From positions 1 through 41,579 of the forward strand of contig JAHFUS010000036.1 in the NCBI GenBank assembly GCA_023264975.1: a DNA stretch of 41,579 nt, given 5' to 3'. Below are positions 1 to 41,579 of the stretch, one piece after another. A program made the position numbers and the translations under genes. The stretch comes from Actinomycetes bacterium. GTDB lineage: Bacteria; Actinomycetota; Acidimicrobiia; Acidimicrobiales; GCA-2861595. How positions within the stretch are numbered: position 1 is the stretch's first letter; every line of letters begins with the position of its first letter. The notes beneath the pieces were generated by a model that did no database searches, had not been told where the DNA came from, and saw only the letters and a program-made list of their open reading frames with translations.

Positions 1-201
1 GGGCTCGGCCGAGGGGGCCCCGCCGTGGGCGTTGGAGAAGCCCCTGCCGGTGCCGGAGACGGTCATGCCCGAGTCGGCACTCGAGGTGTTGACCGACAGG
101 CTGGCCAGAGCGCTGCATGCGTAGGCGATGGACGCAGCCACGAGAGGCACTGCGATCGCCCCGAATGCCACGAGGTACAGCGGACGACGCTTTGATTTCA
201 T
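1..201 (-). CDS. Secreted surface protein, N-terminal part only (cut by window edge)
   Basis: The first 67 codons are visible, starting at ATG 201 after an AAGGGA ribosome site. The product has a basic start, a hydrophobic signal segment (about residues 7-27) and then a conserved stretch reading AYACSALASL. The same arrangement (AYACTALATL) occurs in the protein at 15265-15846, including a following Thr/Ser/Gly-rich stretch with a V-x-G-x-G/S-F motif, so the two are paralogues. Such stretches look like the start of an Ig-like beta-sandwich exposed outside the cell. Nothing is known about its C terminus because the window ends. Function unknown; the protein is probably exported and may be wall- or membrane-anchored like its paralogue. 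Confidence 0.75.
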   Translation of the reverse strand, partial: MKSKRRPLYLVAFGAIAVPLVAASIAYACSALASLSVNTSSADSGMTVSGTGRGFSNAHGGAPSAEP

Positions 202-245
202 CAAATGTCCCTTTCTCTTCACCCCGGCGCACCCGGCTGATCACA

Positions 246-273
246 AGCATACCCGGTGCTGGCCCCGTTTCAA
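246..273 (-). promoter_or_regulatory. Sigma-70-like promoter of the first surface-protein gene
   Basis: Read on the minus strand there is a TTGAAA box (273-268), a 16-nt spacer and a TATGCT box (251-246). The start codon lies 45 nt further on with its own ribosome site. This is the closest match to a classical -35/-10 pair in the window. Confidence 0.5.
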
Positions 274-493
274 ATAGGTGCTGGTCGCGACTAGTTGCCT
301 TTCCGGGCTGGAAGCGAAATGCTCCCGTCCGCCCTCGCCGCCGGCGGCTGACCCTCCGGTCACCGGCGGCCGCTGTAACGCCCGGCGCCGGCCGGGGACC
401 TTGGACAGGAGTCCGGGAGCACACGAGCCCCACCCCTGTCGCCGCGAGTGAGGAGCGCCGATCGTGGTCCAGGACCGCGGACCGACCGTGGCG

Positions 494-499
494 TACGCT
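494..499 (+). promoter_or_regulatory. -10 box (TACGCT) for leaderless start of the sigma factor
   Basis: TACGCT ends 8 nt before GTG 508. The spacing matches the other TANNNT-start pairs in this window and supports 508 rather than the in-frame GTG at 448. Confidence 0.45.
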
Positions 500-507
500 C
501 ACCGCCG

Positions 508-1104
508 GTGGAAGCCGACGCTGAACTCGTCGTCCGGCTGCAGGCCGGCGACGAAACGGCTTTCGCGGAGCTGGTCGAGCGGTACCATGGCCCGCTTCTC
601 CGCCTGGCCCGCGCCTTCGTGCCCAGCCGGGCAGTGGCCGAGGAGGTCGTGCAGGACGTCTGGCTCGGGGTCGTGCGCGGCATCGAGCGCTTCGAGGGAC
701 GGTCCTCGCTCAAGACCTGGCTGTTCCGCATCATGGTGAACCGGGCCCGCTCCACCGGGGTGCGCGAGCACCGTGAGACGCCGGTCGACCTCACCGCAGC
801 GGAGCCGGCGGTGGCGTCCGGCCGCTTCACGTCGGGCGGCCAGTGGGCCCGGCCGCCTGCGCCGTGGGCCGACGGCGCCGAGGACCGCATAGAGGCCAAG
901 GCCCTGGTGGGCCACATCGCCGCCTTCCTGGGAACCCTGCCGGAGGCGCAACGCCGGGTCGTGCTCATGCGCGACGTCGAAGGGCTGGCACCGGCCGAGG
1001 TCTGCGCGATCCTCGACATCACCGAGGCCAACCAGCGGGTGCTGCTGCACCGGGGCCGGTCCCGCCTCCGCTGCCTGCTCGAGGCCGAGCGGGGGAAGAG
1101 CTGA
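508..1104 (+). CDS. ECF-family RNA polymerase sigma factor
   Basis: A 198-residue sigma factor with region 2 at about residues 10-75 (ELVERYHGPLLRLARAF, then VVQDVWLGV and the SLKTWLFRIMVNRARS segment) and region 4 at about 130-190 (LPEAQRRVVLMRDVEGL, then a helix-turn-helix). This two-domain layout without regions 1 and 3 defines group IV (ECF) sigma factors. A linker of about 45 residues is rich in Pro, Gly and Ala. Start chosen at GTG 508 because TACGCT lies 8 nt upstream; GTG 448 would add 20 poorly structured residues. It is followed 5 nt later by a zinc-finger anti-sigma gene, the usual partner. The signal sensed is not evident from the sequence. Confidence 0.93.
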   Translation: MEADAELVVRLQAGDETAFAELVERYHGPLLRLARAFVPSRAVAEEVVQDVWLGVVRGIERFEGRSSLKTWLFRIMVNRARSTGVREHRETPVDLTAAEPAVASGRFTSGGQWARPPAPWADGAEDRIEAKALVGHIAAFLGTLPEAQRRVVLMRDVEGLAPAEVCAILDITEANQRVLLHRGRSRLRCLLEAERGKS

Positions 1105-1109
1105 GCCCC

Positions 1110-1367
1110 GTGCTGTTCCGCCGCCGCCGCCGTGACCTCGTCTGCCAGCTCGCCGTCGAGCTGATCACCGACTACCTCGAGGGCGCCCTCCTGCCGGACG
1201 ACCGCGCCCGCCTGGAGGTCCACCTGGCCGTGTGCCCGCACTGTGCCGAGTACCTGGCCCAGATCCGGGCCACCATCGCCGCCGCCGGAAGCGTCGACGC
1301 GGAGGCCCTCGCCCCCGACGTACGCGACGAGTTGGTCGGCCTCTACCGGCGCTGGCAGCAGGGCTGA
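1110..1367 (+). CDS. Zinc-finger anti-sigma factor (zf-HC2 type)
   Basis: An 85-residue soluble protein carrying the H-x3-C-x2-C zinc motif (HLAVCPHC, about residues 40-47), typical of the anti-sigma domain that clamps ECF sigma factors. It starts at GTG 1110, 5 nt after the sigma stop codon, so the pair is almost certainly co-transcribed and translationally coupled. There is no membrane segment, so it would act in the cytoplasm, perhaps as a redox- or ligand-responsive ZAS protein. The N terminus is Arg-rich, then a helix (LAVELITDYLEGAL) typical of the family. Cognate pairing is inferred from adjacency. Confidence 0.88.
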   Translation: MLFRRRRRDLVCQLAVELITDYLEGALLPDDRARLEVHLAVCPHCAEYLAQIRATIAAAGSVDAEALAPDVRDELVGLYRRWQQG

Positions 1368-1438
1368 CCCGGGGCTGAACTTTCCGCGACAGCCTTTTCG
1401 AGGTTTCCCTTTCTGCCCCAGGGGGGATTCGTGAGGAG

Positions 1439-1461
1439 GGAACGTGCGGCGGACGCGTTCC
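1439..1461 (+). promoter_or_regulatory. Inverted repeat GGAACG-N11-CGTTCC, possible operator or promoter
   Basis: Perfect 6-bp arms sit 145 nt upstream of the preferred ATPase start, and a further CGTTCC follows at 1474-1479. GGAAC is a typical ECF -35 element, so this may be an autoregulatory site of the upstream sigma factor. This is inference from the sequence only. Confidence 0.3.
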
Positions 1462-1605
1462 ATGCGTTTAATGCGTTCCGACGGCCCGGTACACCCTGGC
1501 TCGAGGTCCACGGCAAGGATTCCGTCCCGTCCCCTTGGGGGCGCGGGCCGTCGCCGTAGCGGTAGCAGCCGGCGACGCCTGATCGCACGGCTGGGAGGTC
1601 TGCGG

Positions 1606-2004
1606 GTGGAGGCGAACCGATCATTCCCGGCGGACGTCACCAGCCCCCGCGCCGCCCGCCAATTCGTGGGAAGCGTCATCGGCCACCCGGAGGACGAGTC
1701 CACCCAGATGGCGCTCGTGCTGACCTCGGAGCTGGTCACCAATGCCGTCCTCCATGCCCGCACGGAAGTGGACGTGCGGATCGAGTTCGACGGCGGGTGC
1801 CTGCGCGTGGAGGTCACCGACGGCGACCCTCGCCTGCCCGCCGCCGTACCGCAGCGGCCCGGCGCGCTGGACGGCCGTGGCCTGTTCCTGGTGGAGCAGC
1901 TTGCTTCGAAGTGGGGCAGCGACCGCCGCAACGGCGGGAAGGTCGTGTGGTTCACCCTGGCGACCGGGGCCGAGCCCCGTGCGAAGGTCGGCGCCGGCGG
2001 CTGA
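1606..2004 (+). CDS. RsbW/SpoIIAB-like ATP-binding protein (HATPase_c_2)
   Basis: A 132-residue GHKL-fold ATPase. The N box is LVLTSELVTNAVLHA (E and N bind Mg-ATP), the G1 box is VEVTDGDPRLP and the G2 region is DGRGLFLVEQLA. This is the fold of anti-sigma factor kinases and of the many actinobacterial stand-alone regulatory ATPases. The start GTG 1606 has a strong GGGAGG 7 nt upstream. An in-frame GTG at 1444 also has a GGAGGG but only 3 nt away, and would add 54 Arg/Ser-rich residues. No anti-anti-sigma (STAS) gene is nearby. It lies downstream of an ECF sigma/anti-sigma pair, but whether it acts on that sigma factor is unknown. Confidence 0.88.
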   Translation: MEANRSFPADVTSPRAARQFVGSVIGHPEDESTQMALVLTSELVTNAVLHARTEVDVRIEFDGGCLRVEVTDGDPRLPAAVPQRPGALDGRGLFLVEQLASKWGSDRRNGGKVVWFTLATGAEPRAKVGAGG

Positions 2005-2085
2005 TCCTCGGCGCCGGTCCAGGCAGTGGCCCGCCCACTCGACGCGGGAGACAGTACCCGTCGACCGCCTCCTCGACGCCAGGCG

Positions 2086-2547
2086 TCAGGGGTCCTGGCC
2101 CAGGCCGGGCTCCGGGCTGCTTCCGGGCGAGCGGGCCTCGGCAAGGGCGGCCCACAGGTCGGTGGCGGACGGGGCGCCGACGAAGGCCCGGCGCACCACG
2201 CCCTCGGCGTCGGCCATCACCGTGCAGGGGACGACCTCGATGTCGTAGCGGTCGTGGAGATCCTTGTGCTCCTGCCAGGCGATCTCCTGGACGGTCACCT
2301 CGCCGCTGGCGAGGACAGCCGCCTTGGTCGTGGTCTCCTTGCACGACTCGCACGTGACCGACGTGAAGACAGCGACCAGCCACGGCCGCTCCGGACCGTC
2401 GAAGTCGGCCCGGTCGAGCTGGCCTGGCGGCGCCCAGCCCGCCCGCACCCCGGACTGGGTGGGCGCTTCCGGCCGGCGCCTGTCCACTATGCGGGCCACC
2501 ACCACCGCTACCACGGCTAGGACGGCGGCCACGACGAAGCGCTCCAC
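2086..2547 (-). CDS. Membrane-anchored thioredoxin-like protein
   Basis: A 153-residue protein with an N-terminal membrane segment (about residues 4-21) followed by a thioredoxin fold. The active-site motif is CESC in FTSVTCESCKETT, and the cis-proline loop is VVPCTVM. The topology suggests the redox domain faces outside the membrane. Start is GTG 2547, 13 nt after the DUF5719 stop, so it is the last gene of a minus-strand operon with the giant glycosyltransferase. An extra Cys next to the cis-Pro is unusual. Substrates are unknown; a role in keeping secreted or wall-assembly proteins in the right redox state is a guess. Confidence 0.8.
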   Translation of the reverse strand: MERFVVAAVLAVVAVVVARIVDRRRPEAPTQSGVRAGWAPPGQLDRADFDGPERPWLVAVFTSVTCESCKETTTKAAVLASGEVTVQEIAWQEHKDLHDRYDIEVVPCTVMADAEGVVRRAFVGAPSATDLWAALAEARSPGSSPEPGLGQDP

Positions 2548-2560
2548 GGGCGGCCGGTTC

Positions 2561-3982
2561 TCAGTCGAGCGGGATGCCGGGGCCCACCCAGACCCCGCCC
2601 GTCGCCTGGAAGTAGCCCCGCTCCACCGCCACCGGTGTGGTCGAGATGACCACGATGGGCAGCGCCGGGCGTTTCACATGGTCGTTCACCAGAAACCGGG
2701 CCCGCTTTCCGGGACCGATCTCCAGGCCCTGCATGCCGTCGATGGCGAGGCCGGACCCGTCGTCGAGGCCGGTCACGGAGATGCGCGCCGCCGTTTCGCC
2801 GGTGTTCGCCACGTACAGGTACTCGCCGTCCCCCTCGACAGGCCCGGCTGCGGCGAAGAGCCATCTGGTGGCGCTGCGGCGCAACCCGATGGTGTCGGCC
2901 CGCCCCGGCCCCGATGCCGGCGGCGCATAGACCAGGGCCCGGGAGACGACGATGGGCTCGCCGTCCAGCGACTCCACCGTGAGCGAGTGCTGCACGCCGC
3001 GAGGCACGCCCACCTCCTCGTTGAGCACGACGTCGAGGCGGCTGCGGGCAGGCACCGAGCGCTCGAAGTCCTCCGCCACCCCCTCGTCGAGGATCAGCTG
3101 GAACAGCACGGTGGCCTCCCGGTTGCCGGGGTTCGACACCGAGTAGTGCTCGTCCACGCCGTCCTGCAGCTGGCCGGCCGGGAACTGCCACACGGTCCCG
3201 AGCGACGGCGCCCCGACCGACACCGACAGCCCCGCCCTACCCGGCGCGGTGCGGGTCTGGGTCTGGGCCGCCACCACCCGCCCGGTGCGCACCGCCACCT
3301 CGGTGGCGATGGCCTCCCGCCGACGCACGTGCTCGCCGATCTCGCGGACCACCAGGCTGTGGGCCGGCACCACGATCGGCCGGAAAGCGGCCGGAGCGGC
3401 GCGCCCCTGGTCGGTGCTGAACGACAGGTCGACGACGGCGTCCTCGGGGAAGGGGTTGAACAGGGACATGACGAGCGAGGCGTCCTTGGCCGTTGCGCCG
3501 TCGGCGAAGTGCCAGCGGTCGGACGCCCGCGACGAGCAGGGCGTGGCGTCGGACTCCGACAGCCCGTGCACGACCAGTTCGGCTGCCACCTGGCCGCTGT
3601 CGAGGTCCACCACGGCCGCCGCCCAGGGCGCCTGGACGACATCGCGCAACGCCACACGCGTCACCGACATGGGCGCCACCGCCAGCGCCGTCGACACCGC
3701 CGGGCCGCCCATGGGCACGACGGTCAGCGTTCCCGATGCGGCCCGGTCGGTGGGATTGGCCACATGCACCACCCCGTCGGCGCTGCTGGCGTCGCCCGCC
3801 GTGGCCCCCACGCAGAACCAGCTCGACGACAGGGCCGACGCGGGCGCGGCCGTTGGCATCACAGCCCGGCTGGCGATGGACGACGGAAGGGTGGTGCTGG
3901 GGCGGCCGGCCCGGTCGGCCACGCCCCCGGCCGCGAGCAGAAGCCCCACGGCCACCAGCACCGGTGTGCGGCGGGCCCTCAT
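2561..3982 (-). CDS. DUF5719 family secreted protein
   Basis: A 473-residue protein with a signal segment (MRARRTPVLVAVGLLLAAGG) and a long extracellular region made of repeated beta-sandwich-like stretches such as VVHVANPTDRAASGTLTV, LFNPFPEDAVVDLSF, HYSVSNPGNREATVLFQL and LYVANTGETAARISV. This is the DUF5719 pattern seen in actinobacteria directly downstream of a large GT2 membrane glycosyltransferase, as here. Its ATG overlaps the stop of that upstream gene (ATGA, 3979-3982), so they are translationally coupled. The repeated N-P/N-T-G motifs suggest adhesin- or scaffold-like domains. Biochemical function is not known. Confidence 0.82.
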   Translation of the reverse strand: MRARRTPVLVAVGLLLAAGGVADRAGRPSTTLPSSIASRAVMPTAAPASALSSSWFCVGATAGDASSADGVVHVANPTDRAASGTLTVVPMGGPAVSTALAVAPMSVTRVALRDVVQAPWAAAVVDLDSGQVAAELVVHGLSESDATPCSSRASDRWHFADGATAKDASLVMSLFNPFPEDAVVDLSFSTDQGRAAPAAFRPIVVPAHSLVVREIGEHVRRREAIATEVAVRTGRVVAAQTQTRTAPGRAGLSVSVGAPSLGTVWQFPAGQLQDGVDEHYSVSNPGNREATVLFQLILDEGVAEDFERSVPARSRLDVVLNEEVGVPRGVQHSLTVESLDGEPIVVSRALVYAPPASGPGRADTIGLRRSATRWLFAAAGPVEGDGEYLYVANTGETAARISVTGLDDGSGLAIDGMQGLEIGPGKRARFLVNDHVKRPALPIVVISTTPVAVERGYFQATGGVWVGPGIPLD

Positions 3983-6900
3983 TCGCCCGGCCCCGGCCGG
4001 CGCCGGCGGCCGATGACGAGCAGGCGGACGGCCACCGCCCACAGGGCCAGCTGGACGGCGATGGCGCCGTAGCGCAGCAGCGACGTGCGGTAGAGCAGGG
4101 TGGCGCCCCCCGACGCCCGGACGGTGTACGAGTTGGCCCAGCCGAACGCCTCCTTGCGGGGCGCCGCCTGGCCGGCCACCCGCAGCTGCCACCGGGGCGA
4201 CGAGGCCTCGGACAGCAGCACGCTGTCGCCCGCCGACAGGTCGCCGGTGAAGCGGGTGGGCGTGCGCTCGGTGGCCAGGACGGGGGCCGACCCGGTGAGC
4301 TCAACCCCCCGGAGGGCGCCCAGCCCGCCTGCCCCGTCGTCGTCGGCGGCGAGCACCGACGGGTCGACCTCGGCCCGTGCCGGGGCCCACGCCGCGTTCT
4401 CGTACACCAACAGCGCGGCGTCGCCCTGGAGCTTCTTGAGGTCGAGCTGGGCGTCGAGGGCGGCCGGCAGGTCGGGGGGCGGCCGGCGATCGGTCTTGGA
4501 GAGCCGCCGGTCCGAGGTCCGCCCCGGTGCGGCCTGCAGCGGCACCACCACGTAGCGGACGGCCGCCGGCGCCAGCAGGTGCCCGAGGCTGGTGGTGCCC
4601 TCGGCCCGCGCCACCTGGACGGCGGCGGCCAGCTGCTGCGTGTCGTGGGGCGCGGCGCCCGGCCACAGGCCGGTCACGTCGGGCGTGCCGTTGCGGGACG
4701 TGGCGTACGACACCCCGTCGCTGAGGCGCCAGCCGGTGAGCGGCAGGGCCTGCGGGTCGCCGAGCCACAGCACCCGGAAGGCGCCGGCCGCCTTCTGCTC
4801 GGGCATCCACGACAGCAGCCCGGCGATGTCCTGGCGCGGCATGTCCCACCGTCCGCCGAGGGCGGAGGCGGCCACCGGGAGCGCCCCCAGCAGGACGGCG
4901 ACGAGGGTGGCGGTGGGGGCGAGCTGGCGCCACCCGAACCGGTAGCCTGGAACGTCGACCTCGAAGGCGAGGAGGCCGAGGGCGACGGACAGGGCGAGGG
5001 CGGCCGCCGCAGGGGCGAGGAGCACCTCGGCCGGCGGCGTGCCCATATGGAGCCAGCCCCGGCCGCCAGCCCAGGCCACGCCCCAGCAGGTGACGGCCAG
5101 GACCCACATCCGGGCCGCCCACTCGAGGCGGCGGTGGCGGCCCACCAGCAGCGGCAGGGCGGCGGCCACCACGAACACCCAACCGATGGGCGGGGCGCCA
5201 AGGGGGCCGGTCTGGAAGCGCAGCAGCGCACCCAGCCCGGTGGCGTACGAGGCGTCGGAGCCCACGCCGGTGACAGCCGACAGCTGGCTGCCCGGCAGCA
5301 CGAAGTCGACGGACCAGGGGAACAGCAGGACGGCGGCCACCCCGACGGCGCCGACGGCGACGACTACGGCGCGCACCGTGCGGCCGCCGCCGCCCACCAG
5401 CAGCGACCCGAGGGCCAGCCCCACCGCCATCACCGGCACCATCACCACGATCGGGGGGGCGAGGGCGGCAGCCGGCGCCAGCAGCACGCCGAGTGGCACG
5501 ACCGCCCGCAGCGCGCCCCGACCCTCGTCGTCGGGGCCGGCGAAGGGAGCGATGCCGGTGGCGCGCAGCAGGCTGTGCAGGGCCCACGGAGCCAGGGCGT
5601 AGGCCACCAAGCCGTAGAAGCGGCCGCCGGCGATGGCGTTGTACGGGAGCGGGATGGCGACGTAGACGACCAGGGCGGCCAGGCGGCCCCGGGGCGACCC
5701 GAGGGGCGCAGCCAGGGCGGCGGCTCCGATGGCGCCCACCGGCAGCGCCCCCACCACGAGCAGCGTGCGCAGGAACCCGGTGGCGCCACCGAGCAGGAAG
5801 CCGGCCACGCCGAGGAGACCGAAGGCGGCGGGGGCGGGCGCCTCCGAGCCGAGGCCGCCCTGGTTCCAGCCGCTGGCGAAGGACCGCAGTAGCGACCAGG
5901 CACCGGGGAAGGGCGCCAGCTGGTGCACGGCAGGAATGCCGCGGGTGATCAGGTGGCGGCTGCCCATGAGGAGCACGACCGCCACGCCGGCGCCCACGGC
6001 CACCGACAGGCCGACGGCCCGCTTCTCCTCGCCCCGGTCGGGGGTGCGGGGTCGGGCGACCGCCCCCTTGGTGCGGCGCGTGATCCGTTCGCTGGCCAGC
6101 TGGCCCCGGAGAAAGCCGCTGAAGCGGGCACTGCCCCGCACATGGAGGTTGCGCACCTCGGCGTCGGGGACCTGGCGTGTGGCCCGGACGGCCCGCCGTG
6201 CCACCCGCAGCTCGCCCAGCCGGCGCAGGTTCCAGCTCCATGCACCGGCCGTGTCTCGGGCCGTGGCCGTGTGTCCCGACAGCAGGCCGAACACCATCTC
6301 GGCCACGGCCAGGACCGCCACCTGGGGAAACACCCGGATGAGGTGCCACGTGCTGTAGTCCTTGAGCACGGCCCGCAGCCGGTGGCGCAGCACGAACGGC
6401 CGGGCCATCCGGCGCAGGCTGGCCTGGCCGGCGGGCGCCGGGCTCCCGCCGGGCGAGCGCAGGCCGGCGGACATGGCCTCGCGGTGGCGCACCCGTGCCC
6501 CGGGCGCCACGACCACCCTGGCGCCGGCCACCTGAGCCCGCCACGACAGGTCGACGTCCTCGCCGTAGAGGTGCATGCCGGGGTCGAACCCGCCCAGGCT
6601 GGCGAACAGGTCGGCCCGTACGAGGGTGCAGCCACCGGGCGCCACGAACACGTCCCGGACGGCGTCGTGCTGCTCCTGGTCAAGTTCGCCCCGGTCGACC
6701 AGGGCGTGGGGCGCCCCGCTCTTGTCGATACCCATCCCGACCTGCAGGAGGCGCTGGGGGTCGTCCCAGTCGACCAGCTTGGGTGCCACCAGGCCGGCGT
6801 TGGAGCGGAACGCCTCCTCCACCATGAGGCGGACGGCATCGGGGGCGGGAGCGATGTCGTCGTGGCAGAGGAGGAAGTGCGACGCCCCTTCCACCAGGCC

Positions 6901-7143
6901 CAGGGCCTCGTTGCTGGCCGCTGAGTACCCGCGGTTGGTGGGCATGCGCCGCACGAACGCACCGGGCAGGATGTCGGCCACCCTGGGTGTGGGGTCGACG
7001 GCGCTGCCGGCGTCGATGACGAGCACGGAGAAGTTCGGGTAGTCCTGGTCGGCGAGCGCCTCGAGGGCCTCCTCCAGCCATGGCCCCGAGTCGCAGGTGA
7101 CCACCACGGCGACCACCGGGGGCGCCTGGAGCGGGGAATCCAT
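3979..7143 (-). CDS. Giant GT2 glycosyltransferase fused to polytopic membrane domain
   Basis: 1054 residues. Residues about 8-230 are a GT-A domain: VVAVVVTCDSGPWLEEAL at the nucleotide site, a HDDIAP metal-binding segment, and the acceptor motif EDVDLSWR. After a basic linker there are about ten hydrophobic segments (residues about 370-780), then a large non-membrane region and a final membrane helix near the C terminus. This is the actinobacterial enzyme that neighbours DUF5719 genes; the membrane half resembles lipid-linked sugar transferases. It likely builds or exports a surface polysaccharide using polyprenyl-linked donors. ATG 7143 lies 9 nt after a TAGCCT box, consistent with a leaderless mRNA. 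Donor sugar and acceptor cannot be read from sequence. Confidence 0.88.
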   Translation of the reverse strand: MDSPLQAPPVVAVVVTCDSGPWLEEALEALADQDYPNFSVLVIDAGSAVDPTPRVADILPGAFVRRMPTNRGYSAASNEALGLVEGASHFLLCHDDIAPAPDAVRLMVEEAFRSNAGLVAPKLVDWDDPQRLLQVGMGIDKSGAPHALVDRGELDQEQHDAVRDVFVAPGGCTLVRADLFASLGGFDPGMHLYGEDVDLSWRAQVAGARVVVAPGARVRHREAMSAGLRSPGGSPAPAGQASLRRMARPFVLRHRLRAVLKDYSTWHLIRVFPQVAVLAVAEMVFGLLSGHTATARDTAGAWSWNLRRLGELRVARRAVRATRQVPDAEVRNLHVRGSARFSGFLRGQLASERITRRTKGAVARPRTPDRGEEKRAVGLSVAVGAGVAVVLLMGSRHLITRGIPAVHQLAPFPGAWSLLRSFASGWNQGGLGSEAPAPAAFGLLGVAGFLLGGATGFLRTLLVVGALPVGAIGAAALAAPLGSPRGRLAALVVYVAIPLPYNAIAGGRFYGLVAYALAPWALHSLLRATGIAPFAGPDDEGRGALRAVVPLGVLLAPAAALAPPIVVMVPVMAVGLALGSLLVGGGGRTVRAVVVAVGAVGVAAVLLFPWSVDFVLPGSQLSAVTGVGSDASYATGLGALLRFQTGPLGAPPIGWVFVVAAALPLLVGRHRRLEWAARMWVLAVTCWGVAWAGGRGWLHMGTPPAEVLLAPAAAALALSVALGLLAFEVDVPGYRFGWRQLAPTATLVAVLLGALPVAASALGGRWDMPRQDIAGLLSWMPEQKAAGAFRVLWLGDPQALPLTGWRLSDGVSYATSRNGTPDVTGLWPGAAPHDTQQLAAAVQVARAEGTTSLGHLLAPAAVRYVVVPLQAAPGRTSDRRLSKTDRRPPPDLPAALDAQLDLKKLQGDAALLVYENAAWAPARAEVDPSVLAADDDGAGGLGALRGVELTGSAPVLATERTPTRFTGDLSAGDSVLLSEASSPRWQLRVAGQAAPRKEAFGWANSYTVRASGGATLLYRTSLLRYGAIAVQLALWAVAVRLLVIGRRRRPGPGE

Positions 7144-7152
7144 CTCGGGCCG

Positions 7153-7158
7153 AGGCTA
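7153..7158 (-). promoter_or_regulatory. -10 box (TAGCCT) of the giant glycosyltransferase operon
   Basis: TAGCCT on the minus strand ends 9 nt before ATG 7143, with no ribosome site between. It fits a leaderless transcript. Confidence 0.5.
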
Positions 7159-7250
7159 GCCGGGAGGGCCGCCGGGCCCGGGGTCACGCGCGAGTGCTCC
7201 TTGCCACGTGCTTGCCCTCGGGGCGGGGTGAACAGGGGGCGGCCCGCCCG

Positions 7251-7256
7251 TAGACT
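7251..7256 (+). promoter_or_regulatory. -10 box (TAGACT) for the 71-residue gene
   Basis: TAGACT is followed by 6 nt and then GTG 7263, the spacing expected when transcription starts at the start codon. Confidence 0.5.
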
Positions 7257-7262
7257 TGTGAC

Positions 7263-7478
7263 GTGGACGACGTTCCCGAGGCAGTGCGCGACGCCGGTTA
7301 CGTACTCGTGGGCCTGGGGGTGGTGTGGTTCCAGCGGGCCATGGTGCTGCGCCGGGAGCTGTCCAGGGACCTGCCCGACCTGTCCGACCTCCGCCAGCCC
7401 CTGGCCGGCGCCGTCCGGGGCGCCGCCGGTGTCGTCAGGTCGATGCTCGAAGGCCCGGGCCAGAGCGCTCCCGAGTAA
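7263..7478 (+). CDS. Small conserved-looking protein of unknown function (71 aa)
   Basis: The start GTG 7263 follows a TAGACT box by 6 nt and there is no Shine-Dalgarno sequence, so it is probably leaderless. The product begins with an acidic helix (VPEAVRDAGYVLVGLGVVWFQ) that is partly hydrophobic and could lie on or in the membrane. A basic patch follows (RRELSRDLPDL), then an Ala/Gly-rich helix. Codon usage looks like its neighbours (G/C at third positions). It stands alone between divergent and convergent neighbours and ends at a strong hairpin. I do not recognise a family; its overall look resembles small phasin-like helical proteins, but this is weak. Confidence 0.65.
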   Translation: MDDVPEAVRDAGYVLVGLGVVWFQRAMVLRRELSRDLPDLSDLRQPLAGAVRGAAGVVRSMLEGPGQSAPE

Positions 7479-7479
7479 G

Positions 7480-7536
7480 CCCGAGGAAATAAAGGAAAAT
7501 AAAGAGGTCACCGGAACGGGGACCTATTTCCTCGGG
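7480..7536. terminator. Bidirectional hairpin terminator between convergent genes
   Basis: CCCGAGGAAATA (7480-7491) pairs perfectly with TATTTCCTCGGG (7525-7536), and inside it AGGTC-CCG pairs with CGG-GACCT. A-rich and T-rich flanks of the arms suit termination in both directions. The right arm covers the last codons and TAG stop of the reductase gene at 7524-8423. Confidence 0.7.
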
Positions 7537-8423
7537 ACCGCTCTCGCCTCGTCGAGGATGGCCCGCAGCGTCTCGTCGAGCGGGATCGCCGGCTCCCAGC
7601 CGGTGGCCGCCCGCAGCCGGGCCGGGTCGCCCCGCAGCTCGGGGACGTCGACCGGCCTGAGGAGCTCGGCGTCCGGCTCCAGCGCCAGGTCGGCCCCGGC
7701 CAGCACGAGAAGTCGCCGCACCAGCTCGCCCACCTCCACCGACGTGCCGGTGCAGACGTTGTACGCCTCACCCGGCTCGCCCCGCTCCATCAGGAGCCGG
7801 TAGGCCCGCACCACGTCACGCACGTCGACGATGTCGCGCCGGGCCGACAGGTTCCCCACCCGCAGGACGCCGGCGCCGGCGCGCTGGGCGTCGACGATAC
7901 GGCGGGCGAAGGCGGGGAGGGCGAAGGTGGGCGCCTGGCCCGGGCCGGCGTGGTTGAAGGGCCGGGCCCGCACCGCCGCCGTCGACCGGCCCAGGTGCGC
8001 CTGCACCGCCACCAGCTCGGCCGCCGCCTTACTGGCTGCGTACGGCGACACGGGCCGCATCGGCTGGTCCTCGCCCACCGGGAGCTGGTCCGGGTCGACG
8101 TCGCCGTAGACCTCGGCCGAGCTGATCACCAGCACCCGGGGCGGCGCCGGGCACGCCCGGGCCGCCTCGAGCACGTTGAGGGTGCCACCGGCGTTCACCC
8201 GCAGGTACTCGCCCGGCTCCTCCCAGGAGCGCTGCACGTGGGCCAGCCCGGCCAGGTGGTAGACGGCGTCGGGGGCGGCGGCCGCCATCGAGCAGGCCAC
8301 GCCTGCGGCATCGGTGACGTCGACACCGTCGCCGGCGACCACCACGACGTCCCCCTCCTTCTCCAGGTGGGCTACAAGCCAGTGTCCGACGAAGCCGGAG
8401 GCGCCGGTGACGAAGGCCCGCAT
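7524..8423 (-). CDS. rmd: GDP-6-deoxy-D-mannose (4-keto) reductase, Rmd-like SDR
   Basis: A 299-residue extended short-chain dehydrogenase. The NAD(P) site is GASGFVGHW (residues about 7-15), the catalytic Ser is in SSAEVYGD and the catalytic pair is YAASK. The stretch RPFNHAGPGQ, followed by VGNLSARRDIVDVRDVVRAY and YNVCTG, is characteristic of Rmd, which reduces GDP-4-keto-6-deoxymannose to GDP-D-rhamnose. The gene start ATG 8423 overlaps the stop of the upstream glycosyltransferase by one base (TGATG). Gmd, which would make its substrate, is not in this window. The C-terminal codons form half of a terminator hairpin. A related 4-keto sugar could be the true substrate. Confidence 0.82.
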   Translation of the reverse strand: MRAFVTGASGFVGHWLVAHLEKEGDVVVVAGDGVDVTDAAGVACSMAAAAPDAVYHLAGLAHVQRSWEEPGEYLRVNAGGTLNVLEAARACPAPPRVLVISSAEVYGDVDPDQLPVGEDQPMRPVSPYAASKAAAELVAVQAHLGRSTAAVRARPFNHAGPGQAPTFALPAFARRIVDAQRAGAGVLRVGNLSARRDIVDVRDVVRAYRLLMERGEPGEAYNVCTGTSVEVGELVRRLLVLAGADLALEPDAELLRPVDVPELRGDPARLRAATGWEPAIPLDETLRAILDEARAVPRK

Positions 8424-9568
8424 CAGCCGGCCACCGACCGGTAGAGCTCGGCGTGGGCCCTGCCACTGGCTTCCCAGGTGTGGCGGGTGGCCACCGCCAG
8501 GCCCCGCTGGCGGCGGGCGTCGAGGCCGGCGTCGCCCCGCACGAGCATGTCGAGGACGCCGGCCAGGCCGTCGGCGTCGCCCGGGCCCACCAGCATGGCC
8601 GACCCTGACGCCATCTCCTCCATGGCCGACCCGGTGGTGGTGACGAGGGGCGCCCCGCACGCCAGGGCCTCCAGGGCGGGCAGGCCGAAGCCCTCCTCGA
8701 GGGAGGGGTAGGCGACGGCCGAGGCCCGGCGCAGGAGGCTGGGGACGCTCTCGTCGGGCACATACCCGGTGCGCACCACCCGGTCGCCGTGGGCGGCGGC
8801 GGCGATGGCCGCCTTGACCTCCTTGGCACCCCAGCCGTCGACGCCGGCCAGCACCAGGGAGAGGTCGGGATGGTTGGGCGCCATGCGGTCGAATGCCTTC
8901 ACGAGGGTGGGCACGTCCTTGCGGGGCTCGATGGTGCCCACGAAGGCCACGAACGGCTCCCGCACGCCCATGGCCTTGAGGGCTGCGATGTCGTCGGCGT
9001 CGCCGGGGTCGGGGGTGAAACGGCTGAGGTCGACGCCGTGGGGGATCACCCGCACCTGGCCGACGGCCGGGCACAGCTCGGCCAGGCGGTCGGCGGTGGC
9101 CCGGCTCACGCACACCACCGCTTCGGCGTGGCGCGCCGCCACCCGGATGGCCCGGCGGAACAGCGCCACCTTCCCCCGCTCGTGCCACTCGGGATGGTCG
9201 AAGAAGGTGAGGTCGTGCACGGTGACCACCGTGGGCAGCTCCGACGACTCCGGCATCGTGTAGTGGGGCGAGTGGTGGGCCCGCACCGGCGGCTGCAAGC
9301 CCCGCAGCAGGCGGGGCAGGCGTGCCTGCTCCCACGCCAGGCGCAGCGGGCGGGGCCCGGGGGCGTCGGCCACCACAACCGCCCCGGGTGACAAGGCCTT
9401 CCACCGGGCGGCGTCGGTGCGGCGCGTCACGAAGGTGAGCTGCACATCGTCCCGGCGCGACAGAGCCGCGGCCAGGTCGATCGTATACCGGCCGGCGCCC
9501 GACGGGTCGGCCGGCACGGCGCTCACGTCGAACGAGACGGCCACGGGCTCGAGGGCGCCGGCGCTCAC
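8423..9568 (-). CDS. Family 4 glycosyltransferase (GT-B), copy 1
   Basis: 381 residues with the GT-B fold of GT4 enzymes. The N-terminal acceptor domain has GAGRYTIDLAAALSRR; the C-terminal nucleotide-sugar domain has FVGTIEPRKDVPTLVKAF, GYVPDESVPSLLRRA and the E-x7-E motif EEGFGLPALEALACG that binds the donor sugar. No membrane segment is seen, so it acts at the cytoplasmic face. It is the third of three GT4 genes in a row and directly precedes the Rmd-like gene with a one-base overlap, so it may transfer a GDP-linked 6-deoxyhexose or mannose. That donor assignment is inference from context only. Confidence 0.88.
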   Translation of the reverse strand: MSAGALEPVAVSFDVSAVPADPSGAGRYTIDLAAALSRRDDVQLTFVTRRTDAARWKALSPGAVVVADAPGPRPLRLAWEQARLPRLLRGLQPPVRAHHSPHYTMPESSELPTVVTVHDLTFFDHPEWHERGKVALFRRAIRVAARHAEAVVCVSRATADRLAELCPAVGQVRVIPHGVDLSRFTPDPGDADDIAALKAMGVREPFVAFVGTIEPRKDVPTLVKAFDRMAPNHPDLSLVLAGVDGWGAKEVKAAIAAAAHGDRVVRTGYVPDESVPSLLRRASAVAYPSLEEGFGLPALEALACGAPLVTTTGSAMEEMASGSAMLVGPGDADGLAGVLDMLVRGDAGLDARRQRGLAVATRHTWEASGRAHAELYRSVAG

Positions 9569-9596
9569 GGCCGCACCGCGAGTCGCGTCCTGGACC

Positions 9597-10673
9597 TCAC
9601 GCCACCGCCTTCCATGCCTCGACGTGGCGGTCGGCCGCTGCCTTCCAGGTGAGCTCGCCGGCCCGGAGGAGGCCGCCGGTCACGAGCTCGGCCCGACGGC
9701 GGTCGTCGCCGGCGGCCGTGATCAGCCCGGCGGCGATGGCATCGACGTCGAGGGGGTCGACCTCCAGGGCGGCGCCGGCCGTGCTCGGCACCGGGCTGGC
9801 CACCACCGGCACCGCCGCTGCCATGGCCTCGACGGCCGGAAGCCCGTACCCCTCGAAGAGAGGGACATAGGCCACGCAACGGGCCCCCGCGTACAGGGCG
9901 GCGAGGACGGCGTCGGAGACCGGCCCGGCGACCTTGACGCCGTCCACCCGCCGCAGGGCGGCGACCTCCACACCCCAGCCCGGCGGGCCGACCAGCACCA
10001 GCGGCCAGACTTCGGGAAGGAAGGGCCGGGCCCGGCGGTAGGCCTCCACCAGGCGGGTCAGGTTCTTTCGGGGCTCCAGGGTGCCCACCGCCAGCAGGTA
10101 AGGGCCGTCGACGCCCAGGCCGGCGAGGGCGGCGCCGGCGCCGGCCCGGTCGGCCGTGGGCAGGTGGTCGCAGCCATACATGGGGTCGAGCACCAGGACG
10201 CGGGACCGGGAGGCGCCGGCCGCCACCACCTCGTCGGCCGTGCCCGGGGAGGGCACGAGGAGCGTGGCCGCCGTGCGGGCCACCCGGGCCAGGGCCCGGT
10301 CGTGCCAGCGCCGGCCTCGGGCCGGGTAGGCGTCGGGCAGGCGGCGCCAGGCCACGTCGTGCACCGCCACCACCAGCGGCACCGCCCCCGAGGGCGGGGC
10401 GGCCAGCGAGGGCGCGAACACCAGATCGAAGCGGCGGCCGGTGACCCCGGCCACGCCACGTGCCCACGCCCGGCCCATCACGACGCCGGGGAGGGGCGAC
10501 GTCACCACCGGGCGGCCCAGGGCGGCGACCGGGTCGGGGCCGGCGGGCGGACGGGACGCGAGGAGGGTCACCTGGGGGTCGCCGTCGAGGGCGGCCAGCA
10601 GGGAGCGGAGATAGGTGCCGATGCCGCCCGGCGCGGTGCGCCGGAGCTGCTCCGCCACCATCAGGACGTGCAC
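9597..10673 (-). CDS. Family 4 glycosyltransferase (GT-B), copy 2
   Basis: 358 residues, GT4. Features in order: GGIGTYLRSLLAALDG at the N terminus, LVVAVHDVAWRRLPDAYP (acceptor-domain His-Asp motif common in this group), LLAVGTLEPRKNLTRLVEAY and the E-x7-E motif in FEGYGLPAVEAMAAA. Start is GTG 10673, one base after the stop of the preceding GT4 gene, so translation is coupled. The three GT4 enzymes of this operon share the HDV/HDL and EPRK motifs and look like products of old duplication, each presumably adding one sugar. Donor and acceptor are unknown. Confidence 0.87.
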   Translation of the reverse strand: MHVLMVAEQLRRTAPGGIGTYLRSLLAALDGDPQVTLLASRPPAGPDPVAALGRPVVTSPLPGVVMGRAWARGVAGVTGRRFDLVFAPSLAAPPSGAVPLVVAVHDVAWRRLPDAYPARGRRWHDRALARVARTAATLLVPSPGTADEVVAAGASRSRVLVLDPMYGCDHLPTADRAGAGAALAGLGVDGPYLLAVGTLEPRKNLTRLVEAYRRARPFLPEVWPLVLVGPPGWGVEVAALRRVDGVKVAGPVSDAVLAALYAGARCVAYVPLFEGYGLPAVEAMAAAVPVVASPVPSTAGAALEVDPLDVDAIAAGLITAAGDDRRRAELVTGGLLRAGELTWKAAADRHVEAWKAVA

Positions 10674-10674
10674 G

Positions 10675-11790
10675 TCAGTGCACCTCCACGGCCTGGCGGT
10701 ACAGGGCCGTCAGCCTCGCTGCGCACTGCTCCCATGAGAACCGGGCCGCCTGCTCCCGGCCCCGGGCCGCCATGGCGGCCCGCAGCTCGTCGTCGCCCAG
10801 CACCCGGGCCAGCGCGTCGCCCAAAGCGGCCCGGTCGCCCGGGGCCACCAGGCAGGCGGCGTCGCCCAGCACCTCGGGAAGCGCGCCGGCGGTGGTGGCC
10901 ACCACGGGCACGCCCGCGGCCATGGCCTCCAGCGGCGGCAGCCCGAAGCCCTCGTAGAGCGACGGGAAGGCGAGCAGGGTCGCTCCCCGCAGCAGGGCGG
11001 CGGCGCGGGCGTGGTCGACGTACCCGACACGGACGATGCGTGCCGCCGCCGACGCCCGGCCCACCGCCGCCGCGTACGCCTCGAGGCCCCAGCCGTCGGG
11101 CCCGGCCACCACCAGGCGCAGGTCGGGGAAGGCGCCGGCCACCGCGTCGAAAGCGGCCACCAGGTCGGGCAGCCCCTTGCGTGGCTCGACCGTGCCCAGG
11201 GCCAGCACGTACGGCCCGTCCACGCCGGCGCCACGGCCGGGCTCGCCCGAAACCGTCTGCGCCGACACACCGTGGTGCACCGCATGGACCCGGTCGGGGT
11301 CGGCCCCCAGCAGTTCCACGACCTCGTCGGCCACGAAGGCCGACGGCGTGTGCACGTGGGCGCCCCGGGCCAGCGCCCGGCGCACCAGGGTGGGGAAGAT
11401 CCGCGTCGCACCGGTGGCCAGCCCCGGGAAGCGCAGCGGCGTCAGGTCGTGCACGGTCACGATCTGGTGAGCCTTGCGGGAGGGCGGTACGCAGAAGTTG
11501 GTGCCGTGAACCACGTCGACCGGCCCCGTCCACCACTCGATAGGCGGCGTGTCGGCCCGCGCCCACGTCCGCAACAGCGCCCCCGCCGCCATGGGCCGCT
11601 GGTGGGCCTTCACCCCCGGCGGCAGGTGGGCGGCCAGCGCCGCCCGCCCTCGCAGCGACAAGGCGTAGGCCGACAGCTCCAAGCCGCCACCGGCCGCCAG
11701 CGCGCCGAGTGCGCCGGCCACGAAGGTGCCCACGCCGGTGCGTTCGCCCAGCAGCGGGGTGGCGTCGACGGCGACCCGCAGGGCGTTCAC
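10675..11790 (-). CDS. Family 4 glycosyltransferase (GT-B), copy 3, first gene of operon
   Basis: 371 residues, GT4. It shows GVGTFVAGALGAL near the N terminus, IVTVHDLTPLRFPG, YVLALGTVEPRKGLPDLVAAF, VRVGYVDHARAAALLRGA and the donor motif YEGFGLPPLEAMAAG. The start GTG 11790 is preceded by TAGGCT with a 6-nt gap, so the operon mRNA is probably leaderless. It leads a four-gene minus-strand operon ending with the Rmd-like reductase. Retaining mannosyl- or rhamnosyl-type transfer is typical for this group, but the sugar cannot be deduced. Confidence 0.87.
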   Translation of the reverse strand: MNALRVAVDATPLLGERTGVGTFVAGALGALAAGGGLELSAYALSLRGRAALAAHLPPGVKAHQRPMAAGALLRTWARADTPPIEWWTGPVDVVHGTNFCVPPSRKAHQIVTVHDLTPLRFPGLATGATRIFPTLVRRALARGAHVHTPSAFVADEVVELLGADPDRVHAVHHGVSAQTVSGEPGRGAGVDGPYVLALGTVEPRKGLPDLVAAFDAVAGAFPDLRLVVAGPDGWGLEAYAAAVGRASAAARIVRVGYVDHARAAALLRGATLLAFPSLYEGFGLPPLEAMAAGVPVVATTAGALPEVLGDAACLVAPGDRAALGDALARVLGDDELRAAMAARGREQAARFSWEQCAARLTALYRQAVEVH

Positions 11791-11796
11791 CGGGGC

Positions 11797-11802
11797 AGCC
11801 TA
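11797..11802 (-). promoter_or_regulatory. -10 box (TAGGCT) of the GT4-rmd operon
   Basis: TAGGCT on the minus strand, then 6 nt, then GTG 11790. It faces the cofD promoter across about 140 bp. Confidence 0.5.
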
Positions 11803-11940
11803 CGGCGCGGCCGTCCGGACCCCGGCGGGCGCCGGCCGTCGCTCCCCCGATCCTCAGGGGTGGGAGCGTTCGATTCCCGACGCCGGCGTCGCTGAGCCGC
11901 GTGTGCGCCACGGCCGGGATGCGGGCGGGCTGCGACTGGC

Positions 11941-11946
11941 TAGCGT
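11941..11946 (+). promoter_or_regulatory. Candidate -10 box (TAGCGT) upstream of cofD
   Basis: TAGCGT lies 26 nt before the preferred GTG 11973. An ATG at 11956 would fit leaderless spacing but is out of frame with cofD, so a short leader is more likely. Confidence 0.35.
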
Positions 11947-11972
11947 GGCCGCCCGATGACACCACACCGCCG

Positions 11973-12908
11973 GTGCTGACCGCCCTGGCCGGCGGCGTGG
12001 GCGCCGCCCGGATGCTGCGGGGCCTGGCCGCCGTGGTGGGCCCCACCACCATCACCGCCATCGTCAACACGGCCGACGACGTGGTTCTGCACGGACTGCA
12101 CGTCAGCCCCGACCTCGACACGGTCGTCTACACGCTCGGCGCCGGCAACGACGAGGAGCGGGGATGGGGCCTGGCCGGCGAGACGTGGACGGTGATGGTG
12201 TCGCTCGAGCGCTACGGCGGCCAGACCTGGTTCCGGCTGGGCGACCAGGACCTGGCCACCCACCTGTACCGCACCCAGCGCTTCGCCGAGCAGGCGACCC
12301 TCTCCGAGGTGACGGCCGAAATCGCCGCCGCCTGGTCGGTGGGCGTGCGGCTCCTCCCCATGAGCGACGACCGGGTGCAGACCCGGATCACCGTGGCCGG
12401 CCCGGTGCCCGGCACCTCGACCGAGATCGGCTTCCAGGAGTGGTTCGTGGACCGCCGGCACTCGGTGACGGTGGAGCGGCTGCGCTTCGAGGGGGCCGAC
12501 GAGGCCAGGCCGGCGCCGGGTGTGCTGGCGGCCATCGCCGACGCCGAAACCGTCGTCGTCTGCCCGTCCAACCCACTCGTGTCGATCGCCCCGATCCTGG
12601 CCGTGCCCGGCATCGCCGACGCCGTGCAGGCCCGGCGAGACGACGTGGTGGCGGTGAGCCCGATCGTGGCCGGCGCCGCCCTGCGGGGCCCGGCCGACCG
12701 CCTCCTGCGCGACCTCGGCCCCGAGTCGTCGGTGGTGGGAGTGGCGCGGTTGTACGCGCCGTTCGCCGCCACCCTCGTGGTGGACGACGCCGACGCCGAC
12801 CTGGCGCCCGGCGTGGAGGCAGCGGGCATGCGCTGCGTGGTGGCCCCGACGGTGATGCGGGGACGGGCCGGAGCGGAGGCCCTCGCCCGCGTCGTGGTCG
12901 GCCGCTGA
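11973..12908 (+). CDS. cofD: CofD/FbiA, 2-phospho-L-lactate (or phosphoenolpyruvate) transferase of F420 synthesis
   Basis: 311 residues. CofD transfers the phospho-lactyl or enolpyruvyl moiety from its guanylyl donor to the deazaflavin Fo. Visible signatures are ALAGGVGAARMLRGL at the N terminus, NTADDVVLHGLHVSPDLDT (metal and donor site), and VSPIVAGAALRGPADRLL in the C-terminal half. In actinobacteria the product is dehydro-F420-0. The start GTG 11973 puts the glycine-rich loop right at the N terminus as in the family; no clear ribosome site precedes it. cofE follows 69 nt downstream on the same strand. The guanylyltransferase CofC and the Fo synthase are not in the window. Confidence 0.92.
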   Translation: MLTALAGGVGAARMLRGLAAVVGPTTITAIVNTADDVVLHGLHVSPDLDTVVYTLGAGNDEERGWGLAGETWTVMVSLERYGGQTWFRLGDQDLATHLYRTQRFAEQATLSEVTAEIAAAWSVGVRLLPMSDDRVQTRITVAGPVPGTSTEIGFQEWFVDRRHSVTVERLRFEGADEARPAPGVLAAIADAETVVVCPSNPLVSIAPILAVPGIADAVQARRDDVVAVSPIVAGAALRGPADRLLRDLGPESSVVGVARLYAPFAATLVVDDADADLAPGVEAAGMRCVVAPTVMRGRAGAEALARVVVGR

Positions 12909-12977
12909 CGGGACCGCGCCCACGATGACCGGCCCGGGTGACTCACCAGTGCGACAGCGCGAGGCGATGGTGCACCA

Positions 12978-13685
12978 GTGACGACCGAAGCCCTGACCAT
13001 CCTGGCCGTGCGGGGCATGCCCGAGGTCCGTCCGGGCGACGTGGTGGCCGACCTCATCGCCGCCGTCGCCGACCTGCACGACGGCGACGTGGTGGTCGTC
13101 ACCCAGAAGATCGTGTCGAAGGCCGAGGGCCGGCTGGTGGAGGTCGACCCGGCTCTCGGCGCCCAGGCCCACCGCGCCGTGGTGGAGCGGGAGTCGGTGA
13201 GGGTGCTGCGGCGGCGGGGCGACCTGGTGGTGAGCGAGACGGCCCACGGCTTCGTGTGCGCCAACGCCGGCGTCGACCTCTCCAACGTGGAGCCGGGCCT
13301 GGCCGTGCTCCTCCCCGTCGACGCCGACCGCTCCGCCCGCCGCATCCGCGACGGGCTGCGGGCCAGGACCGGGGCGGAGGTGGGCGTGGTGGTGTCCGAC
13401 ACGTTCGGGCGACCGTGGCGCCGGGGGCTCACCGACGTGGCCATCGGCACCGCCGGCGTGGCCGCCGTGGTCGACCTGCGGGGCTCCGTCGACGCGTGGG
13501 GCCGCCCCCTCAACGTCACAGAGGTGTGCGTGGCCGACGAGCTGGCCGGCGCCGCCGAGCTGGTGATGGGCAAGGCGTCGGGCGTGCCGGTCGCCGTCGT
13601 GCGGGGTGTGTGCCCGGAATGGCTGCGGGAGTCGTCGGTGCGGGCGGAGATAGTCCGCCCGCCGGCGGAGGACCTGTTCCGCTGA
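12978..13685 (+). CDS. cofE: CofE, coenzyme F420-0:L-glutamate ligase
   Basis: 235 residues, GTG start at 12978. CofE adds gamma-linked glutamates to F420-0 using GTP. The signatures seen are [51 protein letters not shown] and [17 protein letters not shown]. In mycobacteria FbiB carries an additional C-terminal nitroreductase-like domain that reduces dehydro-F420; this protein stops after the ligase domain, so that activity must come from another gene. A stand-alone nitroreductase is present at 40635-41234 but is not linked by context. The gene ends before two palindromes. Confidence 0.93.
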
Positions 13686-13701
13686 GTGCGCCTGCGCTGC
13701 T

Positions 13702-13746
13702 CTGGTCAGCGGATCAGGACCGCTGCGGTCCGGTCTCGCTGACCAG
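13702..13746. repeat. 45-bp palindromic element, copy 1
   Basis: The arms CTGGTCAGCG and CGCTGACCAG pair perfectly, with an inner GGACCG/CGGTCC stem. It lies between convergent cofE and the sialidase-like gene and can act as a terminator. 40 of 45 bases match copy 2. Confidence 0.75.
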
Positions 13747-13775
13747 TTTCACCGGCACGGGCGGCACGGGCGTCT

Positions 13776-13820
13776 CTGGTCAGCGGATCAGGACGGCGGC
13801 GGTCCGGTACCGCCGACCAG
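13776..13820. repeat. 45-bp palindromic element, copy 2
   Basis: It begins with the same 19 bases as copy 1 and in the same orientation, 74 bp downstream (start to start). The outer arms CTGGTCAGCGG and CCGCCGACCAG pair with one mismatch, and the inner GGAC/GTCC stem is retained. Two differences with copy 1 move the closing pair rather than destroy the stem. Confidence 0.75.
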
Positions 13821-13846
13821 GGCCCGACCGGAAGGCCGGCCGCCGT

Positions 13847-15244
13847 CTACGGCGCGGCAGGCGTGCGGTCGACCCGCTGGACCAGGATCTCCTGGGTGTT
13901 GGTGACGTCGGTGGCGTTGCGGGTGTCGCTCCAGGCGAAGTAGGCGGCCGTGGAGGTGGACGCCACCGCCGGGAGGGCATCGTCGCCGATCTCGTCCCAG
14001 TAGCCGAGCTCCCGGTCGATCACCTTGTCGTTCAGCTTCTCGTCCGTGGCGAACGACTTGCCGCCGTCGTCGGAGAACGTGGTGTGCACGTCGAGGACGT
14101 TCTTGCGGGTCTCGCGGTAGAAGATCACGTCGATGCGCCCGTCGGGCGATACCGCCATGGCCGGGCTGTAGGCGCTGCCACCCGGGCTGGTTTTCATGCG
14201 CACCGCCTTCTCCCACGAGGCGCCCTCGTCCTGGGAACGGCGGAAGAACACCTCGGGCCGGTTGTCGCGCTCGTCGGCGAACAGCAGGTAGAAGAAGCCC
14301 CGCTTGGGATCGATGTGCAGCTTGGCCGAGTCGTACTGGATCCCGATCGACGGCCGGCGGTCGATGACGACGGAGGCGAAGGTCTTGCCCTCGTCGCCCG
14401 ATCGGGCCAGCAGCAGCTCGTGGGCCTGGCCCTCGAGGCGACGGAGGAAGGTCACGTAGACGGTGCCGTCGTCGGCCAGGACGGCGGCCGACGGGCTGTT
14501 GCCGCCGTCGGGCGTGACCAGCACGGGCGGAGTGAACGTCTTGCCGGCGTCGTCGGAGCGGTAGAAGTAGGCCTGGGCGCAGCGGCCGGGGGCGCAGCCC
14601 CACACCGTCACCAGCAGCCGGTCGACACCGTTCTGGTCTGTGGACACGGTGAGCTGGGGCCGCACGTACGACAGCTGCGGGTCGGCGCTGTGGAGGATCT
14701 CGCGGGCGGCGGAGAAGGTCTTGCCACCGTCGGCGGACTCGACCAGCAGAGTGCCGTCGCCCCCGTCGCCCGCCCGCTCGCCGCGCAGGCCGGCGGCCCG
14801 GCTGCTCAACACGGCGTAGACCCGGTCGGGGTCGGCGGCCATGGCCACGTTGCCCATGGGGAGGAGGCCGGCCGAGTCGAGCGTGCAGATCCCGAACTCC
14901 TCGGGGACCGTGAACGTGCCGTCCAGCCATGTCTTGCCACCGTCGAAGGTGGTGTGCCAGCCGCACCGGCCGCCCACCAGGTTCTCGTCGCCGACCACCT
15001 GATGGTCACCGTTGGCCGGGTCCACGGCGATCGAGGGTGCTTCGTACCCGCGGGCGGGGCGGCGGTCGTCGTTGGCCCGGCAGGGCAGCCCCACGCATGC
15101 TTCCGTGGAGCCGGCCCGCTGGGCCGGTGCGTCGTCCTTCAGCTCGGAGGGGAGCCGGAACGCGGTGAAGAGCAGGAGCAACCCGCCTGCCATCATCAGC
15201 ACCACAGGGGCGCGACCAGGACGGGTGCTCTTGCTCTTTCCCAC
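13847..15244 (-). CDS. Membrane-anchored sialidase-like (BNR/Asp-box repeat) protein
   Basis: 465 residues. An N-terminal membrane segment (APVVLMMAGGLLLLFTAF, about residues 12-29) is followed by a six-bladed beta-propeller type sequence. Asp-box motifs (S-x-D-x-G-x-[ST]-[WF]) are visible: FDGGKTW, SADGGKTF, SDDAGKTF, SGDEGKTF, SQDEGASW, SDDGGKSF. The catalytic Arg triad and Tyr of true sialidases were not identified, so hydrolase activity is unproven; many such proteins are structural or bind glycans. Four Cys in the first 120 residues (EACVGLPC, GRCGW, GICTL) could form disulfides. It lies 20 nt after the surface-protein gene and probably shares its mRNA. Start GTG 15244 has no clear ribosome site. 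Confidence 0.82.
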   Translation of the reverse strand: MGKSKSTRPGRAPVVLMMAGGLLLLFTAFRLPSELKDDAPAQRAGSTEACVGLPCRANDDRRPARGYEAPSIAVDPANGDHQVVGDENLVGGRCGWHTTFDGGKTWLDGTFTVPEEFGICTLDSAGLLPMGNVAMAADPDRVYAVLSSRAAGLRGERAGDGGDGTLLVESADGGKTFSAAREILHSADPQLSYVRPQLTVSTDQNGVDRLLVTVWGCAPGRCAQAYFYRSDDAGKTFTPPVLVTPDGGNSPSAAVLADDGTVYVTFLRRLEGQAHELLLARSGDEGKTFASVVIDRRPSIGIQYDSAKLHIDPKRGFFYLLFADERDNRPEVFFRRSQDEGASWEKAVRMKTSPGGSAYSPAMAVSPDGRIDVIFYRETRKNVLDVHTTFSDDGGKSFATDEKLNDKVIDRELGYWDEIGDDALPAVASTSTAAYFAWSDTRNATDVTNTQEILVQRVDRTPAAP

Positions 15245-15264
15245 GTAGTAGGAGGTGCTGCCGA

Positions 15265-15846
15265 TCAGTCGTGCCGGACGGGCGCCGACTGCGGCTGCGG
15301 GCGACGGCCGCGGACCAGGGTGGCGAAGCCGGCACCGAAGAGCACCAGGCCGGCGGCCCCGAGCACCATGGTGAGGGCGACGACGCCGTTGCCGTCGGAA
15401 GCGCCGACGGGCTGCGACGGGCTGGCCGGAGCGGCGGGCGAGGCCACGGGGACCTTGCCGTCGGGACCGGTGACGGCGACCGAGGCGCGGGCCGGGGTGC
15501 CGTAGACGGCTTCGCCGTTGGACTTGGTCTGGGTGGCGACCAGCACGTACTGGCCCGGGTCAGCCGTCTTGGGCACGGAGACCGTGGCGGAGATGTTGCC
15601 GTCGGCATCGGGGGTTGCCCGACCGACCTCGGGACCGCCCGCACCGTTCCAGTGGATCACGACCGGGCCGGCGCCCTTGGCGGCGAACGAGGAGCCCGTG
15701 GCCGTGACGCTGGTGCCGGAACCCGTGGCCGGGGTGGACGACTGAAGCGTGGCCAGAGCGGTGCACGCGTATGCCGTGGCCGCAAAGGCGACGGCGAGCA
15801 TGCCGGCTCCGAGAGCCGTGAGTACAGACGCCTTGCGAAGCCCCAT
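15265..15846 (-). CDS. Exported surface protein with C-terminal membrane anchor
   Basis: 193 residues. The signal peptide (about residues 1-27) ends near AYACTALATL, then comes a Thr/Ser/Gly-rich Ig-like domain (residues about 30-130), a Pro/Ala/Ser linker and a C-terminal hydrophobic helix (VVALTMVLGAAGLVLFGAGF) with a basic tail. The start ATG 15846 has GGAGGT exactly 7 nt upstream, which excludes the in-frame codons 33 nt earlier. It is a paralogue of the truncated gene at 1-201. Topology suggests a wall-facing domain tethered to the membrane. The next gene on the same strand encodes a propeller protein, so both may act at the cell surface. Function unknown. Confidence 0.82.
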   Translation of the reverse strand: MGLRKASVLTALGAGMLAVAFAATAYACTALATLQSSTPATGSGTSVTATGSSFAAKGAGPVVIHWNGAGGPEVGRATPDADGNISATVSVPKTADPGQYVLVATQTKSNGEAVYGTPARASVAVTGPDGKVPVASPAAPASPSQPVGASDGNGVVALTMVLGAAGLVLFGAGFATLVRGRRPQPQSAPVRHD

Positions 15847-15853
15847 CGAGAGC

Positions 15854-15859
15854 ACCTCC
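15854..15859 (-). promoter_or_regulatory. Strong ribosome site (GGAGGT) deciding the start of the surface protein
   Basis: GGAGGT sits 7 nt before ATG 15846. The 139-nt region up to ftsH must hold the promoter. I see a TTGCTT but no well-spaced -10 partner. Confidence 0.6.
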
Positions 15860-15985
15860 GAGTACGAGGACTCCCGCACAGAAGTCCCTCATCTATGTTC
15901 ACACTCTTCCGGCCCCGAAGCAAGACCGATGGTGCCTGCTCTCCCCCCTCGAAACGGATGTCTCGGATGAGTAAAAGGGGAAAGG

Positions 15986-17872
15986 CTACGAACTCGCCGA
16001 CGTCGGCGGGTGAAGCACCGGTAGGAGGAGGGCGTCGAGTGCGTCGCCCTCGAGGGTCTCGACCTCCATGAGGGTGGACGCAATGGAGTCGAGGGTGGAC
16101 CGGCGCTCCTCCAAGATCAGCTTCACCCGCTCGGCGGCGTGCTCGAGGATCTCCTGGACCTCGCTGTCGACGTCGGCCATGACCCGCTCCGAGGTGCGGT
16201 TGGCCACGCCGTCGACGCCCAGCACCCCCGCCCAGCGGGCCGTGAAAGGCCCAAGGCGCTCACTCATGCCGAACTCGGCCACCATGCGCCGGGCCAGGAT
16301 CCCGGCCCGGTCGAGATCGTCTGCCGCGCTGCTCGAGTGCTCCCCGGTGGAGATCAGCTCCGACGCCCACCCGCCCAGCAGGGCGGTGATGCGGTTGACC
16401 AGCTGGCTTCTGGTGATGGTGACGCTGTCGCCCTCGGGGGCGAACCAGGTGGTGCCGAGGCTGAGCCCCCGGGCCACGATCGACAGCTTCCCGATCGACT
16501 CCGTGCCCGGGAGGGCCGTGGCCACCACGGCGTGGCCGGCCTCGTGGTAGGCGATGCGCCGGCGGTCCTCCGGCGAGATGATCCGGGAGCGCCGCTGGGG
16601 GCCGATGAGGACCCGCTCGATGGCCTCCGAGAGGTGCACCGTGGCAATGCGGGGCACGCCCCGGCGGGCGGCCAGCAGGGCGGCCTCGTTGACCACGTTG
16701 GCCAGGTCGGCGCCCGAGAAGCCCACGGTGCGCCTGGCGACGGCGTGCAGGTCGACGTCGGGGTCGATCGGCTTGCCCCGCGCGTGCACCTTGAGGATGC
16801 CCTCGCGGCCCTTCACGTCGGGGCGGTCGATGGTGACCCGGCGGTCGAAGCGGCCGGGTCGCAGCAGGGCGCTGTCGAGGATGTCGGGACGGTTGGTGGC
16901 GGCCACCACCACCACGCCCGATCCCGGCTCGAAGCCGTCCATCTCCACCAGCAGCTGGTTGAGGGTGGCCTCCCGCTCGTCCTGGCCGGAGAGGGCGACT
17001 ACGCCTCGTGCCCGGCCCACGGCGTCGAGCTCGTCGATGAAGATGATGGCGGGGGCCTGCTGCTTGGCCGTGGCGAACAGGTCGCGGATGCGGGCCGGGC
17101 CGACACCGACGAAGATCTCCACGAAGTCGGCGCCCGAGATCGAGAAGAAGGGCACGTGGCACTCGCCGGCAAGGGCGCGGGCCAGCAGGGTCTTGCCGCA
17201 GCCGGGCGGGCCCATGAGCAGGATGCCCTTCGGCACCGCCGCACCCATGGCCTGGAAGCGCTCGGGCGACACCAAATAGTCGCGGACCTCGGCCAGCTCC
17301 TCGATGGGCTCGTCGAGCCCTGCGACCTCGGCGAAGGTGGTGGAGGTCTCGTCGCCCTGGCCCCTGCGGGCGTTGGATCGGCCGAAGCCGCCCAGCGCGT
17401 CGCCGCTGCGGCCGCCGAAGATCAGGTAGAGCACGAACAGTCCGTCGACCAGGATCAGCGACGGCAGCACCACGTTCATCGGCGCGATGAGGTTGTTGAG
17501 CGACTGCTGGGCCACGCCCGTGGGCACGCCCGCCTGGGTGAGCTCGGTGAACAGCTTGTTGAAGATCAGCTCGGTCTCGTCGGAGTAGCCGACCCAGTAG
17601 CGCCCGTCCAGGTAGTGGCCGACGACGCGGTTGTCGGCCACCCGGATGGTGGCGTCCTGGATGTCGCCCTCCCGTACGGCGGCGATGAACTCGTCGATAC
17701 GGAGCTGGTGGCCCGGCGTGTGGGGCTGGAAGCGCCACACGATGAGGCCGTAGAAGGCGATTAGGAGAGGCAGGGCGGACGCGCACAGGACAAGTGCCCG
17801 CCGACGGGTGCGGTCGCCCGCCTCCTTGCCCTCCGGATCGGTCCTGCGTTCCTTCGCCGTCTTGGCGGCCAC
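15986..17872 (-). CDS. ftsH: ATP-dependent zinc metalloprotease FtsH
   Basis: 628 residues. Two membrane helices flank an extracytoplasmic domain (about residues 25-47 and 132-153). The AAA+ domain has Walker A GPPGCGKT (about 221-228), the pore loop FVG in FVEIFVGVG, Walker [10 protein letters not shown] and arginine fingers in RPGRFDR. The protease has the zinc motif HEAGH (about 443-447) and a downstream Asp in SAADDLDRA. FtsH is a membrane hexamer that extracts and degrades membrane and regulatory proteins. Start chosen at GTG 17872 because GGGAGG lies 7 nt upstream; the longer TTG reading frame adds 12 residues. All key residues are present, so it should be active. No operon partner is evident. 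Confidence 0.95.
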
Positions 17873-17879
17873 GTCAGCG

Positions 17880-17885
17880 CCTCCC
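17880..17885 (-). promoter_or_regulatory. Ribosome site (GGGAGG) deciding the ftsH start
   Basis: It lies 7 nt upstream of GTG 17872 and falls inside the longer alternative reading frame, so that frame's extra codons are probably untranslated. Confidence 0.6.
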
Positions 17886-17934
17886 GATGCTGGACGCGAC
17901 ACGAGCAACGGCGTGGGAACAGCGCACGGCCGCG

Positions 17935-17940
17935 AGCGTA
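17935..17940 (-). promoter_or_regulatory. Candidate -10 box (TACGCT) for ftsH
   Basis: TACGCT on the minus strand is about 62 nt before the ftsH start, leaving room for a leader with the GGGAGG site. No convincing -35 box. Confidence 0.3.
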
Positions 17941-18000
17941 CCGCCGGACGCTGCGTTGAATCCTGTGCCTATGTGCGCTCCCGCACCCGGCAACGGGGCC

Positions 18001-18244
18001 CGGCCGGGCCGAAGGACCACGGCCACGGGTGGGGCTGGGGCCCCCACCTCGTGGAGGAGGCCGGGGTTGGGGCCCCGGCCGGGCCGAAGGACCACGGCCA
18101 CGGGTGGGGCTGGGGCCCCCACCTCGTGGAGGAGGCCGGGGTTGGGGCCCCGGCCGGGCCGAAGGACCACGGCCACGGGTGGGGCTGGGGCCCCCACCTC
18201 GTGGAGGAGGCCGGGGTTGGGGCCCCGGCCGGGCCGAAGGACCA
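18001..18244. repeat. Three perfect 75-bp tandem repeats plus a 19-bp fourth start
   Basis: Units start at 18001, 18076 and 18151 and are identical; a partial fourth (cggccgggccgaaggacca) begins at 18226 and runs to 18244. Each unit contains two hairpin-forming segments, GGTGGGG/CCCCACC and CCGGGG/CCCCGG. The array occupies most of the 378-nt space between the galE-like stop (18251) and the ftsH promoter. Because 75 is divisible by three, several frames stay open, but no ribosome site or family supports a protein. The array most likely acts as a transcription terminator or is a minisatellite. Confidence 0.9.
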
Positions 18245-18250
18245 GACCAA

Positions 18251-19198
18251 TCAGGAGCGGAACCAGTCGAGGGTGGCCCGGCAGCCCTCGTCGAGGGTCG
18301 TCCAAGGCTTCCAGCCGAGATGGATGGCCGCCCGTCCGGGGTCGAGAGCGGACCGGGCCAGCTCGCCCGGCCGGGCCGGGGCGTAGGCGGCCGGCTGCTC
18401 GACCCCGGCTTCCCGGGCGATCGACCGGTAGAGGTCGTTCACCGAGGTCTCCGTGCCCGTGCCGATGTTCACCAGCAGGCCGCCGCCCCGCTCGGCGCCC
18501 CGCACGAAGGCGTCGACCACATCGTCGACGAACACGAAGTCGCGGGTCTGCTCGCCGTCACCGTAGATCGTGCACGCCTCCCCTGCCAGCAGCCGGCCGG
18601 CGAAGATCGACACCACCCCGGCCTCGCCGTGCGGATCCTGCCGGGGGCCGTACACGTTGGCCAGGGCCAGGGCGGTGAACTCCAGTTCGTGCAGCTGGCG
18701 GTAGGCGAACAGGTAGTCCCCCACCGCCTTCTTGGCCACCCCGTAGGGCGACTCGGGGCGCTGCGGGTGCGACTCGCGCACCGGCAGGTCGTCGGGCCCG
18801 ACGGTGCCGTAGATAGTGCCCCCACTCGAGGCGAACACCACCTTGCGGGCGCCGGCCAGGCGGGCCCCCTCGAGCACCTTGAGGGCGCCGACGATGTTCA
18901 CCTCGGCGTCGAAGGCGGGCCGGTCCACCGACACCCGCACGTCGGCCTGGGCGGCCAGGTGGTACACGACCTCGGGCCTGCGGCGGGCGATCAGGTCGAC
19001 CACCTGGTCCGAACGGATGTCGAGCCGGTGGAAGGTGAAGTCGGTACCGGCGCCCCGCCCGGCACGGGCCTCGGCCAGGTTGGCGAGCGAGCCGGTGGAC
19101 AGGTCGTCCACCGCGTCCACGGCGTGGCCCTCGGCCAGCAGCCGGTCGACCAGGGTGGAGCCGATGAAGCCGGCGCCGCCGGTGACGAGCGCCTTCAT
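18251..19198 (-). CDS. NAD-dependent sugar-nucleotide epimerase (GalE-like)
   Basis: 315 residues, extended SDR. NAD site GGAGFIGSTL (residues about 7-16), DDLSTGSLANL typical of UDP-sugar epimerases, catalytic Ser in SSGGTIYG, catalytic YGVAK, and the substrate segment NVYGPRQDPHGEAGVVSIF. This is the group of UDP-glucose/UDP-GlcNAc 4-epimerases, though exact sugar cannot be fixed. The start ATG 19198 overlaps the stop of the upstream nucleotidyltransferase (ATGA), so it ends an operon devoted to nucleotide sugars and transferases. The gene stops 7 nt before the tandem repeat array, which may end the transcript. Confidence 0.88.
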   Translation of the reverse strand: MKALVTGGAGFIGSTLVDRLLAEGHAVDAVDDLSTGSLANLAEARAGRGAGTDFTFHRLDIRSDQVVDLIARRRPEVVYHLAAQADVRVSVDRPAFDAEVNIVGALKVLEGARLAGARKVVFASSGGTIYGTVGPDDLPVRESHPQRPESPYGVAKKAVGDYLFAYRQLHELEFTALALANVYGPRQDPHGEAGVVSIFAGRLLAGEACTIYGDGEQTRDFVFVDDVVDAFVRGAERGGGLLVNIGTGTETSVNDLYRSIAREAGVEQPAAYAPARPGELARSALDPGRAAIHLGWKPWTTLDEGCRATLDWFRS

Positions 19199-20271
19199 GA
19201 CCCGGGTACCCGGGCCTGGTCCAGGCGGGCGCCTCTCTCCACGACGGCACCTTCGCCCACCACGCTCATTCCGGTGACCTGGGCGCCCTCGCCCACCACC
19301 GCGCCGGGACCGATGATGGACCCCTCGACGACCGCCCCGGGGCGCACCACGGCCCCCGGCAGCAGCACCGAGCCGGTGACCGACGCCCCCTCGACCCGGC
19401 AGCCGGCGCCGACGACCGACGTCCCCACCGTCGAGTGTCTGCCCACGTAGGCGGCGTCGCCGACGAGCGAGCCGGCGCCGATGCGCACGTCGATCACCGG
19501 ACGGCCGAGGACCCACGCCCCGTCGCCCGAGCGGTGCGCACCCGGCGCCGGTCCGTGCCGCGTGCTGCCGTTCACCAGGTGCAGGTTGGCCCGCAGATAC
19601 AGCTCGGGCGTTCCCGTGTCGGTCCAGTAGGCGTCGGAGGCCAGCGCGTAGACGGACCCTTCGGCGGCCAGTGCCGGGAACGTCTCCCGCTCGATGTTGA
19701 CCCTGCGGTCGCCCGGGATCCGCTGGACCACCTCGGGCTCGAGGACGTAGAAACCCGCGTTGACCAGGTTGGTGGGCGCCGTGCCGGAGGGCGGCTTCTC
19801 GATGAAGGCCTGCACCCGACCAGAGGCGTCGGTGGGCACCACACCGAACGCGGAGGGGTCGGCGACGGGCGTGAGGGCGATGGTGGCGGTGGCCCCGCTG
19901 CCGCCATGGAACCCGATCAGGGCGCCCACGTCGAGGTCTGACAGCACGTCGCCGTTGACCACCAGGAACGTCTCCTCGATGGCGGCGTGGCTGGCCGCGA
20001 ACCGGATGGCGCCGGCCGTGTCGAGCGGCGCCGGCTCGACCGCGTAGGTGAGGCGGGCGCCGGCGCAGCGGTCCCCGGGGAAGGCGGCCAGGAAGGCGTC
20101 GGGTCTGTAGCCCATCGACAGGGTGACGTCGTCGATGCCGTGGACGGCCAGGTGGGCGACGACCCGTTCGATCATGGTCACCTCGGCCACCGGCAGCATC
20201 TGCTTGGCGATGGTGAGGGTGAGGGGGCGAAGGCGCGTGCCTTCGCCCCCGACGAGGACGAGTGCTCTCAC
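19195..20271 (-). CDS. Sugar-1-phosphate nucleotidyltransferase with left-handed beta-helix
   Basis: 358 residues. The N-terminal transferase has LVLVGGEGTRLRPLTLTIAKQMLPV (G-x-G-T-R-x-R-P-L-T and the K of K-x-x-x-P), VNGDVLSDLD with the metal Asp, and VEKP-like FIEKPPSG. The C-terminal third repeats V/I-G-x-G-A/S hexapeptides (residues about 260-350), a left-handed beta-helix as in mannose-1-phosphate guanylyltransferase and related GlmU-like enzymes. It makes an NDP-sugar, perhaps GDP-mannose. Start is GTG 20271 with GTGA overlap to the upstream stop. It could feed the GDP-6-deoxyhexose route of the Rmd-like enzyme, but base and sugar are inferred only from similarity of form. Confidence 0.87.
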   Translation of the reverse strand: MRALVLVGGEGTRLRPLTLTIAKQMLPVAEVTMIERVVAHLAVHGIDDVTLSMGYRPDAFLAAFPGDRCAGARLTYAVEPAPLDTAGAIRFAASHAAIEETFLVVNGDVLSDLDVGALIGFHGGSGATATIALTPVADPSAFGVVPTDASGRVQAFIEKPPSGTAPTNLVNAGFYVLEPEVVQRIPGDRRVNIERETFPALAAEGSVYALASDAYWTDTGTPELYLRANLHLVNGSTRHGPAPGAHRSGDGAWVLGRPVIDVRIGAGSLVGDAAYVGRHSTVGTSVVGAGCRVEGASVTGSVLLPGAVVRPGAVVEGSIIGPGAVVGEGAQVTGMSVVGEGAVVERGARLDQARVPGS

Positions 20272-21083
20272 GGCGAGGAGCTGGACGTGGTGGCTCCGGT
20301 CGTGGATGAGGTGGTCGCGACCGTGCTGTCCGACGTCGGCGCGGAAGTGCTCGGCGTGGCGTCGCCCGGGAGCGTGGACCCGGTGCCCTCCGGGACAGAG
20401 GGGGGGACGGTGGCCCCGGGGCTGCCCGGCACGTCGTTGAGCTTGTCGAGCTCGGCGGCCGACGGCGGCTTCTTCGGGATGTCGGTGCCCGGCGTGGCGA
20501 AGGCGATCACCAGCTCGTCGCGGTCGCGCAGGCGGATCTTCTTCAGGTCGCCGTTCTGCTCGTCGCCGTTCAGGAACGCCTTGATGGTGCCCTTCTTGCC
20601 GTCCGGGCAGGTGCCGCCGTTCTTGAAGTCCTTCCCGCCCGGCACCTGCACGTGCGTGCCGCTGACCTTGAGCCCCACCGTGTCGGCGTACACCCCGAAG
20701 GTGGCGTTGCGGCCGGACGAGGCCTTGGTGAACGGGTGAATGTGCACGACGCCGTCGCCATGCGTGTGGATGCCGCGCGGGTCCTGGTCGCTCTGGATGT
20801 TCGGGAGCCACTCGCCGCACGCGTAGATGCCCATCGCCGCGTGCCAGTGGTCACCCTTGAACTGCTTCGGCCCGGGCAGGCCGGGCGGGCGGGGCTTCTC
20901 CGACTTGAGGGGGTTGGACGCCGCCTGGCGCTCGTTGCGGCTGGTGACGATGACCAGCGAGCCGAGGAGCACGACCACCGACATCGCCCCGTACCAGCCC
21001 CACGGCCGGGCGCCGCGCGCGGTGCGGCCTCCGCCGGTGCTCGCGGCACGTGCCACCTTCTTGTTGCTCGAAGCCTTTCCCAT
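20268..21083 (-). CDS. Membrane-anchored His-rich protein of unknown function
   Basis: 271 residues. A basic N terminus is followed by one membrane helix (about residues 33-48), then a globular domain (about 70-205) holding GDHWHAAMGIYACGEW and GIHTHGDGVVHIHPF, with a cluster of His suited to metal binding. The C-terminal 55 residues are Ser/Thr/Pro-rich and probably unstructured. It sits inside the polysaccharide operon, with GTGA overlap to the next gene. The ATG 21083 is preceded by TAGGTT with a 6-nt gap, so it may also have its own leaderless start. I do not recognise a named family. A surface metal-binding or glycan-handling role is only a guess. Confidence 0.7.
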   Translation of the reverse strand: MGKASSNKKVARAASTGGGRTARGARPWGWYGAMSVVVLLGSLVIVTSRNERQAASNPLKSEKPRPPGLPGPKQFKGDHWHAAMGIYACGEWLPNIQSDQDPRGIHTHGDGVVHIHPFTKASSGRNATFGVYADTVGLKVSGTHVQVPGGKDFKNGGTCPDGKKGTIKAFLNGDEQNGDLKKIRLRDRDELVIAFATPGTDIPKKPPSAAELDKLNDVPGSPGATVPPSVPEGTGSTLPGDATPSTSAPTSDSTVATTSSTTGATTSSSSP

Positions 21084-21089
21084 TGGCAG

Positions 21090-21095
21090 AACCTA
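21090..21095 (-). promoter_or_regulatory. Internal -10 box (TAGGTT) overlapping a stop codon
   Basis: On the minus strand TAGGTT is 6 nt before ATG 21083, and its first three bases are the TAG stop of the upstream glycosyltransferase. It suggests an internal leaderless promoter inside the operon. Confidence 0.45.
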
Positions 21096-21968
21096 CCGTG
21101 CCCGCCGCGAACCGACGGCCCGCTGTGCGCAGGCCAACCCGGCGCGCACCACCAGGCCGGCGGCCACGACCGGCACGAGGGCGGCCAGCGGACCGGTCGT
21201 CGTGCGCCGCCAGAATCGCAGGAGCGAGCGGTGGTGCTCGACGATCATGCGGTAGGGGCGCTGGTCGGTGGAGACCCCCTGGGCGTGCATAACGCGGGCT
21301 GCCGGTTCGAACGCGACCTTCCAGCCGGCCCGGTTGGCACGCCAGCACAGGTCGACGTCCTCGGCGTACATGAAGTACGACTCGTCGAAGCCGCCCAGGG
21401 TCACCCAGGCCTCCCGGCGGACGAGGAAGCACGAGCCGGAGACCCAGTCGGCCTCCACGGTGCGGGCGTGGTCCCAGTCGAGCATCCGGTACGTGCGGGT
21501 GAACCGGTTCTTCGGCGCCACCTGGCCGAGGAAGGCGTGGCCGAGGGCGACGCCGAGATCGGGAAAGGTGCGCGGCGACGGGTACAGCGAGCCGTCGAGG
21601 TTCTCGATCCGGGGCCCCACCAGGGCCACCCGGCGGTCCGCGGCGAGCACCGCCACCATCGCCTTCACCGCCCCGGGTTCGAGCACCACGTCGGAGTTGC
21701 ACACGAGGAGCAGGTCGCCCACCGTGAGGGTGGCGGCGCGGTTGGCGGCCGTCCCGTAACCGAGGTTGGCCCCGGTTGGGAGGAAGCGGGCCCCGGGGTC
21801 CGACGCGGCCAGCGCCTCCCGCGATCCGTCGCGCGAGTCGTTGTCGGCCACGACCACGTCGTCGACGCCCTCTACCCGCAGGCTGCGCACGCACTCGAGC
21901 AGGTGGTCCCGGGCCTTGTAGTTCACGACCACGGCGCTCACCCGGCCGGCCCCCGGGCCGGACCTCAC
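21093..21968 (-). CDS. GT2 glycosyltransferase, rhamnosyltransferase-like
   Basis: 291 residues. VSAVVVNYKARDHLLECVRSL begins the GT-A domain; NDSRDGS binds the nucleotide; LLVCNSDVVLEPGAV is the metal-binding DxD-like region; ADWVSGSCFLVRREAW and the EDVDLCWRANRAGW motif resemble WbbL-type rhamnosyltransferases. A C-terminal hydrophobic stretch (LAALVPVVAAGLVVRAGLA) may attach it to the membrane. Start is GTG 21968, overlapping the preceding gene's stop (GTGA); a second GTG at 21941 is possible. With rmlA, rmlB and rmlD nearby, dTDP-rhamnose is a likely donor, and polyprenyl-linked GlcNAc a possible acceptor, but both are inference. Confidence 0.85.
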   Translation of the reverse strand: MRSGPGAGRVSAVVVNYKARDHLLECVRSLRVEGVDDVVVADNDSRDGSREALAASDPGARFLPTGANLGYGTAANRAATLTVGDLLLVCNSDVVLEPGAVKAMVAVLAADRRVALVGPRIENLDGSLYPSPRTFPDLGVALGHAFLGQVAPKNRFTRTYRMLDWDHARTVEADWVSGSCFLVRREAWVTLGGFDESYFMYAEDVDLCWRANRAGWKVAFEPAARVMHAQGVSTDQRPYRMIVEHHRSLLRFWRRTTTGPLAALVPVVAAGLVVRAGLACAQRAVGSRRAR

Positions 21969-22699
21969 GATCGGCGGCCCGGCGCGGAGAACCGGTAGCG
22001 GACCAGTGAGGACAACGCCCGCGCCGTGTCCCGGGAGACGAACTTGCGGCCCTCGTCGTGGTCCCGTCCTGCGTAGGAGATCGGTACTTCGTAGATCTTG
22101 ATCCCCTGGCGGAGCAGCTTCGCCGTCACCTCGGGCTCGAAATCGAAGCGGTCCGACTCGATCTTGATGCCGTCGAGCACGGTACGGTCGAACAGCTTGT
22201 AACAGGTCTGCACGTCCGACAGGTTGGTGTTGTAGAGAAGGTCGGCGGCGATGCTCACGACGCGGTTGCCGAGGTGGGCCAGGTACCCGCTGGTCTGGCG
22301 CGCGCCCAGGTACCGGCTGCCGTAGACGACCCTGGCCCGTCCCCGGAGCATGGGCGCCAGCAGGACGGGCCAGTCCTCTGGGTCGTACTCGAGGTCGGCG
22401 TCCTGGATGAGGACGAGGTCGCCGTGGGCGCGGGCGAGGGCCGTGCGGATGCACGCTCCTTTGCCCTGGTTGGCGTTGTGCCGCAGCACCATCACGGTCG
22501 AGTCCTCGATGGCGGCGAGGATCTTCTCGGTGCCGTCGGTGGAACCGTCGTCGACCACCACGATCTCGAGGTCGAGGTCGCCGGGCAGCACCACCTGCCG
22601 CATGCGGCGGACGATCTCGCCCACCGTCGCCCGCTCGTTGTAGACGGGCACCAGCACGGACAGCCGCCTGTAGTGGGGCGCCTCGGCGTCAGCCTCCAC
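21965..22699 (-). CDS. GT2 glycosyltransferase, dolichol-phosphate mannosyltransferase-like (DPM1)
   Basis: 244 residues and no C-terminal membrane helices, the type-II DPM form. Key motifs: [11 protein letters not shown] at the N terminus, [10 protein letters not shown] (nucleotide binding), [12 protein letters not shown] (metal DxD site) and the loop [13 protein letters not shown]. It would load a sugar from a nucleotide donor onto polyprenyl phosphate at the inner membrane face, giving lipid-linked sugar for outside transferases such as the giant GT2 enzyme. Start GTG 22699 overlaps the preceding gene's end by 11 nt, and its own stop overlaps the next gene by 4. Confidence 0.88.
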
Positions 22700-23630
22700 C
22701 TTCGAGCGCCTCCCGGAAGTAGGCGGCGGTGCGGGAGAGGCCGGTGCGCAGGTCGACCTCTGGCTCCCACTCGAACAGGGTGCCGGCCAGGGAAATGTCG
22801 GGTCGGCGGCGGGCCGGGTCGTCCACGGGGAGCGGCTGGGTGATGATCTCCGAGGTCGAACCGGTGACCTCGATGGCCATCTCGGCGAGCTGGCGGATGG
22901 TGTACTCCACGGGGTTGCCGATGTTCACCGGCCCCACATACGACGAGTCGAGGAGGGCCAGGAACCCCCGTACCTCGTCGTCGACATAGCAGAAGCTCCG
23001 CGTCTGGGAGCCATCGCCGTACACCGTGATGGGCTTGCCGGACAGCGCCTGCACCAGGAAGTTGGACACGGCCCTGCCGTCGTCGGGGCGCATGCGGGGG
23101 CCGAAGGTGTTGAAGATGCGCACGATCCGCACGTCGACGCCGTGGAAGCGGTTGTACGCCATGGTCATGGCCTCGGCGAACCGCTTGGCCTCGTCGTAGA
23201 CACCGCGGGGTCCGACCGGGTTCACGTTGCCCCAGTAGGTCTCGGGCTGCGGGTGCACCTCAGGGTCGCCGTACACCTCGCTGGTGGAGGCGAGGAAGAA
23301 CCGGGCACCCTTCTCCTTGGCCAGGCCGAGGAGGTGCAGGGTGCCGAGGCTGCCGACCTTGAGGATCTGGATCGGCATGCGCTCGAAGTCGGCCGGCGAA
23401 GCGGGGCTGGCAAAGTGGAGGACGGCGTCGACCGCGCCCGGAACGTGCACGTAGGTGCTCACGTTGTGGCGCTGGAAGGAGAATCGCTCGTGACCGAACA
23501 GGTGGGCGACGTTCTCCATGCGGCCGGTCAGCAGGTTGTCGATGCCCACGACCTCGTCGCCGCGGGCGATCAGGCGGTCGCACAGATGGGACCCGAGGAA
23601 ACCGGCGGCGCCGGCCACGACGACCCTCAT
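22689..23630 (-). CDS. uxs: UDP-glucuronate decarboxylase (UDP-xylose synthase)
   Basis: 313 residues, extended SDR. NAD site [10 protein letters not shown], catalytic segment STSEVYGDP, the family hallmark [22 protein letters not shown] with the Tyr-Lys pair, and the substrate region [18 protein letters not shown] followed by [15 protein letters not shown]. These motifs separate Uxs from GalE and RmlB. It oxidises UDP-glucuronate at C4, decarboxylates it and reduces to UDP-xylose. The substrate is made by the product of the gene just upstream (ugd), with which it overlaps by 4 nt (ATGA). Together they supply a pentose for the surface glycan. Confidence 0.92.
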
Positions 23631-24898
23631 CGCCCCAGCCCCTCGTAGGTGAATCCCTTGCGACGGGCCACCGCCGGGTCGAGCAGGTTGCGGGCGTCGA
23701 CGATGCACGGGTTCGCCATCAGGCCGCGCACCTTGTCGAGGTCGAGCCACTTGAACTCGTCCCATTCGGTGAGCACGGCCAGCACGGTGGCACCCTCGCA
23801 AGCGGCATAGGGATCGTCCACCCGGCCGATGCCGTCGAGGCCGGCGGCGGCGGCGGCCGGGTCGTACGCCCGCACCACCGAACCCCGATCCTGGAGGCGG
23901 CGGATCACCTCGATGGCCGGTGAGTCCCTGGTGTCGTCTGTCCCCGCCTTGAAAGCAAGGCCCCATGCACCGATGGTGACGCCGTCGACGGACCCGCCGG
24001 CCAAACGCTCGATCTTGGCCACCACCCGCTCGTGCTGCTCCTGGTTCACGGCCACGACGCCCCGCAGAAGGCTGAAGTCATAGCCCGCGTCGTCGCCGAT
24101 GCGGATGAGGGCCTTGGTGTCCTTCGGGAAGCAGGAGCCGCCCCAGCCGGGACCGGGCTTGAGGAACTCGAAACCGATCCGGCGGTCGTAGCCCATGCCC
24201 AGAACGACCTCCCGCACGTCGGCGCCGACCGCCTCGCACAGGTTGGCCATGGCGTTGACGAACGAGACCTTGGTTGCCAGGAAGGCGTTGGAGGCGTACT
24301 TGATGGCCTCGGCCGACACCGGGTCGGTGACGATGAGGGGCGCCTCCAGCCGCTCGAACAACCGGGCGACGCGCGTGGCGGCGGCCGGGTCGACGCTGCC
24401 GATCACGATGCGGTCGGGGTGGAGGCAGTCGTGGACGGCCGACCCCTCGCGCAGGAACTCCGGGTTCGAGACGACGTGAACGTCACTGCGGCCGAGTGCC
24501 TGCTCCACCATCCGTGTGGACCCGACGGGCACGGTGGACTTGTTGATGACGACGGTGCCCGGGTCCACCAACGGGCCGATCTCCTCGGCCGCCGCCCGCA
24601 CGTAGCTGGTGTCGGCCGAACCGTCCTCGCCCTGCGGCGTGGGCAGGCACAAGAAGACGAACTCGGCGCCGGCCACTGCCGCTGCCGCGCCCAGCACGAA
24701 CGACAGGCGGGTGGCGGCGATGCCCTCGTGCACGAGGTCCTCGAGCCCCGCCTCGAAGATCGGGATCTCGCCTCTGCGTAGGCGCTCGACCTTCTCGGGG
24801 ACGACGTCGGCGCACACCACGTCGTGGCCGAGGTGGGCCAGGTAGGCGCCGGTGGTGAGGCCCACATAGCCCGTGCCGACTACGGCGATCCTGCTCAT
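23627..24898 (-). CDS. ugd: UDP-glucose 6-dehydrogenase
   Basis: 423 residues. N-terminal Rossmann site [28 protein letters not shown] loop; central region [19 protein letters not shown]; catalytic cysteine in [15 protein letters not shown]-terminal UDP-binding domain with [19 protein letters not shown]. All active-site residues of the family are present. It converts UDP-glucose to UDP-glucuronate with two NAD+. The ATG 24898 overlaps the rmlD stop by 4 nt (ATGA), and uxs follows with the same overlap, so expression is coupled. UDP-glucuronate may be used directly or go to UDP-xylose. Confidence 0.95.
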
Positions 24899-25773
24899 AA
24901 GACCGTCCTTGGTGGAGCGGTGATCTCGTCGAGGAGCACCTTCACGAGCCGGTCGAGCGACTCGTGGTACTCAGGCAGGAGCGGAAGCCCCGACAACCGC
25001 AGGGCGGCGTTGTCGAGCACAGACCACGCCGGGCGGGGAGCGGGCCGGGGCGGGTCGAGGGCGCTGGTGGCGATGGGGTGGACCAGGGCGGGGTCGAGAC
25101 CGGCGGCGGCCACGATGGCCCGGGCGAAGCGGAACCAGGTGGTGGCGCCCTGGTTGGTCACGTGGAACGTGCCCGGAAGCCGCCCGACGACCAGCAGGGC
25201 GATCATGCGGGCCAGGTCGTCGGCGAACGTGGGACAGCCGTGCTGGTCGTCGACCACCCTCAATCCTTCGGGGGGCGGATTGGAAGCCACCCGCAGGACC
25301 GTCTTCACGAAGTTGCCCTGTCCGTACCTGCCGCAGACCCACGACGTCCGGACGATGGTGGAGCCGGGGTCGAGCTCGGCCTCACCGCCGAGCTTCGACC
25401 GGCCGTAGACGGAGATCGGCCCCGTGGCATCCCACTCCGTGTACGGCCGGCCAGCGTCGCCCGGGAACACGTAGTCGGTGGAGATATAGCAGACCCGCGC
25501 TCCCGCTAATCGAGCGCCCTCCGCCACGTGCCGGGTGCCCAGCGCATTGACCCGCAACGCTTTGTCCGGATCGAGCTCGCACCCGTCCACGTTCGTGAAC
25601 GCCGCACCGTGCACCACCGCATCCGGCGCCACCGACGTGATGCACTGCATGACGCTGTCCCGCGACATCAGGTCCAGCACCTCGCTCGAAGGCGACACCA
25701 CCTCATGCCCGACAAACGCAGCAGCCAGTTCCCCCCCGACCTGCCCAGACCCCCCGGTGACCAGAACCCTCAC
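24895..25773 (-). CDS. rmlD: dTDP-4-dehydrorhamnose reductase
   Basis: 292 residues. NADPH site GGSGQVGGEL near the start; VVHGAAFTNVDGCELDPD; STDYVFPGDAGRPYTEWD; catalytic YGRSK; VRTSWVCGRYGQGNFVKTVL. This is the RmlD pattern; it performs the last step to dTDP-L-rhamnose. Start GTG 25773 chosen because the longer open frame has no signal. It is separated from rmlB by a 220-nt hairpin-rich spacer, while it overlaps ugd by 4 nt, so it can start a separate translation unit. RmlC, which epimerises the substrate at C3 and C5, is not encoded in this window. Confidence 0.93.
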   Translation of the reverse strand: MRVLVTGGSGQVGGELAAAFVGHEVVSPSSEVLDLMSRDSVMQCITSVAPDAVVHGAAFTNVDGCELDPDKALRVNALGTRHVAEGARLAGARVCYISTDYVFPGDAGRPYTEWDATGPISVYGRSKLGGEAELDPGSTIVRTSWVCGRYGQGNFVKTVLRVASNPPPEGLRVVDDQHGCPTFADDLARMIALLVVGRLPGTFHVTNQGATTWFRFARAIVAAAGLDPALVHPIATSALDPPRPAPRPAWSVLDNAALRLSGLPLLPEYHESLDRLVKVLLDEITAPPRTVL

Positions 25774-25792
25774 GGCGCGGCAGGAGAGGCAA

Positions 25793-25990
25793 GTGCCGAA
25801 GGCACGAGTCGGGCGTCGTCGGAGTGGGGTCTGCCGCCGGCCGCAGACGCCGCCGAAAGCGGCCACCCCCGGCCGGCGGCACGAGCCGGCGCTGCCGGCT
25901 CGAGAGGAAGCAGCGCGGTGGCCGTCCGGCAACGCCGGTCGACCGCCGCACCACAAGCTCGCACGAACGGAGCGAAGCGAGTGGGTGCGA
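25793..25990 (-). other. Hairpin-rich spacer between rmlB and rmlD
   Basis: Four inverted repeats lie in 200 nt: GTGCC/GGCAC (25793-25805); TGCCGCCGGCCG (25832-25843) with CGGCCGGCGGCA (25870-25881), perfect 12 bp; CGAGCCGGC with GCCGGCTCG (25882-25902), perfect 9 bp around a 3-nt loop; TCGCAC (25959-25964) with GTGCGA (25985-25990). No open frame with a start signal. It may be an attenuator, RNase-processing site or partial terminator. Confidence 0.6.
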
Positions 25991-25993
25991 AAC

Positions 25994-26953
25994 TCAAGGC
26001 GCAGCCTTGAGCGGGCTCCACCAGTCCCGGTTTGCTCGGTACCAGGCGACGGTGGCGGCCAGCGCCTCGTCGAGCCGGCGCTGCGGGGCCCAGCCGAGGG
26101 CGCGGATCTTGGCGTCGTCCACCGAGTAGCGCCGGTCGTGGCCGAGCCGGTCCACCACGTACTCCACGCTCGATTCGTCGGCGTCCAGCAGGGCCAGCAG
26201 CCGGTCGACGAGCACTCGGTTGGGCACCTCGTTGCCGCCGCCGATGTTGTAGATCTGGCCGGGCTCGCCCTCCCGCAGCACGAGGTCGACTGCGGCCACG
26301 TTGTCGTCCACGTAGCACCAGTCCCGCACGTTCATGCCGTCGCCGTAGAGCGGCACCTTCAGGCCGTCGAGCAGGTTGGTGACGAACAGCGGGATGACCT
26401 TCTCGGGGTACTGGTATGGGCCGAAGTTGTTCGACGACCGGGTCACCATCACCGGCACTCCGTAGGTGGAGAAGTACGACAGGGCGATGAGGTCGGAGCC
26501 CGCCTTCGAGCCGCTGTAGGGCGAGCGGGGGTCGAGCGGGTCTGACTCCTTGGACGACCCGGTCTCCACCGAGCCGTACACCTCGTCGGTGGAGATGTGC
26601 AGGACCCGGTCCACGTCGAGGCGCCGGGCCACGTCGCACACCACGTTGGTGCCCCCACAGTTGGTGCGCACGAACTCGTCGGGGCTGATGATCGAGCGGT
26701 CGACATGGCTCTCGGCTGCGAAGTGCACCACCGCGTCGTGGCCGGCCATGGCCTGCTCGACGGCGTCCCGGTCGCAGATGTCGCCCTGGACGAACCGGTA
26801 GCGGGCGTCGCCCTCGAACTCAGCCAGGTTGGCCTTGTTGCCGGCGTAGGTGAGGAGGTCGTAGACGGTGACCACGTCATCCGTGGTGGCCAGGACATGG
26901 CGTACGTAGTTCGAGCCGATGAAGCCGGCGCCGCCGGTGACGAGCAGATTCAC
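25994..26953 (-). CDS. rmlB: dTDP-glucose 4,6-dehydratase
   Basis: 319 residues. GGAGFIGSNYVRHVL binds NAD; AAESHVDRSI; HISTDEVYGSVETG gives the Thr-Asp-Glu dehydratase triad; YSGSKAGSD the Tyr/Lys pair; RSSNNFGPYQYPEKVIPLF and GDGMNVRDWCYVDD complete the family pattern. It makes dTDP-4-keto-6-deoxyglucose, the branch point for dTDP-rhamnose. I place the start at GTG 26953 (residues VNLLVTGG), because TAGCCT lies 8 nt upstream; a longer frame starting 21 nt earlier would run through that box. This fits a leaderless mRNA. rmlA lies 53 nt upstream on the same strand. Confidence 0.95.
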   Translation of the reverse strand: MNLLVTGGAGFIGSNYVRHVLATTDDVVTVYDLLTYAGNKANLAEFEGDARYRFVQGDICDRDAVEQAMAGHDAVVHFAAESHVDRSIISPDEFVRTNCGGTNVVCDVARRLDVDRVLHISTDEVYGSVETGSSKESDPLDPRSPYSGSKAGSDLIALSYFSTYGVPVMVTRSSNNFGPYQYPEKVIPLFVTNLLDGLKVPLYGDGMNVRDWCYVDDNVAAVDLVLREGEPGQIYNIGGGNEVPNRVLVDRLLALLDADESSVEYVVDRLGHDRRYSVDDAKIRALGWAPQRRLDEALAATVAWYRANRDWWSPLKAAP

Positions 26954-26961
26954 AGGACCGG

Positions 26962-26967
26962 AGGCTA
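26962..26967 (-). promoter_or_regulatory. -10 box (TAGCCT) of rmlB
   Basis: TAGCCT on the minus strand, 8 nt before GTG 26953. It overlaps the longer open frame and so decides the start. Confidence 0.5.
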
Positions 26968-27006
26968 CCCGCACCCGGTCCGCGGCCCCGCCGGGGCGAA
27001 TGCCCC

Positions 27007-28077
27007 TTAGGCCAGGTCGACGACAGAGTCGTCGCCCAGAACCACCCGGGTGGCGCGGGGCCGCTCGGCGCTGCGGGTGACGTGGGCCCGGCGCCCGATG
27101 AGGGAGTCGGTGATGCGCCCGCCGTCGGTGATGCGGCTGTGCTCCAGGAGCACCGAGTGCTCGACCTCTGAGTTCACGACCTCGCAGTCGTGGTAGATGG
27201 CGGTGAAGGGGCCGACATAGGAATCGACGATGCTGGTGCCCTCACCGATGATGGCCGGGCCCCGCACGGTCGAGCGCACGATCCTCGCCCCCGGCTGCAC
27301 CACCACCCGACCGTCGAGACGGCTCTCCTCGTCGACGGTGCCCTCGATCCTGCGGTCCAGTGTCTCGAGGATCAGGCGGTTGGCCTCCAGCAGAGGCGTG
27401 AGCTTGCCGGTATCGATCCACCAGCCGTCGAGCACCTGGGAGCGGACCTTGTGGCCCTGGTCGAGCAGCCACTGGATGGCGTCGGTGATCTCCAGCTCGC
27501 CGCGGGCCGACGGTTCGATGGCCCGCACGGCAGCGTGGATCTGCTTGTCGAACAGGTAGATGCCGACGAGGGCGAGGTCGGACGGCGGGTCGGCCGGCTT
27601 CTCCACCAGGCGCACCACGGCGCCGCCGGCGTCGAGTTCGGCCACACCGAAGCGCTGCGGGTCGGGGACCTTGCACAGCAGGATCTGGGCCACGGCGTCG
27701 CCCCGGTCGGCCTCGAAGTGGTCGACGAACTCCTTCACGCCCTGGTGCAGAAGGTTGTCGCCGAGGTACATCACGAAGTCCTCGTCGCCCAGAAAGTCGC
27801 GGGCGATGAGGACGCAGTGGCCCAGGCCGAGCGGGGCGTCCTGAGGCAGGTAGGTGACTTCGAGGCCCCAGCTCGAGCCGTCGCCCACGGCCGCCTTGAT
27901 CTCGTCGCCCGTGTCGCCGATGACGATGCCGACCTCGGTGATCCCCGCCGCCGCCATGTCCTCGAGGCCGTAGAAGAGGATCGGCTTGTTGGCCACCGGC
28001 ACCAGCTGCTTGGCGCTCGTGTAGGTGATCGGCCGCAGCCGGGTGCCGGCGCCGCCGGAGAGGATCAGGCCGCGCAT
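27007..28077 (-). CDS. rmlA: Glucose-1-phosphate thymidylyltransferase, long form
   Basis: 356 residues. The N-terminal transferase shows LSGGAGTRLRPITYTSAKQLVPVANKP, YLGDNL with the metal Asp, and VEKPADPPSDLALVGIYLF. Residues from about 250 form hexapeptide repeats of a left-handed beta-helix (GPAIIGEGTSIVDSYVGPFTAI), the long type also found in antibiotic-sugar clusters. It makes dTDP-glucose, the substrate of RmlB. ATG 28077 is preceded by GAGGAG. It follows the LCP gene by 22 nt, so LCP and RmlA are likely co-transcribed, which ties sugar supply to polymer attachment. Confidence 0.93.
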   Translation of the reverse strand: MRGLILSGGAGTRLRPITYTSAKQLVPVANKPILFYGLEDMAAAGITEVGIVIGDTGDEIKAAVGDGSSWGLEVTYLPQDAPLGLGHCVLIARDFLGDEDFVMYLGDNLLHQGVKEFVDHFEADRGDAVAQILLCKVPDPQRFGVAELDAGGAVVRLVEKPADPPSDLALVGIYLFDKQIHAAVRAIEPSARGELEITDAIQWLLDQGHKVRSQVLDGWWIDTGKLTPLLEANRLILETLDRRIEGTVDEESRLDGRVVVQPGARIVRSTVRGPAIIGEGTSIVDSYVGPFTAIYHDCEVVNSEVEHSVLLEHSRITDGGRITDSLIGRRAHVTRSAERPRATRVVLGDDSVVDLA

Positions 28078-28099
28078 CGCATCAGCTCCTCGCAGTCCA

Positions 28100-29551
28100 T
28101 CAGCATGCGGGTTCGGCTGGAACGGGCTTGACGGTGGTGGGCGCCGCGGCGGGCGCCACCTTGGCCCCCGTGGTGGCGGTGGTGCTGCTGGGCGCGGCGT
28201 CCGGCACCGCCTTGATGCCGACGAACCCGTTGCCGGTGGTGAGCACCAGGTCGCCCCCCTTGAGCGACGCCACCTCGATCAGCTTGGTACGACCATCGAC
28301 GTAGGCCTGAAGGAACTCGGCTTTGGGCAGCTGGCCCTTGCCGTACTGGATGAGCGTCTGCGGGTTCGACTTGGAAGGTGCGTCCCCTGTGCCGGCCACA
28401 CCGAAGTTTGCCTTGGACAGGGCCTGGGCCGCGTCGCCGGCCTGGCCGTCGGCGCCCGTGCCGTTCAGGACCCGCACCCGCACCGTGCCCGGGAGCACCT
28501 TGGGCGGGGCGGCCGCCTCGCCCGGAGCGGCGGCCGGCGGCGTCCTGCCGGCGAGGCGGTCGATGATCTCCCCCGCCTCCGGCTGCTTGAGCTTGAGGAC
28601 CGCCGCGCCCCGCTCGCGCACGCCAACCGTCGGCAGCGGCAGCATCTCCACCGCGTCGGGCTCGAGGGAGTGGAACCGCTTGGCCAGGCGCAGGATGTCC
28701 TTGGTGGAGAAGGCATCGTCGATCTTCACGTTCGGCACGGCGCTGCTGATGATCGAGTTGAGCTTCACGGGGTTGCGGCCGACCTTCGACGCCTTCCCGA
28801 GCACCCGGCGGATGAAGCTCTGCTGGCGCTCGATTCGGCCCAGGTCGGCGGTGGGGTCGATGCGCCACCTGCCGTTCTCGATGTACTCGTAGTTGCGGCT
28901 GCGCACGTAGGCCAGGGCGGCGTTGCCGTCCATCTTCACGCACCCGGTATCGGTCACGTTCAGCCCGCTCTTCTTGTCACGCGCCGGCGACGGGAAGTAG
29001 AGGCTGACCCCGCCGATGGCGTCGACGATGCCCCGGAACGTATTGAAGTCGACCTGCGCATAATGGTCGATCTCGATTCCGAGCTGGTCCTTGATGGTGG
29101 CGATGAGGACGTCGGGGCCCTTGCTGAACGCCGAGTTGATACGGGTGGGCGGCCTGTTCTCGCCGTCCGAGATGACCACCGAAAGGTCGCGGGGGATCGA
29201 CATCAGCGCGGCCCGCTGGGTCCGGGGATCGACGTGCAGGACGATGATCGTGTCGCTGCGGGCGCCCCCCACCAACTGCTCGTTGCCGAACTGCTCGGCC
29301 TCCTCGGCCGAGATCGTGGCCCGGCTGTCCGATCCCACGAGCAGCACGTTCATGGCTTGGCCGGGGTCGTCCTCACCGCAGTTGCGCAGCACCTCGCACA
29401 GGGACACCTTCTCCACCTGCCCGAACCGCCACTTCAGGTAGGCGTAGGTGGTGCCCGTGGCGACCAGGCACAGGGCGACGAAGACGTTGACGCCGATGAG
29501 GAGCCGGCGGGGCCACCGACGCGGTCGGGCGACCCCTGGTTCCATGGCCAC
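28100..29551 (-). CDS. LytR-CpsA-Psr (LCP) family cell-wall glycopolymer ligase
   Basis: 483 residues. Short basic cytoplasmic start, one membrane helix (LLIGVNVFVALCLVATGTTYAYL, about residues 17-40), then the extracellular LCP domain (about 65-290) with NVLLVGSDSRAT, GGARSDTIIVLHVDP, SIPRDLSV and RINSAFSKG, where Asp and Arg residues bind the polyprenyl pyrophosphate. A C-terminal LytR_C domain (VRVRVLNGTGADGQAGDAAQAL, about 365-400) and an Ala/Thr/Pro tail ending in a Cys follow. LCP enzymes move polyprenyl-linked glycans to peptidoglycan. GTG 29551 lies 8 nt after TAGCCT. It precedes rmlA, suggesting it attaches a rhamnose-containing polymer. Confidence 0.93.
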   Translation of the reverse strand: MAMEPGVARPRRWPRRLLIGVNVFVALCLVATGTTYAYLKWRFGQVEKVSLCEVLRNCGEDDPGQAMNVLLVGSDSRATISAEEAEQFGNEQLVGGARSDTIIVLHVDPRTQRAALMSIPRDLSVVISDGENRPPTRINSAFSKGPDVLIATIKDQLGIEIDHYAQVDFNTFRGIVDAIGGVSLYFPSPARDKKSGLNVTDTGCVKMDGNAALAYVRSRNYEYIENGRWRIDPTADLGRIERQQSFIRRVLGKASKVGRNPVKLNSIISSAVPNVKIDDAFSTKDILRLAKRFHSLEPDAVEMLPLPTVGVRERGAAVLKLKQPEAGEIIDRLAGRTPPAAAPGEAAAPPKVLPGTVRVRVLNGTGADGQAGDAAQALSKANFGVAGTGDAPSKSNPQTLIQYGKGQLPKAEFLQAYVDGRTKLIEVASLKGGDLVLTTGNGFVGIKAVPDAAPSSTTATTGAKVAPAAAPTTVKPVPAEPAC

Positions 29552-29559
29552 AAGGGCCG

Positions 29560-29565
29560 AGGCTA
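29560..29565 (-). promoter_or_regulatory. -10 box (TAGCCT) of the LCP-rmlA unit
   Basis: TAGCCT on the minus strand, 8 nt before GTG 29551, with no ribosome site. Confidence 0.5.
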
Positions 29566-29616
29566 GCAGCGGCCCCCTGAAGCTCCCAGGTCACCCGGCC
29601 GCCTCAGACACGGCTC

Positions 29617-30765
29617 TTACGACACTGGCAGGCCCAGTGCACGGCTGATGACGAGGCGCTGGATCTCGCTCGTCCCCTCGCCGATCTCGAGCACTTTGGC
29701 GTCCCGGTAGAAGCGGCTGACGGGCATTTCGTCCATGAACCCGTACCCCCCGAAGACCTGGGTGGCCTCCCGGGTGGCGGCGACGGCAGCTTCGGTTGTG
29801 TAGAGCTTGGCCATGGCCGCCTCCTGCCGGAACGGCCGGCCCATGTCCCGCAGCCAGGCGGCCCGGTAGGTGAGGAGGCGGGCGGCGCCGGCGGCCACCG
29901 CCAGGTCGGCGCACTTGAAGGCGACCGCCTGGTTGGCGCCGATCGGCCTGCCGAAGGCCGTGCGGTCCCTGGCGTAGGTGGTGCTGAGCTCGAGGCAGGC
30001 CTCGATGAGCCCGAGGGCCATGGCGGCCAGGGCGATCCGGCCCTCGTCGAGCACGGCGAGGAACTGGGCGATGCCCCGGCCCCGCTCCCCCAACAGGTTT
30101 GCGGCGGGCACCCGGCAGTCGGTGAACACCAGGCCGTGGGTGTCGGACGCGTGCCACCCCATCTTCCGGTACGGCGCCAGCACCTCCATGCCGGGTGTGC
30201 CGGCGGGGACGATGATCGTGGAGATCTCCCCCGGCCCGGTGCGGGCGGTCACGTTGACGAGTTCGGTGATCGGCGTGCCGGAGTTGGTGATGAAGCACTT
30301 CTCGCCGTTGATCACCCACTCGTCGCCGCCCTCGTCGAGAACGGCGGTGGTGGCGGTGGCGCCGGCGTCGCTGCCGGCGCCGGGCTCGGTGAGGCCGAAA
30401 GCACCGAGGGCGGTGCCGGCGCACAGGCCGGGCAGCCAGCGCGCCTTCTGCTCGTCAGTGCCGAAGCGGAAGATCGGGTTGGCGCCGAGGCCCACCGCCG
30501 CCTCCAGCGTCACCGCCATCGACTGGTCGGCCCGGGCGATCTCCTCGATGGCGACGCACAGGGTCGTGAGGTCGGCACCGGAGCCGCCATACTCCTCCGG
30601 GAACGGAAGGCCGAAAAGCCCGAGCCGGCCCATGGCCAGCACGGTGTCGACCGGGAAGGTGTGGTCCCGGTCCCAGGCCCCGGCGTGCGGGGCGACCTCG
30701 GTCCGGGCGAACTCCCGCACGACCCCCCGGAACGCCTCTTGCTCGGCTGACAGGTCGAAGTCCAT
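29617..30765 (-). CDS. Acyl-CoA dehydrogenase
   Basis: 382 residues, the normal length. N-terminal helical domain MDFDLSAEQEAFRGVVREFA; the FAD signature FGLTEPGAGSDAGAT and ITNSGTP; RIALAAMALGLIEACLE and YARDRTAFGRPIGANQAV; then QVFGGYGFMDEMPVSRFYRDAKVLEIGEGTSEIQRLVI, where Glu of the IGEGTSE stretch is the likely catalytic base (short- to medium-chain type). It oxidises acyl-CoA to trans-2-enoyl-CoA and passes electrons to ETF. It sits alone on the minus strand, divergent from pabB. Chain-length preference cannot be stated. With the carboxylase and mutase downstream, branched-chain acyl-CoA breakdown is a reasonable role. Confidence 0.93.
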   Translation of the reverse strand: MDFDLSAEQEAFRGVVREFARTEVAPHAGAWDRDHTFPVDTVLAMGRLGLFGLPFPEEYGGSGADLTTLCVAIEEIARADQSMAVTLEAAVGLGANPIFRFGTDEQKARWLPGLCAGTALGAFGLTEPGAGSDAGATATTAVLDEGGDEWVINGEKCFITNSGTPITELVNVTARTGPGEISTIIVPAGTPGMEVLAPYRKMGWHASDTHGLVFTDCRVPAANLLGERGRGIAQFLAVLDEGRIALAAMALGLIEACLELSTTYARDRTAFGRPIGANQAVAFKCADLAVAAGAARLLTYRAAWLRDMGRPFRQEAAMAKLYTTEAAVAATREATQVFGGYGFMDEMPVSRFYRDAKVLEIGEGTSEIQRLVISRALGLPVS

Positions 30766-30816
30766 GGGGGAAGTGTGTCCCAGCCGATCTCCCGGATCAT
30801 CCCGGAGCGACGCTCG

Positions 30817-30822
30817 TAGGCT
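30817..30822 (+). promoter_or_regulatory. -10 box (TAGGCT) upstream of pabB
   Basis: TAGGCT is followed by 7 nt and then TTG 30830, in frame with pabB. It is the main reason to accept a TTG start. Confidence 0.45.
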
Positions 30823-30829
30823 CAGGCCC

Positions 30830-31831
30830 TTGTCCGCCCCTGCCCCGCTCGCCGTCGTGGGCGGCCGCCTCGCCACCGGCCTGCTCGACGTCACCTCCGA
30901 CCTGGGCGCGCTCGACGGGCCCGGCTTCTGGGCCGTGATCATCCCCTTCGAGGGTGCACCGACGTGCGCCCGCTTCGAGCACGTCCGCCTGGCCACACCG
31001 TGGCCCGGCCCGGCCTGGCGGGGGCCGCCACGCTCCTCGTGGCGCTCCTCGCTCGGCCAGGACAACTTCTGCGCCGGCGTCGACGAGATCCGCGCCGCCA
31101 TCGCCGAGGGAGACGTCTACCAGGTGAACCTCACCCGCCGGCTGTCCGCCCCCGCCCCTCCTGGCGCCGACGTGGCCGCACTGGGCGCCGCCCTCGCCGC
31201 CGGCAACCCGGCGCCCTACTCAGCCGTTGTGCGGGTCCCGACCGCCGGCGTGCACGTGGCGTCGGCGTCGCCCGAGCGCTTCCTGCGCCGGTCGGGCCGC
31301 AGGGTGGAGTCCCGGCCCATCAAGGGCACCGCCGCATCGGCGGACGGCTTCCTGGCCAAGGACCGGGCCGAGAACGTGATGATCGTCGACCTCGTCCGCA
31401 ACGACCTGGGGCGGGTCTGCGAGTACGGGTCGGTGTCGGTGCCCGGCCTGTGCGAGGTGGAGCCACATCCGGGCCTGTTCCACCTGGTGTCCACCGTGCG
31501 GGGCCGCTTGCGGGCCGATGTGGGGTGGCCCGAGCTGGTGGACGCCACCTTCCCGCCGGGCTCGGTCACCGGCGCGCCGAAGCTGGCCGCCCTCGACGTG
31601 ATCTCCAAGCTCGAGCCCGTCCCCCGCGGCCCGTACTGCGGAGCGGTGGGCTGGGTCGACGGCGACGCCGGCGAGGGCGACCTCAACGTCGCCATCCGCA
31701 CGCTGTGGCTGGGGGCGGGCGAGGTGCACCTCGGCACCGGCGGCGGCATCACCTGGGGCTCCACCCCGGCCGGTGAGTGGGAGGAGACCGAGCTCAAGGC
31801 CCGGCGCCTCCTCTCGGTGGTGTCGTCGTGA
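30830..31831 (+). CDS. pabB: Chorismate-binding enzyme, aminodeoxychorismate synthase component I (PabB-like)
   Basis: 333 residues. The chorismate-utilising core is clear: EIRAAIAEGDVYQVNLTRR, SPERFLRRSGRRVESRPIKGTA, LVRNDLGRVCEYGSV, VEPHPGLFHLVSTVRGRL, FPPGSVTGAPKLAALDVI and GPYCGAVGWVDGDAGEGDLNVAIRT. PIKGT and GAPK are active-site motifs of the PabB/TrpE family. The N-terminal domain is short. Start placed at TTG 30830 after TAGGCT; GTG 30857 is an alternative. Its end overlaps pabC (GTGA, 31828-31831), so with PabC it makes p-aminobenzoate for folate. The glutaminase subunit PabA is not in the window. Confidence 0.88.
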   Translation: MSAPAPLAVVGGRLATGLLDVTSDLGALDGPGFWAVIIPFEGAPTCARFEHVRLATPWPGPAWRGPPRSSWRSSLGQDNFCAGVDEIRAAIAEGDVYQVNLTRRLSAPAPPGADVAALGAALAAGNPAPYSAVVRVPTAGVHVASASPERFLRRSGRRVESRPIKGTAASADGFLAKDRAENVMIVDLVRNDLGRVCEYGSVSVPGLCEVEPHPGLFHLVSTVRGRLRADVGWPELVDATFPPGSVTGAPKLAALDVISKLEPVPRGPYCGAVGWVDGDAGEGDLNVAIRTLWLGAGEVHLGTGGGITWGSTPAGEWEETELKARRLLSVVSS

Positions 31832-32661
31832 GCGGCGCCAAGGTGTGGCTCAACGGGTCGCTGGTCGACCGGGCGAACGCCGTGGTGTCGGTGTTCGACC
31901 ACGGCCTCACCGTGGGCGACGGCATCTTCGAGACACTCAGGACGTACGGCGGCCGCCCATTCGCCGTCCGCCGCCATCTGGCCCGCCTCACCTCGTCCGC
32001 CGCCCGCATGGGCCTCTCGGGCCTCCCGCCGGCAGACGCCCTGCGCGCCGCCCTCGACGAGCTGGTCGCCGCCAACGGCCTCCGCGACGCCGTCCTCCGG
32101 GTCACGGTGACGTCGGGCCCCGGCCCGGCCGGGTCCGCTCGCCCCCCTGGACCCCCCACCGTGGTGATCTCGTCCAGCCCCCTACCGGCCTGGCCGGACG
32201 CCGTCGACGTCGCCGTGGTGCCCTGGCCGCGCAACGACCGCGGTGCCCTGTCCGGCCACAAGACCACTTCCTACGGCGAGAACGTGGTTGCGCTGGCCTA
32301 CGCCCACGAGCGGGGCGCGGCCGAAGCCCTGTTCGCCAACCTGACCGGTGACCTCTGCGAGGGCACCGGCTCCAACATCGCCGTCGTCGCCGGCGGCCGC
32401 CTCGTCACCCCACCCCTGCACGCCGGCTGCCTCGCCGGCGTGACCCGCGCCCTCGTCATCGAGGCGTGCGGCGTGATCGAGGACGACATTCCCCTCGCCG
32501 CCCTCGCCCGCGCCCCCGAGGCCTTCCTCACCTCCACCACCCGGGAGGTCCAGCCCATCCGCGCTGTCGACGGCCACCTCCTCCCGTCCGCCGCCGGACC
32601 TCTCACCGCCACCGCCGCCGCCACCCTGCGGACCATCATCGCCACCACCCCCGACCCCTGA
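31828..32661 (+). CDS. pabC: 4-amino-4-deoxychorismate lyase (PabC-like, class IV aminotransferase fold)
   Basis: 277 residues. Class IV PLP enzyme: VFDHGLTVGDGIFETLRTYGGRPFAVRRHLARL at the N terminus, the PLP lysine in SGHKTTSYGENV, the conserved Glu-Gly-Thr-Gly-Ser-Asn (EGTGSNIAVV) and FLTSTTREVQPIRAVDG near the end. Branched-chain or D-amino-acid aminotransferases share this fold, but a 4-nt overlap with pabB strongly supports the lyase that releases pyruvate to give p-aminobenzoate. Start GTG 31828 overlaps the pabB stop. The gene ends one base before the left palindrome of the AbiEi/DUF559 unit. Confidence 0.88.
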   Translation: MSGAKVWLNGSLVDRANAVVSVFDHGLTVGDGIFETLRTYGGRPFAVRRHLARLTSSAARMGLSGLPPADALRAALDELVAANGLRDAVLRVTVTSGPGPAGSARPPGPPTVVISSSPLPAWPDAVDVAVVPWPRNDRGALSGHKTTSYGENVVALAYAHERGAAEALFANLTGDLCEGTGSNIAVVAGGRLVTPPLHAGCLAGVTRALVIEACGVIEDDIPLAALARAPEAFLTSTTREVQPIRAVDGHLLPSAAGPLTATAAATLRTIIATTPDP

Positions 32662-32662
32662 C

Positions 32663-32712
32663 GTTCCAAAGCGATCTGTGTCCGCATGCCGGATCCAAAT
32701 CGCTTTTGGAAC
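32663..32712. repeat. Left palindrome of the AbiEi/DUF559 unit
   Basis: A 50-bp imperfect hairpin from GTTCC to GGAAC. The outer arm AAAGCGATCTGTGTCCG (32668-32684) recurs, inverted and with one mismatch, at 33691-33707. The inner arm, read inverted, is GTTCCAAAAGCGATTTGGA. It begins 2 nt after the pabC stop. Confidence 0.8.
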
Positions 32713-32724
32713 CCAGGCTCCGGC

Positions 32725-33645
32725 TCACGCGGATCTCGTTGCAGCAGAAATCCCGGCCCGCACCGTCAAGGCGACCTGCGCCGGTCGGCGGACGACGTCG
32801 TGCCAGGTGAACCGGATGACGGTCCAGCCCAGGGTCACGAGTTCGTTCTGGCGCACGAGGTCGGACTGGAACGCCCTCGGCGATGCATGAGACGCGCGGC
32901 CGTCGACCTCCATGGCGACGAGAATGGCGGGGTAGGCGAAGTCGATCTTGGCGACGAACTTCCCGGCGCGGCGGACGACATGCTGGAACACCGCCGGCGG
33001 CAGCCCATGTGACCGCAGCAGGCGGGCCATCCGGGGTTCCAACAATCCATCGGGCCGGTCCGCTCCGAGCGCCCGCTCCCTGAGTACGTGGCGAAGTTGT
33101 GCCACACCCGGGCGACCCCGTCGTGCGAGGCGATCGAGCGTGTGCTCCACGCCGACCACCGTGACAAGCCGGCGCTCGAGGGCCCGGTCGAGCGCATCCT
33201 CCAACTCTTCCCCGCCGGTCACCGTCCCCAGGTCGACGAGTGCCCGCATCGGATCGGTGGCCGGAATGCCGCGACGCTGCACGATCGAAGAGTGGGCCAG
33301 ATCGGCGAACTGATGGACCACGACTCCGGGCAGGTCCCGCCGGCGCTGGACCGGAACGGTCACATCCAAAGCGTCGGTGTCGAGGATGCCCCAGAGCCTG
33401 CCCGCCGAACGGTGCGATGCAGCCGCACCCGGTCCTGCCGCCAAGACGGCGGCCAGCAGGCGCTGCTCCCAGGTCTCGGGTGCACCTGCGACCCGGTAGA
33501 CGCCACGCTGCACCGTCTGAAGCCGCCCTGCGACCAGCCATCTCTGGATCATGCTCCGCGACGCACCGCCGGCCAGCAGCCAGGCTCGAGAAATCACGCC
33601 GTGTTGCAGCGCCGCCTTCCGGGTCAAGTCGGCAAACGAGATCAC
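32725..33645 (-). CDS. AbiEi-type winged-helix + DUF559 nuclease-like protein
   Basis: 306 residues. Residues about 1-55 look like the winged-helix domain of AbiEi antitoxins (QHGVISRAWLLAGGASRSMIQRWLVAGRLQTVQRGVYRVAG). A middle AbiEi-like region follows (AASHRSAGRLWGILD, IVQRRGIPATDPMRALVDL). The C terminus (about 225-300) is DUF559, a Vsr/PD-(D/E)XK-like fold: VAKIDFAYPAILVAMEVDG with Asp and Glu-Val-Asp in metal-site positions, then RQNELVTLGWTVIRFTWHDV. It would bind DNA and possibly cut it. No AbiEii toxin gene is adjacent, so it is an orphan. Start GTG 33645 has GGGAGG close upstream. Related hairpins flank the gene on both sides. Nuclease activity is unproven. Confidence 0.82.
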   Translation of the reverse strand: MISFADLTRKAALQHGVISRAWLLAGGASRSMIQRWLVAGRLQTVQRGVYRVAGAPETWEQRLLAAVLAAGPGAAASHRSAGRLWGILDTDALDVTVPVQRRRDLPGVVVHQFADLAHSSIVQRRGIPATDPMRALVDLGTVTGGEELEDALDRALERRLVTVVGVEHTLDRLARRGRPGVAQLRHVLRERALGADRPDGLLEPRMARLLRSHGLPPAVFQHVVRRAGKFVAKIDFAYPAILVAMEVDGRASHASPRAFQSDLVRQNELVTLGWTVIRFTWHDVVRRPAQVALTVRAGISAATRSA

Positions 33646-33668
33646 GGTCCTCCCTTTGGATCTCAGCC

Positions 33669-33707
33669 AAAGCGAACTGTGCCCGGAAGCCGGGCACAGA
33701 TCGCTTT
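33669..33707. repeat. Right palindrome of the AbiEi/DUF559 unit
   Basis: A 39-bp near-perfect hairpin: 18-nt arms pair at 17 of 18 positions around a 3-nt loop (AAG). The outer arm AAAGCGATCTGTGCCCG (minus strand, 33707-33691) matches the left element's outer arm in 16 of 17 bases. Confidence 0.85.
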
Positions 33708-33735
33708 CGAATGCAGAACACAGGGGAAGGGAGCT

Positions 33736-34431
33736 TCAGTATGACCCTGGGGTGGGACGGAGATGGAGGACGTCGCCGGCGGTGACGGTGCGGAGGCACG
33801 TGCCGATGTCGACGAGGAGGTGGCCGTCGTCGGTGATGTCGGCGGCGGTGCCGGTGAAGGACTCGTCGGCGAGATCGACCCGAACGGTGCGGCCGAGGGT
33901 GGCGCAGGCCCGGCGGTGCTCGGAGGCGACGGCGGGCCAGTCGCCGTAGCGGTCGTCCAACGACGTCAGGACGGCGTCGAGGAGCGCTTCGATGTCGACC
34001 GGGCGGCCGGCAGCGGCTTCGGCGCACACTGCGCCGGCCGTCCACGGCCCGGCGGCCACCACGTTGAGGCCCAGGCCGACCACCACGGCGCCGGCTGCGA
34101 GTTCGGCCAGGACGCCGGCCAGCTTGGCGTCGCCGACCACCAGATCGTTGGGCCACTTGAGGTCGGGGGTGAACCCGCCGACGGCGGCGCACCCAGCGCG
34201 GGCGGCTAGGGCCACGGCGGCTACGGCAAGGTGAGACCGGGGCACCGGCAGCGAGTCGCCCGGGCGGAGCAGCACCGACAGCAACAGCGACGACCCGGCG
34301 GCCGCTTCCCAGGCCCGCCCGAGGCGGCCACGGCCGGCCGTCTGGTGGCCCGCCACGACGACCACGCCCCCGGGAGCGCCGTCCCGGGCGAGGTCCAGCG
34401 CCACCCGGTTGGTCGAGTCCACCGCCGCCAA
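33736..34431 (-). CDS. birA: Biotin--[acetyl-CoA-carboxylase] ligase (class I BirA)
   Basis: 231 residues, catalytic and C-terminal domains only, no helix-turn-helix repressor domain. Seen are the substrate motif VDSTNRVA, the biotin/ATP loop GRGRLGRAW, KWPNDLVVGDAKLAGVLAE and VVGLGLNVV, then the small C-terminal domain. It makes biotinyl-AMP and attaches biotin to carrier lysines. The divergent neighbour is a carboxylase with an AMKM biotin site, its obvious substrate. The only in-frame start after an upstream stop is TTG 34431; a TATGGT box lies 27 nt upstream. The start is therefore unusual and some N-terminal residues may be missing. Confidence 0.9.
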   Translation of the reverse strand: MAAVDSTNRVALDLARDGAPGGVVVVAGHQTAGRGRLGRAWEAAAGSSLLLSVLLRPGDSLPVPRSHLAVAAVALAARAGCAAVGGFTPDLKWPNDLVVGDAKLAGVLAELAAGAVVVGLGLNVVAAGPWTAGAVCAEAAAGRPVDIEALLDAVLTSLDDRYGDWPAVASEHRRACATLGRTVRVDLADESFTGTAADITDDGHLLVDIGTCLRTVTAGDVLHLRPTPGSY

Positions 34432-34458
34432 CCGGCGGACATCCCAGTCGATGCGCTA

Positions 34459-34464
34459 ACCATA
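34459..34464 (-). promoter_or_regulatory. Candidate -10 box (TATGGT) of birA
   Basis: It lies on the minus strand in the 37-bp gap between the divergent birA and carboxylase genes, so the two promoters must overlap. Confidence 0.35.
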
Positions 34465-34468
34465 CGCA

Positions 34469-36277
34469 ATGCCGGCCACCGTCCTCGTCGCCAACAGAGG
34501 TGAGATCGCCGTCCGGGTGATCCGCACCTGCCGGGAGTTGGGCATCCGGGCTGTGGCCGTGTACTCCGATCTCGACCGCGACGCCCTCCACGTGCGGCTG
34601 GCCGACGACGCCTATGCGCTCGGCGGGGAGTCCGCAGCCGAGAGCTACCTCAACGTCGCCAAGGTGCTCGACGCGGCGCGCCGCTGCGGCGCCGACGCCG
34701 TCCACCCCGGCTACGGCTTCTTCTCCGAGAACACCGAATTCGCCCGGGCCGTCATGGCCGCCGGCGCCAGGTGGGTGGGGCCGCCCCCCGAGGCCATCGA
34801 GGCCATGGGCGACAAGGTCAGCGCCCGCCGCACGGCGGAACGGGCCGGCGTGGCGGTTGTGCCGGGCACGTCCACCGAGTTGACCTCGACCGACGAGGTG
34901 ATCGGGTTCGGCGACACGCACGGCTGGCCGGTGGCGATCAAGGCGTCCTTCGGCGGCGGCGGGCGGGGCATGCGGGTGGTGAACGGGCCCGATGACGCCG
35001 CGGCGGCCCTGGCGTCGGCACGACGTGAGGCCAAGGCCGGCTTCGGGCGGGCCGAGTGCTACCTCGAGCGGTATCTCGCCCACCCCCGCCACGTGGAGGT
35101 CCAGGTCCTCCTCGACTCGCACGGAAACGGCGTGTGGCTCGGCGAGCGGGACTGCTCCACCCAGCGCCGGCACCAGAAGCTCGTCGAAGAGACGCCCGCG
35201 CCGGGCGTGCCCGACGAGCTCCGCCACGCCATGGGCGGGGCCGCCCTCCACGTGGCGCGGGAGTGCGGGTACCAGAACGCCGGCACGGTGGAGTTCCTCG
35301 TCGAGGACGGCGCCTTCTACTTCCTCGAGATGAACACCCGCCTCCAGGTCGAGCACCCCGTCACCGAGATGGTCACCGGGCTCGACCTCGTCGCCCTCCA
35401 GCTCCACATCGCCGACGGCGGCCCGCTCCCCTTCTCCCAGGCCGACGTCACCACGACCGGCGCCGCCGTCGAGTGCCGGGTGAACGCCGAGGACCCGACC
35501 GGCGGGCGCTTCCTCCCCAGCCCGGGCACCATCAGCCGGTTCCGTCCCGCCGGCGGCTTCGGCGTGCGGGTGGACGCCGGCTACCAGGAGGGCGACGTCC
35601 TCCCCGGCGCCTACGACAGCCTGATCGCCAAGATCATCGCCTGGGGCCCGGACCGCGACACCGCCCGGCGCCGCCTGATCCGGGCCCTCGAGGAGACCGA
35701 GGTCGCCGGCGTGGCCACAACCATCCCGGCCCAGCTGGCGATCCTCCGCCATCCCGACTTCGAGGCGGGCACCCACTACACGAGTTGGGTCGAGGAGAAG
35801 CTCGACTTCACCACGCTCCCCCCCGCCGCCCCCGCCCCGCCCGCAGCCGGCGCCGAGGGGGGGACGAGGGTCGCCCGCAACGTCGACGTGGAGGTCGACG
35901 GCCGCCGCTACCAGGTGCGCCTGTGGGTGCCCGAGGTTGTTCCACCGGTGCGCGGCACGGGCGCCGTCGGGCGGGCGGCCACCGCCGCCGTATCCGCGGG
36001 TGCAGCCGGTGCGGCCCGACTCCGCACCCGCGGCCGCACGGCCCAGTCGACCGTGCCGGCGACCAGCGGCACGGTGGTGGCGCCCATGCAGGGCACGGTG
36101 ATCGTGGTGTCGGTGGCGGCCGGCGACACGGTGAGCGCCGGTCAGTCGGTGTGCGTCCTCGAGGCCATGAAGATGGAGAACAACGTCACGGCCGAGCGCG
36201 ACGGCGCCGTCGCCGAGGTCAAGGTCGAGGTGGGTGACACGGTGAGCGCGGGCGACGTGCTCATCGTCATCGAGTAG
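34469..36277 (+). CDS. Acyl-CoA carboxylase biotin carboxylase/carrier subunit (AccA3 type)
   Basis: 602 residues. Biotin carboxylase domain (1-450): [21 protein letters not shown], the ATP-grasp loop [35 protein letters not shown] and the active site [18 protein letters not shown]. The C-terminal carrier domain ends with the biotinylation motif [11 protein letters not shown] Pro/Ala-rich linker joins them. This is the alpha subunit shared by actinobacterial acetyl-, propionyl- and longer acyl-CoA carboxylases; the carboxyltransferase beta subunit is not in the window. It is divergent from birA with 37 bp between. Its TAG stop touches the opposite-strand stop of the next gene. Confidence 0.95.
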
Positions 36278-37639
36278 TTACTCGGCGGCGTCGGACAACG
36301 CCTCGGCCAGCGCCGGGTGCACGAGCAGGCTCTCCACGATGTCGCTGACCTTGAGGTGGGCGGTGACGGCGAGGGCGATCACCGAGATCAGCTCCGCCGC
36401 CCCCCGCCCCACGATCGACCCGCCCAGCACCACGCCTGTGGCCGGGTCGGACAGGAGCTTCACGAACCCGCGCGGGTCGCCGTCGATGAGCGCCCGGGGG
36501 TTGGACGCGTACGGGACCTTGGTGACCCGGATCTTGCGGCCGATGGCGAAGGCATCGGCCTCGGCCAGCCCCACGTCGGCGATCTCGGGCTCGGTGAAGA
36601 TTGCGCTGGCCGCCTTCTCGTAGTCGAGATGGCGGTGCTGGCGCGTGTGCATGCCCATCACGTGCTCGGCGATCTTGCGCCCCTGGGCCGTGGCCACTGA
36701 TGCCAGAGGCAGCTTCCCCGACAGGTCGCCGCCGACGTAGATGTGGCCCACATTGGACTGGCAGTGATGGTTGCACGGCACGAAGCCGCCCTGGTCGACC
36801 TCGACCCCAGCCACCTCGAGCCCGAGACTCTCCGAGTTCGGGACGGATCCGATACACAGCAGGGCGTGCGAGCCGCGCGCCGACCGGCCGTCGTCGCAGC
36901 GCACCACCACTTCGTCGCCCTCCCGGTCGATGCCCTCGGCCCGGGCGCCTTTGAGTAGGCGAACACCGGAGTTGAGGAAGTCCTCCTCCAGGGCGGCCGC
37001 CACTTCGGCGTCCTTCCCGGGCAGCACCTGCTGGCGGCTCACGATGAGGGTGACCTTCGACCCGAACGACCGGAACATGTGAACGAACTCCACGCCGGTC
37101 ACACCGGACCCGATCACCACCAGGTGACCCGGCATCTCCGGCGGCGGATAGGCCTGGCGGGTGGTGAGGACGCGGTCACCGTCGGGCTTGGCCCACTCGG
37201 GGATGCGGGGCCGGCTGCCGGTGGACAGCATGACGGCGTCGGCCTGGAGTTCGTGCACTCCGTCGGCCGTCTCGGCCACGACCTGGTGCGGGCTCTTGAG
37301 CCTGCCCGCGCCATGCAGCACCCGCACGCCCTGACTCTCGAGCAGCCCGCACACCGAGGTGCGCAGGTGCTCGGAGACGCCAGCGATGCGCCGGCGCAGG
37401 CCTTCGAGGTCGACGGTCCCCTGGAGGCGGGCCAGGCCCATCCCCTCCGACCGGCGGACCAGCGAAAGCACGGCGCCGGTGGCGATCATGGCCTTGGACG
37501 GGATGCAGTCCCACAGGTTGGCGGCGCCGCCCATCACAGCCCGCTCGATGACGGTGACCTCGGCGCCCAGGCTGGCGGCGTGGCTGGCCGCCTCCACGCC
37601 GGCCGGGCCGGCCCCGATGATCACGAAGCGCGTCGCCAT
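36278..37639 (-). CDS. Pyridine nucleotide-disulfide oxidoreductase-like flavoprotein (LpdA / NAD(P)H-quinone type)
   Basis: 453 residues. FAD site MATRFVIIGAGPAGVEAASHAASLGAEV; NAD site VIGSGVTGVEF; second FAD motif HIYVGGDLSG; C-terminal dimerisation domain with HPALAEAL, keeping the His-Glu pair. The redox segment is GGAANLWDCIPSK: only the second cysteine of the classical C-x4-C is left, the first being Ala. This resembles the mycobacterial LpdA (Rv3303c) group annotated as NAD(P)H-quinone dehydrogenases rather than true lipoamide dehydrogenases. ATG 37639 lies 8 nt after TAGCCT. It converges on the carboxylase with no base between the two stops. Confidence 0.87.
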   Translation of the reverse strand: MATRFVIIGAGPAGVEAASHAASLGAEVTVIERAVMGGAANLWDCIPSKAMIATGAVLSLVRRSEGMGLARLQGTVDLEGLRRRIAGVSEHLRTSVCGLLESQGVRVLHGAGRLKSPHQVVAETADGVHELQADAVMLSTGSRPRIPEWAKPDGDRVLTTRQAYPPPEMPGHLVVIGSGVTGVEFVHMFRSFGSKVTLIVSRQQVLPGKDAEVAAALEEDFLNSGVRLLKGARAEGIDREGDEVVVRCDDGRSARGSHALLCIGSVPNSESLGLEVAGVEVDQGGFVPCNHHCQSNVGHIYVGGDLSGKLPLASVATAQGRKIAEHVMGMHTRQHRHLDYEKAASAIFTEPEIADVGLAEADAFAIGRKIRVTKVPYASNPRALIDGDPRGFVKLLSDPATGVVLGGSIVGRGAAELISVIALAVTAHLKVSDIVESLLVHPALAEALSDAAE

Positions 37640-37647
37640 GCAGTGCG

Positions 37648-37653
37648 AGGCTA
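37648..37653 (-). promoter_or_regulatory. -10 box (TAGCCT) of the LpdA-like gene
   Basis: TAGCCT on the minus strand, 8 nt before ATG 37639. It rules out the longer open frame starting 51 nt earlier. Confidence 0.5.
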
Positions 37654-37729
37654 GCGACCCCCCGACAGCGCATGACCGCCGGCGCCGCACGCGACCGGCC
37701 CGGCCGTGCCGGCGTTCCGGCGGCGGCCG

Positions 37730-39328
<1,599 letters not shown>

Positions 39329-39355
39329 GGCCTCAGTGGACCACAACGGCGCGGG

Positions 39356-40531
39356 TCAGCCCGCAGGCGGCGCTTCCTTGGGGTGCGGCATGCACAGGTC
39401 GTCGTACTCGGCGATGACGATGGGGCCGGCGTTGGGGCCGCACGCAGGGCACTCCGGGTCACGGTGGACCTTGAACGTGCGGAACGACTCCTCCAGCGCG
39501 TCGTAGGCCAGGAGGCGCCCGACCAGCGGGTCGCCCAGGCCGAGCAGGACCTTGATGGCCTCCATGGCCTGGATACTGCCGATGATGCCGGGCAACACGC
39601 CGAGCACGCCCGCCTCGGCGCACGAGGGCGCCATCTCGGCCGGCGGCGGCTCGGGGATCATGCAGCGGTAGCACGGCCCGACGTAGGGCGCGAACACCGT
39701 GGCCTGGCCCTCGAAGCGGAAGATCGAGCCGTGCACCACCGGGATCTTCTTGATCAGGGCTGCGTCGTTCACCAGGTAGCGGGTGGGGAAGTTGTCGGTG
39801 CCGTCGACGATGACGTCGTAGCCGTCGATGATGTCGAGGACGTTGTCGGCGCCGAGGCGCACGTCATACGTGGCCACGTCCACATCGGGGTTGATGGCGG
39901 TGAGCGTCTTCTTGGCCGAGTCGACCTTTCGCTCGCCGATGCGGTCGATGTTGTGGAGGATCTGGCGCTGGAGGTTGGACGCGTCGACCACGTCCATGTC
40001 GATGATGCCGAGCGTGCCCACGCCGGCCGCCGCCAGGTAGAGGGCGGCGGGCGACCCGAGACCTCCGGCGCCCAGCAGCAGGACCCTGGAGTCGAGCAGC
40101 TTCTGCTGGCCCTTCTCGCTCACCTCAGGCAGGAGCAGGTGGCGCTGGTACCGGTTGCGCTGGTCGGCCGACAGGGTGCGGGGCTCCGACCACGGGCGGC
40201 CTTCGTCCTTCCAGCGGTTGAAGCCGCCGGCCAGGCTCACGACATCGGCGTAGCCGAGGTCCTGCAGCGTCTTGGCCGCGAAGGCGGACCGGAACCCGCT
40301 GGCGCAAGTGACGATGAGGGGCTTGGCCTTGTCGGGCACCTTGCCCTCGACCTGGCCCTCGAGGTGGCCGCGGGGGATGTGCACCGAGCCGGGGATGGCG
40401 CCCTGCTGGTACTCGTCGGGCTCGCGGACGTCGAGCACCGTGGACCGGCCCAGGCGGCCCTCGGCGGCGGCGCCGTCGATCTCGGAGATCTCGGCCTTGA
40501 CCTTGGCGAGCAGGTCTCGGGATGTGGGCAC
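39356..40531 (-). CDS. Rhodanese-ThiF fusion, MoeZ/MoeB-like adenylyltransferase/sulfurtransferase
   Basis: 391 residues. The N-terminal rhodanese domain (about 15-115) has the active-site loop CASGFRSA. The C-terminal E1-like domain (about 125-391) has RYQRHLLLPEVSEKGQQKL, the ATP loop GAGGLGSPAALYLAAAGVG, DMDVVDASNLQRQILH, the zinc pairs CYRC and CPAC, and SCAEAGVLGVLPG. It activates the C terminus of a small sulfur-carrier protein (MoaD/CysO/ThiS type) as acyl-adenylate and passes sulfur to it. In MoeZ the rhodanese is C-terminal; here the order is reversed. Start GTG 40531 is favoured over TTG 40561. No carrier protein gene is adjacent. Confidence 0.9.
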   Translation of the reverse strand: MPTSRDLLAKVKAEISEIDGAAAEGRLGRSTVLDVREPDEYQQGAIPGSVHIPRGHLEGQVEGKVPDKAKPLIVTCASGFRSAFAAKTLQDLGYADVVSLAGGFNRWKDEGRPWSEPRTLSADQRNRYQRHLLLPEVSEKGQQKLLDSRVLLLGAGGLGSPAALYLAAAGVGTLGIIDMDVVDASNLQRQILHNIDRIGERKVDSAKKTLTAINPDVDVATYDVRLGADNVLDIIDGYDVIVDGTDNFPTRYLVNDAALIKKIPVVHGSIFRFEGQATVFAPYVGPCYRCMIPEPPPAEMAPSCAEAGVLGVLPGIIGSIQAMEAIKVLLGLGDPLVGRLLAYDALEESFRTFKVHRDPECPACGPNAGPIVIAEYDDLCMPHPKEAPPAG

Positions 40532-40586
40532 GGGCGACAACCAACCTTCCGGATCGCGCAACCTTCAGATTGCGTTTCTGATGGAA

Positions 40587-40592
40587 ACCCTA
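40587..40592 (-). promoter_or_regulatory. Candidate -10 box (TAGGGT) of the rhodanese-ThiF gene
   Basis: On the minus strand it lies 55 nt before GTG 40531, with a weak GGAAGG site (40550-40545) between them. It is divergent from the nitroreductase promoter. Confidence 0.35.
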
Positions 40593-40621
40593 CCTGCCAG
40601 GTCGGCATTCCCCAAACGGCT

Positions 40622-40627
40622 TAGCGT
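40622..40627 (+). promoter_or_regulatory. -10 box (TAGCGT) of the nitroreductase
   Basis: TAGCGT followed by 7 nt and ATG 40635, no ribosome site; typical leaderless spacing. Confidence 0.5.
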
Positions 40628-40634
40628 CCGCCGC

Positions 40635-41234
40635 ATGGAGCTCTCCGACGCCATCCGCCGCCGCCGCATGGTGCGCAGCTTCGACGGCCGGCCTCTCGCC
40701 GCCGGCGTCATCGACCGGCTGCTCGGCCAGGCGACCCGCGCCCCGTCTGCCGGCTTCACCCAGGGCTGGGCCTTCGTCGCGCTGGAGGGCCCGGAGCAGA
40801 CCGAGCGCTTCTGGCGCCACACCCTGGCCCCCGACAAGCGGGAGGGGTTCCGATGGCCCGGCCTGCTCCGGGCGCCGGCGGTAGTGCTCCCCCTGTCGAG
40901 CAGGAAGGCGTACCTCGACCGCTACGCCGAGGCCGACAAGGCCGCGTCCGACCTCGTCGGCGAGGAGGCGTGGCCCGTCCCTTACTGGGACGTCGACTGC
41001 GCCTTCGCCACCATGCTCCTCCTCCTGGCCGCCGTGGACGAGGGCCTGGGGGCGCTGTTCTTCGGGATCTTCCGGGGCGAGGCCGACCTGCTGGCCGACC
41101 TGGGGGTGCCGCCGGAGTACCGGCCCATCGGCGCCGTCGCCGTCGGCCACCCCGACGGCGGCGACGGCCCATCCCTGTCGGCGGGGCGGGGCCGGCGACC
41201 CGTCGACGAGGTCGTCCACCGCAACGGCTGGTGA
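40635..41234 (+). CDS. Nitroreductase family FMN protein
   Basis: 199 residues. MELSDAIRRRRMVRSFDGRPLAAGVIDRLLGQATRAPSAGFTQGW is the classic N-terminal FMN-binding pattern (R-R-S/M-x-R-x-F, then APSAGFTQ), and LLLLAAVDEGLGALFFGIF plus VPPEYRPIGAVAVGHP are the conserved C-terminal parts. These dimeric flavoproteins reduce nitro groups, quinones or, in one branch, dehydro-F420 or ring systems with NAD(P)H. The start ATG 40635 is leaderless-like. It is divergent from the rhodanese-ThiF gene. Substrate unknown. It does not show special links to the cofE gene except that the organism makes F420. Confidence 0.88.
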   Translation: MELSDAIRRRRMVRSFDGRPLAAGVIDRLLGQATRAPSAGFTQGWAFVALEGPEQTERFWRHTLAPDKREGFRWPGLLRAPAVVLPLSSRKAYLDRYAEADKAASDLVGEEAWPVPYWDVDCAFATMLLLLAAVDEGLGALFFGIFRGEADLLADLGVPPEYRPIGAVAVGHPDGGDGPSLSAGRGRRPVDEVVHRNGW

Positions 41235-41340
41235 GCGCCACCTCCGATCAAGCCGGGCGGCGGCCAGGCGGGAGAAGATCGGAGCGAACGGCGTCGGCCG
41301 CCCCTCCAGCCCGTTATCCCACACCGGCCCGGGACAGCCC

Positions 41341-41375
41341 TTGACACGGCGCGTCACCTCTGCATGGAATATAAC
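41341..41375 (+). promoter_or_regulatory. Possible promoter of the last, truncated gene
   Basis: TTGACA (41341-41346) and TATAAC (41370-41375) are both near consensus but 23 nt apart, wider than normal. A GAATAT at 41367-41372 is an alternative -10. The 195-nt space after the nitroreductase holds nothing else I can name. Confidence 0.35.
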
Positions 41376-41429
41376 GAAAGGACACCTTCCCCCCGTTCTG
41401 CCGCTTTCCCACATCCGTGGAGGCACCCG

Positions 41430-41579
41430 ATGGCCGCACCGCTCGTCCCCGTCCCCTCGCCCGCCGCCGAGACGCTCACCATCCGTCCCTGGCCCGATCC
41501 CGTCATCGATTCGCTGGGCCACGATCCCCGCTCCCACTACGTCGAGACCTACTGGCTCGGCATCCTCGGCCCGAGTACC
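41430..41579 (+). CDS. Unknown protein, N-terminal part only (cut by window edge)
   Basis: The 50 codons visible start at ATG 41430 with GGAGG 6 nt upstream, a strong start. After a Pro/Ala-rich beginning the sequence TIRPWPDPVIDSLGHDPRSHYVETYWLGILGPS looks well conserved in style (Trp, Pro, His and Asp-Pro motifs). It is not a membrane or signal sequence. I do not recognise a characterised family, and the rest lies outside the window. It has one of the few gene starts here with both a promoter-like region and a ribosome site. Confidence 0.7.
   Translation, partial: MAAPLVPVPSPAAETLTIRPWPDPVIDSLGHDPRSHYVETYWLGILGPST

Follow-up and report, generated by a model that had tools for sequence, protein, structure and literature searches.

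The dispersed palindromes of bacteria have one well-known dedicated mover, the HUH transposases of the RAYT type, and some REP classes have been assigned none (PMC3733652). We describe here a gene from an actinomycete genome (G000) that encodes an AbiEi-antitoxin-like half fused to a Vsr-fold nuclease half and is boxed by two palindromes; it lies in a window of 41,579 nucleotides, which is the whole stretch of DNA analysed. The arrangement resembles the REPtron (REP plus RAYT, or TnpA-REP) in having one chromosomal gene between short palindromes that are also scattered over intergenic sites, in a palindrome that is cognate to the enzyme, and in the tandem palindromes of some loci. It differs in the enzyme, which in RAYTs is of the HUH/Y1 type, in palindromes that vary from gene to gene and perhaps in the ends of these, since by eye the boxes have no obvious GTAG or CGTC tag in common. 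IS200/IS605 elements are small units with hairpins at both ends, as is the unit described here, but the latter has no TnpA Y1 transposase and its hairpins vary between copies in one genome.

Each half of the protein has relatives of its own. AbiEi proteins of type IV toxin-antitoxin systems have the same two-domain fold (residues 1-192 here), bind inverted repeats and autoregulate through paired 23-bp copies of them (PMC7319586); in our unit, in contrast, the AbiEi half has no AbiEii toxin partner and is fused to a nuclease. By sequence the nuclease half belongs to the MTES_1575 REase / DUF559 group (PF18741, PF04480), MTES_1575 having been named as a novel Vsr-REase (PMC3710099). It shares its catalytic fold and conserved acidic and His residues with the EDxHD (Vsr-like) homing endonuclease I-Bth0305I, which forms a dimer on a target site of nearly 60 bp (PMC3943268), about the length of the 57-bp palindromes found here. 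Unlike EDxHD homing genes, ours is free-standing between two palindromes, in no intron or intein, and has another DNA-binding half; its presumed target is intact on both sides, with single palindromes at an orthologous site and two intact ones at a filled site. A search of the open-access literature found nothing linking DUF559, MTES_1575 or AbiEi fusions to palindromes or mobility, and an earlier description elsewhere is possible. We judge the system to be a new kind, in which dispersed palindromes go with an unrelated dedicated nuclease that putatively moves them, and the gene of the window is one copy of a widespread, apparently undescribed system of genes boxed by their cognate palindromes.

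The features of the locus are collected in Table 1. No AbiEii (DUF1814) toxin partner adjoins the gene, whose only neighbours are the pabC-like and birA-like genes, and the boxes hold no other gene, in agreement with the original prediction. That prediction also placed the unit 2 nt from pabC; the fit is indeed tight, but the gap between the pabC stop and the left hairpin is 1-6 nt, depending on how much of the stem is counted.

Table 1. Positions of the unit, its parts and the flanking host genes in the window.
Feature	Coordinates	Strand	Basis or remark
pabC-like aminotransferase, flanking host gene outside the unit	31777..32661	+	Relatives that have the unit and relatives that lack it share the order pabC-birA
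Left palindrome, decayed	32663..32712 (approximate)	.	Downstream of the gene, directly after the pabC stop; DNA fold z -4.0
AbiEi-Vsr fusion gene	32725..33645	-	ORF list; 306 aa, GTG start
Vsr-fold nuclease half (residues 197-306)	32728..33057	-	Structure and profile matches, conserved residues
AbiEi-antitoxin-like half (residues 1-192: winged helix and AbiEi C-terminal domain)	33070..33645	-	AF2, 6y8q match, covariation
Right palindrome, near perfect	33668..33708	.	23 nt upstream of the start codon; DNA fold z -8.7
birA-like flanking host gene, outside the unit	33736..34431	-	ORF list and comparison of relatives

The protein matches the Pfam families MTES_1575 (6.8e-9), DUF559 (6.4e-6) and AbiEi_4 (2.9e-5). 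An AlphaFold2 model built with 75 homologs reached a pLDDT of 94.9, and its comparison with known structures bears out the prediction of an AbiEi domain joined to a DUF559 domain of Vsr-like fold. The first half is a complete AbiEi antitoxin fold, aligning over 180 residues with Streptococcus agalactiae AbiEi (6y8q, Z 13.0; Foldseek E 5.6e-6) and also with Mycobacterium tuberculosis Rv2827c (Z 9.3); the PADLOC AbiEi model matches it over residues 6-179 (5.2e-30). The second half is a Vsr-type nuclease fold, with 96 residues aligned to I-Bth0305I (3r3p, Z 13.0) and a Z of 10.7 to DNA-bound Vsr (1cw0), the same two entries being matched by sequence profile (1.9e-5 and 2.5e-4, respectively). Mitoribosomal entries in the fold search were set aside as long chains with a Vsr-like stretch. 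Residues E203, D235, E246-x-D248, H253, D262 and R265 are each at least 90% conserved among the 75 homologs, of which 68 match the MTES_1575 profile and 59 the DUF559 profile (E <= 1e-3); the window protein itself scores 26.5 bits with DUF559, above the cut-off of 20.6, and 36.1 with MTES_1575, slightly short of the cut-off of 38.2. Since dN/dS between pairs of homologs is about 0.12-0.40, the gene is maintained by purifying selection. We infer that the Vsr half would cut DNA and that the nuclease would move the unit.

The left hairpin (GTTCCAAAGCGATCTGTGTCCGcatgCCGGATCCAAATCGCTTTTGGAAC) is a decayed version that retains the outer arm, and the right one (AAAGCGAACTGTGCCCGGaagCCGGGCACAGATCGCTTT) has arms of 18 bp with one mismatch. 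Both fold as DNA much better than their shuffled versions (0 of 200 shuffles as good), which, together with a core motif occurring far above chance, confirms that the gene is boxed by related palindromes. The 13-mer core, with up to 2 mismatches, is found at three sites in the window against 0.22 expected; two of the three are the arms of the right hairpin. The two hairpins do share the outer arm, as had been noticed from the letters; the inverted orientation noticed with it is uninformative, the right hairpin being palindromic and the best ungapped alignment of the two being in direct orientation. Palindromes were counted by pattern and BLAST searches, and the scan of the genome contigs used a 5-row alignment. 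Searched against the complete genome with 2 mismatches allowed, the 17-mer gives six matches and the reversed-pattern control none: three are at the window locus, two are solo hairpins of the same type (L003 and L006), and the sixth (L005) lacks such a hairpin. Rfam gave no match. The region scanned contains no promoter-like signal and one terminator-like hairpin, in the right box; we rejected the reading of the palindromes as terminators because this one match leaves gene-specific boxes unexplained.

About 60% of the Actinomycetota homologs are boxed by a palindrome of about 45-60 bp, against 1-2% in controls, and about 40% have no matching box. The palindrome is identical in kind on both sides of one gene and different from gene to gene. 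A repeat common to the two 250-nt flanks, with a score of at least 38, was found in 63% of 54 family and class loci (1.7% for mispaired flanks, 1.9% for outer flanks) and in 57% of 77 named loci, mostly from Actinomycetota (1.5% in either control). Within genomes, two flanks match in 42% of cases if they belong to one gene and in 1% if they are taken from different copies; the palindrome therefore belongs to the gene and not to the genome. Our source genome has five homologs, and three of the four outside the window are also boxed, with a repeat of its own in every case. At many unrelated loci, homologous genes lie between palindromes cognate to them, as the original prediction had suggested looking for. 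The boxes are in mixed orientation (42 direct, 30 inverted); one box precedes the start by a median of 50 nt, and its partner is at the stop codon.

These positions would suit operators and/or bidirectional terminators of an ordinary chromosomal gene, with an AbiEi half that regulates, no self-driven movement, and boxes that match by local duplication or conversion. AbiEi autoregulation through paired 23-bp inverted repeats (PMC7319586), the terminator-like hairpin of the right box and the stay of the gene at one locus in relatives point the same way. We nevertheless consider this explanation unlikely: it accounts neither for the dispersed solo palindromes far from the gene, nor for the shared DNA limited to the unit at unrelated loci, nor for the alternation of unit and single palindrome at one site (all described below), nor for the conserved nuclease site.

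The type of palindrome goes with the AbiEi half. Among pairs of homologs whose nuclease halves are at least 65% identical, the palindrome is shared in 3% of cases when the AbiEi halves are 40-50% identical, in 56% at 60-70% and in 100% above 70%. Several species pairs of Geodermatophilaceae have, at purC-purS, host flanks and a nuclease half that are about 85-90% identical, and the AbiEi half and both palindromes have been replaced wholesale (L130, L138, L141 and L145; gene at about 7800-8720 in each). Judging from such comparisons, specificity, in the sense of palindrome type, is carried with the AbiEi half. The swap recalls specificity-domain swapping in restriction systems.

On a smaller scale, the locus of the window itself shows the same. 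Between pabC and birA the gene is present in G000, G001 and G002 (in the last, decayed), with a different palindrome in each, on both sides, and the junction is empty in G003 and G005, so that the empty site proposed as a check does exist in relatives. The ortholog of the window gene, 60% identical, occupies this same locus. The window copy seems to have been inherited vertically within its family, and it is the relatives, not this copy, that support movement.

Such support comes from the comparison of a second site (site 2; L102, L104 and L124) with purC-purS (L122, L125, L130, L136 and L139). The DNA shared by these loci is the palindrome-gene-palindrome unit: the matches lie within it or end within about 6 nt of it, and the flanks are unrelated, save for a few short extra matches in some pairs. 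In one example, 7740-8800 of L102 corresponds to 7738-8797 of L136, with palindromes at 7739-7795 and 8738-8794. Across species, site 2 contains the whole unit in 4, exactly one type-A palindrome (the palindrome of L125, from Blastococcus aggregatus) in 5, a palindrome of another family (GGCATAGGAGGCTCTACC...) in 6 and neither in 8. The carriers of the unit at site 2 do not form a clade in a flanking-gene tree that has weak support at its deeper nodes. A further site (site 1) is occupied in G129 by a full type-C unit and in G119 by a unit with an internal deletion, is vacant in G106, and otherwise has solo palindromes, of which there are about eight types; purC-purS is empty and palindrome-free in G132. 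At the level of sequence, units and single palindromes are shown to replace each other at orthologous sites. No target-site duplication, fixed insertion sequence or exact insertion point could be defined by comparing congeners, because even the coding flanks of these diverge by some 10% or more and their intergenic DNA cannot be aligned.

The deleted unit of G119 (L272) consists of two type-C palindromes around a gene remnant with a large internal deletion, with 422 nt between the flanks, and is perhaps an intermediate towards a solo palindrome. The other palindrome family of site 2, GGCATAGGAGGCTCTACCTACGTCC...GGACGTAGGTAGAGCCTCCTATGCC, which is dispersed as well, is that of L305, L312, L313, L314, L315 and L317 (G121, G131, G124, G122, G134 and G132, respectively).

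A further possibility is that the system serves the host, its nuclease cutting incoming or misfolded DNA (extruded palindromes, foreign elements) and the boxes and scattered palindromes being marks, decoys or regulatory sites. AbiEi models are present in defence libraries, and the gene, which purifying selection maintains, is chromosomal and in many cases stays at a single locus, all of which would agree with such a role. The coexistence in one genome of several divergent copies that have separate palindromes, the decayed copies, the patchy presence at orthologous sites and a unit without a partner gene make it, in our view, quite improbable.

Solo palindromes were surveyed in 23 genomes of the Blastococcus group. 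The type-A palindrome recurs there as a discrete 57-bp repeat, in up to roughly 18 places per genome. Ten genomes with a gene whose AbiEi half is at least 60% identical (degraded in G124) have 4-33 type-A arms; seven others have zero, and the reversed-pattern control is zero everywhere. Genomes with the cognate gene have more solo palindromes (p = 6e-4 by a Mann-Whitney test that makes no correction for phylogeny). The exceptions are G130, G122 and G123, with 7-9 type-A arms and no cognate gene at the loci read. Across the group, then, solo palindromes track the cognate gene rather than being spread through genomes with no link to it. In sixty-four distinct type-A copies the core CGAACTCGTGGCCATC is constant and the outer stem variable, and six outer-stem positions change with compensation, being paired in 73-94% against 42-53% expected. 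Such compensation would fit a hairpin or cruciform that is required, and it could also result from mutational correction of quasi-palindromes. Solo palindromes may have arisen by movement as such, or they may be leftovers after deletion of the gene between its boxes. In G122 (C1:144083-145733, the first part of which is L239) two perfect type-A palindromes lie 1.6 kb apart; a second cognate unit was suspected there, and the part read, to about 145602, contains no AbiEi/Vsr gene.

Palindromes could also be mobilised by some other enzyme, with the AbiEi/Vsr gene as cargo, regulator or restrainer. It is the spread of the palindromes that is seen, their tie to the nuclease being presumed, and some genomes have solos with no cognate gene found. 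Yet the RAYT-type HUH/Y1 transposase (Y1_Tnp, PF01797) is in none of 10 genomes, G000 included, by a search that was positive in 5 of 14 named control genomes, the palindrome type tracks the protein's own AbiEi half and the number of palindromes tracks the presence of the gene. We hold the involvement of another enzyme to be very doubtful.

We therefore favour, as the probable explanation, that palindrome, AbiEi/Vsr gene and palindrome form a selfish mobile element, comparable to a REPtron or a free-standing homing gene and run by an unrelated enzyme. This is the mobile or selfish unit, similar to REP/RAYT pairs with another enzyme class, that had been predicted, and the data support it, with the driving of its movement by the nuclease as the conjectural part. 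To the fuller proposal we give even chances: a new class of selfish element in which a nuclease of homing-endonuclease fold, aimed by its AbiEi half at its own palindrome of about 57 bp, propagates the palindrome by itself as well as the unit, and changes its specificity when the AbiEi half and both palindromes are exchanged together. By analogy with AbiEi on its paired repeats, and with the I-Bth0305I dimer on its long target, the AbiEi half would bind the palindrome of about 45-60 bp as a dimer, one half-site per monomer, and by this binding would also repress its own gene. The Vsr half would then nick or cut at this sequence, which may be extruded as a cruciform or hairpin, and host repair or recombination would place a copy of either the bare palindrome or the entire unit at a different intergenic site, preferably one that already has a matching palindrome. 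Recombination between the two boxes could remove the gene, so that one palindrome remains by itself, much as a solo LTR does.

Several observations count against a mobile element, namely the unboxed genes (about 40%), the vertical-looking window copy, the palindromes of G122, G130 and G123 for which no cognate gene was found, and a search of plasmid and phage records in which no copy of the gene was found. A further point is that a classical homing gene disrupts its target by inserting there; the filled sites here keep both palindromes intact. If a second, unrelated enzyme is indeed tied to palindromes, the dispersed-palindrome lifestyle arose more than once. The common annotation 'DUF559/AbiEi antitoxin' in Actinomycetota would likewise gain a function, and the boxed genes would make a large natural set of matched DNA-binding halves and targets of about 50 bp from which rules of specificity could be derived.

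Some boxes have additional features. Two or three palindromes stand in tandem on a side of the gene, in a BIME-like manner, at L017, L063, L065, L072, L082 and L088; at L017, L063 and L065 this is so on each side. Homologs L090 and L095, one of them boxed, come from two MAGs labelled Myxococcaceae and represent either transfer across phyla or mis-binned actinobacterial contigs. Finally, a conserved CTGTGGAC is found between the left palindrome and the start codon at L102, L104, L125 and L130; the motif is similar to a portion of a DnaA box, and its role may be that of a promoter or of a replication-linked signal.
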